Positions 1 through 42,462 of a stretch of 42,462 nucleotides of DNA are shown piece after piece. Position 1 is the first letter of the stretch; each line of letters opens with the position of its first letter. This stretch comes from Bacteroidota bacterium (GTDB lineage: Bacteria > Bacteroidota > Ignavibacteria > UBA10030 > UBA8401). Both the position numbers and the translations under genes were made by a program. The stretch lies in the NCBI GenBank assembly GCA_030679145.1, contig JAUXTU010000035.1:1-42462 (forward strand). The letters run 5' to 3'. Under the pieces are notes generated by a model. That model was given only the letters and a program-made list of their open reading frames with translations. It did no database searches and was not told the origin of the DNA.

Positions 1-913
1 CCTGATCGAATGAAGGGAGAATTTGACGTAAAATATTTCCATCGGTTGTATTACAAAATGCAGCAGGAGAAGAGAGAATCCATTGCTCTGCCTCAGTTTC
101 ATTGCGAAGCGGCTGATACGATTGCACTTTTGAACAGGAAACAGTCGTTAAATAATCAAATGGAGTTTCAGCCCATGTTGTATGGAACTCTTCAGACAAT
201 CCACCGCACGATTTTGAAAAACGAGCATCACAGATCTCGTTATTATAAACAAGGAACATACCGCGCGTTTGATCGATCGCTTCGATTGCGGCGTTGGAAA
301 TATCCTTTGTAATTCCTTGATATCGCTGGCAGTGATCGTCCGCGCAGACGTCGAAGATATCATGATCTTCTCTGTCGTAATAACGAATAAGTTCAGTTTC
401 GGATTGCTGTGTTCGTTGCGAAGGAATACCGAGGTTGGAGAATTTCTTTTTCATTTCCAGCATTGCAACCAACCAGCTACGCGACGTGATCGCGTGAGCT
501 TTGAGAAGTTCCATCGGTGCAGTTGCACTCATTTCGGATGAGATGACGCTGGCAAGATATTTTTCAACAGAAATCTCATTGATCGCCGTGATTCCTTTTT
601 CTCTTGCTACCAAACGCAGTGAGCCTTGAAATGTTTGATGTTCTTTCCGTTCCCAATGAAAATTGATCCCAAAAACAACATCATGTACTGTAAAAGTTCC
701 GCCGTTCAGAGGTCTAAAGAATATTTCTTTTCCGCGAATGAGTTCGATCTCTTTCCCGCCATACAATACGATCTCTCCATTCTTTATCACCGCTTTAAAT
801 CTCCCCGTCACAATAACTTCATCGGTCAGTTTGAATTGCTCTAACAATTCACCGCTGACCTCCGAATAATTTTCAACAATACCGACCTTAATAATTGGCT
901 CTGAAGAGATCAT
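1..913 (-). CDS. SpoIID/LytB domain protein, C-terminus cut by window edge
   Basis: An open frame runs from an ATG at 913 leftward off the window without a stop, giving about 304 residues. The diagnostic SpoIID/LytB stretch is clear: a conserved run EKYLASVISSEMS is followed by a segment reading MELLKAHAITSRSW, and further on by SKSCGGLSEE, the counterpart of the family's Ser-Gly-Gly region. Known members are lytic transglycosylases acting on denuded peptidoglycan or amidase enhancers. I see no signal peptide: the protein begins MISSEPIIKVGIVENY, so if it acts on the wall its export is unexplained. The start codon overlaps the stop of the DUF4922 gene as ATGA (910-913), which indicates translational coupling. 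Family assignment is secure; the biochemical role here is inferred. Confidence 0.87.
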   Translation of the reverse strand, partial: MISSEPIIKVGIVENYSEVSGELLEQFKLTDEVIVTGRFKAVIKNGEIVLYGGKEIELIRGKEIFFRPLNGGTFTVHDVVFGINFHWERKEHQTFQGSLRLVAREKGITAINEISVEKYLASVISSEMSATAPMELLKAHAITSRSWLVAMLEMKKKFSNLGIPSQRTQQSETELIRYYDREDHDIFDVCADDHCQRYQGITKDISNAAIEAIDQTRGMFLVYNNEICDARFSKSCGGLSEEFHTTWAETPFDYLTTVSCSKVQSYQPLRNETEAEQWILSSPAAFCNTTDGNILRQILPSFDQ

Positions 914-1884
914 ATTTTTTCAATGATTGTTCGTAATACGTCGTTTGAGATTGAAACTTCTTCATAAATATTTTTTATCATTTCCGCATCAACAGTACGA
1001 AAATCTTTTTCCATCGGTGTTACCACTAATCCGCCGATATCTACCGCTGCCGGGCTGATGAGAATTTTGTCGTTTCCTTCTTTAAAAAAAACTGCGGGAC
1101 GATGCTTGCTTCGAACAAATACGATCAATCTCCATTTTCCATCATCGAATGAACCGATCACATTCATCATTGGCTCTTCATTCGTATTCAATACCACTCT
1201 CATCGCTCCGGCAAGCCGCAGGAATGTCAACTCCATTTCTTGTTCATTCTTTCCTTCCAGCACAATCACACTGCGTTCATAGTTTTTTACGGCTGAAATT
1301 GTAACCACGCCAATCTGTTTTTTAATTTCCCTTCGTTCATCAATCTCATTTTCTGCGGGAATTAATCCTGCAGGTGATGCTTGAAAATGCATATGATCAG
1401 GTGCTGACGCTCCGCATTTGGGTCCATTATAGAAGATCGAATATTCCGGCGAGAGTTCTTTCGCAAGTTCTAGAAATACCAATATTTGTTCTTCAATGGA
1501 TTGTGGAATATGATCGATATGCGAGATGGTAAAATGCTCTTTGAAGATCGGCATTGGGTTGCAAAGGACAAGATATTTTTCTTTGAAAAGAACACCTTGC
1601 TGTTCAGCGGGAAGATTGGCAACACAGAGGAAACATTTTCGTTCTTTAATCGATGCTGCATCTACTTTTGCACCGGTACTGACGATGCGTTTTGGATTGT
1701 ATTGCAATCGGACAGAAAATGTTCCGCAGTCAATAGCTCTCGTTTGCACATTCTCAAGCGCTGAAACTCCATCAGCAAGCATCTGCCATTGTTTCTGCTG
1801 ATTGGCATAAAGATCATGCGAAAGGTGGGAAAGAGAATCGTGCGAGCTGTTAGGAAAATGAGAATAGACTTTTTGTGAGAACAT
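910..1884 (-). CDS. DUF4922 protein, HIT/GalT-like nucleotidyltransferase fold
   Basis: This 324-residue protein carries HMHFQ at residues 164-168 within GASAPDHMHFQAS, the His-x-His-x-Gln signature of the GalT/Ap4A-phosphorylase branch of the HIT superfamily. Upstream are a CFLC motif at 84-87, a possible metal site, and a segment reading NPMPIFKEHFTISHIDHIPQ, typical of this branch. The family is annotated as DUF4922; its relatives transfer or phosphorolyse nucleotidyl groups, for instance Ap4A phosphorylase and GDP-hexose phosphorylases. The substrate cannot be read from the sequence. The gene overlaps the downstream SpoIID gene by four bases (ATGA), so the two are probably made in fixed proportion, and a cell-envelope or nucleotide-sugar role is a reasonable inference. 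Confidence 0.82.
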   Translation of the reverse strand: MFSQKVYSHFPNSSHDSLSHLSHDLYANQQKQWQMLADGVSALENVQTRAIDCGTFSVRLQYNPKRIVSTGAKVDAASIKERKCFLCVANLPAEQQGVLFKEKYLVLCNPMPIFKEHFTISHIDHIPQSIEEQILVFLELAKELSPEYSIFYNGPKCGASAPDHMHFQASPAGLIPAENEIDERREIKKQIGVVTISAVKNYERSVIVLEGKNEQEMELTFLRLAGAMRVVLNTNEEPMMNVIGSFDDGKWRLIVFVRSKHRPAVFFKEGNDKILISPAAVDIGGLVVTPMEKDFRTVDAEMIKNIYEEVSISNDVLRTIIEKI

Positions 1885-2022
1885 TCTTTAACATTCGATT
1901 TTGATTAATAAATATGTTGCAACTGAGAGCCGACCGAAGCAAGCATATTCATTTCTAAAGTTTTTTGGGACTTGAAGAACGTGAGAAATTCGGATTATCT
2001 CACAGTGCCGCCGAAAATAATT

Positions 2023-3141
2023 TTACTTGGAATTCTTCCGTTTCTTTACCGTAATTACCGTGGTTTTTATCAAACCCTTATTATGTACCGCTTTTCTTTT
2101 TTGAACGTGTCTGTTGTCGTTAGGTCTGTATTGAACTGTCGGCTCAAACAAAGCTGTTTGGTTGCGAAAGTCGAGTCTATTGCCGGTATCATTTCCATTT
2201 ACCGTTAATAAACTTTTTTGTGGTGTTTTAATTTTCACTTTTGTTTTAAGAACAATTTGTTTCGTGTCAACTTCTTCTACATTGGCAGGAATATAATAGA
2301 AGTCCTTTAAGTAATCCCAATCGTCATTTCGTAGAGTCACAACTTCATCAAGATAGAAGCTTACCCAACGATCGCCAATTTTTGAAATTGGTTTCACGTT
2401 CTCTAATTTATTTTTAGTAATTTTTACATAGTGATCATCAAGGTCAAAACCGATATATTGTCTTCCAAGTCGTCTCGCCGCAATTGCTGTCGTTCCAGTT
2501 CCGTTGAAAGGATCAAGCACAATATCACCTTCGTCCGTACTCATTAAAATAATTCTTTCAAGTAAGTGAATTGGAAGTTGACAAGGATGCTCGTCTCGGA
2601 ATTTGTTATGTTTAATTCTATGAATATCTGTCCAAACATCGGATACAAGAGGTCCAAAAGGGTGCAACATAAATTTTTTCCCACCATAATCTTTTGCAAG
2701 TATTCTTTCTTTTCGTGTCCGTTTGTGTGGATGACGAATTTCGTAATACTTCAACTGCTTTACGTCTTTGGCATAGAATAAAATTCCATAGTGCCCTGGC
2801 TGTAATGATTTTCCCATAGGTGCTGTCGGTGCATCCCAACTTATCCAATGTTTGAAGTCAGCTTGCTTATTAAGAAATGCAGCATAGTACGTAAGCCACT
2901 TTGGAATATTGTGAACGAATATTGAACCACTTGGTTTTGTAATACGAACCATTTCTGTAATCCACTGCTCACACCAATTCAAATATTCTTGCAGTTTTAG
3001 ACTGTCTTTGTAACTGTTATACCCTTTTTTCAGATTGAATGGGGGGTCAGCAAAAGTCATATCAATTGAATTATCTGGAATTTGTTTAAGCAATTTCAAA
3101 CAATCACCTTGCGTGATTTTATTTAATAATTTCTCTGTCAT
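2023..3141 (-). CDS. DNA methyltransferase, beta class (probable adenine-N6), of a type II R-M pair
   Basis: The protein has 372 residues. The catalytic motif IV, DPPF, is at residues 32-35 and precedes the AdoMet-binding motif I, DPFNGTGTTA, at about 210-219. That order defines the beta class of amino-methyltransferases. The DPPF form favours adenine-N6 over cytosine-N4. The target-recognition region should lie between the two motifs. A Lys/Arg-rich tail of about 120 residues follows motif I and may bind DNA. The ATG at 3141 overlaps the stop of the upstream nuclease gene as ATGA, so the two are translationally coupled. The DNA here is visibly more AT-rich than clpB or the nuo genes, which suggests horizontal acquisition. 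The recognition sequence is unknown. Confidence 0.88.
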   Translation of the reverse strand: MTEKLLNKITQGDCLKLLKQIPDNSIDMTFADPPFNLKKGYNSYKDSLKLQEYLNWCEQWITEMVRITKPSGSIFVHNIPKWLTYYAAFLNKQADFKHWISWDAPTAPMGKSLQPGHYGILFYAKDVKQLKYYEIRHPHKRTRKERILAKDYGGKKFMLHPFGPLVSDVWTDIHRIKHNKFRDEHPCQLPIHLLERIILMSTDEGDIVLDPFNGTGTTAIAARRLGRQYIGFDLDDHYVKITKNKLENVKPISKIGDRWVSFYLDEVVTLRNDDWDYLKDFYYIPANVEEVDTKQIVLKTKVKIKTPQKSLLTVNGNDTGNRLDFRNQTALFEPTVQYRPNDNRHVQKRKAVHNKGLIKTTVITVKKRKNSK

Positions 3142-4115
3142 CTTTTACATTCTTTTTTTAGAAATTGTTTGAAGCGTTCTATCTCGTCTTTGTGGAAAGT
3201 AAAAACATCATCGTAAGCGGAAACCATTCTCATCAAATCACCTTTGCGAACATACCAACCTATTCCATCAACAAAACCAATGAACTTTGCTTTTGGATAA
3301 TATTTTGAAATAAGTTTTTTAATCGAACCTTCTGTTTTTGATTTATCACCTTGTCCCGAAGATGTTGTAACAAGAAAAGAGCTTTCAATAATTACTTTAG
3401 GGTTATTTTTGTCGGGAATGATAAAATCCATTGTCCGTTTTGCAACACGCTCTCGCTTAAACAGTTCTGTTAAGTCGCCTTTCTGGAATGTGAGGTTAGA
3501 TTCTTCAATGAGAGAGGCAATAAGAACCTCTGGATTATTTTCTGCTTTGCCCGAATACGAACCTTTCTCTTTATAGCGGACAAGGGTGTCAATCATTGCA
3601 GGTACCTCAAACTTCAATTTTGATATGCTTAATTTTTTCAATTCAAAGAGAGGAAGAGTTTGCGCTAAAAACGGAATAGTTGAACCTTCAAAGAAAAGAT
3701 TTACAATTCCTTTTCGGAAATAGGAATTATCCCTAATGAGTTTAGTAATTTTTACATCACCCCATTCGGAAATATCTTTTCCGTCAATTTCTGCCGTCCA
3801 TCTGTCTTTATAGAGAACTTTTGAAAGTTCTTTATTGTCAGCAACGCGCAAAACTGTAATCAGTCGCTTGAGTGATTCATTAGCAAAACCAGTCAGTGCA
3901 AGTAATGCTCGAAGTCCATTCTCTTTTTCGTTAAGTAAGTTTTCGAAGATTTCTTTTTTTAGTCCTTGAGTCTCAACTTGATTTTTTAATACAAGTAAGG
4001 TTTCATTTAGGGAGTTTATGTAGCTTTCATATTTTTCTTGGAAAACAGGGTTGTAGAAATAGAAAGTATTTTTATCTATTACTGTTTTAAATTTTACGAT
4101 GTTTTTATTTGCCAT
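3138..4115 (-). CDS. Putative type II restriction endonuclease, DpnII-like C-terminus
   Basis: The 325-residue protein is immediately upstream of the methyltransferase and overlaps it by four bases. The N-terminal two thirds is largely charged and helical with no motif I recognise. The C-terminal region looks like a PD-(D/E)xK nuclease core: Asp230 in TMDFIIPD, then Glu244 in VIIESSF, then a Ser/Gly/Lys-rich turn (SSGQGDKSKTE, 252-262) and FIGFVDGIGWYV (278-289). This order resembles the C-terminus of DpnII/MboI-type enzymes. The usual ExK appears as ExS, so assignment of the catalytic residues is tentative. The function is supported mainly by gene context. Cleavage of GATC is possible but not shown. 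Confidence 0.7.
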   Translation of the reverse strand: MANKNIVKFKTVIDKNTFYFYNPVFQEKYESYINSLNETLLVLKNQVETQGLKKEIFENLLNEKENGLRALLALTGFANESLKRLITVLRVADNKELSKVLYKDRWTAEIDGKDISEWGDVKITKLIRDNSYFRKGIVNLFFEGSTIPFLAQTLPLFELKKLSISKLKFEVPAMIDTLVRYKEKGSYSGKAENNPEVLIASLIEESNLTFQKGDLTELFKRERVAKRTMDFIIPDKNNPKVIIESSFLVTTSSGQGDKSKTEGSIKKLISKYYPKAKFIGFVDGIGWYVRKGDLMRMVSAYDDVFTFHKDEIERFKQFLKKECKR

Positions 4116-4198
4116 TTACCGAAGGGGTTTCCTGCCAAACTTCATCGCTTAGTCAGGTTTAGAATGTTTATAATATTTTTAAAGATGTATAGAAAGTA

Positions 4199-4705
4199 TT
4201 ATTTGATATCACGAAAACCGATAAAATGGTTTACGGTTGTTTTACCCATTTGAAACGGCGATTGTTCAACAAATTGGAATCCTAATTTTTTATACCACTC
4301 CAACGACGGCGTATTCTGTTCCATCACACCAAGCCAAATTTGGCTGAATGAAAGTTGCTTTGCCTTCTCTTCAATCATTTTCAACAGATCTGTCCCGATC
4401 CCTTTTCCTTGAAATTCAGGAAGGACATAGAGAGACTCCAGGTAGCAGCGTTTCTGTTCTTGATTGACTTTCATTCTCGCATATCCGATAATATTCCCTT
4501 TGATTTCTGCGACAAAACTTGTCGTATTGGAATCATCATGCAGCCGCGCAAAGTTAAGATCAGAATAATAATTATTGAAGTACCAATGGATGTCTTTCAT
4601 TGGAATAAAATCCGCATACGAAGCGATCCACGTATTCAATAATACTTTTTGGATCTCGGTCGTATCATCAAGAGTCCATTCGCGATATATAGTTTTAATT
4701 GCCAT
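4199..4705 (-). CDS. GNAT family N-acetyltransferase
   Basis: A 168-residue single-domain GNAT protein. Motif A, the acetyl-CoA pyrophosphate-binding loop, is seen as LYVLPEFQGKGIGTDLL (about 92-108), preceded by the beta-strand GYARMKVNQEQKRCYLESL. Motif B is suggested by NTPSLEWYKKLGFQF near the C-terminus. The substrate cannot be inferred. The start ATG at 4705 shares one base with the stop of the upstream glycosyltransferase gene (TAATG arrangement), so the two genes are cotranscribed and probably coupled. They may act on related envelope or sugar substrates, but that is inference only. Confidence 0.88.
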   Translation of the reverse strand: MAIKTIYREWTLDDTTEIQKVLLNTWIASYADFIPMKDIHWYFNNYYSDLNFARLHDDSNTTSFVAEIKGNIIGYARMKVNQEQKRCYLESLYVLPEFQGKGIGTDLLKMIEEKAKQLSFSQIWLGVMEQNTPSLEWYKKLGFQFVEQSPFQMGKTTVNHFIGFRDIK

Positions 4706-6168
4706 TATTTTTTCTTGTTCAGTTGTATTCGTGCCATCATTTCAATGGTTCGGATCTTATCTTTGTAGTAATCATTCCGGTTGATCTTGTCGATCGGCAA
4801 CGCCGCATCAGTATTTCCTTCCCATCGCCGACAATTGTACAGGGAAGTATAAATTCTTCCAATTTGATAATGACGTGAGATGCGGATCGCAGCAGCATAA
4901 TCTTCACCATAACTGGTATTTGGCAAAAGAATTTCTCTCAACACAGGAGTATAGAATGCGCGGGGCGCTCCAAGTCCGTTGATGCGTAAAGCATTATTCC
5001 GTCCATTTTCAGGAGTCCATTCTTTATGATCTATCAATCCCGGCGGAATCGGTTCGAGATTCGCATTCACCAAAGTGTATGAACCGATCACCATCGCCAC
5101 ACCTTCTTTACGGAATACATTGACGATTTTTTGGAGTGTATCATTTCCGGAATAGAGATCATCCGAATCCAATTGAACCGCATACCTTCCGCATTGTTCG
5201 GAAAGCACCGCTTCATTCCAGCATCCGCCGATACCAAGATCTTGTCTGCTCGGAATGATATGTTTTACGCGTGGATCTTTCTGTGAAAGATCTCGAAGTA
5301 TCATCGTGGTATTGTCAGTTGAATGATTGTCAACAATAATGACATTGAACGGAAAGTCTGTTTTCTGTGAAAGAACGCTGTTGACCGCTTCTCCAACGGT
5401 CTTTTCTCTATTGCGAACCGGGATTACTACACTTGCTTCAACAGGAAACTTCTCTTTTGACACCGGTGCTTTTGTAAATTTTGGTTTTAAATACGCGCCG
5501 ATATTCTTCAAATGTTTCGTAGCAACAAGTTCATTCTCTTTTTGAACGTTTTGATTCCGCGGATCGACATAATCGAATTGCTTCTCGCCGCTCTTGCGCG
5601 TATCGGATTCGGTCTTTGTATAAAGATATTCCTGATTATGGAAAAGTTGATGATCGATAGAGACTTTCAACCGAAGATCATATAATCCGGAACGTTCAAC
5701 TTTTTCAATCTTGCCGTACCGTTTCACTGCTTTTTTGATCGCAGCGGCAGAAAATAACATCACCGCACCAAAATCAAAATTATCGCGAATGCTGCCAAGT
5801 TGATAATCGATTGTCGGATGCTCGGAGCGTTTTCCTTCTTTCACTTCATAAAAATCTGAATAGACCATTCCTGCATTCGTATCTGTTGCAATGTGGACGA
5901 ATCGTTCAACTGCTGCTTGATTGAATGTGATCGACTGTGCCTGATTGACGAAGAGAAGGAATTTTGTCGATAATTTTTCAAGGACTGCATTGATCGTCTT
6001 TCCTGATGTCAGTGAATCGACTTTCAATCCTTTGCATTTTTCAATGTTGCCGGAAAAATCTCCACCGTGTGCAATAATAATTTTCTTTACAAGTGATGAC
6101 TGAACGAACTGTTGAAGTGTTGATTGGAAGTACGATTCAGAACTATATGGCAGAACAACGGTAATCAT
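4705..6168 (-). CDS. Family 2 glycosyltransferase with a second degenerate GT-A-like N-terminal half
   Basis: I chose the ATG at 6168, giving 487 residues, over an in-frame start 78 bases upstream. The protein then begins [15 protein letters not shown], a normal first beta-strand of a GT-A fold, and AAGG lies a suitable distance ahead. The C-terminal half is a canonical GT2 domain: [12 protein letters not shown] from about residue 245, VDNHSTDNT at 279-287 and the metal-binding DSDD at 334-337. The N-terminal half repeats the same fold start but shows no DxD, so it may be a degenerate or regulatory copy. The enzyme probably transfers a sugar from a nucleotide sugar in the cytoplasm; donor and acceptor are unknown. 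It is coupled to the downstream GNAT gene. Confidence 0.85.
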
Positions 6169-6308
6169 AAACGTTATTGCCTTTACAATAATTATTTGGA
6201 AGGTAAATTTCTGTAGTAATATAAAAGGAAGATGAAGCGAAAGCAACCCGAAATGCTTGACATTACCCTCAAATTTCGTAACATAAAGTAGGTATTTTCA
6301 TATAATGT

Positions 6309-6314
6309 GGAGGG
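6309..6314 (+). promoter_or_regulatory. Shine-Dalgarno site deciding the GNAT-nitrilase start
   Basis: GGAGGG lies seven bases before the ATG at 6322. A GTG at 6307, five codons upstream and in frame, overlaps this site and has no ribosome binding site of its own, so 6322 is the better start. Confidence 0.8.
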
Positions 6315-6321
6315 TCATGCT

Positions 6322-7878
6322 ATGTCTGAAATCGATCTGAAAGAATTTGAGAAGAATATTGTCGTCCGTGGAATATTACTGGATGATTATCCTAAATTGA
6401 CCGCCCTACAGGAAAAATGTTTCCCCGGGATGAAACCATGGACATTAGAACAATTGGAAAGTCAACTACAGCATTTTCCTGAAGGACAGATCTGTGTTGA
6501 ATATGAAGGAAAGATCGTCTCTTCTTCCAGCAGTCTGATCCTCGATTTTTCGTTGTATTCTGAATGGCACAGCTGGAAAGAGATCGCGGACAATGGTTTT
6601 ATACGAAATCATAATCCGGAAGGAAATACGCTCTATGGAATCGAGATCATGGTCGACCCCGAATACAGAGGGATGCGTCTTGCACGAAGATTATACGATG
6701 CACGTAAAGCGATCGCAAAAAAATTTAATCTCATGAGGATCATTCTCGGCGGAAGAATTCCCGGATATGTAAAATATGCGAGTGAAATGACAGCGAGAGA
6801 ATATATCGGAAAAGTGGTCGATAAATCGTTGTTCGATCCCGTACTTACCACCCAACTTGCCAACGGTTTTGTCCTGAAACGCCTGATCCAAAATTATATG
6901 ATCTCTGATGCGGAATCAAAAGGATATGCTACATTTCTTGAGTGGACAAATATCGATTATGCGCCTGATACTTCACGGATATTCCTTCCTGTTGAGTCCG
7001 CACGGGTATGCGCTGTCCAATATCAAATGCGTGAGGTAAAGGACTTCAATGACTTTGCCAAGCAGTGTGAATATTTCATTGATGTCGGCGCCGATTATCG
7101 AAGTGATTTTATTCTGTTCCCCGAAATTTTCACGACACAATTGCTTTCATTTTTACCAAAAGACAGGCCCGAAGGTTCTGTTCGCCGTCTTTCAGAGTTC
7201 ACACCGAAATATCTGGAATTGTTTCATGCTCTTGCAGTGAAGTACAATGTTAACATTATTGGGGGATCTCATTTCACCGTTGAAGATGACAGTCTGTATA
7301 ATATTTCGTATTTATTCAAACGAGATGGAACAATCGGCAAACAGTACAAATTACACATCACACCGAATGAAAAGCGCTGGTGGGGAGTAAAGCCGGGTAA
7401 ATCGTTGGAAATTTTTGAAACAGATAAAGGAATTATCTCAATACAGATCTGTTACGATATTGAATTCCCGGAACTCAGCAGGATTGCCGTTGAAAAGGGA
7501 GCCCAAATGATCTTTGTTCCGTTCTGCACGGACGAGCGAAATGCGTATCTCCGCGTTCGGTACTGTGCGCAGGCGCGATGCATCGAAAATCATATTTATG
7601 TTGCAATCGCCGGCGGTGTGGGGAATCTCCCCTTCGTTGAAAATCTCGATGTTCATTACGCGCAGTCCGCCATCTTCACTCCATCCGATATTCCGTTCAC
7701 ACGCGATGCGATCCAATCCGAAGCGACACCGAATACAGAAATGGTGATTGTGGATGATGTCGATCTTGAATTGTTGAAACGTCACCGGCAAAGCGGAAGC
7801 GTGTTGAATTGGCTGGATAGACGGAAAGATCTTTACGAGATTCGATATAAAGGGGAAATGAGTGTGACGGTTCTATAG
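6322..7878 (+). CDS. GNAT acetyltransferase-nitrilase (carbon-nitrogen hydrolase) fusion
   Basis: This 518-residue protein has two enzyme domains. Residues 1 to about 200 form a GNAT domain with the acetyl-CoA loop IMVDPEYRGMRLARRLY (109-125). Residues from about 225 to the end form a nitrilase-superfamily amidase with all three catalytic residues visible: Glu268 in FPEIF, Lys343 in YKLHITPNE and Cys377 in QICYDIEFPE. The fusion architecture is known in many bacteria, but its physiological substrate is not established. The two activities could acylate and de-amidate the same small molecule. The gene is monocistronic, transcribed away from the glycosyltransferase gene, with about 150 bases of shared upstream DNA. 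It is complete and not unusual in composition. Confidence 0.92.
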   Translation: MSEIDLKEFEKNIVVRGILLDDYPKLTALQEKCFPGMKPWTLEQLESQLQHFPEGQICVEYEGKIVSSSSSLILDFSLYSEWHSWKEIADNGFIRNHNPEGNTLYGIEIMVDPEYRGMRLARRLYDARKAIAKKFNLMRIILGGRIPGYVKYASEMTAREYIGKVVDKSLFDPVLTTQLANGFVLKRLIQNYMISDAESKGYATFLEWTNIDYAPDTSRIFLPVESARVCAVQYQMREVKDFNDFAKQCEYFIDVGADYRSDFILFPEIFTTQLLSFLPKDRPEGSVRRLSEFTPKYLELFHALAVKYNVNIIGGSHFTVEDDSLYNISYLFKRDGTIGKQYKLHITPNEKRWWGVKPGKSLEIFETDKGIISIQICYDIEFPELSRIAVEKGAQMIFVPFCTDERNAYLRVRYCAQARCIENHIYVAIAGGVGNLPFVENLDVHYAQSAIFTPSDIPFTRDAIQSEATPNTEMVIVDDVDLELLKRHRQSGSVLNWLDRRKDLYEIRYKGEMSVTVL

Positions 7879-7911
7879 GATAATAAATTTTGTAATACAA
7901 TTTCAAATCAA

Positions 7912-7936
7912 TGTCATTCCCGCGAAAGCGGGAATC
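7912..7936 (+). repeat. Left inverted copy of a palindromic repeat
   Basis: The repeat reads TGTC then a perfect 8-bp hairpin, ATTCCCGC-GAAA-GCGGGAAT, then C. Its right-hand partner at 8232-8256 is identical over all 25 bases in the opposite orientation. A spurious start codon and the peptide MSFPRKRESRR arise from translating this repeat. Confidence 0.9.
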
Positions 7937-7943
7937 CAGAAGA

Positions 7944-8225
7944 ATGAAATACTACATTTATATACTTTCCAGTAATCGCAACGGTACTCTATATATCGGA
8001 GTTACCAACAACCTCCGCCGAAGAATGGAAGAACATAAAACAAGATCAATTCCGGGTTTCACAAAGCAATATAAAGTTCATCTATTGGTTTATTTTGAAG
8101 AGTATAATGATATACGAGATGCAATAGTTCGTGAAAAAAGGTTAAAGAAATGGGAAAGAGAATGGAAATTAGAATTGATTGAGTCAATAAATCCAGAATG
8201 GAAAGATCTAACTGAAGAACTTTAA
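7944..8225 (+). CDS. Single-domain GIY-YIG endonuclease-like protein
   Basis: The protein has 93 residues starting at the ATG at 7944 (MKYYIYILSSNRNG). A longer reading from 7911 would translate the left repeat and is rejected. The fold's hallmarks are present: YIY at 4-6 in place of GIY, LYIGV at 16-20, arginines at 25-27, and Glu64 in REKRLKKW as the metal ligand of the family. Small free-standing GIY-YIG proteins of this type are related to UvrC-type and homing nucleases and most have no assigned role. The basic EKRLKKWERE segment suits DNA binding. Here the gene is bracketed by inverted palindromic repeats, so it may nick or process the repeat itself; that is inference. Confidence 0.88.
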   Translation: MKYYIYILSSNRNGTLYIGVTNNLRRRMEEHKTRSIPGFTKQYKVHLLVYFEEYNDIRDAIVREKRLKKWEREWKLELIESINPEWKDLTEEL

Positions 8226-8231
8226 ATACTT

Positions 8232-8256
8232 GATTCCCGCTTTCGCGGGAATGACA
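8232..8256 (-). repeat. Right inverted copy of the palindromic repeat
   Basis: It is the exact reverse complement of 7912-7936: GATTCCCGC, TTTC, GCGGGAATGACA. It lies six bases after the GIY-YIG stop and 33 bases before the end of clpB. It could also act as a hairpin at the 3' ends of both genes, but no long T-run follows on either strand. Confidence 0.9.
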
Positions 8257-8288
8257 ACTATCAAGATTTGTGATAAATTAATTTATTC

Positions 8289-10931
8289 TCACTTGGCAAG
8301 TCTTTTAAACACCAGCTTCCCTTCCCCTTCCATTCCCAACTCGATTGCATCGCCATCGTTGATCTCTCCTGCTAAAATCTTTGTCGACAGTTCATCAATG
8401 ATATATTTCTGAATCATTCGTTTCAACGGTCGCGCTCCAAAACTGGGATCATATCCAAGTCTCGCTATCCAGTCTTTTGCATCATCAGTAACAACAATCG
8501 TCATCTCTTTTTTTGCAAGCATTTCATCGAGCCGCTTTAATTGAATCTCCACAACTCTCTTAATATCGTTGCGTGTAAGCGGTTTAAAGAGAATTACTTC
8601 ATCAACACGATTCAAAAATTCCGGACGAATTGTTTGCCGCAATAATTGATTCAATTGCGACCGCAAGTCACCGGCAAAGTTCTGCCAATCTTCATCGGAT
8701 TGCACTTGCGCCATTCGCTCCTGTATCAGCTGCGAACCAAGATTCGATGTCATAATGACAATCGTATTTTTAAAATTCACCGTCCGACCTTGCGAATCCG
8801 TAAGCCTTCCTTCATCCAATAATTGCAAGAGAACGTTGAATACTTCCGGATGAGCTTTCTCGATCTCATCAAGCAAAACAACAGAATACGGTTTCCTCCG
8901 CACTGCTTCCGTCAATTGACCACCTTCTTCGTACCCAACATATCCCGGCGGCGCACCGATGAGACGGGAAACAGAAAACTTTTCCATATACTCGCTCATA
9001 TCGATCCGCACCATTGCATTTTCATCATTGAACAATAATTCTGCAAGAGATCGGGCAAGTTCTGTCTTTCCAACGCCTGTCGTTCCAAGAAAAATGAACG
9101 AACCAATCGGACGCTTTTCATCCTGCAATCCCGCGCGGCTTCGTCGTATCGCATCGGCAACTGCTTTCACCGCCTCTTCTTGATTCACCATTCGTTCGTG
9201 GATCTTATCTTCAAGATGAAGAAGTTTGGAACGTTCGCTTTCCAACATTCGAGTGACAGGAATTCCGGTCCACTTTGAGACGATCTCAGCAATATCTTCT
9301 GCGTCAACCTCTTCCTTCAACATCTTTTGAGTTTTCTGAAGTTCAGAAAGTTTTCCCGTTGCTTCTTTCAATCGTTTTTCAAGTGCTGCCAATGTTCCGT
9401 AACGCAGTTCGGCAACTTTGCCGAGGTCACCTTCGCGTTCCTTTTTGTCTGCTGTGATCTTTACATTTTCGATCTCTTCCTTCATTGTGCGGATGGATTG
9501 AATGAGATGTTTTTCATTCTCCCAATGCACACGAAGTGTGCTTCGTTTTTGATTCAATTCCGCAAGATCTTTTTCGATCTCTTCAATGTGAGATTTTATC
9601 GCAAGCCGGTCAGCATCATTCGTATATTCTGCAGAAAGTTCACGCCGCACCGCTTCACGTTCAATTTCAAGTTGCTTCACTTTTCGTTCGATATCATCCA
9701 ATTCTTCCGGCATCGAATCGATCTCAATTCTCAATTTCGAAGCGGCTTCATCAACAAGGTCGATAGCTTTATCGGGAAGAAATCTATCCGAAATGTAGCG
9801 ATGACTCAACTGTGCGGCAGCAACAATCGCACCGTCAGTGATCCGCACACCGTGGTGCACTTCGTATCGTTCTGCAAGTCCGCGCAAGATTGAAATTGTA
9901 TCTTCAACTGTCGGTTCATCAACAAGAACAGGTTGAAATCGTCGTTCAAGCGTAGGATCTTTTTCGATGTATTTGTGGTATTCAGCAAGTGTTGTCGCAC
10001 CAATTGCACGCAGATCTCCGCGAGCAAGAGCAGGCTTTAACATATTCGCTGCATCAACCGCACCCTGTGCAGCACCTGCACCAACAAGTGTATGCAATTC
10101 GTCGATGAACAGAATTATTTCACCATCCGAATTTTCCACTTCTTTTAATACTGCTTTTAATCGTTCTTCAAATTGCCCGCGAAAACTTGCGCCGGCAATC
10201 ATCGCAGCAAAATCGAGCGCAACGATCCGTTTTGTTTTCAGGCTTTCCGGAACATCTCCTGAAATAATTCTATGCGCAAGACCTTCGGCAATCGCAGTCT
10301 TGCCGACGCCCGGCTCGCCGATCAGTACCGGATTATTCTTTGTGCGTCGTGAAAGAACTTGCAAGACACGGCGAATCTCATCTTCCCGACCAATGACCGG
10401 ATCGAGTTTTCCTTTACGCGCAAGATCGTTCAGATCGCGTCCGAATTTTTCAAGCGATTGATATTTATCTTCAGGATTCTGGTCTGTAACTCGCTGTGTC
10501 CCGCGAACATCCTTCAACGCTTTGAGAACACCATCTTTGGTCACTCCTTGATCAACAAGTAATTTTACTCCGCTATTGTTCTTTTGCTCAAGAAGAGCAA
10601 GAAGCAGATGTTCTGTACTGACATATTCGTCTTTAAGATTTTCCGTTTCTTTTTGCGCCTGCTCCAACACTTTTTGGAATGAGGTAGAAGCAAACTGCTG
10701 TGCCCCGCTCACCTTTGGCAGTTTTTCAACAACCTCGTTGATCTTTATTTTGATATAATTGACATTTGATCCAAGCTTTTGCAGCAATGGTGTAACGATC
10801 CCTTGTGCATCCTGCACTAACGCAGCAAGCAAGTGTTCCGGCTCAAGCGATTGATTGCCGTACGACGTCGCAATCTCCTGGGCATTCTGCACAGCTTCTT
10901 GTGATTTTATTGTAAATTTATTGAAATTCAT
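8289..10931 (-). CDS. clpB: ATP-dependent disaggregase ClpB
   Basis: The 880-residue protein has the full ClpB order. The N-domain (1 to about 150) contains paired Clp repeats. AAA-1 has Walker A GEPGVGKT at 205-212 and Walker B LFIDE at 274-278. A long charged coiled-coil middle domain spans about 400-530. AAA-2 has Walker A GTTGVGKT at 616-623 and Walker B VVLLDE at 684-689. The middle domain distinguishes it from ClpA and ClpC. ClpB pulls polypeptides out of aggregates together with DnaK, whose gene lies about 3.5 kb upstream in this window. The gene appears monocistronic. I found no CIRCE element ahead of it; a TATTAT at 10942-10947 (minus strand) is a possible -10 box but is weakly supported. 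Confidence 0.97.
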
Positions 10932-10974
10932 TTTGATGACTATAATAGATTTTTAAATTTATTTCGTTCGACTA

Positions 10975-10999
10975 GATCTCCGCTTTCGTGGAAATGACA
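10975..10999 (-). repeat. Degenerate solo copy of the GIY-YIG-flanking palindrome
   Basis: This 25-base stretch aligns without gaps to the repeat at 8232-8256 with four mismatches (GATCTCCGC, TTTC, GTGGAAATGACA). It lies upstream of clpB without any gene beside it, so the palindrome exists in this genome apart from the GIY-YIG gene. Confidence 0.7.
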
Positions 11000-11011
11000 A
11001 TGATTCTAAAT

Positions 11012-11043
11012 TCTTTGCGGTCTTTGCGCGCTTCGCGGTAAAT
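11012..11043. repeat. Short imperfect tandem repeat (TCTTTGCGG-like)
   Basis: The units TCTTTGCGG, TCTTTGCGCG and CTTCGCGG follow one another in the gap between clpB and the next gene. Similar short Phe/Ala-codon-like runs are common intergenic repeats in related bacteria; no function is evident. Confidence 0.45.
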
Positions 11044-11052
11044 GCTTTAGAT

Positions 11053-11925
11053 TTATTTTGCTTTCGCACTTTGGATTCGCGCAAATTCTTTTTCTCGTTC
11101 TTTAACAACCGCAGGTATCGTCAGCAGTTCGGTTAATTTATACGCTGGTACAACACCAACAAGATTGTTGCCTTGCTTCTCTTTTCCATAATTTCCGGAA
11201 ACAATTCCCGCCAGCAGTAATTTTGCAGGAACGATGGTTTTTTCACCATCTTTTACTGCTTCATCATAATAATAAACGGGTGAACCGTTGCTCCCTGCTG
11301 ATATTGGAATTTCAGCTAAATATAATTCAGTATATCCGTTCCCCGTTACGTACTTTTCTTCGGACAATTGAGCGATTTTACCGAATTGCACAACCGGAAT
11401 ATTTTTGAACATACCGATGTGTGAATCGAACATTCCCGTATAAAACAATTCATCCCCTTCGGTAATATCCTCTTTCTTAAAAAAATCGATTGGTGCTATC
11501 ATTCCAACGGGAGTAAACAAGAAATCATATCGATTCCCGTCCGGAAATGCCGGAACCATCGTAAGATTCACAGCGGAATCAGGATGGAGAAAATACCGCG
11601 GAACTCCGTTTTGAATCAGCGGAATATTTATTGTGTCGCAGTATCCATCTTTCCTATTGATCCTGATGTAGACGGTGTCAAAGAACGATCCATTCTGTTT
11701 TTGTATTGCAGTTTTCGTCGTAACCAGATATCCAAAGTTGGTCGTATCGGTATTGAGATTATCTTTCAGCAACAGAAAAAAACCTGTTCCCTGAGGAACC
11801 AACCGTTTGTTTGAATCTTTGGCAAAGATAAATGTGACTGATTTTTTTACCTGAAGCGGTACTTTTGCTTCAAGGGTCAATGAAACAGACAGTAAAAAAG
11901 CAAGTAATAGATATTGTAATTTCAT
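11053..11925 (-). CDS. Exported trypsin-fold protein, probably catalytically inactive
   Basis: The 290-residue protein starts with a signal peptide (MKLQYLLLAFLLSVSLTLEA, cleavage near 20). The body shows the trypsin/HtrA fold order: QGTGFFLLL at 45-53, YLVTTKTAI at 66-74 and SAGSNGSPVYYY at 209-220. In active enzymes the second motif ends in a catalytic His and the third reads G-x-S-G-x-P. Here the His position is Thr72 and the Ser position is Asn213, so the catalytic pair seems lost. The protein could be a periplasmic binding or scaffold module derived from a protease. It precedes a small membrane protein gene on the other side of a 33-base gap and may be cotranscribed with it. The fold assignment is fairly sure; the role is unknown. 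Confidence 0.7.
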   Translation of the reverse strand: MKLQYLLLAFLLSVSLTLEAKVPLQVKKSVTFIFAKDSNKRLVPQGTGFFLLLKDNLNTDTTNFGYLVTTKTAIQKQNGSFFDTVYIRINRKDGYCDTINIPLIQNGVPRYFLHPDSAVNLTMVPAFPDGNRYDFLFTPVGMIAPIDFFKKEDITEGDELFYTGMFDSHIGMFKNIPVVQFGKIAQLSEEKYVTGNGYTELYLAEIPISAGSNGSPVYYYDEAVKDGEKTIVPAKLLLAGIVSGNYGKEKQGNNLVGVVPAYKLTELLTIPAVVKEREKEFARIQSAKAK

Positions 11926-11958
11926 GAAGTACGCTTTCGTTAATTTCGGTATGATTGA

Positions 11959-12174
11959 TTATTTATCTTCATCAGTTGTCTGACCAAATTGTTTCTTTCC
12001 CGCCTTCATTTCAATAACCGTCTCCATTGCATTTCGTTTGTCCTGATTCTGAAAATCTGCAAGTGCTGATGACGCGGCGGGGTTTCCCGCATTGCTCATC
12101 TTTTTATTGATGATCGCCATCAGCAATGCAACTGCCAATGCAATCAAGATGATCCAAACAATAATATCAATCAT
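11959..12174 (-). CDS. Small single-pass membrane protein, unknown function
   Basis: The product has 71 residues with one hydrophobic helix at about 3-22 (IIVWIILIALAVALLMAI) followed by a hydrophilic, basic and acidic cytoplasmic-type tail of about 45 residues ending in TTDEDK. I do not recognise a family. It is transcribed toward the trypsin-fold gene with a 33-base gap and could encode a partner for it. Its upstream side abuts an inverted-repeat element (12195-12287) that separates it from serA. Composition is like its neighbours. Confidence 0.6.
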   Translation of the reverse strand: MIDIIVWIILIALAVALLMAIINKKMSNAGNPAASSALADFQNQDKRNAMETVIEMKAGKKQFGQTTDEDK

Positions 12175-12194
12175 AATTAAATGTCCTCAGTTTC

Positions 12195-12287
12195 TGTCAT
12201 TCCGAACGAAGTGAGGAATCTCGTTCTTGAACTTACACGAAAAGCAAGATTTCTCACCCGACAAAGAACGTCGGGTTCGAAATGACA
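12195..12287. repeat. MITE-like element with terminal inverted repeats
   Basis: The element begins TGTCATTCCGAAC and ends GTTCGAAATGACA, so the outer ends are inverted copies with one mismatch. Further inside, GTGAGGAATCTCGTTC on the left matches GTGAGAAATCTTGCTT read from the right. A smaller hairpin, CCCGAC-AAAGAAC-GTCGGG, sits within the right half. There is no coding sequence. The same end sequence recurs at 21525-21634. Confidence 0.75.
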
Positions 12288-12306
12288 TTACTTATATACT
12301 GACAAT

Positions 12307-13506
12307 CTACAACTTCACCAGCTGTGCTTGTATCACTTCAGTTGAACGCGAAGCAATAGATGCAATCGTTGCATCAGATGGCTGCGCATCAAGTTTTAAG
12401 GTGCAGCAAGCAGTCTGCGTTCCTTCAAAGATCAAATTCTCAACTTCTTGAATATTGATCTCCGCAGATTTCAGATCGTCGAACACATTGGCAAGCACAC
12501 CAGGTTTATCAAAATGCCGCACGATCAATTGATATTTCGCCGCCGATACTTTTGCTTTGTTCACCCAGTTCTTCACCGTACCGCGCTCTTTATATTGCTT
12601 GATGATCGCCACAGTCTCATCCGCTATTGCATTCTGAGCCTGCTCGGTGGATGCGCCGATGTGATGAGTTCCGTATACATTCGGAAGTGATGCAAGTTTA
12701 TTTGTGAATGGAGAAGTTTTATCTTCCGGTTCACCTGAAAAAACATCCGCTCCAACCCTGATCTTACCTGCTTTAGCCGCTTCAAATAATGCTTCTTCAT
12801 CAACAACTTCCCAGCGCGACGTGTTCAACAATATTGCGTTCGGTTTCATCATTGAGATCAAATCTTTTGAAATGATCTTTTTTGTTTCTGGTTTTAATGC
12901 AAGATGGATTGAAATAACATCACACACCGGAATCATTTCTTCAAGAAACTCTGACCGTTCAATACCAAGTTTGTCTGCTTTTTCTTGTGTTAGTGACCGC
13001 GACCATGCGATCACCCGCATACCAAATGCTTTTGCACGTACTATGAATTCCTGCCCGATCTGACCGGTACCGATAACGCCAACCGTCTTTCCAAAAATTC
13101 CATCGGCTTTGGAATATTCGCTCTTATTCCATTTTGAATTCCGCAGATCAATTACGTTGTCGGGAATTTTTCGGTCTAGCGAAAGAAGCAGTCCCATTGC
13201 AAGTTCGGCAACTGCAATGGAATTCTTTCCCGGACAATTTGAAACATAAATGCCCCGCGCATTCGCAGCTTTCATATCAATATTATTTACTCCCGCTCCC
13301 GCACGAACGATGAGCGAAAGATTTTTTGCGGTAGAAATACAATCCGAATGAACTTCAGTTGAACGAACGACAAGAACATCGGCATCATCGATCGCGCTGG
13401 CAAGTTCTTCCGCTTTTAATTTTGGTTTATTGATTACCTGCGCTCCAAGCGCTGTTAAATTATCAATTGTCGATTGCGGAAGTGAATCTGCTAAGAGGAC
13501 TTTCAT
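12307..13506 (-). CDS. serA: D-3-phosphoglycerate dehydrogenase
   Basis: The 399-residue protein oxidises 3-phosphoglycerate with NAD+ in the first step of serine synthesis. The D-2-hydroxyacid dehydrogenase signature is complete: nucleotide-binding GTGQIG at 146-151, Arg231 in NTSRWEVVDEEAL, Glu259 in GADVFSGEPE and His282 in THHIGAST. A C-terminal ACT domain (from about residue 325) is the usual serine-sensing module. The Trp after Arg231 replaces the common Gly of this motif. A clear AAGGAG ribosome binding site precedes the ATG. The gene is isolated from other serine-pathway genes in this window. Confidence 0.93.
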   Translation of the reverse strand: MKVLLADSLPQSTIDNLTALGAQVINKPKLKAEELASAIDDADVLVVRSTEVHSDCISTAKNLSLIVRAGAGVNNIDMKAANARGIYVSNCPGKNSIAVAELAMGLLLSLDRKIPDNVIDLRNSKWNKSEYSKADGIFGKTVGVIGTGQIGQEFIVRAKAFGMRVIAWSRSLTQEKADKLGIERSEFLEEMIPVCDVISIHLALKPETKKIISKDLISMMKPNAILLNTSRWEVVDEEALFEAAKAGKIRVGADVFSGEPEDKTSPFTNKLASLPNVYGTHHIGASTEQAQNAIADETVAIIKQYKERGTVKNWVNKAKVSAAKYQLIVRHFDKPGVLANVFDDLKSAEINIQEVENLIFEGTQTACCTLKLDAQPSDATIASIASRSTEVIQAQLVKL

Positions 13507-13637
13507 ACAACATCTCCTTTGTGGATGTACTATTGTGGCAAGAAAAGTTATTGCTAAAATGTACGCCCTTTTTACTGCCTCATCAAACCTTATTTCGCTC
13601 GATAAAACGGACTAGAACACCAAATACTCCGATATAG

Positions 13638-13665
13638 TAAAGGCGAGGAACTTCCCTCGCCTTTA
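13638..13665. terminator. Perfect 11-bp hairpin between DUF4160 gene and serA
   Basis: TAAAGGCGAGG (13638-13648) pairs with CCTCGCCTTTA (13655-13665) around a six-base loop. It lies 28 bases after the DUF4160 stop. There is no long T-run, so it is either a weak intrinsic terminator or an RNA 3'-end stabiliser. Confidence 0.6.
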
Positions 13666-13693
13666 TTGTCTCATTAATGAAATGTTGAACCAA

Positions 13694-13954
13694 TTATTCC
13701 AAGGGAGCAATTTTATTCAGTTTTTCTCTGTTTAAAGCGTGCTGCCATTCAGAATGCAATTCGTTTTGATGAAGAGATGCCCATTCAATAACGAAACCCA
13801 ACACTCTCGAAGGAAGTTTACCGTCAATCAATTTGAGATCTTCAATATTAACCTTTGCACGATGTTCATTGTACTCAACGTGAAAATGCGGCGGGGTATG
13901 ATCATCATAGAACATTCGGATAACTACTCCGAAAAAACGACTTATCTCAGGCAT
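13694..13954 (-). CDS. DUF4160 protein, possible toxin-antitoxin-like pair member
   Basis: This 86-residue protein has the DUF4160 pattern: PEISRFFGVVIRMFYDDHTPPHFHVEY near the start (residues 2-28), with the conserved HTPPHFH block, then RVLGFVIEWASLHQNEL in the second half. The histidine-rich block could bind metal or be catalytic. DUF4160 genes very commonly sit next to DUF2442 genes, as here, where the start overlaps the DUF2442 frame by eight bases. The pair is often suggested to be a toxin-antitoxin or phage-defence-like module, but no activity has been established that I know of. Both genes are complete. Confidence 0.82.
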   Translation of the reverse strand: MPEISRFFGVVIRMFYDDHTPPHFHVEYNEHRAKVNIEDLKLIDGKLPSRVLGFVIEWASLHQNELHSEWQHALNREKLNKIAPLE

Positions 13955-14231
13955 TGATTGATTCTTTCTTCAATGACGGAAAAATATCTTCAGGTTTCTT
14001 TCCGGTGATTCGTAAATACATTGCTTCAGAATCAATATCCACTTCATCACTCCACGATAATTCACCTGAAGAACCAATCCGAACATTCTCAAATTTTTTG
14101 GGATCGTTCCATAATTCGAACACGCCTTTTCCAACATGTGAAGAAAAATCAACTTCTCCTTGAACACCATCACTGTATTTCAACAATAAGCGGTAATTTG
14201 GCTTTGGTTGTACTTCAATCAGTTTCATCAT
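13947..14231 (-). CDS. DUF2442 protein
   Basis: The 94-residue protein matches DUF2442: an N-terminal beta-rich half (YRLLLKYSDGVQGEVDFSS) followed by VFELWNDPKKFENVRI and the characteristic ELSWSDEVDIDSEAMYLRITG. It is the first gene of a two-gene unit with DUF4160, overlapping it by eight bases. The unit sits between serA and a tRNA-like gene, a typical landing site for small accessory modules. The biochemical role is unknown. An alternative start one codon downstream is possible. Confidence 0.82.
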   Translation of the reverse strand: MMKLIEVQPKPNYRLLLKYSDGVQGEVDFSSHVGKGVFELWNDPKKFENVRIGSSGELSWSDEVDIDSEAMYLRITGKKPEDIFPSLKKESINA

Positions 14232-14285
14232 TCATCATCCATTTTTACTGCATCTTACCAAAAAAGTATGCGTTTGTCAATATTG

Positions 14286-14396
14286 TGAGCACGAAGGGAT
14301 TTGAACCCTTACGACCTCTTGAGTCAGCAACTTGCTAACTTCAATTTTCATTGAACTTAGCAAGGTTACAGCGTCTGCCAATTTCGCCACGTGTTC
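14286..14396 (-). tRNA. tRNA-Leu-like gene with a 26-nt surplus hairpin in the anticodon loop
   Basis: Read on the minus strand, everything but the anticodon loop fits a class II tRNA-Leu. The acceptor stem is GAACACG/CGTGCTC with an A3-C70 mismatch. The D-arm is GCG..CGC with TTGG in the loop. A 5-bp anticodon stem, GTAAC (14365-14369) with GTTGC (14327-14331), is followed by a variable arm GACT-CAAGA-GGTC and a T-arm AAGGG-TTCAAAT-CCCTT. The anticodon loop is 33 nt (14332-14364) instead of 7 and folds into its own hairpin: TTGCTAA pairs with TTAGCAA and TTCAAT with ATTGAA around GAAA. Without 26 nt the gene would be 85 nt, the normal length. No anticodon can be assigned. No CCA is encoded. 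It may be a pseudogene, an interrupted tRNA or a tRNA mimic. Confidence 0.6.
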
Positions 14397-14411
14397 TATA
14401 TTAGTTGGCAA

Positions 14412-14435
14412 TCCGATTGTTTTCATACAATCGGA
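14412..14435 (-). terminator. Hairpin just after dnaK
   Basis: TCCGATTGT (14412-14420) pairs with ACAATCGGA (14427-14435) around a six-base loop, beginning 12 bases after the dnaK stop. There is no T-run, so termination is uncertain; it may mark a processing point between dnaK mRNA and the tRNA-like gene 16 bases further on. Confidence 0.5.
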
Positions 14436-14446
14436 CTGCACAGTGA

Positions 14447-16375
14447 TTATTTATCATCCATGACTTCAAAGTCAGCATTTTCAACTTTCTTTCCACCCTC
14501 TGCATTTCCGCCTGCGGAAGATTGCTGTTGTTGCTGCTGTCCACCTGGTTCTGCACCGGGTTGAGGTCCCGCTGTTTTTGCCGCTTCATACATCTTCGTT
14601 GAAGCATCGTTCCAGATCTTGTTCAATTCATCCATCTTTTCTTTGATACCGGAATTTGCTTTGATCGCTTCTTCAAGCGAGGTCGCCGCAGATTCGATTT
14701 TTGACTTTGTTTCAGCATCCATCTTATCGGCGAGATCTGTCAATTGTTTGCGAGTAGAGAAAACGAGTGAATCAGCCTGATTCTTTAATTCAATCTCTTC
14801 TTTCTTCTTCGCATCATCTGCCGCATGTGCTTGCGCATCTTTCTTCATTTTATCAACCTCTTCCTTGCTCAATCCTGAAGAAGATGTGATACGGATATTT
14901 TGTTCTTTTCCTGTCGCTTTATCTTTTGCAGAAACTGATAATATTCCATTTGCATCAATATCGAGTGATACTTCGATCTGCGGAACGCCGCGCGGTGCCG
15001 GCGGAATTCCATCAAGATGGAATTTCCCAAGCGATCGATTATCAACTGCCAATGGTCGTTCACCCTGAAGGATATGAATTTCCACTGATGTTTGGCTATC
15101 TGCTGCGGTACTGAATGTTTCGCTCTTCTTCGTCGGAATTGTTGTATTTGCTTCGATCAGTTTTGTCAAGACGCCGCCAAGTGTTTCAATTCCTAACGAC
15201 AGTGGAGTTACGTCAAGCAAAAGAACATCAGTAACATCACCGGCAAGAACACCACCCTGAATTGCTGCGCCAATCGCAACCACTTCATCAGGATTCACTC
15301 CTTTATGTCCTTCTTTTCCAAAAAACTTTTTCACTAATTCCTGAACTGCAGGCATACGAGTCATACCGCCGACAAGAATTACCTCATCGATTTGACTGAT
15401 GTTGTATCCGGAATCGTTGATCGCTTTCTCTGTTGGTGTTAAGCATCGTTTTAAAAGATCATCGACCAATTGTTCGAACTTTGATCGAGCCAATGTCAAT
15501 GTAAAATGTTTCGGACCATCCTGTGTTGCCGTGATGAATGGAAGATTGATCTCGGTCTGCATGGATGAGGATAATTCGATCTTTGCTTTTTCAGCAGCTT
15601 CACGTAATCGCTGAAGTGCCATTGCATCTTTCAACAGATCGACCCCTTCTTGTTTCTTGAATTCTTCAGCAAAATACTCGACCAATCGCTGATCGAAGTT
15701 ATCGCCGCCAAGGTGTGTATCGCCATTGGTGGATTTCACTTCGAATACTCCATCGCCAAGATCAAGAACAGAAATATCAAACGTACCTCCGCCAAGATCG
15801 AATACAGCAACTTTTGAATTTTTATGCTTTTTATCGAGACCATATGCAAGAGCAGCGGCAGTCGGTTCGTTCACAATTCTGCGAACATGCAATCCGGCAA
15901 TCTCTCCCGCTTCTTTTGTCGCTTGCCGCTGTGCATCATTGAAATACGCAGGAACAGTGATCACTGCTTCTGTTACTTTCTGTCCGAGATAGTCTTCGGC
16001 AGTCTGTTTCATTTTTTGAAGGATCATAGCAGAAATTTCTGGAGGTGAATAGATGCGGTCGCCGATCTTCACACGGGAAGTGTTGTTTTCTCCGGTCACG
16101 ACTTCGTACGGAACAAGTTTCATTTCTTCGGTCACCTCGTTCATAAATCGTCCCATAAATCTCTTGATCGAGTAAACTGTATTCTTCGAATTCGTAACAC
16201 CCTGTCTTTTTGCAGATTGACCGACAAGACGTTCCCCATTTTTAGCAAATGCAACGATTGAAGGAGTTGTTCTTCCCCCTTCGGAGTTTGCAATCACAAC
16301 AGGCTCATTTCCTTCCATCACTGAAACAACGGAGTTTGTTGTCCCAAGATCGATACCTATAATTTTCCCAGCCAT
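14447..16375 (-). CDS. dnaK: Hsp70 chaperone DnaK
   Basis: The 642-residue protein begins with [18 protein letters not shown], the phosphate-1 loop of the actin-like ATPase domain, and contains [15 protein letters not shown] and [12 protein letters not shown] further on. The substrate-binding domain and lid follow, ending in a Gly/Gln-rich linker and the conserved-type acidic tail DFEVMDDK. Length and tail are normal for bacterial DnaK. It works with GrpE and DnaJ, not encoded here, and with ClpB, which is encoded nearby. A good AAGGA precedes the ATG. The 203-bp gap shared with divergent birA must hold both promoters. It contains an 11-bp palindrome (GACACTGTGTC, 16507-16517) but no CIRCE operator that I can find. 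Confidence 0.98.
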
Positions 16376-16578
16376 ATAATTATTCCTTTTAAATATTGTA
16401 GTTTGAGAGTTTTTTGTTTATCTATCCTACAAGCATCGTGCCACAGCAAACATTGCGTTTTCAACAATATTTAGACAATTTCGGAATAATCGAATTTTAG
16501 TTTTACGACACTGTGTCAGATATTTTAGCTACTTTTCTGCCAATAGATGCTGTAATGTCATTGATATAGTATGACAAT

Positions 16579-17361
16579 ATGATCGAAAAATCTCAGATAA
16601 CGAATCTACTCAAAACTAAAATATTTGGACATACTGTCTTTACATTTGAATCCATAACTTCAACAAATACGTTCGCTAAACAACTCCAAAATAACGAAGC
16701 ACCACATGGAACAATTGTTATTACTGAAGAACAAACTGCAGGCCGCGGACGTCTACAAAGAAACTGGGTTTCACCTGCAGGACAAAATTTGCTCTTTTCC
16801 ATCGTTCTTTACCCTGATTTTGGAATGGAAAAAATTTCACTGCTCCCATTTGCCGGTTCGCTTGCTGTTGTTGACGCTATTGAAACTATCACAGGTTTAT
16901 CTTCAACGTGCAAATGGCCGAATGATGTATTGATCAACGGGAAAAAAGTGTGTGGAATGCTTCTCGAGTCTTCGCTTGGAAATTCCATCCAGGAAAAGAT
17001 CGTGCTTGGTATCGGGCTTAATGTGAATCAGGAAGAATTCTCCGAAGAATTAAGATTCAAAGCTTCATCATTACAAATAGAAAGTGGAATGGTGATCAAT
17101 AGAATCACATTGTTGCAAAAAATTCTTGAAGAACTGGAAAATCGATACGAGCAATTGTCTTATTTCCCTGCGCAGCGATTATTAAATGATTGGAGAATGA
17201 AAGCCTTGCTTTTCGGGAAAAAGATCACTGTATTAGAAAGTGAATTTAGTTTCACCGCTACAGCAATTGATGTTGCAGAAGATGGAAGTTTGATCATCGA
17301 AACAGATGATGGTCGAAAGCGAAATATTTTTGCCGGAGATGTGAGTTTAGCATACAATTAA
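16579..17361 (+). CDS. birA: Biotin--[acetyl-CoA-carboxylase] ligase, catalytic domain only
   Basis: This 260-residue enzyme activates biotin to biotinyl-AMP and transfers it to the carboxylase carrier protein. The biotin/ATP loop GRGRLQRNWVSP and the KWPNDVLINGKKVCGMLLE motif are intact, and a short C-terminal SH3-like domain follows. It lacks the N-terminal winged helix of the E. coli repressor form, so it is a monofunctional class I ligase and should not regulate biotin genes by itself. It is cotranscribed with coaX, 16 bases downstream, a pairing of two cofactor genes that is frequent in bacteria. Confidence 0.93.
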   Translation: MIEKSQITNLLKTKIFGHTVFTFESITSTNTFAKQLQNNEAPHGTIVITEEQTAGRGRLQRNWVSPAGQNLLFSIVLYPDFGMEKISLLPFAGSLAVVDAIETITGLSSTCKWPNDVLINGKKVCGMLLESSLGNSIQEKIVLGIGLNVNQEEFSEELRFKASSLQIESGMVINRITLLQKILEELENRYEQLSYFPAQRLLNDWRMKALLFGKKITVLESEFSFTATAIDVAEDGSLIIETDDGRKRNIFAGDVSLAYN

Positions 17362-17377
17362 TTAAGGAACCGTATCA

Positions 17378-18163
17378 ATGATCCTCACGATAGATATTGG
17401 CAACACACATACTGTCATTGGAATTTACAACGGCAACAAACTGCTCGGAGACTGGCGTGTAACAAGTTTTGTTACACGAACGGAAGACGAAGTTGGCACT
17501 CTCATAAAACAATTTTGTGAAGATGCAAAGATTTCGTTAAGGAAAATAACCAGTATCGGAATCGCATCAGTCGTTCCCAATCTTACCGATGTGTGCGTAA
17601 GAATGTCCCAGAAATATTTTTCGCTGGAGCCAATCGTCATTTCATCGGATCTTGATCTTGGAATAAAAGTGTTATATGACGATCCGAGCTCTGTCGGTGC
17701 CGACCGATTGTGCAATGCAGTTGCAGGATTTGTAAAATACAAAGGACCGCTCGTTATTGTTGATTTTGGAACTGCAACAACGTTCGATGTCATTTCAAAG
17801 AACGGCGAATATCTCGGCGGAGTAATCACCGCAGGAATTGAAACCGCTGCCGGAGAACTTCACCGGCGAGCAGCAAAACTTCCAAAGATCGATCTTAAAT
17901 TCCCCGATAAAGTGATCGGAACGAATACGGTCAACAGCATGCAGGCGGGAATTTTATATGGCGCATTGGATTCAATGGAAACAATGATCCGCCGTATTTC
18001 CAAAGAATTGGACGATTATCCAACAGTAATTGCAACAGGAGGTTTTTCCGAAACCATGAAGAAGCAGTCTAAAGTGATCAACAAACATGAACCGACTCTT
18101 GTATTGGAAGGAATCCGATTGATTGTTGAGAGAGTTGAACGAAAGAACAAGAAGAAGAGATGA
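17378..18163 (+). CDS. coaX: Type III pantothenate kinase
   Basis: The 261-residue protein catalyses the first step of coenzyme A synthesis. It has the acetate/sugar kinase-Hsp70-actin-like nucleotide loop DIGNTHTVIGIYNG at 5-18, the GADRLCNAVAGF motif and VDFGTATTFDVIS, all specific for the CoaX family. Length is normal. It follows birA by 16 bases on the same strand and ends 28 bases before a strong terminator, so birA-coaX forms a closed two-gene operon. CoaX enzymes are typically not feedback-inhibited by CoA. Confidence 0.95.
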   Translation: MILTIDIGNTHTVIGIYNGNKLLGDWRVTSFVTRTEDEVGTLIKQFCEDAKISLRKITSIGIASVVPNLTDVCVRMSQKYFSLEPIVISSDLDLGIKVLYDDPSSVGADRLCNAVAGFVKYKGPLVIVDFGTATTFDVISKNGEYLGGVITAGIETAAGELHRRAAKLPKIDLKFPDKVIGTNTVNSMQAGILYGALDSMETMIRRISKELDDYPTVIATGGFSETMKKQSKVINKHEPTLVLEGIRLIVERVERKNKKKR

Positions 18164-18191
18164 ATTAATTTCCCGTAAAACCATTTAAAAT

Positions 18192-18226
18192 AAAAAACCC
18201 GAAGATCTGATCTTCGGGTTTTTTTT
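18192..18226. terminator. Strong bidirectional intrinsic terminator between coaX and nuoN
   Basis: AAAAAACCCGAAGAT (18192-18206) pairs with ATCTTCGGGTTTTTT around CTG, followed by more T. On the minus strand the same hairpin is also followed by a T-run, so it can stop both birA-coaX and the converging nuo operon. Confidence 0.92.
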
Positions 18227-18248
18227 AAAAAAGACTGCAATGCTTAAC

Positions 18249-19748
18249 TTACTTTGAACCAAATATCGATACTGATATTTGTGCAAATTGAACCAGTTCA
18301 TTAAAGAACAGACCAAAATAGAGTGTCGGAACAAGCAGCGACAATAAAAGAATTTTTTGCGCTAATGGATATTCAATCACTGGAGTAGTCTGGTCAACTC
18401 CATCACGCAGGAACATATTGCGAATGATTCGAATGTAATAGTAGAGTGAGATCACACTGTTCAATACACCAATAACTGCAATTCCCACCATCTTTGCGTT
18501 AATCAATGAAATAAAAATCATCCACTTCCCAATAAAACCCGCTGTCGGCGGAAGACCTGTTAACGATACAAGGAACACTGCAAGAGCAACGGTGAGGAAT
18601 GGATTCCGTCTTCCAAGACCTTTATAATCATCGATATTTTCGCTGCCGATCTTGTTTGCAATCAACAATACAACGTAGAATGCACCAAGATTCATAAAGA
18701 GATAAACCACGAAGTAGATCATCACTGCAGAGAAACCGTCGTTACTCAATACTACCAAACCAAGCAGCATATATCCCGCTTGCGCGATACTGGAATATGC
18801 GAGAAGACGTTTCAAATTTTTCTGCCAGATTGCTACAAGATTTCCTAATGTCATTGTCAGGACAGAAAAAATCATCAATGCATTTTGGATATGGATCCCA
18901 TTGATCAGTGTCCATGTTCCCGCGGGAAGATTCATCACCGAAGAATCAATGAACATCACTTTGAATGCACGCATCATCATTGCAAATCCGGCTGCTTTGG
19001 ATGCAACAGAAAGATACGCTGTAATCGTCAGCGGCGCGCCTTCATACACGTCCGGTGTCCAAAAATGGAACGGAACTGCTGAAATCTTATAACCAAATCC
19101 GACGAGAATAAAGATCGAAGCAATGATCAATGCCAAGTTATTCGCACTTCCCTGCACCAACACCTGATTGACGCCGGCAATATCCAATGTTCCTGTTAAT
19201 CCGTAGATGATCGAAATTCCATACAGCATCACGCCGGATGAGAATGCACCGTAAAGCAAATATTTTAACGATGCTTCGGAAGAATCTTTTGCTTTACGAG
19301 TAAATCCAGAGGCAATGTATGATGTGAGTGATGAAAGTTCGAGCGTCAGATACATCAAAATCAGATTTGATGATCCAACCATAAACATCATAGCGACACA
19401 CATTGAGAGAATCAGAAAATAATACTCTCCGATCGTCTTTTGTTCGGCATTCACTTCATCTGAAAATCGAGACATCAACACGATAACGATCGTTGAAAGG
19501 ACGATCACAATTTTAAAGAATGTTGCGAATGGATCGATACTTAACATTCCACTGAATGCAGAAATATTTATTCCAAAATTGGATGTCAGCGAATATAACG
19601 CTGCGAACAGCCCTGCGATTGAAAGAATCGTCAGCAGTTGTGAGCTTTTTCTTGAAATCAAATGAGCAAGTAAAACGACACACAGTGTTGCAGTAACGAT
19701 CAACTCAGGAACAATGTGCGATAGATTATTTAGTATAGTATCAAGCAT
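18249..19748 (-). CDS. nuoN: NADH-quinone oxidoreductase subunit N
   Basis: A 499-residue multi-spanning antiporter-like subunit, last gene of the nuo operon. The antiporter core is visible: GFGYKISAVPFHFWTPDVYEGAPLT with the lysine and the HxW motif, followed by LAYSSIAQAGYMLLGL and LTGLPPTAGFIGKW. It forms part of the proton-pumping membrane arm next to NuoM. About 95 bases separate it from nuoM, and the operon closes at the terminator 18192-18226. Confidence 0.96.
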   Translation of the reverse strand: MLDTILNNLSHIVPELIVTATLCVVLLAHLISRKSSQLLTILSIAGLFAALYSLTSNFGINISAFSGMLSIDPFATFFKIVIVLSTIVIVLMSRFSDEVNAEQKTIGEYYFLILSMCVAMMFMVGSSNLILMYLTLELSSLTSYIASGFTRKAKDSSEASLKYLLYGAFSSGVMLYGISIIYGLTGTLDIAGVNQVLVQGSANNLALIIASIFILVGFGYKISAVPFHFWTPDVYEGAPLTITAYLSVASKAAGFAMMMRAFKVMFIDSSVMNLPAGTWTLINGIHIQNALMIFSVLTMTLGNLVAIWQKNLKRLLAYSSIAQAGYMLLGLVVLSNDGFSAVMIYFVVYLFMNLGAFYVVLLIANKIGSENIDDYKGLGRRNPFLTVALAVFLVSLTGLPPTAGFIGKWMIFISLINAKMVGIAVIGVLNSVISLYYYIRIIRNMFLRDGVDQTTPVIEYPLAQKILLLSLLVPTLYFGLFFNELVQFAQISVSIFGSK

Positions 19749-19843
19749 AAATTTATTTTTTTGAACTCAGTCGTTATTAAATCCTTTCACAATCCAGCCA
19801 CACCGTATTAATAACGAATCAGATTATCTCAACAAAAATTGAA

Positions 19844-21445
19844 TTAATTTCCAAAGCTAACTGTAGAATTCATTTTCACAAAATCTACAAGCGAATTCGC
19901 CGATGTATTCATCACATCCAGCATCAAGTTCGGATAGATACCAAGAATGATGACAATGATTGTCAGTGGAATTAGCATTGCAAGTTCTCGTGAATTGATA
20001 TCAGTTAAGTTGTTCCATTTTTCAGGAAGTGTTCCTAAGAACACACGCTGTAACGTCCACAACATATAGCCTGCTGTTAACACAATTCCGAATGCCGATG
20101 CAATCGTCAGCCATCGGAATGATTGGAACGCACCAAGGAACGAGAATGCTTCAGAGATGAATCCACTCAATCCCGGTAAACCGATTGCAGCAAAGAATGC
20201 AATCGACATCACGCCGGAGTAATTCGGCATCTTGTTCATTAAACCGCCGAAATCATCAAGTCCACGTGTATGTGCGCGGTCATAAATTACGCCAACAATC
20301 AAGAAGAGCATTGCGGTGATTGTTCCGTGATTGAACATCTGCAGCATACCACCGAGCATACCCTGTGTATTCATTGCAGCAATTCCAAGAATCACGATTC
20401 CCATATGACTGACAGAAGAATATGCTATCAATTTTTTGAAATCTTTTTGCGCCATTGCGCACAATGCTCCATAAATAATATTGATGAAGCCGAGGAATGC
20501 AAGGGGGTACGCAAAATGAACCGCAGCATCGGGGAACATTGGAAAAGCAATTCGTAACAATCCGTATGTTCCCATTTTCAACAACACACCCGCAAGAATA
20601 ACGCTGATCGCCGTCGGCGCTTCAACGTGTGCATCGGGCAGCCACGTGTGGAACGGGAAGATTGGAACTTTGATTGCGAATCCGATAAACATTGCGATAT
20701 ATGCGATATATCTCCAACTTGTCGAAATTCCTGCAAGAAGTGAATTTGCATCATAATTTGCCGGATTCATCATTGCAAGCATATTGAATGTGTGAATCTT
20801 TTCTCCCGAAGCAGGATCGATAACCGAAACACTGAAATAGAGAGCAAGCATTGCAAGCAAAAGAAGAACCGAGCCAAGCAATGTATACAAGAAGAACTTG
20901 ATCGCCGCATATTCTCTTCGCGGTCCGCCCCACACACCGATCAAGAAATACATCGGTAGCAGCATGATTTCCCAGAAAATATAGAAGAGGAAAAAGTCGA
21001 GCGAAACAAACACGCCCATCATACCGGTATCAAGCAAAAGAAGCAGCGCAAAATATCCTTTGATCGATTTTTCAATGCCCCACGAAGAAATAACAGCGAT
21101 ACACGAAATGATTGCTGTTAAAAATACCATCGGCATACTGATTCCGTCTATTCCAAGATAATAATCGATCTTGATCGAACCGAACCATCCGGTGCTTTTC
21201 ACATTGATCCAGTTGAACAGTTCTGAGAACTGCATCGTGCTTGCATCGTGCACACCCGCGAGCGAGCGATCGAATTTTGTGAATACCATGAACGCAAGCA
21301 CAACCTGCGCAACGGTAAAGAAAAGCGATGTCCATCGTACCGCAGATTTTTGTTCCTTCGGAATAAGCAGAACAATGATCATTCCTAGAACAGGAAGAAA
21401 TGTGAGCCATGTGAGGACACCGATATTGAGAATTTTAAGTTCCAT
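19844..21445 (-). CDS. nuoM: NADH-quinone oxidoreductase subunit M
   Basis: This 533-residue subunit is a Mrp-antiporter-like proton channel of the membrane arm. The key motifs are IFWEIMLLPMYFLIGVWGG with the TM5 glutamate, IKVPIFPFHTWLPDAHVEAPT, KLIAYSSVSHMG and GLPGLSGFISE. The length is typical or slightly long for the family. A 217-bp gap containing an inverted-repeat element (21525-21634) separates it from nuoL, so the two may have somewhat different expression. Confidence 0.97.
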   Translation of the reverse strand: MELKILNIGVLTWLTFLPVLGMIIVLLIPKEQKSAVRWTSLFFTVAQVVLAFMVFTKFDRSLAGVHDASTMQFSELFNWINVKSTGWFGSIKIDYYLGIDGISMPMVFLTAIISCIAVISSWGIEKSIKGYFALLLLLDTGMMGVFVSLDFFLFYIFWEIMLLPMYFLIGVWGGPRREYAAIKFFLYTLLGSVLLLLAMLALYFSVSVIDPASGEKIHTFNMLAMMNPANYDANSLLAGISTSWRYIAYIAMFIGFAIKVPIFPFHTWLPDAHVEAPTAISVILAGVLLKMGTYGLLRIAFPMFPDAAVHFAYPLAFLGFINIIYGALCAMAQKDFKKLIAYSSVSHMGIVILGIAAMNTQGMLGGMLQMFNHGTITAMLFLIVGVIYDRAHTRGLDDFGGLMNKMPNYSGVMSIAFFAAIGLPGLSGFISEAFSFLGAFQSFRWLTIASAFGIVLTAGYMLWTLQRVFLGTLPEKWNNLTDINSRELAMLIPLTIIVIILGIYPNLMLDVMNTSANSLVDFVKMNSTVSFGN

Positions 21446-21524
21446 AGTTATTGTATTTATTAATCCATTAATGAAAATTATATCTATTACTGCTTACAGG
21501 AGACATTAAACAATCTAAAATCAA

Positions 21525-21634
21525 TATCATTCTGAGTCTCGCTGTTTTTTAGAGGGGCGAGGAATCTCAATTTTTTGGTTAAATTCTCCAATCAGATTTC
21601 TTGCTTGCCCCTTTGGGCTTCGCTCGAAATGACA
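21525..21634. repeat. MITE-like inverted-repeat element between nuoL and nuoM
   Basis: The left end reads TATCATTCTGAGTCTCGC and then GGGGCGAGGAATCT. The right end, read inward, is TGTCATTTCGAGCGAAG, GGGGCAAGCAAGAAATCT. The two arms are imperfect inverted copies with no coding sequence. The ends match those of the element at 12195-12287, so this is one family. It sits inside the operon, so its transcript would fold into a long hairpin. Confidence 0.7.
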
Positions 21635-21662
21635 AAACAAATCAATTATCTCTTTCAAAAAT

Positions 21663-23723
21663 CTATCCAATATAGAACATCATCAACGCCATCATCCCGG
21701 CAATTGCAAAAATGATGTACGTTTGAATTTTTCCCGTTTGAACGGTCCGTAATAATCTGCCGGAGATGCCGGCGGTGAATGCCGTGAAATTGACCAGTCC
21801 ATCGACCACAATAGAATCGAACTTGCCGCTAACCACAGCAATGAATTTTGTCACATGTCCTGCTCCGTTCACGATACCGTCAACGATCGCACCATCGAAC
21901 CATGCAAGGATCTTTGCAATTCCCATCGTAGCAGCAACAAATGTTGCATCATACAATTCATCAAAATACCATTTGCGGTAAAGGAACGTATGAACCGGCT
22001 TTAGTGCTTTCTCGAATGCATCGGCTGAGATCTTTTTCCAAAAATATGTTGTGAAAGCGAGAAGAATTCCAAGTCCAGCAATACCGACCGAAAGGATCAT
22101 TGCAAGATTATGTTGATGATGGATTTCTTCTACAAATTCTTCTGTTGGTGTAGCAGCAACTGTAGCAGGAACTGCAACAGTCGGATATGTCATTTTCTCG
22201 AAGAACCATCCGTGACTTGCAGAAAGCGGATTGAGTGAGAAGAAGAAAAAGAATGAGAGCGCTGCAAGAACCATTAATGGAACAGTCATCACTCGCGGTG
22301 ATTCATGAATATGAGCAATTCGTTCTTTGTTCTGATGTTCACCCATGAATGCAACAATCAGCATTCTAAACATATAAAACGCTGTTAAACCAGCAACAAA
22401 AAATCCAATGATTGGTATGATCGTATGTCCATTGAAATGCGAAAATGCTAATGTGCCGGCTAGAATTTCATCTTTACTTAAAAATCCTGAGGTGAATGGA
22501 ACACCGGAAATTGCAAGCGTGAATATCAAAATTGTCCAGAATGTTATGGGCATTTTTGATTTCAGCCCGCCCATAAATCGAATATCTTGAGCATCGGTAT
22601 GATGATCACCTTGATGATGCAACGCATGATGCATTGCATGAATAACAGAACCCGATGCAAGGAATAAGCCTGCTTTGAATGCTGCGTGAGTTACCAAATG
22701 CATAACGCCCGCGGTATAGGCTCCAACGCCAAGCCCCATCACCATATATCCCAATTGACTGACGGTTGAGTATGCGAGAATTTTTTTAATGTCATTTTGG
22801 ACGATTGCGATCGTGGCGGCAATGAATGCTGTGACTGCTCCAAAGTATGCAATAACCAACAGCGCATCAGCCGTAAGCATTGGGAATGTTCGAGCAACAA
22901 GATACACACCGGCTGCAACCATTGTTGCCGCGTGGATCAATGCACTTACAGGAGTCGGACCTTCCATCGCATCCGGAAGCCAAACATGCAACGGAAACTG
23001 TGCAGATTTTCCAATTGCTCCGCAAAAGATTAATAATCCGGCGGCGGTGAGCCAGTTGGTGGAACCAAAGGGAATATTTCCTCCGCCAATTGCAGAAAAA
23101 ATTCCGCTGAATGTAAGAGTTGAAAATTGCACCCATACAATCATAATACCGATAAAGAATCCCAGGTCGCCGACACGGTTGACGATGAATGCTTTTTTTC
23201 CGGCATCGGCTGCGGATTTTTTTTCATACCAATGTCCAATGAGCAGATACGAACTCAATCCTACCAATTCCCAAAATACATACATCAATAAATAATTATT
23301 GGTAACAACAATGCCAAGCATAGAGAAAGTGAAAATTCCGAGGTTGGCATAATACCGCGAGTACCGCACATCCCCTTTCATATATTCAAGGGAAAACAGA
23401 TGCACAAGAAAACTGATCAGTGTTACTACAACAAGCATTACTGCGGTCAGATTGTCCACCATAATACCGATATCAAGTTTCAATGGAATACTATTGATAA
23501 CAGTATGAAGATCGATCCAGGTAAAGGTAAAATCCCAGACCTTATCTTCGGAGAACATTTTACTAAAAAAGAGATATACTGAAAGAAGAAGATCCGCACC
23601 AAGAAATGCTGTGCCGATAAGACCACTTTTTTCAGCGAAGCGTTTGCCAAAAAAAATCAAAATAACAAAACTGACCAGCGGAATAAAAAGAATTGCGAGT
23701 GCAATTGTAAGTTGGGGTATCAT
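21663..23723 (-). CDS. nuoL: NADH-quinone oxidoreductase subunit L
   Basis: At 686 residues this is the largest antiporter-like subunit, at the distal end of the membrane arm. Visible motifs are MYVFWELVGLSSYLLIGHWYEKK, AQFPLHVWLPDAMEGPTPVSALIHAATMVAAGVYL and KKILAYSTVSQLGYM. A loop rich in histidine (HAMHHALHHQGDHHTD) precedes the DIRFMGGL motif. A C-terminal amphipathic/lateral-helix region follows. The ATG at 23723 shares one base with the nuoK stop (TAATG), giving tight coupling. All key charged residues seem present. Confidence 0.97.
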   Translation of the reverse strand: MIPQLTIALAILFIPLVSFVILIFFGKRFAEKSGLIGTAFLGADLLLSVYLFFSKMFSEDKVWDFTFTWIDLHTVINSIPLKLDIGIMVDNLTAVMLVVVTLISFLVHLFSLEYMKGDVRYSRYYANLGIFTFSMLGIVVTNNYLLMYVFWELVGLSSYLLIGHWYEKKSAADAGKKAFIVNRVGDLGFFIGIMIVWVQFSTLTFSGIFSAIGGGNIPFGSTNWLTAAGLLIFCGAIGKSAQFPLHVWLPDAMEGPTPVSALIHAATMVAAGVYLVARTFPMLTADALLVIAYFGAVTAFIAATIAIVQNDIKKILAYSTVSQLGYMVMGLGVGAYTAGVMHLVTHAAFKAGLFLASGSVIHAMHHALHHQGDHHTDAQDIRFMGGLKSKMPITFWTILIFTLAISGVPFTSGFLSKDEILAGTLAFSHFNGHTIIPIIGFFVAGLTAFYMFRMLIVAFMGEHQNKERIAHIHESPRVMTVPLMVLAALSFFFFFSLNPLSASHGWFFEKMTYPTVAVPATVAATPTEEFVEEIHHQHNLAMILSVGIAGLGILLAFTTYFWKKISADAFEKALKPVHTFLYRKWYFDELYDATFVAATMGIAKILAWFDGAIVDGIVNGAGHVTKFIAVVSGKFDSIVVDGLVNFTAFTAGISGRLLRTVQTGKIQTYIIFAIAGMMALMMFYIG

Positions 23724-24031
23724 TAGTCTTTTAAGATTGAAATTTCGTCAACGTTGACAGTGTTAAACCGTTTATAAATATTCAGCACGATTGCCAGTGC
23801 TATCGCCGCTTCTGCCGCTGCAAGAATGATGACAAAAATTGCCGCCATTTGTCCTTCGATGTTCATTCCGCTGTAGCGTGAGAATGCGAGAAAATTGATG
23901 TTGGCTGAATTCAAGATCAATTCTATTCCCATCAAAACCATGATCGCATTCCTGCGTGTGATGACTGCAAAGAGTCCAAGCGAAAAAAGAACCGCGCTGA
24001 TCATTAAAAAATGTGTAAGTGTTATCGTCAT
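23723..24031 (-). CDS. nuoK: NADH-quinone oxidoreductase subunit K
   Basis: A 102-residue three-helix membrane subunit. The conserved glutamates of helices 2 and 3 are visible in LMGIELILNSANINFLAF and FVIILAAAEAAIALAIVLN. It forms the proton path between NuoA/J/H and the antiporter subunits. Its stop overlaps the nuoL start by one base. Ahead of it is a 112-bp gap with a G/C-rich hairpin. Confidence 0.97.
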   Translation of the reverse strand: MTITLTHFLMISAVLFSLGLFAVITRRNAIMVLMGIELILNSANINFLAFSRYSGMNIEGQMAAIFVIILAAAEAAIALAIVLNIYKRFNTVNVDEISILKD

Positions 24032-24073
24032 AATATTAAAATCCTAATTTCTTAATTCTTACACACCCCTAAA

Positions 24074-24112
24074 TCCCCTCTCGCCTTCGCACACTGCAGC
24101 ACACAGAGGGGA
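24074..24112. repeat. Intergenic hairpin in the nuoJ-nuoK gap
   Basis: TCCCCTCT (24074-24081) pairs with AGAGGGGA (24105-24112). The loop carries CGCCTTCGCACACT, nearly the same as the loop of the hairpin at 25372-25411, so the two are copies of one repeat placed in two gaps of the same operon. Confidence 0.65.
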
Positions 24113-24143
24113 CTTTTTGTGCATAATTGTTATTTGTTCATTG

Positions 24144-24653
24144 TTAATTGTTTCTTTCTCTTCTCGCCATCATCGCTGCACCGACCACTGCAACCAGCAA
24201 CACAACAGATGCAATCTCAAATGGCAATACATGAGTTGTGATCAGTGCATTTCCAATTTCCGTTGTCGTTGTTGTGTGAACGATATCACCGAACTGCTTA
24301 CTCATGAACCAATCGCTGGTCCAAAATATACCACCGAGCATTCCGGCAAGTAGCGCTATAACGATCGTCGCAGGGATGAGATTCATCGTTCCCGATTTGA
24401 TGTCGATCGTAACAGTGTTTGTCGTCAACATCACACCAAACAATATCAGCACCAAAATTCCGCCGACATACACAAGCAATTGTGTGATTGCAAGAAAATC
24501 AGCATTCAACAATACATAAATTCCCGCTACACCGAAAAATGTGAACAACAGTGCAAATGCTGAATAGACAATCTTCTTTGAAAAGACAACAACCATCGCC
24601 GATCCAACGGTGACAACTGCAAAAAAGTAAAAGATAATATCGTATAGATTCAT
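24144..24653 (-). CDS. nuoJ: NADH-quinone oxidoreductase subunit J
   Basis: The 169-residue membrane subunit begins MNLYDIIFYFFAVVTVGSAM at the ATG at 24653. A longer frame from 24812 overlaps nuoI and would add a basic, low-complexity leader with no family match, so it is rejected. The conserved helix VYSAFALLFTFFGVAGIYVLLNADFLAITQLLVYVGGILVL is present. The start lies 16 bases after the nuoI stop. Confidence 0.94.
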   Translation of the reverse strand: MNLYDIIFYFFAVVTVGSAMVVVFSKKIVYSAFALLFTFFGVAGIYVLLNADFLAITQLLVYVGGILVLILFGVMLTTNTVTIDIKSGTMNLIPATIVIALLAGMLGGIFWTSDWFMSKQFGDIVHTTTTTEIGNALITTHVLPFEIASVVLLVAVVGAAMMARRERNN

Positions 24654-24669
24654 AATAGTATTCTCAACG

Positions 24670-25332
24670 CTATTCCGCTTTCGGCGGCGTTTGTGCATCT
24701 TTGTCTGGCGGCTGTGGAGCAAGAACAGCCGGTGAAGGTGGAACAGGTGCCGGAGTTGCAGCAGCCTGTGCTGCGGCCGTGGCTTTTGCAGCTGCAGCTT
24801 GAGCGGCAGCAACGGCTTTCTTTGCAGCCTGTTCTTCCTCGTTTTGTTTTACTTTCCCTTTTGCAACTTCAATTTCCATCGGTGTCATAGTCCCGAAGTT
24901 GTAGATCAGATTATTGCGATCAAATTCGGAGAACTCATAGACATCGGTCATTTTCAAACATTCGGTCGGACATGGATAGACGCACAATCCGCAATAGCAG
25001 CATTTTGCAATATCAATATCAAACTTTGTTACATAGATCCTTTTTTTCTGTCCAGTGGAAGTTTCACCAAGATTCTCCGTCGGCGGAGCTTTCATCACTT
25101 CAATATCAATGCAATCAACAGGACATGCTTTTGCACACAGTTCGCAGCCGATACAATCATCGAAATTCATATAGAGACGGTTGCGGACACGTTCGGGCAT
25201 TGCTTTTTTTACATTCGGATATTGCAGTGTAACAACAGGCGCGAACATCTGCCGCATTGTTACACTCATTCCAATCGCAACGGAACGAAAAGTTCGATAT
25301 ACATCTGAAAAATAATTTGTAAATGCAGTCAT
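24670..25332 (-). CDS. nuoI: NADH-quinone oxidoreductase subunit I with an Ala/Pro-rich tail
   Basis: The 220-residue subunit carries two 4Fe-4S clusters (N6a/N6b) that pass electrons toward NuoB. The ligands are Cys60-63-66-70 in CIGCELCAKACP and Cys111 or 112-114-117-121 in CCYCGLCVYPCP. Residues from about 165 on form an unusual extension of some 55 residues made almost only of Ala, Lys, Gln and then Pro. The catalytic part is normal; the tail may be a flexible linker or docking segment. That matters because the usual NADH module is missing from this operon. Confidence 0.95.
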   Translation of the reverse strand: MTAFTNYFSDVYRTFRSVAIGMSVTMRQMFAPVVTLQYPNVKKAMPERVRNRLYMNFDDCIGCELCAKACPVDCIDIEVMKAPPTENLGETSTGQKKRIYVTKFDIDIAKCCYCGLCVYPCPTECLKMTDVYEFSEFDRNNLIYNFGTMTPMEIEVAKGKVKQNEEEQAAKKAVAAAQAAAAKATAAAQAAATPAPVPPSPAVLAPQPPDKDAQTPPKAE

Positions 25333-25371
25333 AAATTTTCGAAGTTAAATATTATTTTTACATCCCCCGTA

Positions 25372-25411
25372 CCCCCTTCGCCTTTGCACACTTGCCACCA
25401 CTGCAAGGGGG
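25372..25411. repeat. Intergenic hairpin in the nuoH-nuoI gap
   Basis: CCCCCTT (25372-25378) pairs with AAGGGGG (25405-25411), with CGCCTTTGCACACT in the loop, closely matching the hairpin at 24074-24112. It may stabilise or attenuate the operon transcript. Confidence 0.65.
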
Positions 25412-25415
25412 GATT

Positions 25416-26459
25416 CTATAACACTAAAATGAAACCGATCACGATGACACAGAGAAGCGCAAACGGTGTCATCACTTTCCATGAAACATACATCAACTGA
25501 TCAACGCGCATTCTAGGAAGCGTCCATCGAAGCCAGATATTCAGGCAGACGAACAACATTCCTTTGGTGACGAACCAGAACGTTCCCCATAACGGACCGC
25601 TCATCAATTCGCCGAACGGACTTGCCCATCCTCCAAAGAACAAAACAACCGCAACTGCAGAAACTAAAAATAAATTCGCATATTCGGCGAGATAGAAAAT
25701 TGCAAATTTCATTCCACTGTATTCTGTGTTGTATCCCTGCACCAATTCTGATTCTGCTTCGGGAATGTCAAACGGAGTTCTGTTTACTTCCGCCATTGAC
25801 GAAATAAGATAGATAACAAACAAAACTACGATAAACGGAATCAACGCTAACTTATGACCGAGCGGCAGTGTTCCGCCAAAAATGATCCATTCATGAATTC
25901 CGCCGCTTTGCAGTGATGTCAATGTCTGCAAATTCATTGTTCCTGCGATCATTACTACACCGAGAATTGCCAGCGCAGCAGGAATTTCATAGCTCACGAT
26001 CTGAGCAGCAGACCGAAGAGCACCGAATAGCGACCATTTATTATTGGATGCCCAACCCGCCATCAATATTCCGACAACAACGAGCGATGATGCTGCAACC
26101 AGGTAAAAGATTCCAAGGTCAAGTTCACTTCCAGCGTACGCACTGCTGAACGGCAAGACCGCAAATGAAGCGTATGTTCCAACAAAAACAAGATATGGAG
26201 CAAGGATGAATAAAAATTTATCCGCCGCTGTCGGGATGATATCTTCCTTTTGAAGAAGTTTCACAATATCGGCAAACGGTTGGAGCGTGCCATGATACCC
26301 CGTTTGCATGTATGCAAGACGGTTCTGCATATGCGCCGCCATTTTCATTTCAATATAAATTGTCACCAACGCATACGGAAGAATGAACAACAGCGGAAGT
26401 GCTGCGTTGAGCACGGTAAGGAGAATTTGATTTTCTAAAGCAGATGTAATGAATTCCAT
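25416..26459 (-). CDS. nuoH: NADH-quinone oxidoreductase subunit H
   Basis: This 347-residue, eight-helix subunit joins the peripheral arm to the membrane arm and lines the quinone cavity. Family motifs are [30 protein letters not shown] near residues 40-69, [28 protein letters not shown] with its glutamates, and [14 protein letters not shown] near the end. It directly follows nuoD after 42 bases, where nuoE, nuoF and nuoG would lie in a 14-gene operon. Confidence 0.97.
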
Positions 26460-26501
26460 TTTGTTTTATTCAATAATACAGTTGTAGTTTCTCTCAAAAA
26501 T

Positions 26502-27662
26502 TTATCGATCCACTTCGCCAAGAACAATGTCGATGCTTCCCATGATCGCAACAAGATCCGCAAGCATCGCACCTTTTGAGATTTCGTTGATGACGCTCAA
26601 ATTGACAAATGCCGGTGCACGTGCTTTGATTCTGTACGGTGTCACACTGTCTTCTGCTATAATATAGAAGCCAAGCTCGCCGCGCGGTGATTCGATCCGT
26701 GTATAGTTATCACCCGGTGTCGGGCGAATGCGTTTCGGAATTGTTTTTGAAACATCACCATCGGGAAGACTTGCAAGCGCTTGCTCAATAATGTACACAC
26801 TTTGCTCCATCTCTCGTTGACGAACCATATGACGATTCCATACATCGCCGACAGTTCCAACTTCCCCTTTTCCAACAACCACTTCCCAATTGAATTTATG
26901 ATAGAGTGTGTACGGATCATCTCGGCGAAGATCCCAGTCAACACCGCTACCGCGCAGCATTGGTCCGCTGCAAGCATAATTAATTGCGAGATCTTTTGGA
27001 AGAATACCGACATTCGCCGTACGTTTGATAAATATCTCATTGTAGTTGAGAAGATCATTCAAATCTTTTAAAGTTTTTTTGAAATCAACACAGAATTGCT
27101 TTGCTGTTTCAACGAATCCCGGCGGAAGATCATGAGACAACCCGCCAACCCACATATAGTTATAGAGCAAACGCGCACCGCAGGTTGCTTCGAACATATC
27201 CAAAATTCGTTCGCGATCGCGGAAGCAATACAAAAACGGTGTGAACGCGCCCATATCAATACCAAAGGTTCCAATCGCAATAAGATGCGACGCAATTCTT
27301 TGCAGCTCAGCCATGATAATGCGAATATAATGCACTCGTTCTGAAACTTCGATCTTCAACATTTTTTCTACGCCAACAACAAACGCAAGTTCATTTGTCA
27401 TTGCGGCAGTATAATCCATTCGGTCAACGTATGGGATCACCTGTTGATAATTCGTCATGTGTTCACAGTGCTTTTCAAAACACCGGTGCAGATATCCCAT
27501 ATGCGGAACAACATCAACGACAATTTCGCCGTCGAGAACAACTTCAAGACGAAGCACGCCGTGTGTTGACGGATGCTGAGGTCCCATGTTGACCACCATC
27601 TCTTCGGTGCGAAGCGATCTTCCGGTGGAGGTCTTTATAATTTTTTGAGGAGTTTCTATCAT
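26502..27662 (-). CDS. nuoD: NADH-quinone oxidoreductase subunit D
   Basis: The 386-residue subunit is homologous to the hydrogenase large subunit and forms the quinone site with NuoB. Conserved motifs are MGPQHPSTHGVLRLEV, VPHMGYLHRCFEKHCEHM and the C-terminal DIVLGEVDR. The quinone-binding His is within HPSTHG. The protein is separate from NuoC, not fused as in some proteobacteria. The gap to nuoC is 78 bases. Confidence 0.97.
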   Translation of the reverse strand: MIETPQKIIKTSTGRSLRTEEMVVNMGPQHPSTHGVLRLEVVLDGEIVVDVVPHMGYLHRCFEKHCEHMTNYQQVIPYVDRMDYTAAMTNELAFVVGVEKMLKIEVSERVHYIRIIMAELQRIASHLIAIGTFGIDMGAFTPFLYCFRDRERILDMFEATCGARLLYNYMWVGGLSHDLPPGFVETAKQFCVDFKKTLKDLNDLLNYNEIFIKRTANVGILPKDLAINYACSGPMLRGSGVDWDLRRDDPYTLYHKFNWEVVVGKGEVGTVGDVWNRHMVRQREMEQSVYIIEQALASLPDGDVSKTIPKRIRPTPGDNYTRIESPRGELGFYIIAEDSVTPYRIKARAPAFVNLSVINEISKGAMLADLVAIMGSIDIVLGEVDR

Positions 27663-27740
27663 TGTCTTTGTGTTAAGAGCGTTCCGCTCGCTTTACTTGT
27701 CCGCCGGTTCTTTGGCAGAAGCGAACGAAACGCAGAAAAA

Positions 27741-28217
27741 TTAATACGGAACTTTCATTCCGTTATAGAATTCTGGTGTCTGATAATCTTTCCGCAGCGG
27801 ATGTCCTTCCCAATCGTCCGGCAGCAGTATCCTCCGCAAGTCTGGATGTCCGATAAAATTGATTCCAAACAGATCGAATGCTTCACGCTCGTGCCAGTCA
27901 GCAGTTTTCCAAATTGATTCAACGGATTGAACATTCGGTGTTTCAGTCGGAACTTCAACTTTCAAAACAATTTTATGTTTGAATGTCATTGAATAGAGAT
28001 GATACACAACGCCAAGTTTTCCTTTGTAATCCACACCGGATAAACATGAAAGATAATCGAATTGTAACCGCTCATCATTCTTTGCAAATGCTGCAACTTC
28101 ATGGATTTTTTCAGGCTGGATTTTAATGGAAGGGTCGAGCACATTCTCAAGTTTTGCTTCGAGAACTGCATCGCCGCACTGGGCTTTGATCACATCGTAA
28201 ATTTCTTGTGCTGTCAT
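27741..28217 (-). CDS. nuoC: NADH-quinone oxidoreductase subunit C
   Basis: This 158-residue peripheral-arm subunit has the 30-kDa signature WHEREAFDLFGINFIGHPDLRRILLPDDWEGHPLRKDY. It helps hold NuoD and NuoI in place. Length is normal. A 77-bp gap containing a palindromic repeat (28232-28287) separates it from nuoB. Confidence 0.97.
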   Translation of the reverse strand: MTAQEIYDVIKAQCGDAVLEAKLENVLDPSIKIQPEKIHEVAAFAKNDERLQFDYLSCLSGVDYKGKLGVVYHLYSMTFKHKIVLKVEVPTETPNVQSVESIWKTADWHEREAFDLFGINFIGHPDLRRILLPDDWEGHPLRKDYQTPEFYNGMKVPY

Positions 28218-28231
28218 ATTTTATTTTCGTT

Positions 28232-28287
28232 CGTCATGCTGACGAATGTCAGCATCTGCCAGATGCCGAAACAAGTTCGGCATGACG
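28232..28287. repeat. Palindromic repeat in the nuoB-nuoC gap
   Basis: CGTCATGCTGACGAATGTC.. on the left is an inverted copy of the right arm, which reads CGTCATGCCGAACTTGTTTCG from the right, each closing on GCATCT. Each arm also forms its own small hairpin (GCTGAC-GAAT-GTCAGC and GCCGAA..TTCGGC). It is non-coding. Confidence 0.75.
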
Positions 28288-28294
28288 TATTTAG

Positions 28295-28789
28295 TTACAC
28301 TGCTTTTTTCTTTGCCATACTTTCGTTGCGGATCTTTTCCTGCAGTTTGATCAATCCTTCAATCAATGCTTCCGGACGAGGCGGACATCCCGGCACATAT
28401 ACATCCACTGGAATGACTCTGTCGACACCTTTCAACACATGATACCCATGTTCCCAATATGGTCCACCGCAATTAGAGCAGCTTCCCATCGAAATCACAT
28501 ACCGCGGTTCAGACATTTGATCATACAATCGTTTAATGCGCGAAGCCATTTTTAATGTCACCGTTCCCGAAACGATCATCACATCGCATTGACGCGGTGT
28601 TGCGCGAGGAATGACACCGAAGCGCATCATATCAAAATTGGATGCAGAAGCTGCCATCATTTCAATCGCGCAGCATGCGAGTCCGAACTGCATCTGCCAG
28701 AGCGACGAGAGCCGCGCCCAATTCAACAATTTGTCCATTGTTGTTACGACAACATTTGCATTTTCAAATTTCTGATCGAGAAGACCCAT
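28295..28789 (-). CDS. nuoB: NADH-quinone oxidoreductase subunit B
   Basis: The 164-residue subunit binds the terminal cluster N2. Its four ligands are visible: the adjacent pair Cys39-Cys40 in GLACCAIEM, Cys104 in [13 protein letters not shown] and Cys135 in [10 protein letters not shown]. It is transcribed from nuoA with a 28-base gap. The short basic C-terminus ([11 protein letters not shown]) is unremarkable. Confidence 0.98.
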
Positions 28790-28817
28790 ACAATTTTAGA
28801 CTTTCACTTAGTAAAGA

Positions 28818-29246
28818 TTACGGCGTCACAGTTTCTTCTTGCTCTTCAAATATTGATTTCTTTGCTTTGGCAAAAAATTCGGGAATCGGTTTATCCCATT
28901 CAAGATCACCCTTCATCCACACATATGCGTACCCAACAATCAAGATTGCAAGAAAGAACAGCATTTCAAGAAATGCGAACATTCCGAATTGTTTGAATAC
29001 CATGGCCCACGGAAATAAAAAGATCACTTCAACTTCGAATACAAGGAAGATCAATGCAACAACATAAAAACGGACATTGAATTTTATCCGTGATTCGCCG
29101 ATCGGTTCTTCACCGCATTCATACGTTGAAAGTTTTTGTTGATACGGACGGTTAGGACGAAGAAGCCATGATGCGATAAGTCCGCCGGCGGTGAACACTG
29201 CGCCGACGATGAAGAAGGCAAGGATACGACCAAAATCTGTTAGCAT
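28818..29246 (-). CDS. nuoA: NADH-quinone oxidoreductase subunit A
   Basis: The 142-residue, three-helix subunit is the first gene of the operon. The conserved loop YECGEEPIGESRIKFNVRFYVVALIFLVFEVEVIFLFPWA is present. An acidic tail (EEQEETVTP) follows the third helix. Only about 35 bases lie between its ATG and a terminator-like hairpin ahead of it, which leaves little room for a promoter. Confidence 0.97.
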   Translation of the reverse strand: MLTDFGRILAFFIVGAVFTAGGLIASWLLRPNRPYQQKLSTYECGEEPIGESRIKFNVRFYVVALIFLVFEVEVIFLFPWAMVFKQFGMFAFLEMLFFLAILIVGYAYVWMKGDLEWDKPIPEFFAKAKKSIFEEQEETVTP

Positions 29247-29265
29247 ATATTTTTTGTGTTGGTAG

Positions 29266-29320
29266 TATTTAAAAATAAAAACTGCATCGTAAAGTATTAT
29301 TGAACCTCTACGATGCAGTT
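29266..29320 (-). terminator. Intrinsic terminator between the TPR gene and nuoA
   Basis: AACTGCATCGTA (29280-29291) pairs perfectly with TACGATGCAGTT (29309-29320) around a 17-base loop. Reading leftward, the hairpin is followed by TTTTATTTTTAAATAC, a T-rich tract. It should end the TPR transcript or attenuate entry into nuoA. Confidence 0.85.
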
Positions 29321-29348
29321 ACTATCCAAAAAAGGAAAAACGTACTGT

Positions 29349-30038
29349 CTATCCGCGAAGTTCTTCCAAGAACCGTTCTGCATCTCGTGCTGCTGCGGAA
29401 CTGGAATGTTCTTTTTTAATCAACTTATACAGTTCAATTGCCTGTTCTTTGTTACCCGCTTTTGCAAAATTTCGTGCCGCATTCGAAAGATACTCTGCAG
29501 CATTCGGATCGTTCGCATTCAATTTGCCGGCTTTCTCAAAATATTTTGCGGCGTCCGCAAAATTTGATCTCACTTCATAACAAGCAGCAACACCTGCAAT
29601 ACGAGATGCTTCTAAGATCGGTGCATCTAAACTTGCACCATCAAACGAATCCATCGCCTTGTCGTATTCGCCGATATTGAAATAACTGTTTGCAAGGTAA
29701 AATTTTGCAATGTTTCCGTATTTCGTAGAACCGTAATCACTTACGATCGCCTGCAACCCGCGGACATTTTTTTCCGGCAATCCGTTGATCGCCAATTGAT
29801 ACTGTCCGTTGTCGTAATACGAAAAAACTTTTGCAAATTCATTGGCAGCTTTTTCGTTGTTCGTGCTGTTGTTATTGAAATAAAACCATCCGCCGGCGAC
29901 AATAACTACAATTGCTATGCCAACATTGGTGATCAATTTTTTATTCGTTTCATACCACGAAAGCGCATTTTCATACGTGGTAATGATGTCATCCTGTTTC
30001 TTTACTCTTTTTGCAAGTTCTTTTTGCTTCTTTAACAT
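29349..30038 (-). CDS. Membrane-anchored tetratricopeptide-repeat protein
   Basis: This 229-residue protein has a basic N-terminus, one transmembrane helix at about 39-54 (TNVGIAIVVIVAGGWFYF) and an extracytoplasmic TPR region. The helix-turn-helix repeats are seen in AKFYLANSYFNIGEYDKAMDSFDGA, ACYEVRSNFADAAKYFEKAGKL and ARNFAKAGNKEQAIELYKLI. The layout resembles YfgM-type ancillary translocon proteins, but orthology cannot be claimed. The next gene upstream is a stress protein, 80 bases away. A strong terminator follows it. Confidence 0.82.
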   Translation of the reverse strand: MLKKQKELAKRVKKQDDIITTYENALSWYETNKKLITNVGIAIVVIVAGGWFYFNNNSTNNEKAANEFAKVFSYYDNGQYQLAINGLPEKNVRGLQAIVSDYGSTKYGNIAKFYLANSYFNIGEYDKAMDSFDGASLDAPILEASRIAGVAACYEVRSNFADAAKYFEKAGKLNANDPNAAEYLSNAARNFAKAGNKEQAIELYKLIKKEHSSSAAARDAERFLEELRG

Positions 30039-30118
30039 AGTCGTATTAAATCAAAAATGAAAAAATGTGAATTATTTGTCCCAAATATACGAAAGTTGAG
30101 CGCATACAGCAAGGATTC

Positions 30119-30679
30119 TTATACACGCTCATCAATAAAATCATGTTCCTCAGCGCGGACAACAAGCACGGGGCATGGTGATTTTCGGATAATTTTCTCC
30201 GCTGTACTTCCGAAAAGAATATGTTCAACACCTGTTGTGCCATGAGTTGCAACAATGATAAGATCGATATTTTCTTTCTGAGCGTACGATGTAATTTCAA
30301 CGAACGGAATTCCGGAGTCAACAACTGAAAAAGCTTTCACGGTCGATGGAACCATTGTTGCGATCAACTCCTTCATCTCTTCTGCTGCTTTGTCCTGCAA
30401 TTCTTTTTCTACATTCGGAAAACCTACTTGTCCAAATCCAAAATCCGAAGGATAGATTGTCGGCTCAACAACATACATCAATATCAGAGTTGCGTTGAAT
30501 TGTTGCGCAAAAGGAATCGCATATCGTAACGCCTTTTTTGAATTGTCGGAAAAATCGATCGGAACAAGCAATGTTTTTAATCCGATCAATGATTTTTCCG
30601 CACGGACAGATTTTTTATTAACCGGTGCTGCTTTATGTTTACGTGTTACTTTTTTTCTTTTTGGAGTGAGCTTTTTCAT
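30119..30679 (-). CDS. Universal stress protein (UspA family)
   Basis: The 186-residue protein has a 33-residue Lys/Arg-rich N-terminal extension (MKKLTPKRKKVTRKHKAA) followed by one Usp domain starting KTLLVPIDFSDNSKKALRYA. The ATP-binding loop is visible as THGTTGVEHILFGSTAEKII, followed by SPCPVLVVR. The ATG at 30679 is fixed by a near-perfect AAGGAGG at 30686-30692. The gene starts inside the upstream cyclic-nucleotide-binding gene, overlapping it by 41 bases. The basic leader is encoded largely in this overlap. The role is probably stress signalling with its overlapping partner. Confidence 0.9.
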   Translation of the reverse strand: MKKLTPKRKKVTRKHKAAPVNKKSVRAEKSLIGLKTLLVPIDFSDNSKKALRYAIPFAQQFNATLILMYVVEPTIYPSDFGFGQVGFPNVEKELQDKAAEEMKELIATMVPSTVKAFSVVDSGIPFVEITSYAQKENIDLIIVATHGTTGVEHILFGSTAEKIIRKSPCPVLVVRAEEHDFIDERV

Positions 30680-31214
30680 TGCCTGCCTCCTTCGATTGTT
30701 TAACAGTTTCGAGTTCAGCGCGAAGACGCGAGAACTCGTTGTTCATGTTACGCAGACGCTCGCCGATCATTTCGGCAAGTTTTACGACAATCTTCAATCC
30801 AGTCTTCGGTGTTTTTTCAATAATATCAAAAAGATCCGGTCGGAAAAAACCGATCAGTTCAGAATCTTCTTTTACGATTACCGATGCAGAACGCGCAGAT
30901 TCATCCAGCAATGCAATCTCACCAAAAAAATCACCGTCCGTCAATTCAGTAACCTCTTTTTGTGCACCCTCTTCACCCACAACAACAATTCCAACTTTCC
31001 CTTTTTCGACAACGTACATTCCCAATCCGGGATCACCTTGATAAAATACAAACTCCCCTTTTGCATATTGACGACGATGAACGATCGATGCAACCTGGCG
31101 TAATTCTTTTACTTCAAGTTTTTCGAAGACCGGTATTTTGGAAAGCATTTCTTCGACCGATGCCGGTTTGATCTTTGATTTGAATACATCTTTGAACGCA
31201 AAATCTTTTCCCAT
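30639..31214 (-). CDS. Cyclic-nucleotide-binding domain protein without DNA-binding domain
   Basis: The 191-residue protein holds one CRP-type effector domain. Its phosphate-binding cassette reads GDFFGEIALLDESARSASV, with the conserved Glu and Arg that contact cyclic nucleotide. A helical, charged C-terminus (ERLRNMNNEFSRLRAELETVKQSKE) suggests a coiled coil and ends in lysines. There is no helix-turn-helix, so it is not a transcription factor of the CRP type. It overlaps the Usp gene by 41 bases, which suggests the two proteins are partners. Confidence 0.88.
   Translation of the reverse strand: MGKDFAFKDVFKSKIKPASVEEMLSKIPVFEKLEVKELRQVASIVHRRQYAKGEFVFYQGDPGLGMYVVEKGKVGIVVVGEEGAQKEVTELTDGDFFGEIALLDESARSASVIVKEDSELIGFFRPDLFDIIEKTPKTGLKIVVKLAEMIGERLRNMNNEFSRLRAELETVKQSKEAGNEKAHSKKKKSNT
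30686..30692 (-). promoter_or_regulatory. Strong ribosome binding site for the Usp gene inside the upstream gene
   Basis: AAGGAGG lies six bases before the ATG at 30679 and within the coding frame of the cyclic-nucleotide-binding gene, so the overlap of 41 bases is real and not a misplaced start. Confidence 0.85.
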
Positions 31215-31246
31215 ACATTTCTCTTCGTTCCGTAAGAATAAAGTTC

Positions 31247-31266
31247 CAATGCCGTTACGGCATCGG
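31247..31266 (-). terminator. Short hairpin after the aminotransferase gene
   Basis: ATGCCG-TTA-CGGCAT (31249-31263) with flanking CC/GG. It lies about 10 bases after the ilvE stop, without a strong T-run, so it is at most a weak terminator. Confidence 0.45.
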
Positions 31267-31275
31267 ACACATAAA

Positions 31276-32193
31276 TCAAATAAAATCTAACCAGCCGTGC
31301 GGATCGTTTCCGCCTTCTACAACATCAAAGAATCGTTTTTGTAATTCTCGCGTAATTGGTCCCGGCTTCCCGCTTCCAATTGTAATTCTGTCGATTGATC
31401 TGATCGGCGAAATTTCTGCCGCTGTTCCGGTAAAAAATACTTCGTCCGCAACATACACGATCTCTCGTGGAAGATTTCCTTCTATGATTGGAAAACCAGC
31501 ATCTTTTGCCAACTGAATCACTGTTGCACGCGTGATGCCCGGAAGAATCGCATTAACAAATTGCGGAGTATAAATTGTTCCGTTCCGGATAACAAAGATA
31601 TTCTCTCCGCTTCCTTCTGATATCTGACCGTTTGTATCAAGTGCTATTCCCTCTTCATATCCGTCAGCTCGTGCTTCCATCTTCATCAATTGCGAATTAA
31701 GATAATTTCCACCTGCTTTTGCCATTGTCGGGAATGTATTTCCGGCTGCACGCTGCCACGATGCAAAACGGACGTCAATTCCTTTTTCAAGCGCTTCCGG
31801 TCCGAGATATTTTCCCCACTCCCACACAGCGATCGTGACATCCACCGGACAACCCATTGGATAAACGCCAACATCACCGTAACCGCGATATGCGATGGGA
31901 CGGATATAACATGATTTCAATTTATTCACTTTGATCGTTTCTTTATTTGCCTGCATCAACTGATCGAGTGTGTAAGGAATTTCTGCGCGATATAATTTTG
32001 CAGAATCAAATAATCGGGACATATGTTCTTTATGTCGGAAAATTGCGGAGCCTTTTTTTGTTTCGTAGCAGCGGATCCCTTCGAACCACGAACTGCCGTA
32101 ATGAATGACATGCGATAACACATGGATTTTTGCATCATTCCAATCAATTAATTTTCCATTCATCCAAATTTTTTCAACAGGTTTAACAGCCAT
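31276..32193 (-). CDS. ilvE: Branched-chain amino acid aminotransferase
   Basis: The chosen start, ATG at 32193, has GAGGG just upstream; an in-frame TTG at 32205 overlaps that site and is rejected. The protein of 305 residues is a fold-type IV PLP enzyme interconverting Leu, Ile and Val with their keto acids. The PLP lysine is Lys159 in TMAKAGGNYLNSQ. SEGSGENIF (192-200) and VFFTGTAAEI (252-261) are the typical cofactor-phosphate and substrate loops. Neighbouring genes do not belong to the same pathway. Confidence 0.93.
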   Translation of the reverse strand: MAVKPVEKIWMNGKLIDWNDAKIHVLSHVIHYGSSWFEGIRCYETKKGSAIFRHKEHMSRLFDSAKLYRAEIPYTLDQLMQANKETIKVNKLKSCYIRPIAYRGYGDVGVYPMGCPVDVTIAVWEWGKYLGPEALEKGIDVRFASWQRAAGNTFPTMAKAGGNYLNSQLMKMEARADGYEEGIALDTNGQISEGSGENIFVIRNGTIYTPQFVNAILPGITRATVIQLAKDAGFPIIEGNLPREIVYVADEVFFTGTAAEISPIRSIDRITIGSGKPGPITRELQKRFFDVVEGGNDPHGWLDFI

Positions 32194-32270
32194 TGTAGCC
32201 CTCAAAAGTTTATAGTTGTAAATATCTTTTATTACTCTGAAAATACGAATTACTTGTTTATCATTCTATA

Positions 32271-33389
32271 CTAAATTTCCTTTTGATATATCCTGTATGT
32301 TTTATACCGTTTTCCTTGCATCGCTTCCGCGGCACGATTCATCATCACATTATCTTCCAATATCCAGCTTGCTTCGCCGTATTGATAACCGATTTTTTTT
32401 GCTCGAACAGCGATTTCAAAGAATAAGACACCTGCAGCTCCGGATTTTTTATATTCCGGAAGAACTCCGAGAACAATGACTCTGCACAGATTGATTTTTT
32501 TCTTCTTTGTATACAGATGCCACAGTCCGCCAATAAGTCCGCCGTTCTTGTTATATTTCAAAGGAATGTTGATATCGGGAAGCGAGAGTCCGAAGCCGAT
32601 CATTTTCCCTTTAGACTCAGCAATCATAACAAGCTCGGGTTCAACGATCATTTTCAGATCCTTAGCCAATGCATCAAACTCTGCATCGGTCATTGCTACT
32701 GCTCCCCAATTATACTGCCACGCAGCATTATACACTTCTTTAATTCGCTTTACTTCATTTGCAAAATCCTTCATATTGATCGAACGAAATGTGAGGCTGT
32801 TCCGTTGTTTCACGATCTCGTTTGCCCGATTGAATTTTTCTGTATACACCGTATTCTGATCCATGATATATGCATACAGGTCTTTCTCTTTTTTCAACCC
32901 ATAATTTTCAATAAGTGTAGCATAGTATTGTGGGTTGTACGTCATCAACACAACCGGAGGAGAATCAAATCCGTCGATGAGCAAACCGTATTCATCATTC
33001 ACAGAGGGATTTGCCGGACCGCGCATTGCGTTCATTCCTTTTGACTGTAAATATTTTTTTGCTTCATCAAACAGAGCGTTAGCAACATCTTGTTCGTTCA
33101 CGCATTCAAAGAAGCCAAAGAATCCAACTTTGTCATTATGCTCTTTGTTATGATTGTCATTGACAATTGCGCCAATTCTTCCAATAACTTCTCCGTTGCG
33201 CTCTGCAAGGAATAATTCCATCGATGAGTGAGCATAAAACGGATTCTTCTTTTTATCGATCAATTTTTCACGATCCATTCTTAACGGAGCAACCCAATTC
33301 GGATCATCGTTGTAGAGTTTGTAAATGAAATCGATAAATTTTTTTGTATCCACTTTTGTTTGAACGGTACGAATCATGAAGGACGACAT
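32271..33389 (-). CDS. Two-lobed GNAT-fold acyltransferase, candidate ceramide synthase
   Basis: This 372-residue protein consists of two GNAT-like halves. The N-half has MELFLAERNGEVIGRIGAIV and GFFGFFECVNEQDVANALFDEAKK. The C-half has LVMIAESKGKMIGFGLSLPD, VIVLGVLPEYKKSGAAGVLFFEI and NVMMNRAAEAMQGKRYKTYR. It resembles the YghO-like group of large GNAT proteins. It lies 75 bases downstream of a serine-palmitoyltransferase-like gene, and in Caulobacter a GNAT-type enzyme acts as bacterial ceramide synthase. By that analogy it may N-acylate the sphingoid base, but the assignment is inference. AAGGA precedes the ATG at 33389. Confidence 0.72.
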   Translation of the reverse strand: MSSFMIRTVQTKVDTKKFIDFIYKLYNDDPNWVAPLRMDREKLIDKKKNPFYAHSSMELFLAERNGEVIGRIGAIVNDNHNKEHNDKVGFFGFFECVNEQDVANALFDEAKKYLQSKGMNAMRGPANPSVNDEYGLLIDGFDSPPVVLMTYNPQYYATLIENYGLKKEKDLYAYIMDQNTVYTEKFNRANEIVKQRNSLTFRSINMKDFANEVKRIKEVYNAAWQYNWGAVAMTDAEFDALAKDLKMIVEPELVMIAESKGKMIGFGLSLPDINIPLKYNKNGGLIGGLWHLYTKKKKINLCRVIVLGVLPEYKKSGAAGVLFFEIAVRAKKIGYQYGEASWILEDNVMMNRAAEAMQGKRYKTYRIYQKEI

Positions 33390-33401
33390 ATTTTTTCCTT
33401 A

Positions 33402-33443
33402 AAAAAGAAAGCCACGCTGAGAATATTTTTTCCGGCGTGGCTT
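33402..33443 (-). terminator. Terminator-like hairpin between the SPT-like gene and the GNAT gene
   Basis: AAGCCACGC (33409-33417) pairs with GCGTGGCTT (33435-33443). Reading leftward the stem is followed by TCTTTTTT and then the ribosome binding site of the next gene, so it can serve as an attenuator that lowers the GNAT product relative to the upstream enzyme. Confidence 0.75.
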
Positions 33444-33464
33444 ACAGTGAACTGCAAAAAAATA

Positions 33465-34661
33465 TTAACTGATCACGCCGAGTTTTTTTCCGATAATCCC
33501 GAAAATCTCTACGATCTTATCAAGATGCACATTTTGATGTGTAGCCATATAGCTGGTACGAAGCATTTCCATTCCCGGAGGAACACCGGGACGGACAAAC
33601 GCATTCACAAACACTCCGGCATCGAACAGTTCTTTAGTGAAAACAAGCGTTTTTTCAGTATCACCGATGATCACGGAAACAATTCCTGTTTCAGGTTGAC
33701 CGACAACATGGAATCCTAATCCGCGTAATCCTTCGCGAACACGATTTGCATTTGCATGTAGCTGTGTTACAAGTTCCGGATGTTCTTCGATGACATCAAG
33801 TGCGGCTAAAGCAGAAGCAACTGATGCAGGCGTAGGACTTGCCGAAAAGATCAATGCCGGTGAACTATGCTTGATATAATTTATAACAGAACGTGTTGAT
33901 GCAATAAATCCACCCAGCGATGCGAATGACTTGCTGAATGTTCCCATCGTAATATCAACATCTTTTGTTAATCCAAATTTGCTTGCAGTTCCGCGTCCGC
34001 CAACACCAACAACACCCGTGGCATGTGCATCATCGCACATGATTCGTGCATTATATTTTCTTGCGATTGCAACAATGGACGGCATATCAACCACTTCCCC
34101 GCTGGTGCTGAACACACCGTCGGTAACAATTAATTTTCCTGCCTCAGCCGGTAATTTTGAAATCACAGCTTCAAGATGTTTCATATCACCATGTTTATAG
34201 CGGACAACTTCTGCCGTCATTCCTATCGCCATCATATTCGCCATTACGATACATGCATGATTATCTTTATCCGATACGATAAATTCACCGCGCTGAACAA
34301 GTGTGGGAATGATTGCCTGCGCTGTTTGATATCCGGTTGAGATCAACAGAACATCTTCGTACCCAAGAAATTTTGCGAGGCGCGATTCGAGTTCAACATG
34401 AAGATCAATTGTGCCGGTGAGATACCGTGATCCGGAACAGCCGGTTCCATATTTTTTTACTGCATTGATCGCTGCTTCTTTTACTTTAGGGTGAGCCGTT
34501 AGTCCAAGATAATTATTGGAACCGGCCATGATAATTTTACGTCCTGCCATTTCTACGATAGGACCTTCGTTAGCTTCAATTGGGCGAAAATAAGGGTATA
34601 GACCTGCCGCTTTTACTTCATCGGCACGTGTAAATTCAGTACATTTATCAAATAGATCCAC
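33465..34661 (-). CDS. Alpha-oxoamine synthase, serine palmitoyltransferase-like
   Basis: The 398-residue PLP enzyme starts at a GTG with GAAGGAG eight bases upstream. It has GSNNYLGLT (47-55), [14 protein letters not shown] (71-84), ISTGYQ, DNHACIV (His135 stacks on PLP), DDAH (210-213) and the PLP lysine Lys244 in [13 protein letters not shown]. The YPYFRPIE leader, the [13 protein letters not shown] run and the C-terminal [19 protein letters not shown] match bacterial serine palmitoyltransferases better than 2-amino-3-ketobutyrate ligase or BioF. It would condense serine with an acyl thioester into 3-ketosphinganine, the first step of sphingolipid synthesis. No bio genes lie nearby. Neighbours fit the next steps. 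Confidence 0.8.
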
Positions 34662-34811
34662 TGGGAAAACTCCTTCATTGAAATATAGAACGTTTGAATA
34701 TACTTTAACATGGAACGAAATGCAATTTCAGATTATTATAGAGCAAAAAATATCTGATAGACAATTGACTACTTTTTGTGAATCTTTTATAAAATAAAAC
34801 TGAAAATAATT

Positions 34812-35798
34812 ATGAAACCAATAGCTTTTGTTACGGGGGGAACCGGCTTCATCGGAAGCCACCTCATTGACCGTTTACTTTCAAAAGGATATCACGTTCG
34901 AGCATTGGTGCGTAATCCGAAAAACTTGGGATATTTAAAGGATCTTCCGATAGAAATTATCGAGGGCGATCTCTTCTCTACCACTGCGATAGAAAAAGCG
35001 ATTGAGGGTGCGCAATTTGTTTACCACGTTGCAGGATTGGTAGCAGCACATTCAAAAGAGGAATTTTACCGTGGAAATCGTGACGCAACATGCAATATCA
35101 TTGAGATCACTTCGCGGGTGAATCCGAACATCAAAAAATTCATACACATCAGTAGCCAAACTGCTGTCGGGCCTGGGAAAGGAATGACAGCTGTCAATGA
35201 ATCTGTTGTTCCGCAACCTTTAACGACCTATGGTAAAAGCAAACTTGCTTCTGAACACGAAGTCCTGAAATTTAAAGATAAACTCCCGATCACCATTTTA
35301 CGTGTTTCTGCGGTGTATGGTCCTCGCGACACAGCAACGTTCGATTATTTTAAGTCAGCACATATGGGATTGGAACTGCTGATTGGATTTCATGATACGT
35401 ACGTAAGTTTGATTCATTCCACTGATCTTGTTACGGGAATTATCCTTGCCGCCGAAAGTGAAAAAGCAATCGGGCAAATTTATTTTCTTGGCAGCGAGCA
35501 ATATTATACGTGGAATGAGATTGGCTATGTTACAAAAAGTGTATTACACAAAAAATTAATCCGAGTCCGTGTGCCAAAACCATTGGTGTTCGTCATTGCC
35601 GGAATTTCCGAAATCGTTTCAAAATTCAAATCAAAGCCATCAGTATTGAATTATGAAAAAGCATATGATTTGATACAAGATAACTGGTGCTGCGATGTCA
35701 CCAAAGCAAAAACAGAGCTCGGATTTAAGCAAGAAGTAACACTTGCCGACGGTGTAAAAGAAACAATAAAATGGTATATTGATAACAAATGGATGTAA
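34812..35798 (+). CDS. Extended SDR (3-beta-HSD/epimerase type), candidate ketosphinganine or ceramide reductase
   Basis: This 328-residue extended SDR has the NAD(P) motif GGTGFIGS at 9-16, the active-site serine in HISSQTAVG and YGKSK with Tyr140/Lys144. The C-terminal half is the variable substrate domain. It diverges from the serine-palmitoyltransferase-like gene across 150 bases that must contain both promoters. In bacterial sphingolipid pathways the 3-keto group is reduced by an enzyme of this class (CerR-like), so it is a reasonable candidate. It could also be an unrelated sterol or sugar-nucleotide dehydrogenase. The family call is firm; the role is inference. Confidence 0.8.
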   Translation: MKPIAFVTGGTGFIGSHLIDRLLSKGYHVRALVRNPKNLGYLKDLPIEIIEGDLFSTTAIEKAIEGAQFVYHVAGLVAAHSKEEFYRGNRDATCNIIEITSRVNPNIKKFIHISSQTAVGPGKGMTAVNESVVPQPLTTYGKSKLASEHEVLKFKDKLPITILRVSAVYGPRDTATFDYFKSAHMGLELLIGFHDTYVSLIHSTDLVTGIILAAESEKAIGQIYFLGSEQYYTWNEIGYVTKSVLHKKLIRVRVPKPLVFVIAGISEIVSKFKSKPSVLNYEKAYDLIQDNWCCDVTKAKTELGFKQEVTLADGVKETIKWYIDNKWM

Positions 35799-35817
35799 AA
35801 CAATAGAAAGGAAATCT

Positions 35818-36225
35818 ATGAAACGGCTATTTGGATTTGTACTTGCTCTTTTGCTCTTTTTCGGCTGCGATGTAAACGGCACAGGAGAAACGACCACCGG
35901 TTCTTCAAAAGACACTCAGATCAATAATTTGGAATTTACTATTGACTCAACATACGTTCAAGGATCACCCGCAGCGCTTGTTGCTCAGGGAAAAGTTAAG
36001 AACAAGGGAACAACAACAATTTCTTCTCCTTGGTACGTTGAAGCAGCATTTTTTACTGACTCAACATTAACGACCAAATTGGGTGGGAACAATGCTCAAA
36101 TTCTTGTTGCTCTTTCTCCAAACCAACAGACTTTTTGGAAAGTGCAATTTTCTTCTTCAAATGTGAATGTTCTTAGTTATTCTAACTTCAAAGTCTCTGA
36201 AATCAGGGGTATCTACAAAAATTAA
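35818..36225 (+). CDS. Small lipoprotein, FxLYD-like domain
   Basis: I chose the ATG at 35818 (MKRLFGFVLALLLFFGC) because AAAGGA lies six bases ahead and it opens a lipoprotein signal with Cys17 in FFGC. The 135-residue product then has a short Ser/Thr/Gly linker and a beta-sandwich-like region with ALVAQGKVKNKGTTTISSPWYVEAAFFTDS and LSPNQQTFWKVQFSS. This pattern resembles FxLYD domains found on bacterial surface lipoproteins. Function is unknown. It follows the SDR gene by 19 bases and may be cotranscribed, then ends at a terminator. Confidence 0.75.
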   Translation: MKRLFGFVLALLLFFGCDVNGTGETTTGSSKDTQINNLEFTIDSTYVQGSPAALVAQGKVKNKGTTTISSPWYVEAAFFTDSTLTTKLGGNNAQILVALSPNQQTFWKVQFSSSNVNVLSYSNFKVSEIRGIYKN

Positions 36226-36229
36226 CCGC

Positions 36230-36270
36230 AAACATCCGAAGTCTGAAAAGATTTCGGATGTTTATTCTTT
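36230..36270 (+). terminator. Intrinsic terminator after the lipoprotein gene
   Basis: AAACATCCGAA (36230-36240) pairs with TTCGGATGTTT (36253-36263), followed by ATTCTTTT. It closes the SDR-lipoprotein unit. Confidence 0.85.
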
Positions 36271-36285
36271 TACCACAACAACACT

Positions 36286-37596
36286 ATGTCTTTCGGTCTT
36301 GAAATATTTTTGATTTTTTTACTCGTGATCCTTAACGGTTTGTTCGCGCTTTCCGAGATCGCCATTCTTTCTTCACGAAAACCACGGCTGCAACATCTTG
36401 TCAATAAAGGGAATCTCCGCGCCAGAGTTGCGCTGGACCTTGCAAACTCGCCGGATCATTTTCTTTCCACAGTACAAGCAGGAATTACGCTTGTAGGAAT
36501 TCTCGCCGGTGCTTTCGGCGGCGCTACACTTTCCGGATCTGTTGCGTTATATTTGACACAATTTCCTCTCTTCACAGAATATGCTGAACCGATCAGTTTA
36601 GTCCTTGTGGTCATCTCTATTACATATTTATCGCTGATCGTTGGCGAACTCATTCCTAAACAGCTTGCATTGAAAGATCCCGAACGAGTTGCATGTTTGG
36701 TTGCAATCCCAATGCGAACATTGTCAATTGCAATGTATCCCATCGTCAGATTCTTAACATTTTCAACCAACATCATCATTCGTTCTTTTGGAATCAAGGA
36801 AAGTAATTCTCCTTCCGTTACCGAAGAAGAAATCAAAGTGATGTTGGACGAAGGTACGAAAGCGGGAACATTCAACGAAGTTGAACAAGAAATGGTCGAA
36901 CGCGTATTCCGGCTTGCAGACAAAAATGTAAACGCATTGATGACTCCGCGCACCGATATTGTTTGGCTTGATGCTGAAGAGCCGTTAGACGAAAATTTCA
37001 AAAAGATCGTTGAAAGCTCCCATTCATTCTTTCCGGTGTGTAAAGGGGGAGTTGATAATGTTATTGGGATCATTCACATCAAAGATCTTTTTTCTGCAAC
37101 CATTGCCGGATCAGTCACGTCCCTTGAAGATCATTTACGGAAACCGCTGTACGTAGTAGAAAATATGCTCGTGGTTCAATTGATCGAACAATTCAAAGAG
37201 ACAGGAATCCATTTCGCATTTCTCGTGGACGAATACGGTGGAATTCAAGGCTTGATTACACTGAACGATATTCTCAAAGCAGTTGTTGGCGACACCATCG
37301 ACGAATACAACAGCACAAATCCGTATGTCATTCAACGTGCCGATGGATCATATCTCATTGATGGTGCATTGATGATCGATGAATTCAAAGAACTGTTCAG
37401 TATTGACTCATTATCAGAGGAAGAGACCGGAAACTATCAAACCCTTGCAGGTTTCACCATCAATCAAATGGGAAAGATACCGCATGCCAGTCAATTTTTC
37501 TTCTGGAGAGATCTGCGTATTGAAGTGGTTGATATGGACGGCAATAGAGTTGACAAATTATTGATCAGTAAAAAGAATCCGATAGTGAAAAAATGA
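36286..37596 (+). CDS. CNNM/CBS-domain membrane protein (HlyC/CorC family)
   Basis: The 436-residue protein has an N-terminal CNNM membrane domain with ALSEIAILSSRKPRLQHL near residues 21-38 and STVQAGITLVGILAGAFGG, then a pair of cytoplasmic CBS domains (MTPRTDIVWLDAEEPLDENF; VDEYGGIQGLITLNDIL) and a C-terminal CorC_HlyC transporter-associated domain. Members are linked to magnesium and cobalt efflux or homeostasis; 'hemolysin' in old names is misleading. Its last four bases overlap the start of the sugar phosphotransferase gene as ATGA. That coupling is unexpected in function. Confidence 0.93.
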   Translation: MSFGLEIFLIFLLVILNGLFALSEIAILSSRKPRLQHLVNKGNLRARVALDLANSPDHFLSTVQAGITLVGILAGAFGGATLSGSVALYLTQFPLFTEYAEPISLVLVVISITYLSLIVGELIPKQLALKDPERVACLVAIPMRTLSIAMYPIVRFLTFSTNIIIRSFGIKESNSPSVTEEEIKVMLDEGTKAGTFNEVEQEMVERVFRLADKNVNALMTPRTDIVWLDAEEPLDENFKKIVESSHSFFPVCKGGVDNVIGIIHIKDLFSATIAGSVTSLEDHLRKPLYVVENMLVVQLIEQFKETGIHFAFLVDEYGGIQGLITLNDILKAVVGDTIDEYNSTNPYVIQRADGSYLIDGALMIDEFKELFSIDSLSEEETGNYQTLAGFTINQMGKIPHASQFFFWRDLRIEVVDMDGNRVDKLLISKKNPIVKK

Positions 37597-39008
37597 GCAG
37601 CCAGCGGCGAAACGATCTTTTGATACCATTGCTTACTATTGTTTTCGATGTGATTGCATTTGAAGCAGCATTCCTGCTTTCATATTGGCTCCGTTTTTTT
37701 TCTCCGCTTACGCAATATTTTGAGATCACGCTCGGAATTCCGCCGATAGAAACATATCTCACCGCATCCGCAATCTTTATTCCTGTATTTCTGCTTGTGT
37801 TCCGTTCACGAAGATTGTACGGTTCACGCCGTCACACGTATCTCAGCGATGAATTCTTTGTTCTCGTTCGTCTCATCACGATCGGTATGATGATCATGAT
37901 GAGCGCGACGTTTTTCTATCGGGAATTTTCTTTTTCGCGCGGCGTATTTATCCTATTATGGCTCTCCTCTATTCTGACGGTTACGGCGGGACGATTCATT
38001 ATTCTTGAATTAGAACAATGGCTTTATCGCAGAGGGAAAGAATTAAAATCGATCGTCATTGTGGGAAAGAATTCCACTGCCGAACATATTTTCTTACTGT
38101 TCACCAAGAATCTCTCGCTTGGGTACGAAGTGCTCGGTTATTATACGGATGAACCGGCAGATCAATCCTCATCATTGCATCAATGCCGATATCTCGGCAC
38201 GATCACAAAACTTTCCGATGATATTATGCCGCTGCGGATCCAAAGCGCATTGGTCGCTCTCTCGCATAACGAACAGGAAAAACTGATTGACCTTCTTCGT
38301 AACACTGAAGGAAAGAATATTGAGTTCATGATGGTTCCCGATATGATCGAACTGATGACAAGCCGGATCCGCATTCAGGAAATTGAAGGAATTCCGTTCC
38401 TGAAACTGAAAGATATTCCAATGACAACATGGAATCGTATCACAAAACGTACGTTCGATGTTGTTATTACGCTGATTGCATTGATCATTACATTGCCGAT
38501 CATGATCATTGCAGCGATTGCAATCAAACTTACATCACCGGGACCCATCTTCTACCTTCAAGAACGGGTCGGATTGGATGGGCTGTCATTCCCGCTGATC
38601 AAGTTTCGATCGATGCGTGTTGATGCAGAAACAACCGGACCAGTTCGAAATAAAAAAACTGATAATAGAGCAACTTCGATTGGAAAGATTCTTCGTCGTA
38701 CAAGTATAGATGAGTTACCGCAATTGCTTAATGTCTTATCAGGACAAATGAGTATTGTGGGACCACGCCCCGAACGCCCATTCTTTGTTGAACAATTCAA
38801 GAACAATGTTCCAAAATATTTGGAACGCCATAGAGTAAAAACGGGAATGACAGGCTGGGCTCAGGTAAACGGACTTCGCGGCGATGTACCGATCGAAGAA
38901 CGGACAAAATTTGATATCTATTACGTTGAGAATTGGTCACTCGTATTTGATATCAAGATCATTCTCAAAACGATTCGGGCAGTTGTCTTTGCAAAAGATG
39001 CTTACTAA
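37593..39008 (+). CDS. Undecaprenyl-phosphate sugar phosphotransferase (polyprenyl glycosylphosphotransferase)
   Basis: The 471-residue protein has four or five N-terminal helices and a Rossmann-like cytoplasmic domain (SIVIVGKNSTAEHIFLLF). The C-terminal bacterial sugar-transferase domain contains TFDVVITLIALIITLP, LTSPGPIFYLQERVGLDG, FPLIKFRSMRVDAE and the catalytic Asp-Glu in RRTSIDELPQLLNVLSGQMSIVGPRPE. It moves a sugar-1-phosphate from a nucleotide sugar to undecaprenyl phosphate, starting O-antigen or exopolysaccharide synthesis. No other polymer genes are adjacent. It starts within the CNNM gene stop (ATGA). Confidence 0.94.
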   Translation: MSSQRRNDLLIPLLTIVFDVIAFEAAFLLSYWLRFFSPLTQYFEITLGIPPIETYLTASAIFIPVFLLVFRSRRLYGSRRHTYLSDEFFVLVRLITIGMMIMMSATFFYREFSFSRGVFILLWLSSILTVTAGRFIILELEQWLYRRGKELKSIVIVGKNSTAEHIFLLFTKNLSLGYEVLGYYTDEPADQSSSLHQCRYLGTITKLSDDIMPLRIQSALVALSHNEQEKLIDLLRNTEGKNIEFMMVPDMIELMTSRIRIQEIEGIPFLKLKDIPMTTWNRITKRTFDVVITLIALIITLPIMIIAAIAIKLTSPGPIFYLQERVGLDGLSFPLIKFRSMRVDAETTGPVRNKKTDNRATSIGKILRRTSIDELPQLLNVLSGQMSIVGPRPERPFFVEQFKNNVPKYLERHRVKTGMTGWAQVNGLRGDVPIEERTKFDIYYVENWSLVFDIKIILKTIRAVVFAKDAY

Positions 39009-39011
39009 GTC

Positions 39012-39100
39012 GTTGAGTAGATGAGTAGTTGAGTAATATATTAATCTGCTTTTCGTAACAACTCCACGACTCAACTACTTAACGGCTCAAATACTCAAAG
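39012..39100. repeat. Imperfect inverted repeat of TTGAGTAGTTGAGTA-type units
   Basis: GTTGAGTAGATGAGTAGTTG on the left and ACTCAACTACTTAACGGCTC with ATACTCAA on the right are made of the same short unit in opposite orientation. The stretch is non-coding and could fold into a hairpin after the sugar phosphotransferase gene. Confidence 0.55.
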
Positions 39101-39111
39101 AACATATTTCT

Positions 39112-39402
39112 ATGATCCCACTCATCATCTTCTATCTCCACACCGTTGGCATCAGCGCCGCATTCACTTCAGAATATCAAAAAAATGGAGTAGTGTCCGC
39201 TTTTCTCTCGGTTGGATTTATTGTATTGATCTTTTCTGTTGGTTGGACAATCAGTACATTTGTATTAAAATACATTATAAGCGAAGCCGGATTTGGAATC
39301 TGGTTTAACAGAGATGCGGTTTCTCTCCTCCTGCTTACAATCGGAGAAGTGTTCTTTTATTATTACTATTACAAAGACGAAAGCGAACAACTTATTGTAT
39401 AG
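39112..39402 (+). CDS. Small membrane protein, unknown
   Basis: The 96-residue product has three hydrophobic segments at about 2-18, 27-50 and 67-84, then a tyrosine-rich motif and an acidic end (YYYYYKDESEQ). I do not recognise a family. A weak ribosome binding site precedes it. Directly before it is the inverted repeat 39012-39100, and a 377-bp gene-poor gap follows, so it seems to be expressed alone. Its composition fits a real gene, though no domain supports it. Confidence 0.5.
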   Translation: MIPLIIFYLHTVGISAAFTSEYQKNGVVSAFLSVGFIVLIFSVGWTISTFVLKYIISEAGFGIWFNRDAVSLLLLTIGEVFFYYYYYKDESEQLIV

Positions 39403-39779
39403 TGAATAAATTTCTGAACGTAAAGAGCCAAATGAAATAGAGCCGTTGGATACCTCTCGTGGTGAAATTAAAAACTTGACAACATAATATATTTCGAGTA
39501 CGTTGACATCGCTTGCAATATAATTCGTCGGCTTGCGCCGCGAATTGGAAGTGAGAACTTAGAATAAATTCCCCAACACAATTTCCCTCCTTCCATCTTC
39601 CGGCTCTGCCGAAAGATAAATCTTATTCAATCAAGATAGTTTTGTCCTCTTTCGCATTGTAATATTTGTCCTGAAAAACCGCCATGCTGAATACGGCATT
39701 TCAACATTTTTTAAAAAGTGTTCCATAAACCATTGGAATAAATTTATCTTCAAAATCAAGTAATCAATCGGAGGTCTTT
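39403..39779. other. 377-bp stretch without a gene
   Basis: No open frame with a credible start is seen on either strand. A TTGACA at 39477 is a possible -35 box but no matching -10 stands out at normal spacing. A motif TTTCGAGTACG .. ATTCGTC (39491-39531) recurs at 42315-42354. A weak inverted repeat around ATGCTGAATACGGCATT lies near 39685. A GGAGG at 39771-39775 serves the next gene. Confidence 0.6.
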
Positions 39780-40172
39780 ATGTTCATGACATTACTATCC
39801 ATTATTTTTGTGATTGCTTTGGTAACATCATCGATAGCCGCTCTGTTGTTTTCTAAACCTGTTTCCAAGATCCTTGTTCGCCTTATTACCGAGGAGCTCG
39901 CACCAACGTGGAAACGATATATTACATTTGCAATCTACGTCGTTGGGATTTCCGGCGGGGTGAGGATATGGGAGATGGAAAAATATATCACACCGGATAA
40001 AGACGACAAACTATTAATACTAACATCAGACCGGTGGACCATTGAAGTTTATAAAACAATCGTTGGATCATTGCAAAGCGTTGCATGGATGCTCTTAATC
40101 TTTTTCTTGTTCGCTCTTGTCGGTTACGTTATCATTCGGGGATTTGAAGCTAAGCGTAATTCTAATTCTTAA
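39780..40172 (+). CDS. Small membrane protein, unknown
   Basis: The product of 130 residues has hydrophobic helices at about 4-24, 46-60 and 97-118, with a charged extracytoplasmic segment (IWEMEKYITPDKDDK) between the second and third. GGAGG stands five bases before the ATG, so translation is likely efficient. I recognise no family. It begins a three-gene run with the following lipoprotein-like and SpoIIE phosphatase genes, 14 and 49 bases apart, which may form an operon for envelope stress sensing. Confidence 0.65.
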   Translation: MFMTLLSIIFVIALVTSSIAALLFSKPVSKILVRLITEELAPTWKRYITFAIYVVGISGGVRIWEMEKYITPDKDDKLLILTSDRWTIEVYKTIVGSLQSVAWMLLIFFLFALVGYVIIRGFEAKRNSNS

Positions 40173-40186
40173 ATAGCGGAGGTGTT

Positions 40187-40870
40187 ATGTTCCGAGTTCG
40201 TTTTCCAAGTAGAGTGGTATTGTTCTTTTGTACAGGAGTCGCTCTCATACTTTGTAGCTCTTGTATCTCATTCCGTTCGGAAATGGAAGGAACCTACAAT
40301 CCGGATACGCCAAAGAATATTCCACTTGTACCGGCAACGGTATTTTTCCATTTCACACATCTTGAACAGGAAAAAGGATTTGATGTCGTTCCGAAGATTG
40401 TTGCGCCTCGGCGGGGATTCCGAGATATCTTCGGTGAGTCCATGAAACAATTCTCGAACATAAAATCATTTGCAACATTCACGGACAGTGATAACGATAT
40501 CGACAATGTGGAACGGAGAACATATCGGGATAGTTTAAAAACTTCAAACGATTTCACAATTCATGTCACCTTCAAGCGGGAAAACTCGTTCGCGAAACAT
40601 GTTCTAGCAACCATCTTTGTATGGGGATTGCTGGATATTATTCCGATAGGATATTCGTGGGATTATATCGTGAATGTGGATGTGTGCAATTCATCAGGGA
40701 TGGTTATCAAATCATATTCCCGCACATCTGTTTTATCAACATGGCACAATTTCGTTTTTCTTTTTGTCTATCCGTTCCTTCCCTCCGAAGTAAAGATTGA
40801 AGAAATCTATCTCGAATCGATGCAGAATATCTTCAAACAAATTGAAGCGGAATCTGTTTTAATGAAATAA
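40187..40870 (+). CDS. Putative lipoprotein, unknown function
   Basis: The 227-residue protein starts at an ATG with GGAGG four bases ahead. It begins with a basic segment and a hydrophobic signal (VVLFFCTGVALILCSSC) containing a lipobox-like CSSC near residues 23-26. Residues 137-155 (FAKHVLATIFVWGLLDIIP) are hydrophobic and could insert in a membrane. No family is recognised. Its position between a small membrane protein and a phosphatase suggests a shared role, as yet unknown. Confidence 0.65.
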   Translation: MFRVRFPSRVVLFFCTGVALILCSSCISFRSEMEGTYNPDTPKNIPLVPATVFFHFTHLEQEKGFDVVPKIVAPRRGFRDIFGESMKQFSNIKSFATFTDSDNDIDNVERRTYRDSLKTSNDFTIHVTFKRENSFAKHVLATIFVWGLLDIIPIGYSWDYIVNVDVCNSSGMVIKSYSRTSVLSTWHNFVFLFVYPFLPSEVKIEEIYLESMQNIFKQIEAESVLMK

Positions 40871-40919
40871 AGAACTGTAAACATGATGCAGAAGTGAATT
40901 TGGCAACTTAAGAGATTCT

Positions 40920-42314
40920 ATGGAAGAGTTAACTGATCGCATTAATAGAGCACTTGCAAAGGAAGAGGCGCGCGCAGAGCGATTTGCCAACAGTGTTCGA
41001 TTCATCCTGTTGTCTATTCTTACAGCGATTGCTCTCCTCAATTCCAGTACTGTTTCGGTTGAAGCGAACATTTTGAATACGTGCGCACTTCTCATCGGAT
41101 ATGCATACGGATTGATCATAATTTTTACCCTTTACCGGACGAAATATGTCCCGCTTATGAAATATGCCACTTCGTGTTTCGACATCATCTTGGTTTTCCT
41201 GCTATTGTTTTTGTATACAAGAATCGAGATCCCGTCAGTCGCACTGAAGAATTATGTATTCCTGATTCTCTTTCCGCTGATTGGTTTAACGGTGTTTCGA
41301 TATGATCGGACGCTCACATTGATTTCCGGCGGATTGGCGGTTCTTCTATATCTTGGTTTGATCTTCTATCTCAACATCACTCGATCGATCACCTTCACCA
41401 ATGAAGGATATGTGCGTGAACTTTTCAGTGAAGATGTTACGGTTATCGGGCAGTTGACAAAGATCCTTATTCTTTGCGGGTACGTGGTTTTGATGGCGTA
41501 CCTTGCTCAATATTCTCGAAAGCTTTTCGTCAAGATCGTCAGTAATGAATCAAACCTTCGGATCCAAAAAGAGTTGATCGAATGGGAATTGAAGATCGCT
41601 TCGGATGTCCAGATGCAGCTTCAACCGCGCCGCTTCCCTGAATTCCCGAAACTTGAAATCTACGGAGTAGTTGAACAGGGAAAGTATGTGGGGGGAGACT
41701 ATTGCGATTTTATCAAGATTGCGGACGATGTACTGCTGATAGTGTTAGCTGACGTCTCCGGAAAAGGAGTTCCTGCAGCATTGATCATGTCCGAAGTCCG
41801 CGCATCTGTTCACTTGCTTGCTTCAAAGGATTTGGATATTGAAAGTCTGGTCCAACAGATAAACACTTTGCTCTATAAGAGTACACGAAAAAAAGACTTC
41901 GTTACTTTTTTCACTGCCATAATCAATACGTCAAAACATCTGCTATCGTACGCCAATTGCGGACATCCTCCCCCTTTTATATATTCCAACGGCAATTTTC
42001 GTTCATTGGATCAAAGATCCTTGCCGCTCGGATTGTTCAATGGATTATCCGAGCTATCCGTTCAATCTGAGGAGTTTTCTCAAGGAAGTGTGTTCGTTGC
42101 TTATACCGATGGATTATTAGAACGAATGAATTTGGACAAAGAACAATTTGGAGAAGAAAGACTCCGAAATATTATTCGAGAAAATGTCCATCTTGATGTT
42201 CAGCCGTTTACTCAGCATGTCATTGAGGAGTTAAAACAATTCGGACAAGGTAAAGATCTGGAAGATGATGTGAGTCTTGCGATTGTAAAATATTCCGACA
42301 AAATACAATCGTAA
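40920..42314 (+). CDS. Membrane-bound PP2C-type (SpoIIE/RsbU) serine phosphatase
   Basis: The 464-residue protein has six helices in the N-terminal half (about 26-44, 52-71, 84-101, 109-126, 132-150, 173-196), a short linker and coiled coil (KELIEWELKIASDVQMQLQP), then a complete SpoIIE phosphatase domain. The metal-binding acidic residues are visible: Asp260 in GGDYCDF, Asp278 in ADVSGKGVPAAL, Asp397 in YTDGLLER and Asp449/450 in EDDVSLAIV. Such enzymes dephosphorylate anti-sigma-factor antagonists. No STAS or anti-sigma gene is in view, so its target is elsewhere or beyond the window edge. It would respond to a membrane or ligand signal through its helices. Confidence 0.92.
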   Translation: MEELTDRINRALAKEEARAERFANSVRFILLSILTAIALLNSSTVSVEANILNTCALLIGYAYGLIIIFTLYRTKYVPLMKYATSCFDIILVFLLLFLYTRIEIPSVALKNYVFLILFPLIGLTVFRYDRTLTLISGGLAVLLYLGLIFYLNITRSITFTNEGYVRELFSEDVTVIGQLTKILILCGYVVLMAYLAQYSRKLFVKIVSNESNLRIQKELIEWELKIASDVQMQLQPRRFPEFPKLEIYGVVEQGKYVGGDYCDFIKIADDVLLIVLADVSGKGVPAALIMSEVRASVHLLASKDLDIESLVQQINTLLYKSTRKKDFVTFFTAIINTSKHLLSYANCGHPPPFIYSNGNFRSLDQRSLPLGLFNGLSELSVQSEEFSQGSVFVAYTDGLLERMNLDKEQFGEERLRNIIRENVHLDVQPFTQHVIEELKQFGQGKDLEDDVSLAIVKYSDKIQS

Positions 42315-42462
42315 TTTCGAGTACGCTAGCCGCACACATTCAACGTGATTCGTCATCATAGGCAAGGAAGATGAATTTTATAATCTTCATCCGCTATAGA
42401 TTTTCTCACCATTATTCACTCACTTTGCAGCACTTTGCTTATAATTTCTAATAAATTTGCCG
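42315..42462. other. 148-bp tail without a gene
   Basis: No open frame is seen before the window edge. It starts with TTTCGAGTACG .. ATTCGTC (42315-42354), like 39491-39531, and contains AT-rich DNA with possible promoter sites for a gene beyond the window. Confidence 0.55.

Follow-up and report, generated by a model that had tools for sequence, protein, structure and literature searches.

The window, that is, the whole 42,462-nucleotide stretch of DNA analysed here, carries a tRNA-like gene on its minus strand, between dnaK and a pair of genes encoding DUF2442 and DUF4160 proteins. The features of the locus, in the order in which they are read on that strand, with their basis in brackets, are as follows.

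14447 to 16375, minus strand: dnaK, the upstream neighbour (open reading frame, relatives)
14408 to 14439, minus strand: inverted repeat that separates dnaK from the tRNA-like gene and is likely the dnaK terminator; shared with the congener G003
14281 to 14407, minus strand: approximately 127 nt, missing from the dnaK–DUF2442 interval of G003
14286 to 14396, minus strand: tRNA-like gene of 111 nt, its body being of the Leu type (class II); the discriminator, at 14286, is A, and CCA is not encoded (Rfam RF00005, fold, sequence)
14390 to 14396, minus strand: 5' strand of the acceptor stem, GAACACG, with A at position 3 opposite C70 (sequence, pairs)
14371 to 14387, minus strand: D-arm, GCGAAATTGGCAGACGC (sequence, four-row alignment)
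14365 to 14369, minus strand: 5' strand of the anticodon stem, GTAAC (fold, pairs)
14332 to 14364, minus strand: 33-nt anticodon loop, forming a hairpin with a GAAA loop and the conserved ends CTTGCTAAG...GTTAGCAA (fold, alignment)
14334 to 14359, minus strand: 26-nt stretch, the excision of which would leave a 7-nt loop, CUUGCAA, under a rival reading and only if the RNA is spliced (read from the sequence)
14327 to 14331, minus strand: 3' strand of the anticodon stem, GTTGC (fold, pairs)
14312 to 14326, minus strand: long variable arm, TGACTCAAGAGGTCG (fold, pairs)
14294 to 14310, minus strand: T-arm, AAGGGTTCAAATCCCTT (sequence, fold, pairs)
14287 to 14293, minus strand: 3' strand of the acceptor stem, CGTGCTC (sequence, fold)
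14252 to 14280, minus strand: promoter-like TTGACA-17-TAAGAT, just downstream of the tRNA-like gene (consensus match only)
13947 to 14231, minus strand: DUF2442 protein, downstream neighbour (Pfam PF10387, 38 bits)
13694 to 13954, minus strand: DUF4160 protein, downstream neighbour (Pfam PF13711, 73.4 bits)

The scanning of the entire window with 4227 Rfam families, at the gathering threshold, recovered a single match, the tRNA family RF00005 at 14396-14286 on the minus strand, with 33.0 bits against a cut-off of 29. The predicted fold contains the acceptor, D-, variable, and T-arms, and the anticodon stem continues into a nearly unbroken hairpin, in which TTGCTAA pairs with TTAGCAA and TTCAAT with ATTGAA, closed by GAAA. 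This fold has a minimum free energy of -37.1 kcal/mol (z -3.33), and none of 200 shuffled sequences was equally stable. The sequence-only reading had placed here a tRNA-Leu-like gene with a 33-nt hairpin as its anticodon loop, and had called for a tRNA covariance model to be run on it; the match and the shuffles show that its coordinates and anatomy are correct, while the A3-C70 mismatch which it described in the acceptor stem is real, as read in the sequence, and its placement of the gene between dnaK and the DUF4160/DUF2442 pair is seen from the open reading frames and Pfam. The A73 discriminator, a long variable arm, and a Leu-type D-arm are marks of the Leu tRNAs, and all three are present, as determined from the sequence and the alignment. 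At 2-71, the pair is A-U, as opposed to the G-C of the Leu(TAG) tRNAs in other families. A normal anticodon loop, in which U33 and an accessible anticodon would lie within 7 nt, is absent, its place being taken by the hairpin loop. When introns were disallowed, ARAGORN called no tRNA anywhere in the window, and when introns of 10-60 nt were permitted, over loci covering the window, it called the gene with a 26-nt intron and labelled it Ala(agc).

The genome to which the window belongs (3.83 Mb in 123 contigs, with a listed completeness of 100%) gives 46 matches to the Rfam tRNA family, one of which is the tRNA-like gene. A search for normal Leu tRNAs elsewhere in this genome, also proposed earlier, recovered the anticodons GAG, TAA, CAA, TAG, and CAG when ARAGORN was applied to the other 45 matches, and the window gene is, therefore, dispensable for the decoding of Leu. 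The hairpin is present in a single copy in this genome, with up to three mismatches allowed, which eliminates the possibility of a hairpin that is repeated or mobile on its own.

The congener G003 retains dnaK with its inverted repeat, as well as the DUF pair, and lacks the approximately 127 nt that contain the tRNA-like gene. A functional link between the gene and the DUF2442/DUF4160 pair was rejected, given that the pair occupies the same spot in G003 without the gene. In three other genomes (G004, G005, and G007), neither the tRNA-like gene nor the DUF pair lies directly after dnaK, and the distribution of the pair itself (13694-14231), which is downstream of dnaK in G003 as it is in the window genome, and not directly so in these three, points to a separate accessory insertion. 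The promoter-like element between the gene and the pair, the TTGACA of which is common to the window and G003, probably serves the DUF2442/DUF4160 pair, and no clear promoter belonging to the tRNA-like gene was found.

A blast search of 150 genomes with a 171-nt region found matches in 16, which are the window's own gene and 15 ordinary Leu(TAG) tRNAs, as identified by ARAGORN. A D-arm/T-arm pattern recovered no further copy from 391 genomes of the window's class, some of which are incomplete, its three matching genomes being that of the window, G096 (an N-gap artefact), and G257 (a different tRNA-like type). The 111-nt gene had no match in the phage and plasmid records, and the pattern combining a Leu body with a window-type hairpin matched 0 viral contigs. 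A pattern survey of a collection of 84,980 genomes returned 28 contigs, of which 13 (L208, L209, L213, L214, L216, L219, L221, L222, L224, L227, L230, L233, and L234) were dropped on reading as N runs, assembly duplications, or two adjacent tRNA pieces; the window-type hairpin was present in none of the remaining 15, four of which are Pedobacter loci of another tRNA-like type. The extended arm on the contig L218 (Polyangiaceae) is similar, with different letters and a 1-72 mismatch.

The search for the same hairpin gene in relatives, as the earlier reading had suggested, did succeed with covariance models, yielding at least three more genes among 395 genomes of the phylum. The model R1, which was built from the window gene alone, with the one sequence entered twice, and leans towards the window sequence, matched 135 of these genomes at E<=1e-6. 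Among the matches listed, the same architecture was found in G523 (111 nt, 85.1 bits), G420 (110 nt, 83.3 bits), and G574 (113 nt, 57.0 bits), while the other matches listed are 82-87 nt in length, as in ordinary Leu tRNAs, with a maximum of 63 bits. As the ordinary Leu tRNAs reach no more than 63 bits, G523 and G420 stand out by their scores, and G574 by its length and alignment. All three genomes belong to a single family, f37, which we take to be the Chlorobiaceae, as we take the order of the window to be UBA10030. A second model, R2, was built from all four genes, so that their own scores are high by construction, and genes with very different hairpin letters could escape it; over 86 genomes of f37, it singled out only the same three (122, 116.7, and 102.2 bits, with the next best at 63.3), as it did over 98 genomes of the class of G523 (3/98). 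A second draw of 395 genomes from the phylum, which overlaps the R1 draw and is not an independent sample, returned the same three and one 85-nt gene, in G448. With three carriers in the 86 genomes of f37 and an empty site in G003, the hairpin genes look accessory and sporadic.

The alignment of the four genes (window, G523, G420, and G574) is small, with two of its rows being close relatives, and has 95.8% of its paired cells filled by pairs, against 39.8-42.6% in the slid controls. Both sides have changed in 16 of the 36 pairs, the covariation score is 0.634, in comparison with a shuffled mean of 0.276, and not one of 500 shuffles matched the observed value on any of five measures. Judged from this comparison of sequences, the predicted structure appears to be under selection in the hairpin genes. 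The acceptor pair 2-71 of the window gene, for example, differs on both sides from that of the other three genes, and still pairs.

The letters at the base of the hairpin vary little, being CTTGCTAAG...GTTAGCAA in the window, TTAGCTAAG...TTTAGCAA in G523, CTTGCTATG...TTTAGCAA in G420, and TTGCCTAAG...CTTAATAA in G574, which breaks some pairs at the base while keeping U33, UAAG/CUUA, and AA. The window hairpin shares 21 of its 33 letters with G523 and 20 with G420, values reached by 24 and 161, respectively, of 200000 random hairpins, under a crude null with fixed ends and no correction for the way in which the matches were selected.

In G574, the gene is bracketed by copies of the 3' part of a tRNA-Arg(ACG), which are 14.6 kb apart and share 47 identical consecutive letters; a tyrosine integrase adjoins one of the copies. 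The stretch between them contains restriction genes of the HsdR and HsdM types, accompanied by a likely hsdS, and encodes an AAA_21 ATPase, together with AAA_25 and DUF6371 proteins. This gene is thus located inside a 14.6-kb integrative element that carries restriction genes. Of three proteins scanned in the flanks of the G523 and G420 genes, one is NYN/OST-HTH and two have no Pfam family. The contig of G420 ends 150 nt from its hairpin gene.

A related hairpin is found in a tRNA of a different identity. A scan of viral contigs for the hairpin ends, the letters of which were fixed beforehand in the pattern, matched at least 120 contigs, and in one of the 120 listed, L385, the match lies in a tRNA; when the T-arm was added, a second scan matched eight contigs, with L385 again the sole tRNA. 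This gene is a tRNA-Ala with G3-U70 and an encoded CCA (Rfam, 50.1 bits), and has four other Rfam tRNA matches within 2.9 kb. The hairpin is at the same place, and the loop without it, CUUGCAA, is the normal Ala(UGC) loop, which accords with the ARAGORN reading of the anticodon as UGC (Ala). The Rfam score of the window gene is the weakest of the five hairpin genes (33.0 versus 39.6-50.1 bits).

Other interrupted tRNAs were also encountered. Two contigs of Planctomycetota MAGs from the 28-contig survey (L210:138-247, minus strand, and L212:6074-6183, plus strand) have Leu tRNAs that are perfect except for a similar 26-nt hairpin insert in the anticodon loop, and would have a perfect CAA or UAA loop if spliced; the R2 matches read in the L210 genome include Leu TAA, CAG, and TAG, with no uninterrupted CAA among those read. 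The viral contigs L084 and L101 have tRNAs read as Leu(UAG) with 21-nt inserts, a reading with which ARAGORN agrees in the case of L084, while labelling L101 otherwise. These four genes have other letters and fall outside the hairpin family, and show that short inserts recur at the same spot.

Further tRNA-shaped sequences are common in the viral contigs. The long Leu-type pattern occurs in at least 120 of these contigs, and two or more tRNA shapes are present in 13 of the 115 viral loci that have such shapes. At L106:5644-6190 (plus strand) and 12 more viral loci (L085, L095, and L196, for example), class II tRNA shapes share a common acceptor, AGTCAGG/CCTGACT, and near-identical T-arms, with a middle that is different each time, a total length of 75-190 nt, and several elements in a row. 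A second type, represented by L514:2375-2473 (minus strand), L552, L564, and others (13 rows, 12 of them distinct), has class I bodies in which a conserved core, CTTCATGGTGAAGGACCAAATGCC..GAGGGTAAACCAAGCC-like, replaces the anticodon arm. The pattern that yielded this type gave 121 matches, of which 87 pass the acceptor and T-stem checks; the two tested in Rfam were matched by tRNA only, and no full-length match to the type was found in isolated-phage records. A looser set of class I tRNA-like genes (16 rows, 15 distinct) includes L515:8791-8903 (minus strand), L468:10535-10648 (plus strand), L584 (Aeromonas phage Ahp1_CNU-2021), and L585 (Erwinia phage Kaldavass), and is marked by a hairpin and a stretch resembling ACAGCAA, with an end that often resembles TAAGCCGT; the L515 gene was matched in four phage records over 80% of its length, with annotations, where present, of tRNA-OTHER/pseudo or tRNA-Lys. 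The viral contig L468 also has a match to the cyanobacterial-type tmRNA (7967-8218, plus strand, 116.4 bits), in addition to which Rfam finds 27 tRNAs there and, at 49.4 bits against a cut-off of 47, one tRNA-Sec. Four Pedobacter genomes (L207, L215, L223, and L229) have tRNA-like genes with a Leu-type D-arm, the loop TTGTCTC, and a long variable region, arranged as a tandem pair in three of the four loci, and similar genes are found in the MAG contigs L211 and L232, the viral contigs L235, L237, L238, L240, and L244, and the genome G257.

The predicted structure of the window gene, its recurrence with covariation, its sporadic distribution, and its carriage, in one case, by an integrative element are the observations to be accounted for, and the recurrence, together with the mobile-element case, points to a real and unrecognised kind of tRNA mimic, rather than a simple broken gene. 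The window gene may thus be a member of a small, sporadic, and mobile family of non-decoding tRNA mimics or decoys, which is the reading favoured here, tentatively and at something short of an even chance. The LeuRS is not known to depend on the anticodon, and with the Leu-type body maintained (acceptor, D-, variable, and T-arms, and A73), the RNA could still be handled as a tRNA-Leu by RNase P and the 3'-end enzymes, as well as by LeuRS and EF-Tu, while the locking of the anticodon loop in a long hairpin, the base of which has conserved letters, would make codons unreadable. We infer that the RNA would be transcribed, processed, and charged. Its most likely role would be that of a decoy, or of a replacement substrate, for an enzyme whose target is tRNA or the anticodon region, such as an anticodon nuclease in a conflict between phage and host or element and host, or else that of a stable tRNA-shaped scaffold displaying the hairpin. 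A tRNA bait or replacement would be a plausible cargo for elements engaged in conflicts with phages or hosts. Against the mimic, the nearest genes that were read are different at each of the four loci, the conserved letters at the hairpin base and the broken pairs of G574 at this point would also suit a processing site, as opposed to a passive hairpin, and the window copy carries the A3-C70 mismatch and lacks a clear promoter.

These last two features, together with the lowest Rfam score of the five genes and the failure to find the gene in the other genomes of the genus searched, would be expected if the window copy were a decaying relic of a mobile tRNA-like gene, inactive in the window organism, which is the second reading in order of probability, and an unlikely one, in view of the intact hairpin, T-, D-, variable, and anticodon stems, and the 2-71 pair, which differs on both sides from those of G523, G420, and G574 with its pairing kept. 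The sequence-only reading had included a pseudogene among its options, and this is disfavoured as the whole story by the recurrence of the hairpin, with compensatory changes, in genomes that are distant, while the mismatch still allows for decay of the window copy. It had also taken absence from close relatives as a sign of a pseudogene; the gene was indeed not found in the relatives searched, but this is not, by itself, proof of decay, given that the gene looks accessory and is element-borne elsewhere. Absence from close relatives would also follow from chance or an assembly artefact, an explanation that is hardly credible when three independent assemblies, including that of a single-contig genome, have the same kind of hairpin and architecture, with covariation across the four genes. 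A raw-read error in the window assembly, which had also been raised, would not account for the gene, given the presence of this kind of hairpin in three other genomes.

In the third reading, which is doubtful, and less probable than the relic, the hairpin of 26-30 nt between positions 36 and 37 is a short intron, excised by an unrecognised RNase or ribozyme, with the exons being joined to form a 7-nt loop. The enlarged loop begins with a pyrimidine-U and ends in AA in all five genes (window, G523, G420, G574, and L385), so that cutting in one register, chosen by hand, would produce a loop of 7 nt in which U33, A37, and A38 are all present. The best argument is provided by L385, a good tRNA-Ala in which removal of the hairpin would give the matching anticodon, UGC, and which supports an intron, although its hairpin-end letters were fixed by the search pattern, and it is the sole tRNA among the 120 contigs listed; the Planctomycetota genes on L210 and L212 would likewise have a perfect Leu loop without their 26-nt insert. 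The Leu-type bodies, by contrast, would carry UGC (window), AGC (G523), UGC (G420), and GCC (G574), which are anticodons of Ala or Gly on bodies without G3-U70. An excision of 26 nt that restores a Leu anticodon in the window gene fails, as the 7-nt loops read UGC or AGC, and UAG is obtainable, on a hand reading, only with an 8-nt loop. The ARAGORN placements are inconsistent (agc, agc, ttg with only 16 nt in G420, and gcc), and differ from the hand-chosen register in the window gene and G420. At the exon-intron borders, the folds, examined by eye, have a nearly continuous helix in the window gene and an internal loop in G574. A profile search found the tRNA intron endonuclease (PF01974) in none of eight genomes or records, with four archaeal controls positive, and RtcB (PF01139) in one of the eight, G523, the sole positive among the four bacterial hosts, with the window genome negative and 9/14 controls positive. 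The earlier reading had set aside both group I and archaeal bulge-helix-bulge introns, and both exclusions stand as far as tested, with no Rfam intron family matching the window, and with no match to the endonuclease in 8/8 genomes or records. A broader version, in which the hairpin represents an undescribed class of 26-30 nt introns, with its own excision and joining activity, distributed across Leu-type and Ala bodies in bacteria and phage, and silencing a potentially mistranslating tRNA in the Leu-type carriers, is distinctly improbable. Least probable of the intron-based proposals, and very much so, is a hairpin-locked tRNA that remains silent until the hairpin is removed or cut, and then inserts Leu at Ala codons as a mobile conditional poison; it agrees with the NGC (3/4) or GCC at positions 34-36 of the Leu-type bodies in the hand-chosen register, and with the restriction genes alongside in G574, but has no known remover or linked regulator in sight, and itself depends on the intron.

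If the genes are mimics, as is tentatively preferred here, a recurring and mobile tRNA shape without an anticodon would imply a user other than the ribosome, whether a tRNA-cleaving enzyme, a processing enzyme, or a synthetase, and the hairpin loci offer concrete places to ask whether bacteria and mobile elements use tRNA decoys. They also bear on whether any bacterium splices a short tRNA intron without group I chemistry, and proof of the intron reading would establish something categorically new. Default annotation can miss such genes, as ARAGORN does in the case of the window gene, and they are visible to Rfam only as weak to moderate tRNAs. In the literature searched, which leaves preprints and most subscription papers outside, no recognised account was found of the hairpin family or of short bacterial tRNA introns other than group I. 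The many tRNA-shaped RNAs in viral contigs hint at a broader class that has been read little.

Group I introns are hundreds of nucleotides in length, whereas the hairpin insert has 26-30 nt and no match to an Rfam intron. They occur in bacterial tRNA genes (Reinhold-Hurek and Shub 1992, as cited in PMC4090602), and have in common with the window gene an interruption of the anticodon region. The protein-spliced tRNA introns of archaea and eukaryotes, which, according to PMC4090602, are usually located one nucleotide 3' of the anticodon, are similar in being short inserts near position 37 that pair in part with the anticodon letters, but differ in that the hairpin hosts searched have no splicing endonuclease, and the hairpin has no clear bulge-helix-bulge motif. 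The tmRNA also has a tRNA-like end and a replaced anticodon arm, whereas the window gene keeps its D- and variable arms and carries only a short hairpin, and the Rfam tmRNA models have no match in the window. The tRNA-like genes of the Aeromonas phage Ahp1_CNU-2021 (pseudo/tRNA-OTHER) share a tRNA body with an enlarged middle, but have a class I body and another insert, the hairpin not being shared. The class II tRNA-Leu (RF00005), from which the window gene differs in the 33-nt hairpin that replaces the 7-nt loop, the A3-C70 mismatch, and the lack of an exposed anticodon, has the same acceptor, D-, variable, and T-arms, the same A73, and the same Leu-type D-loop.
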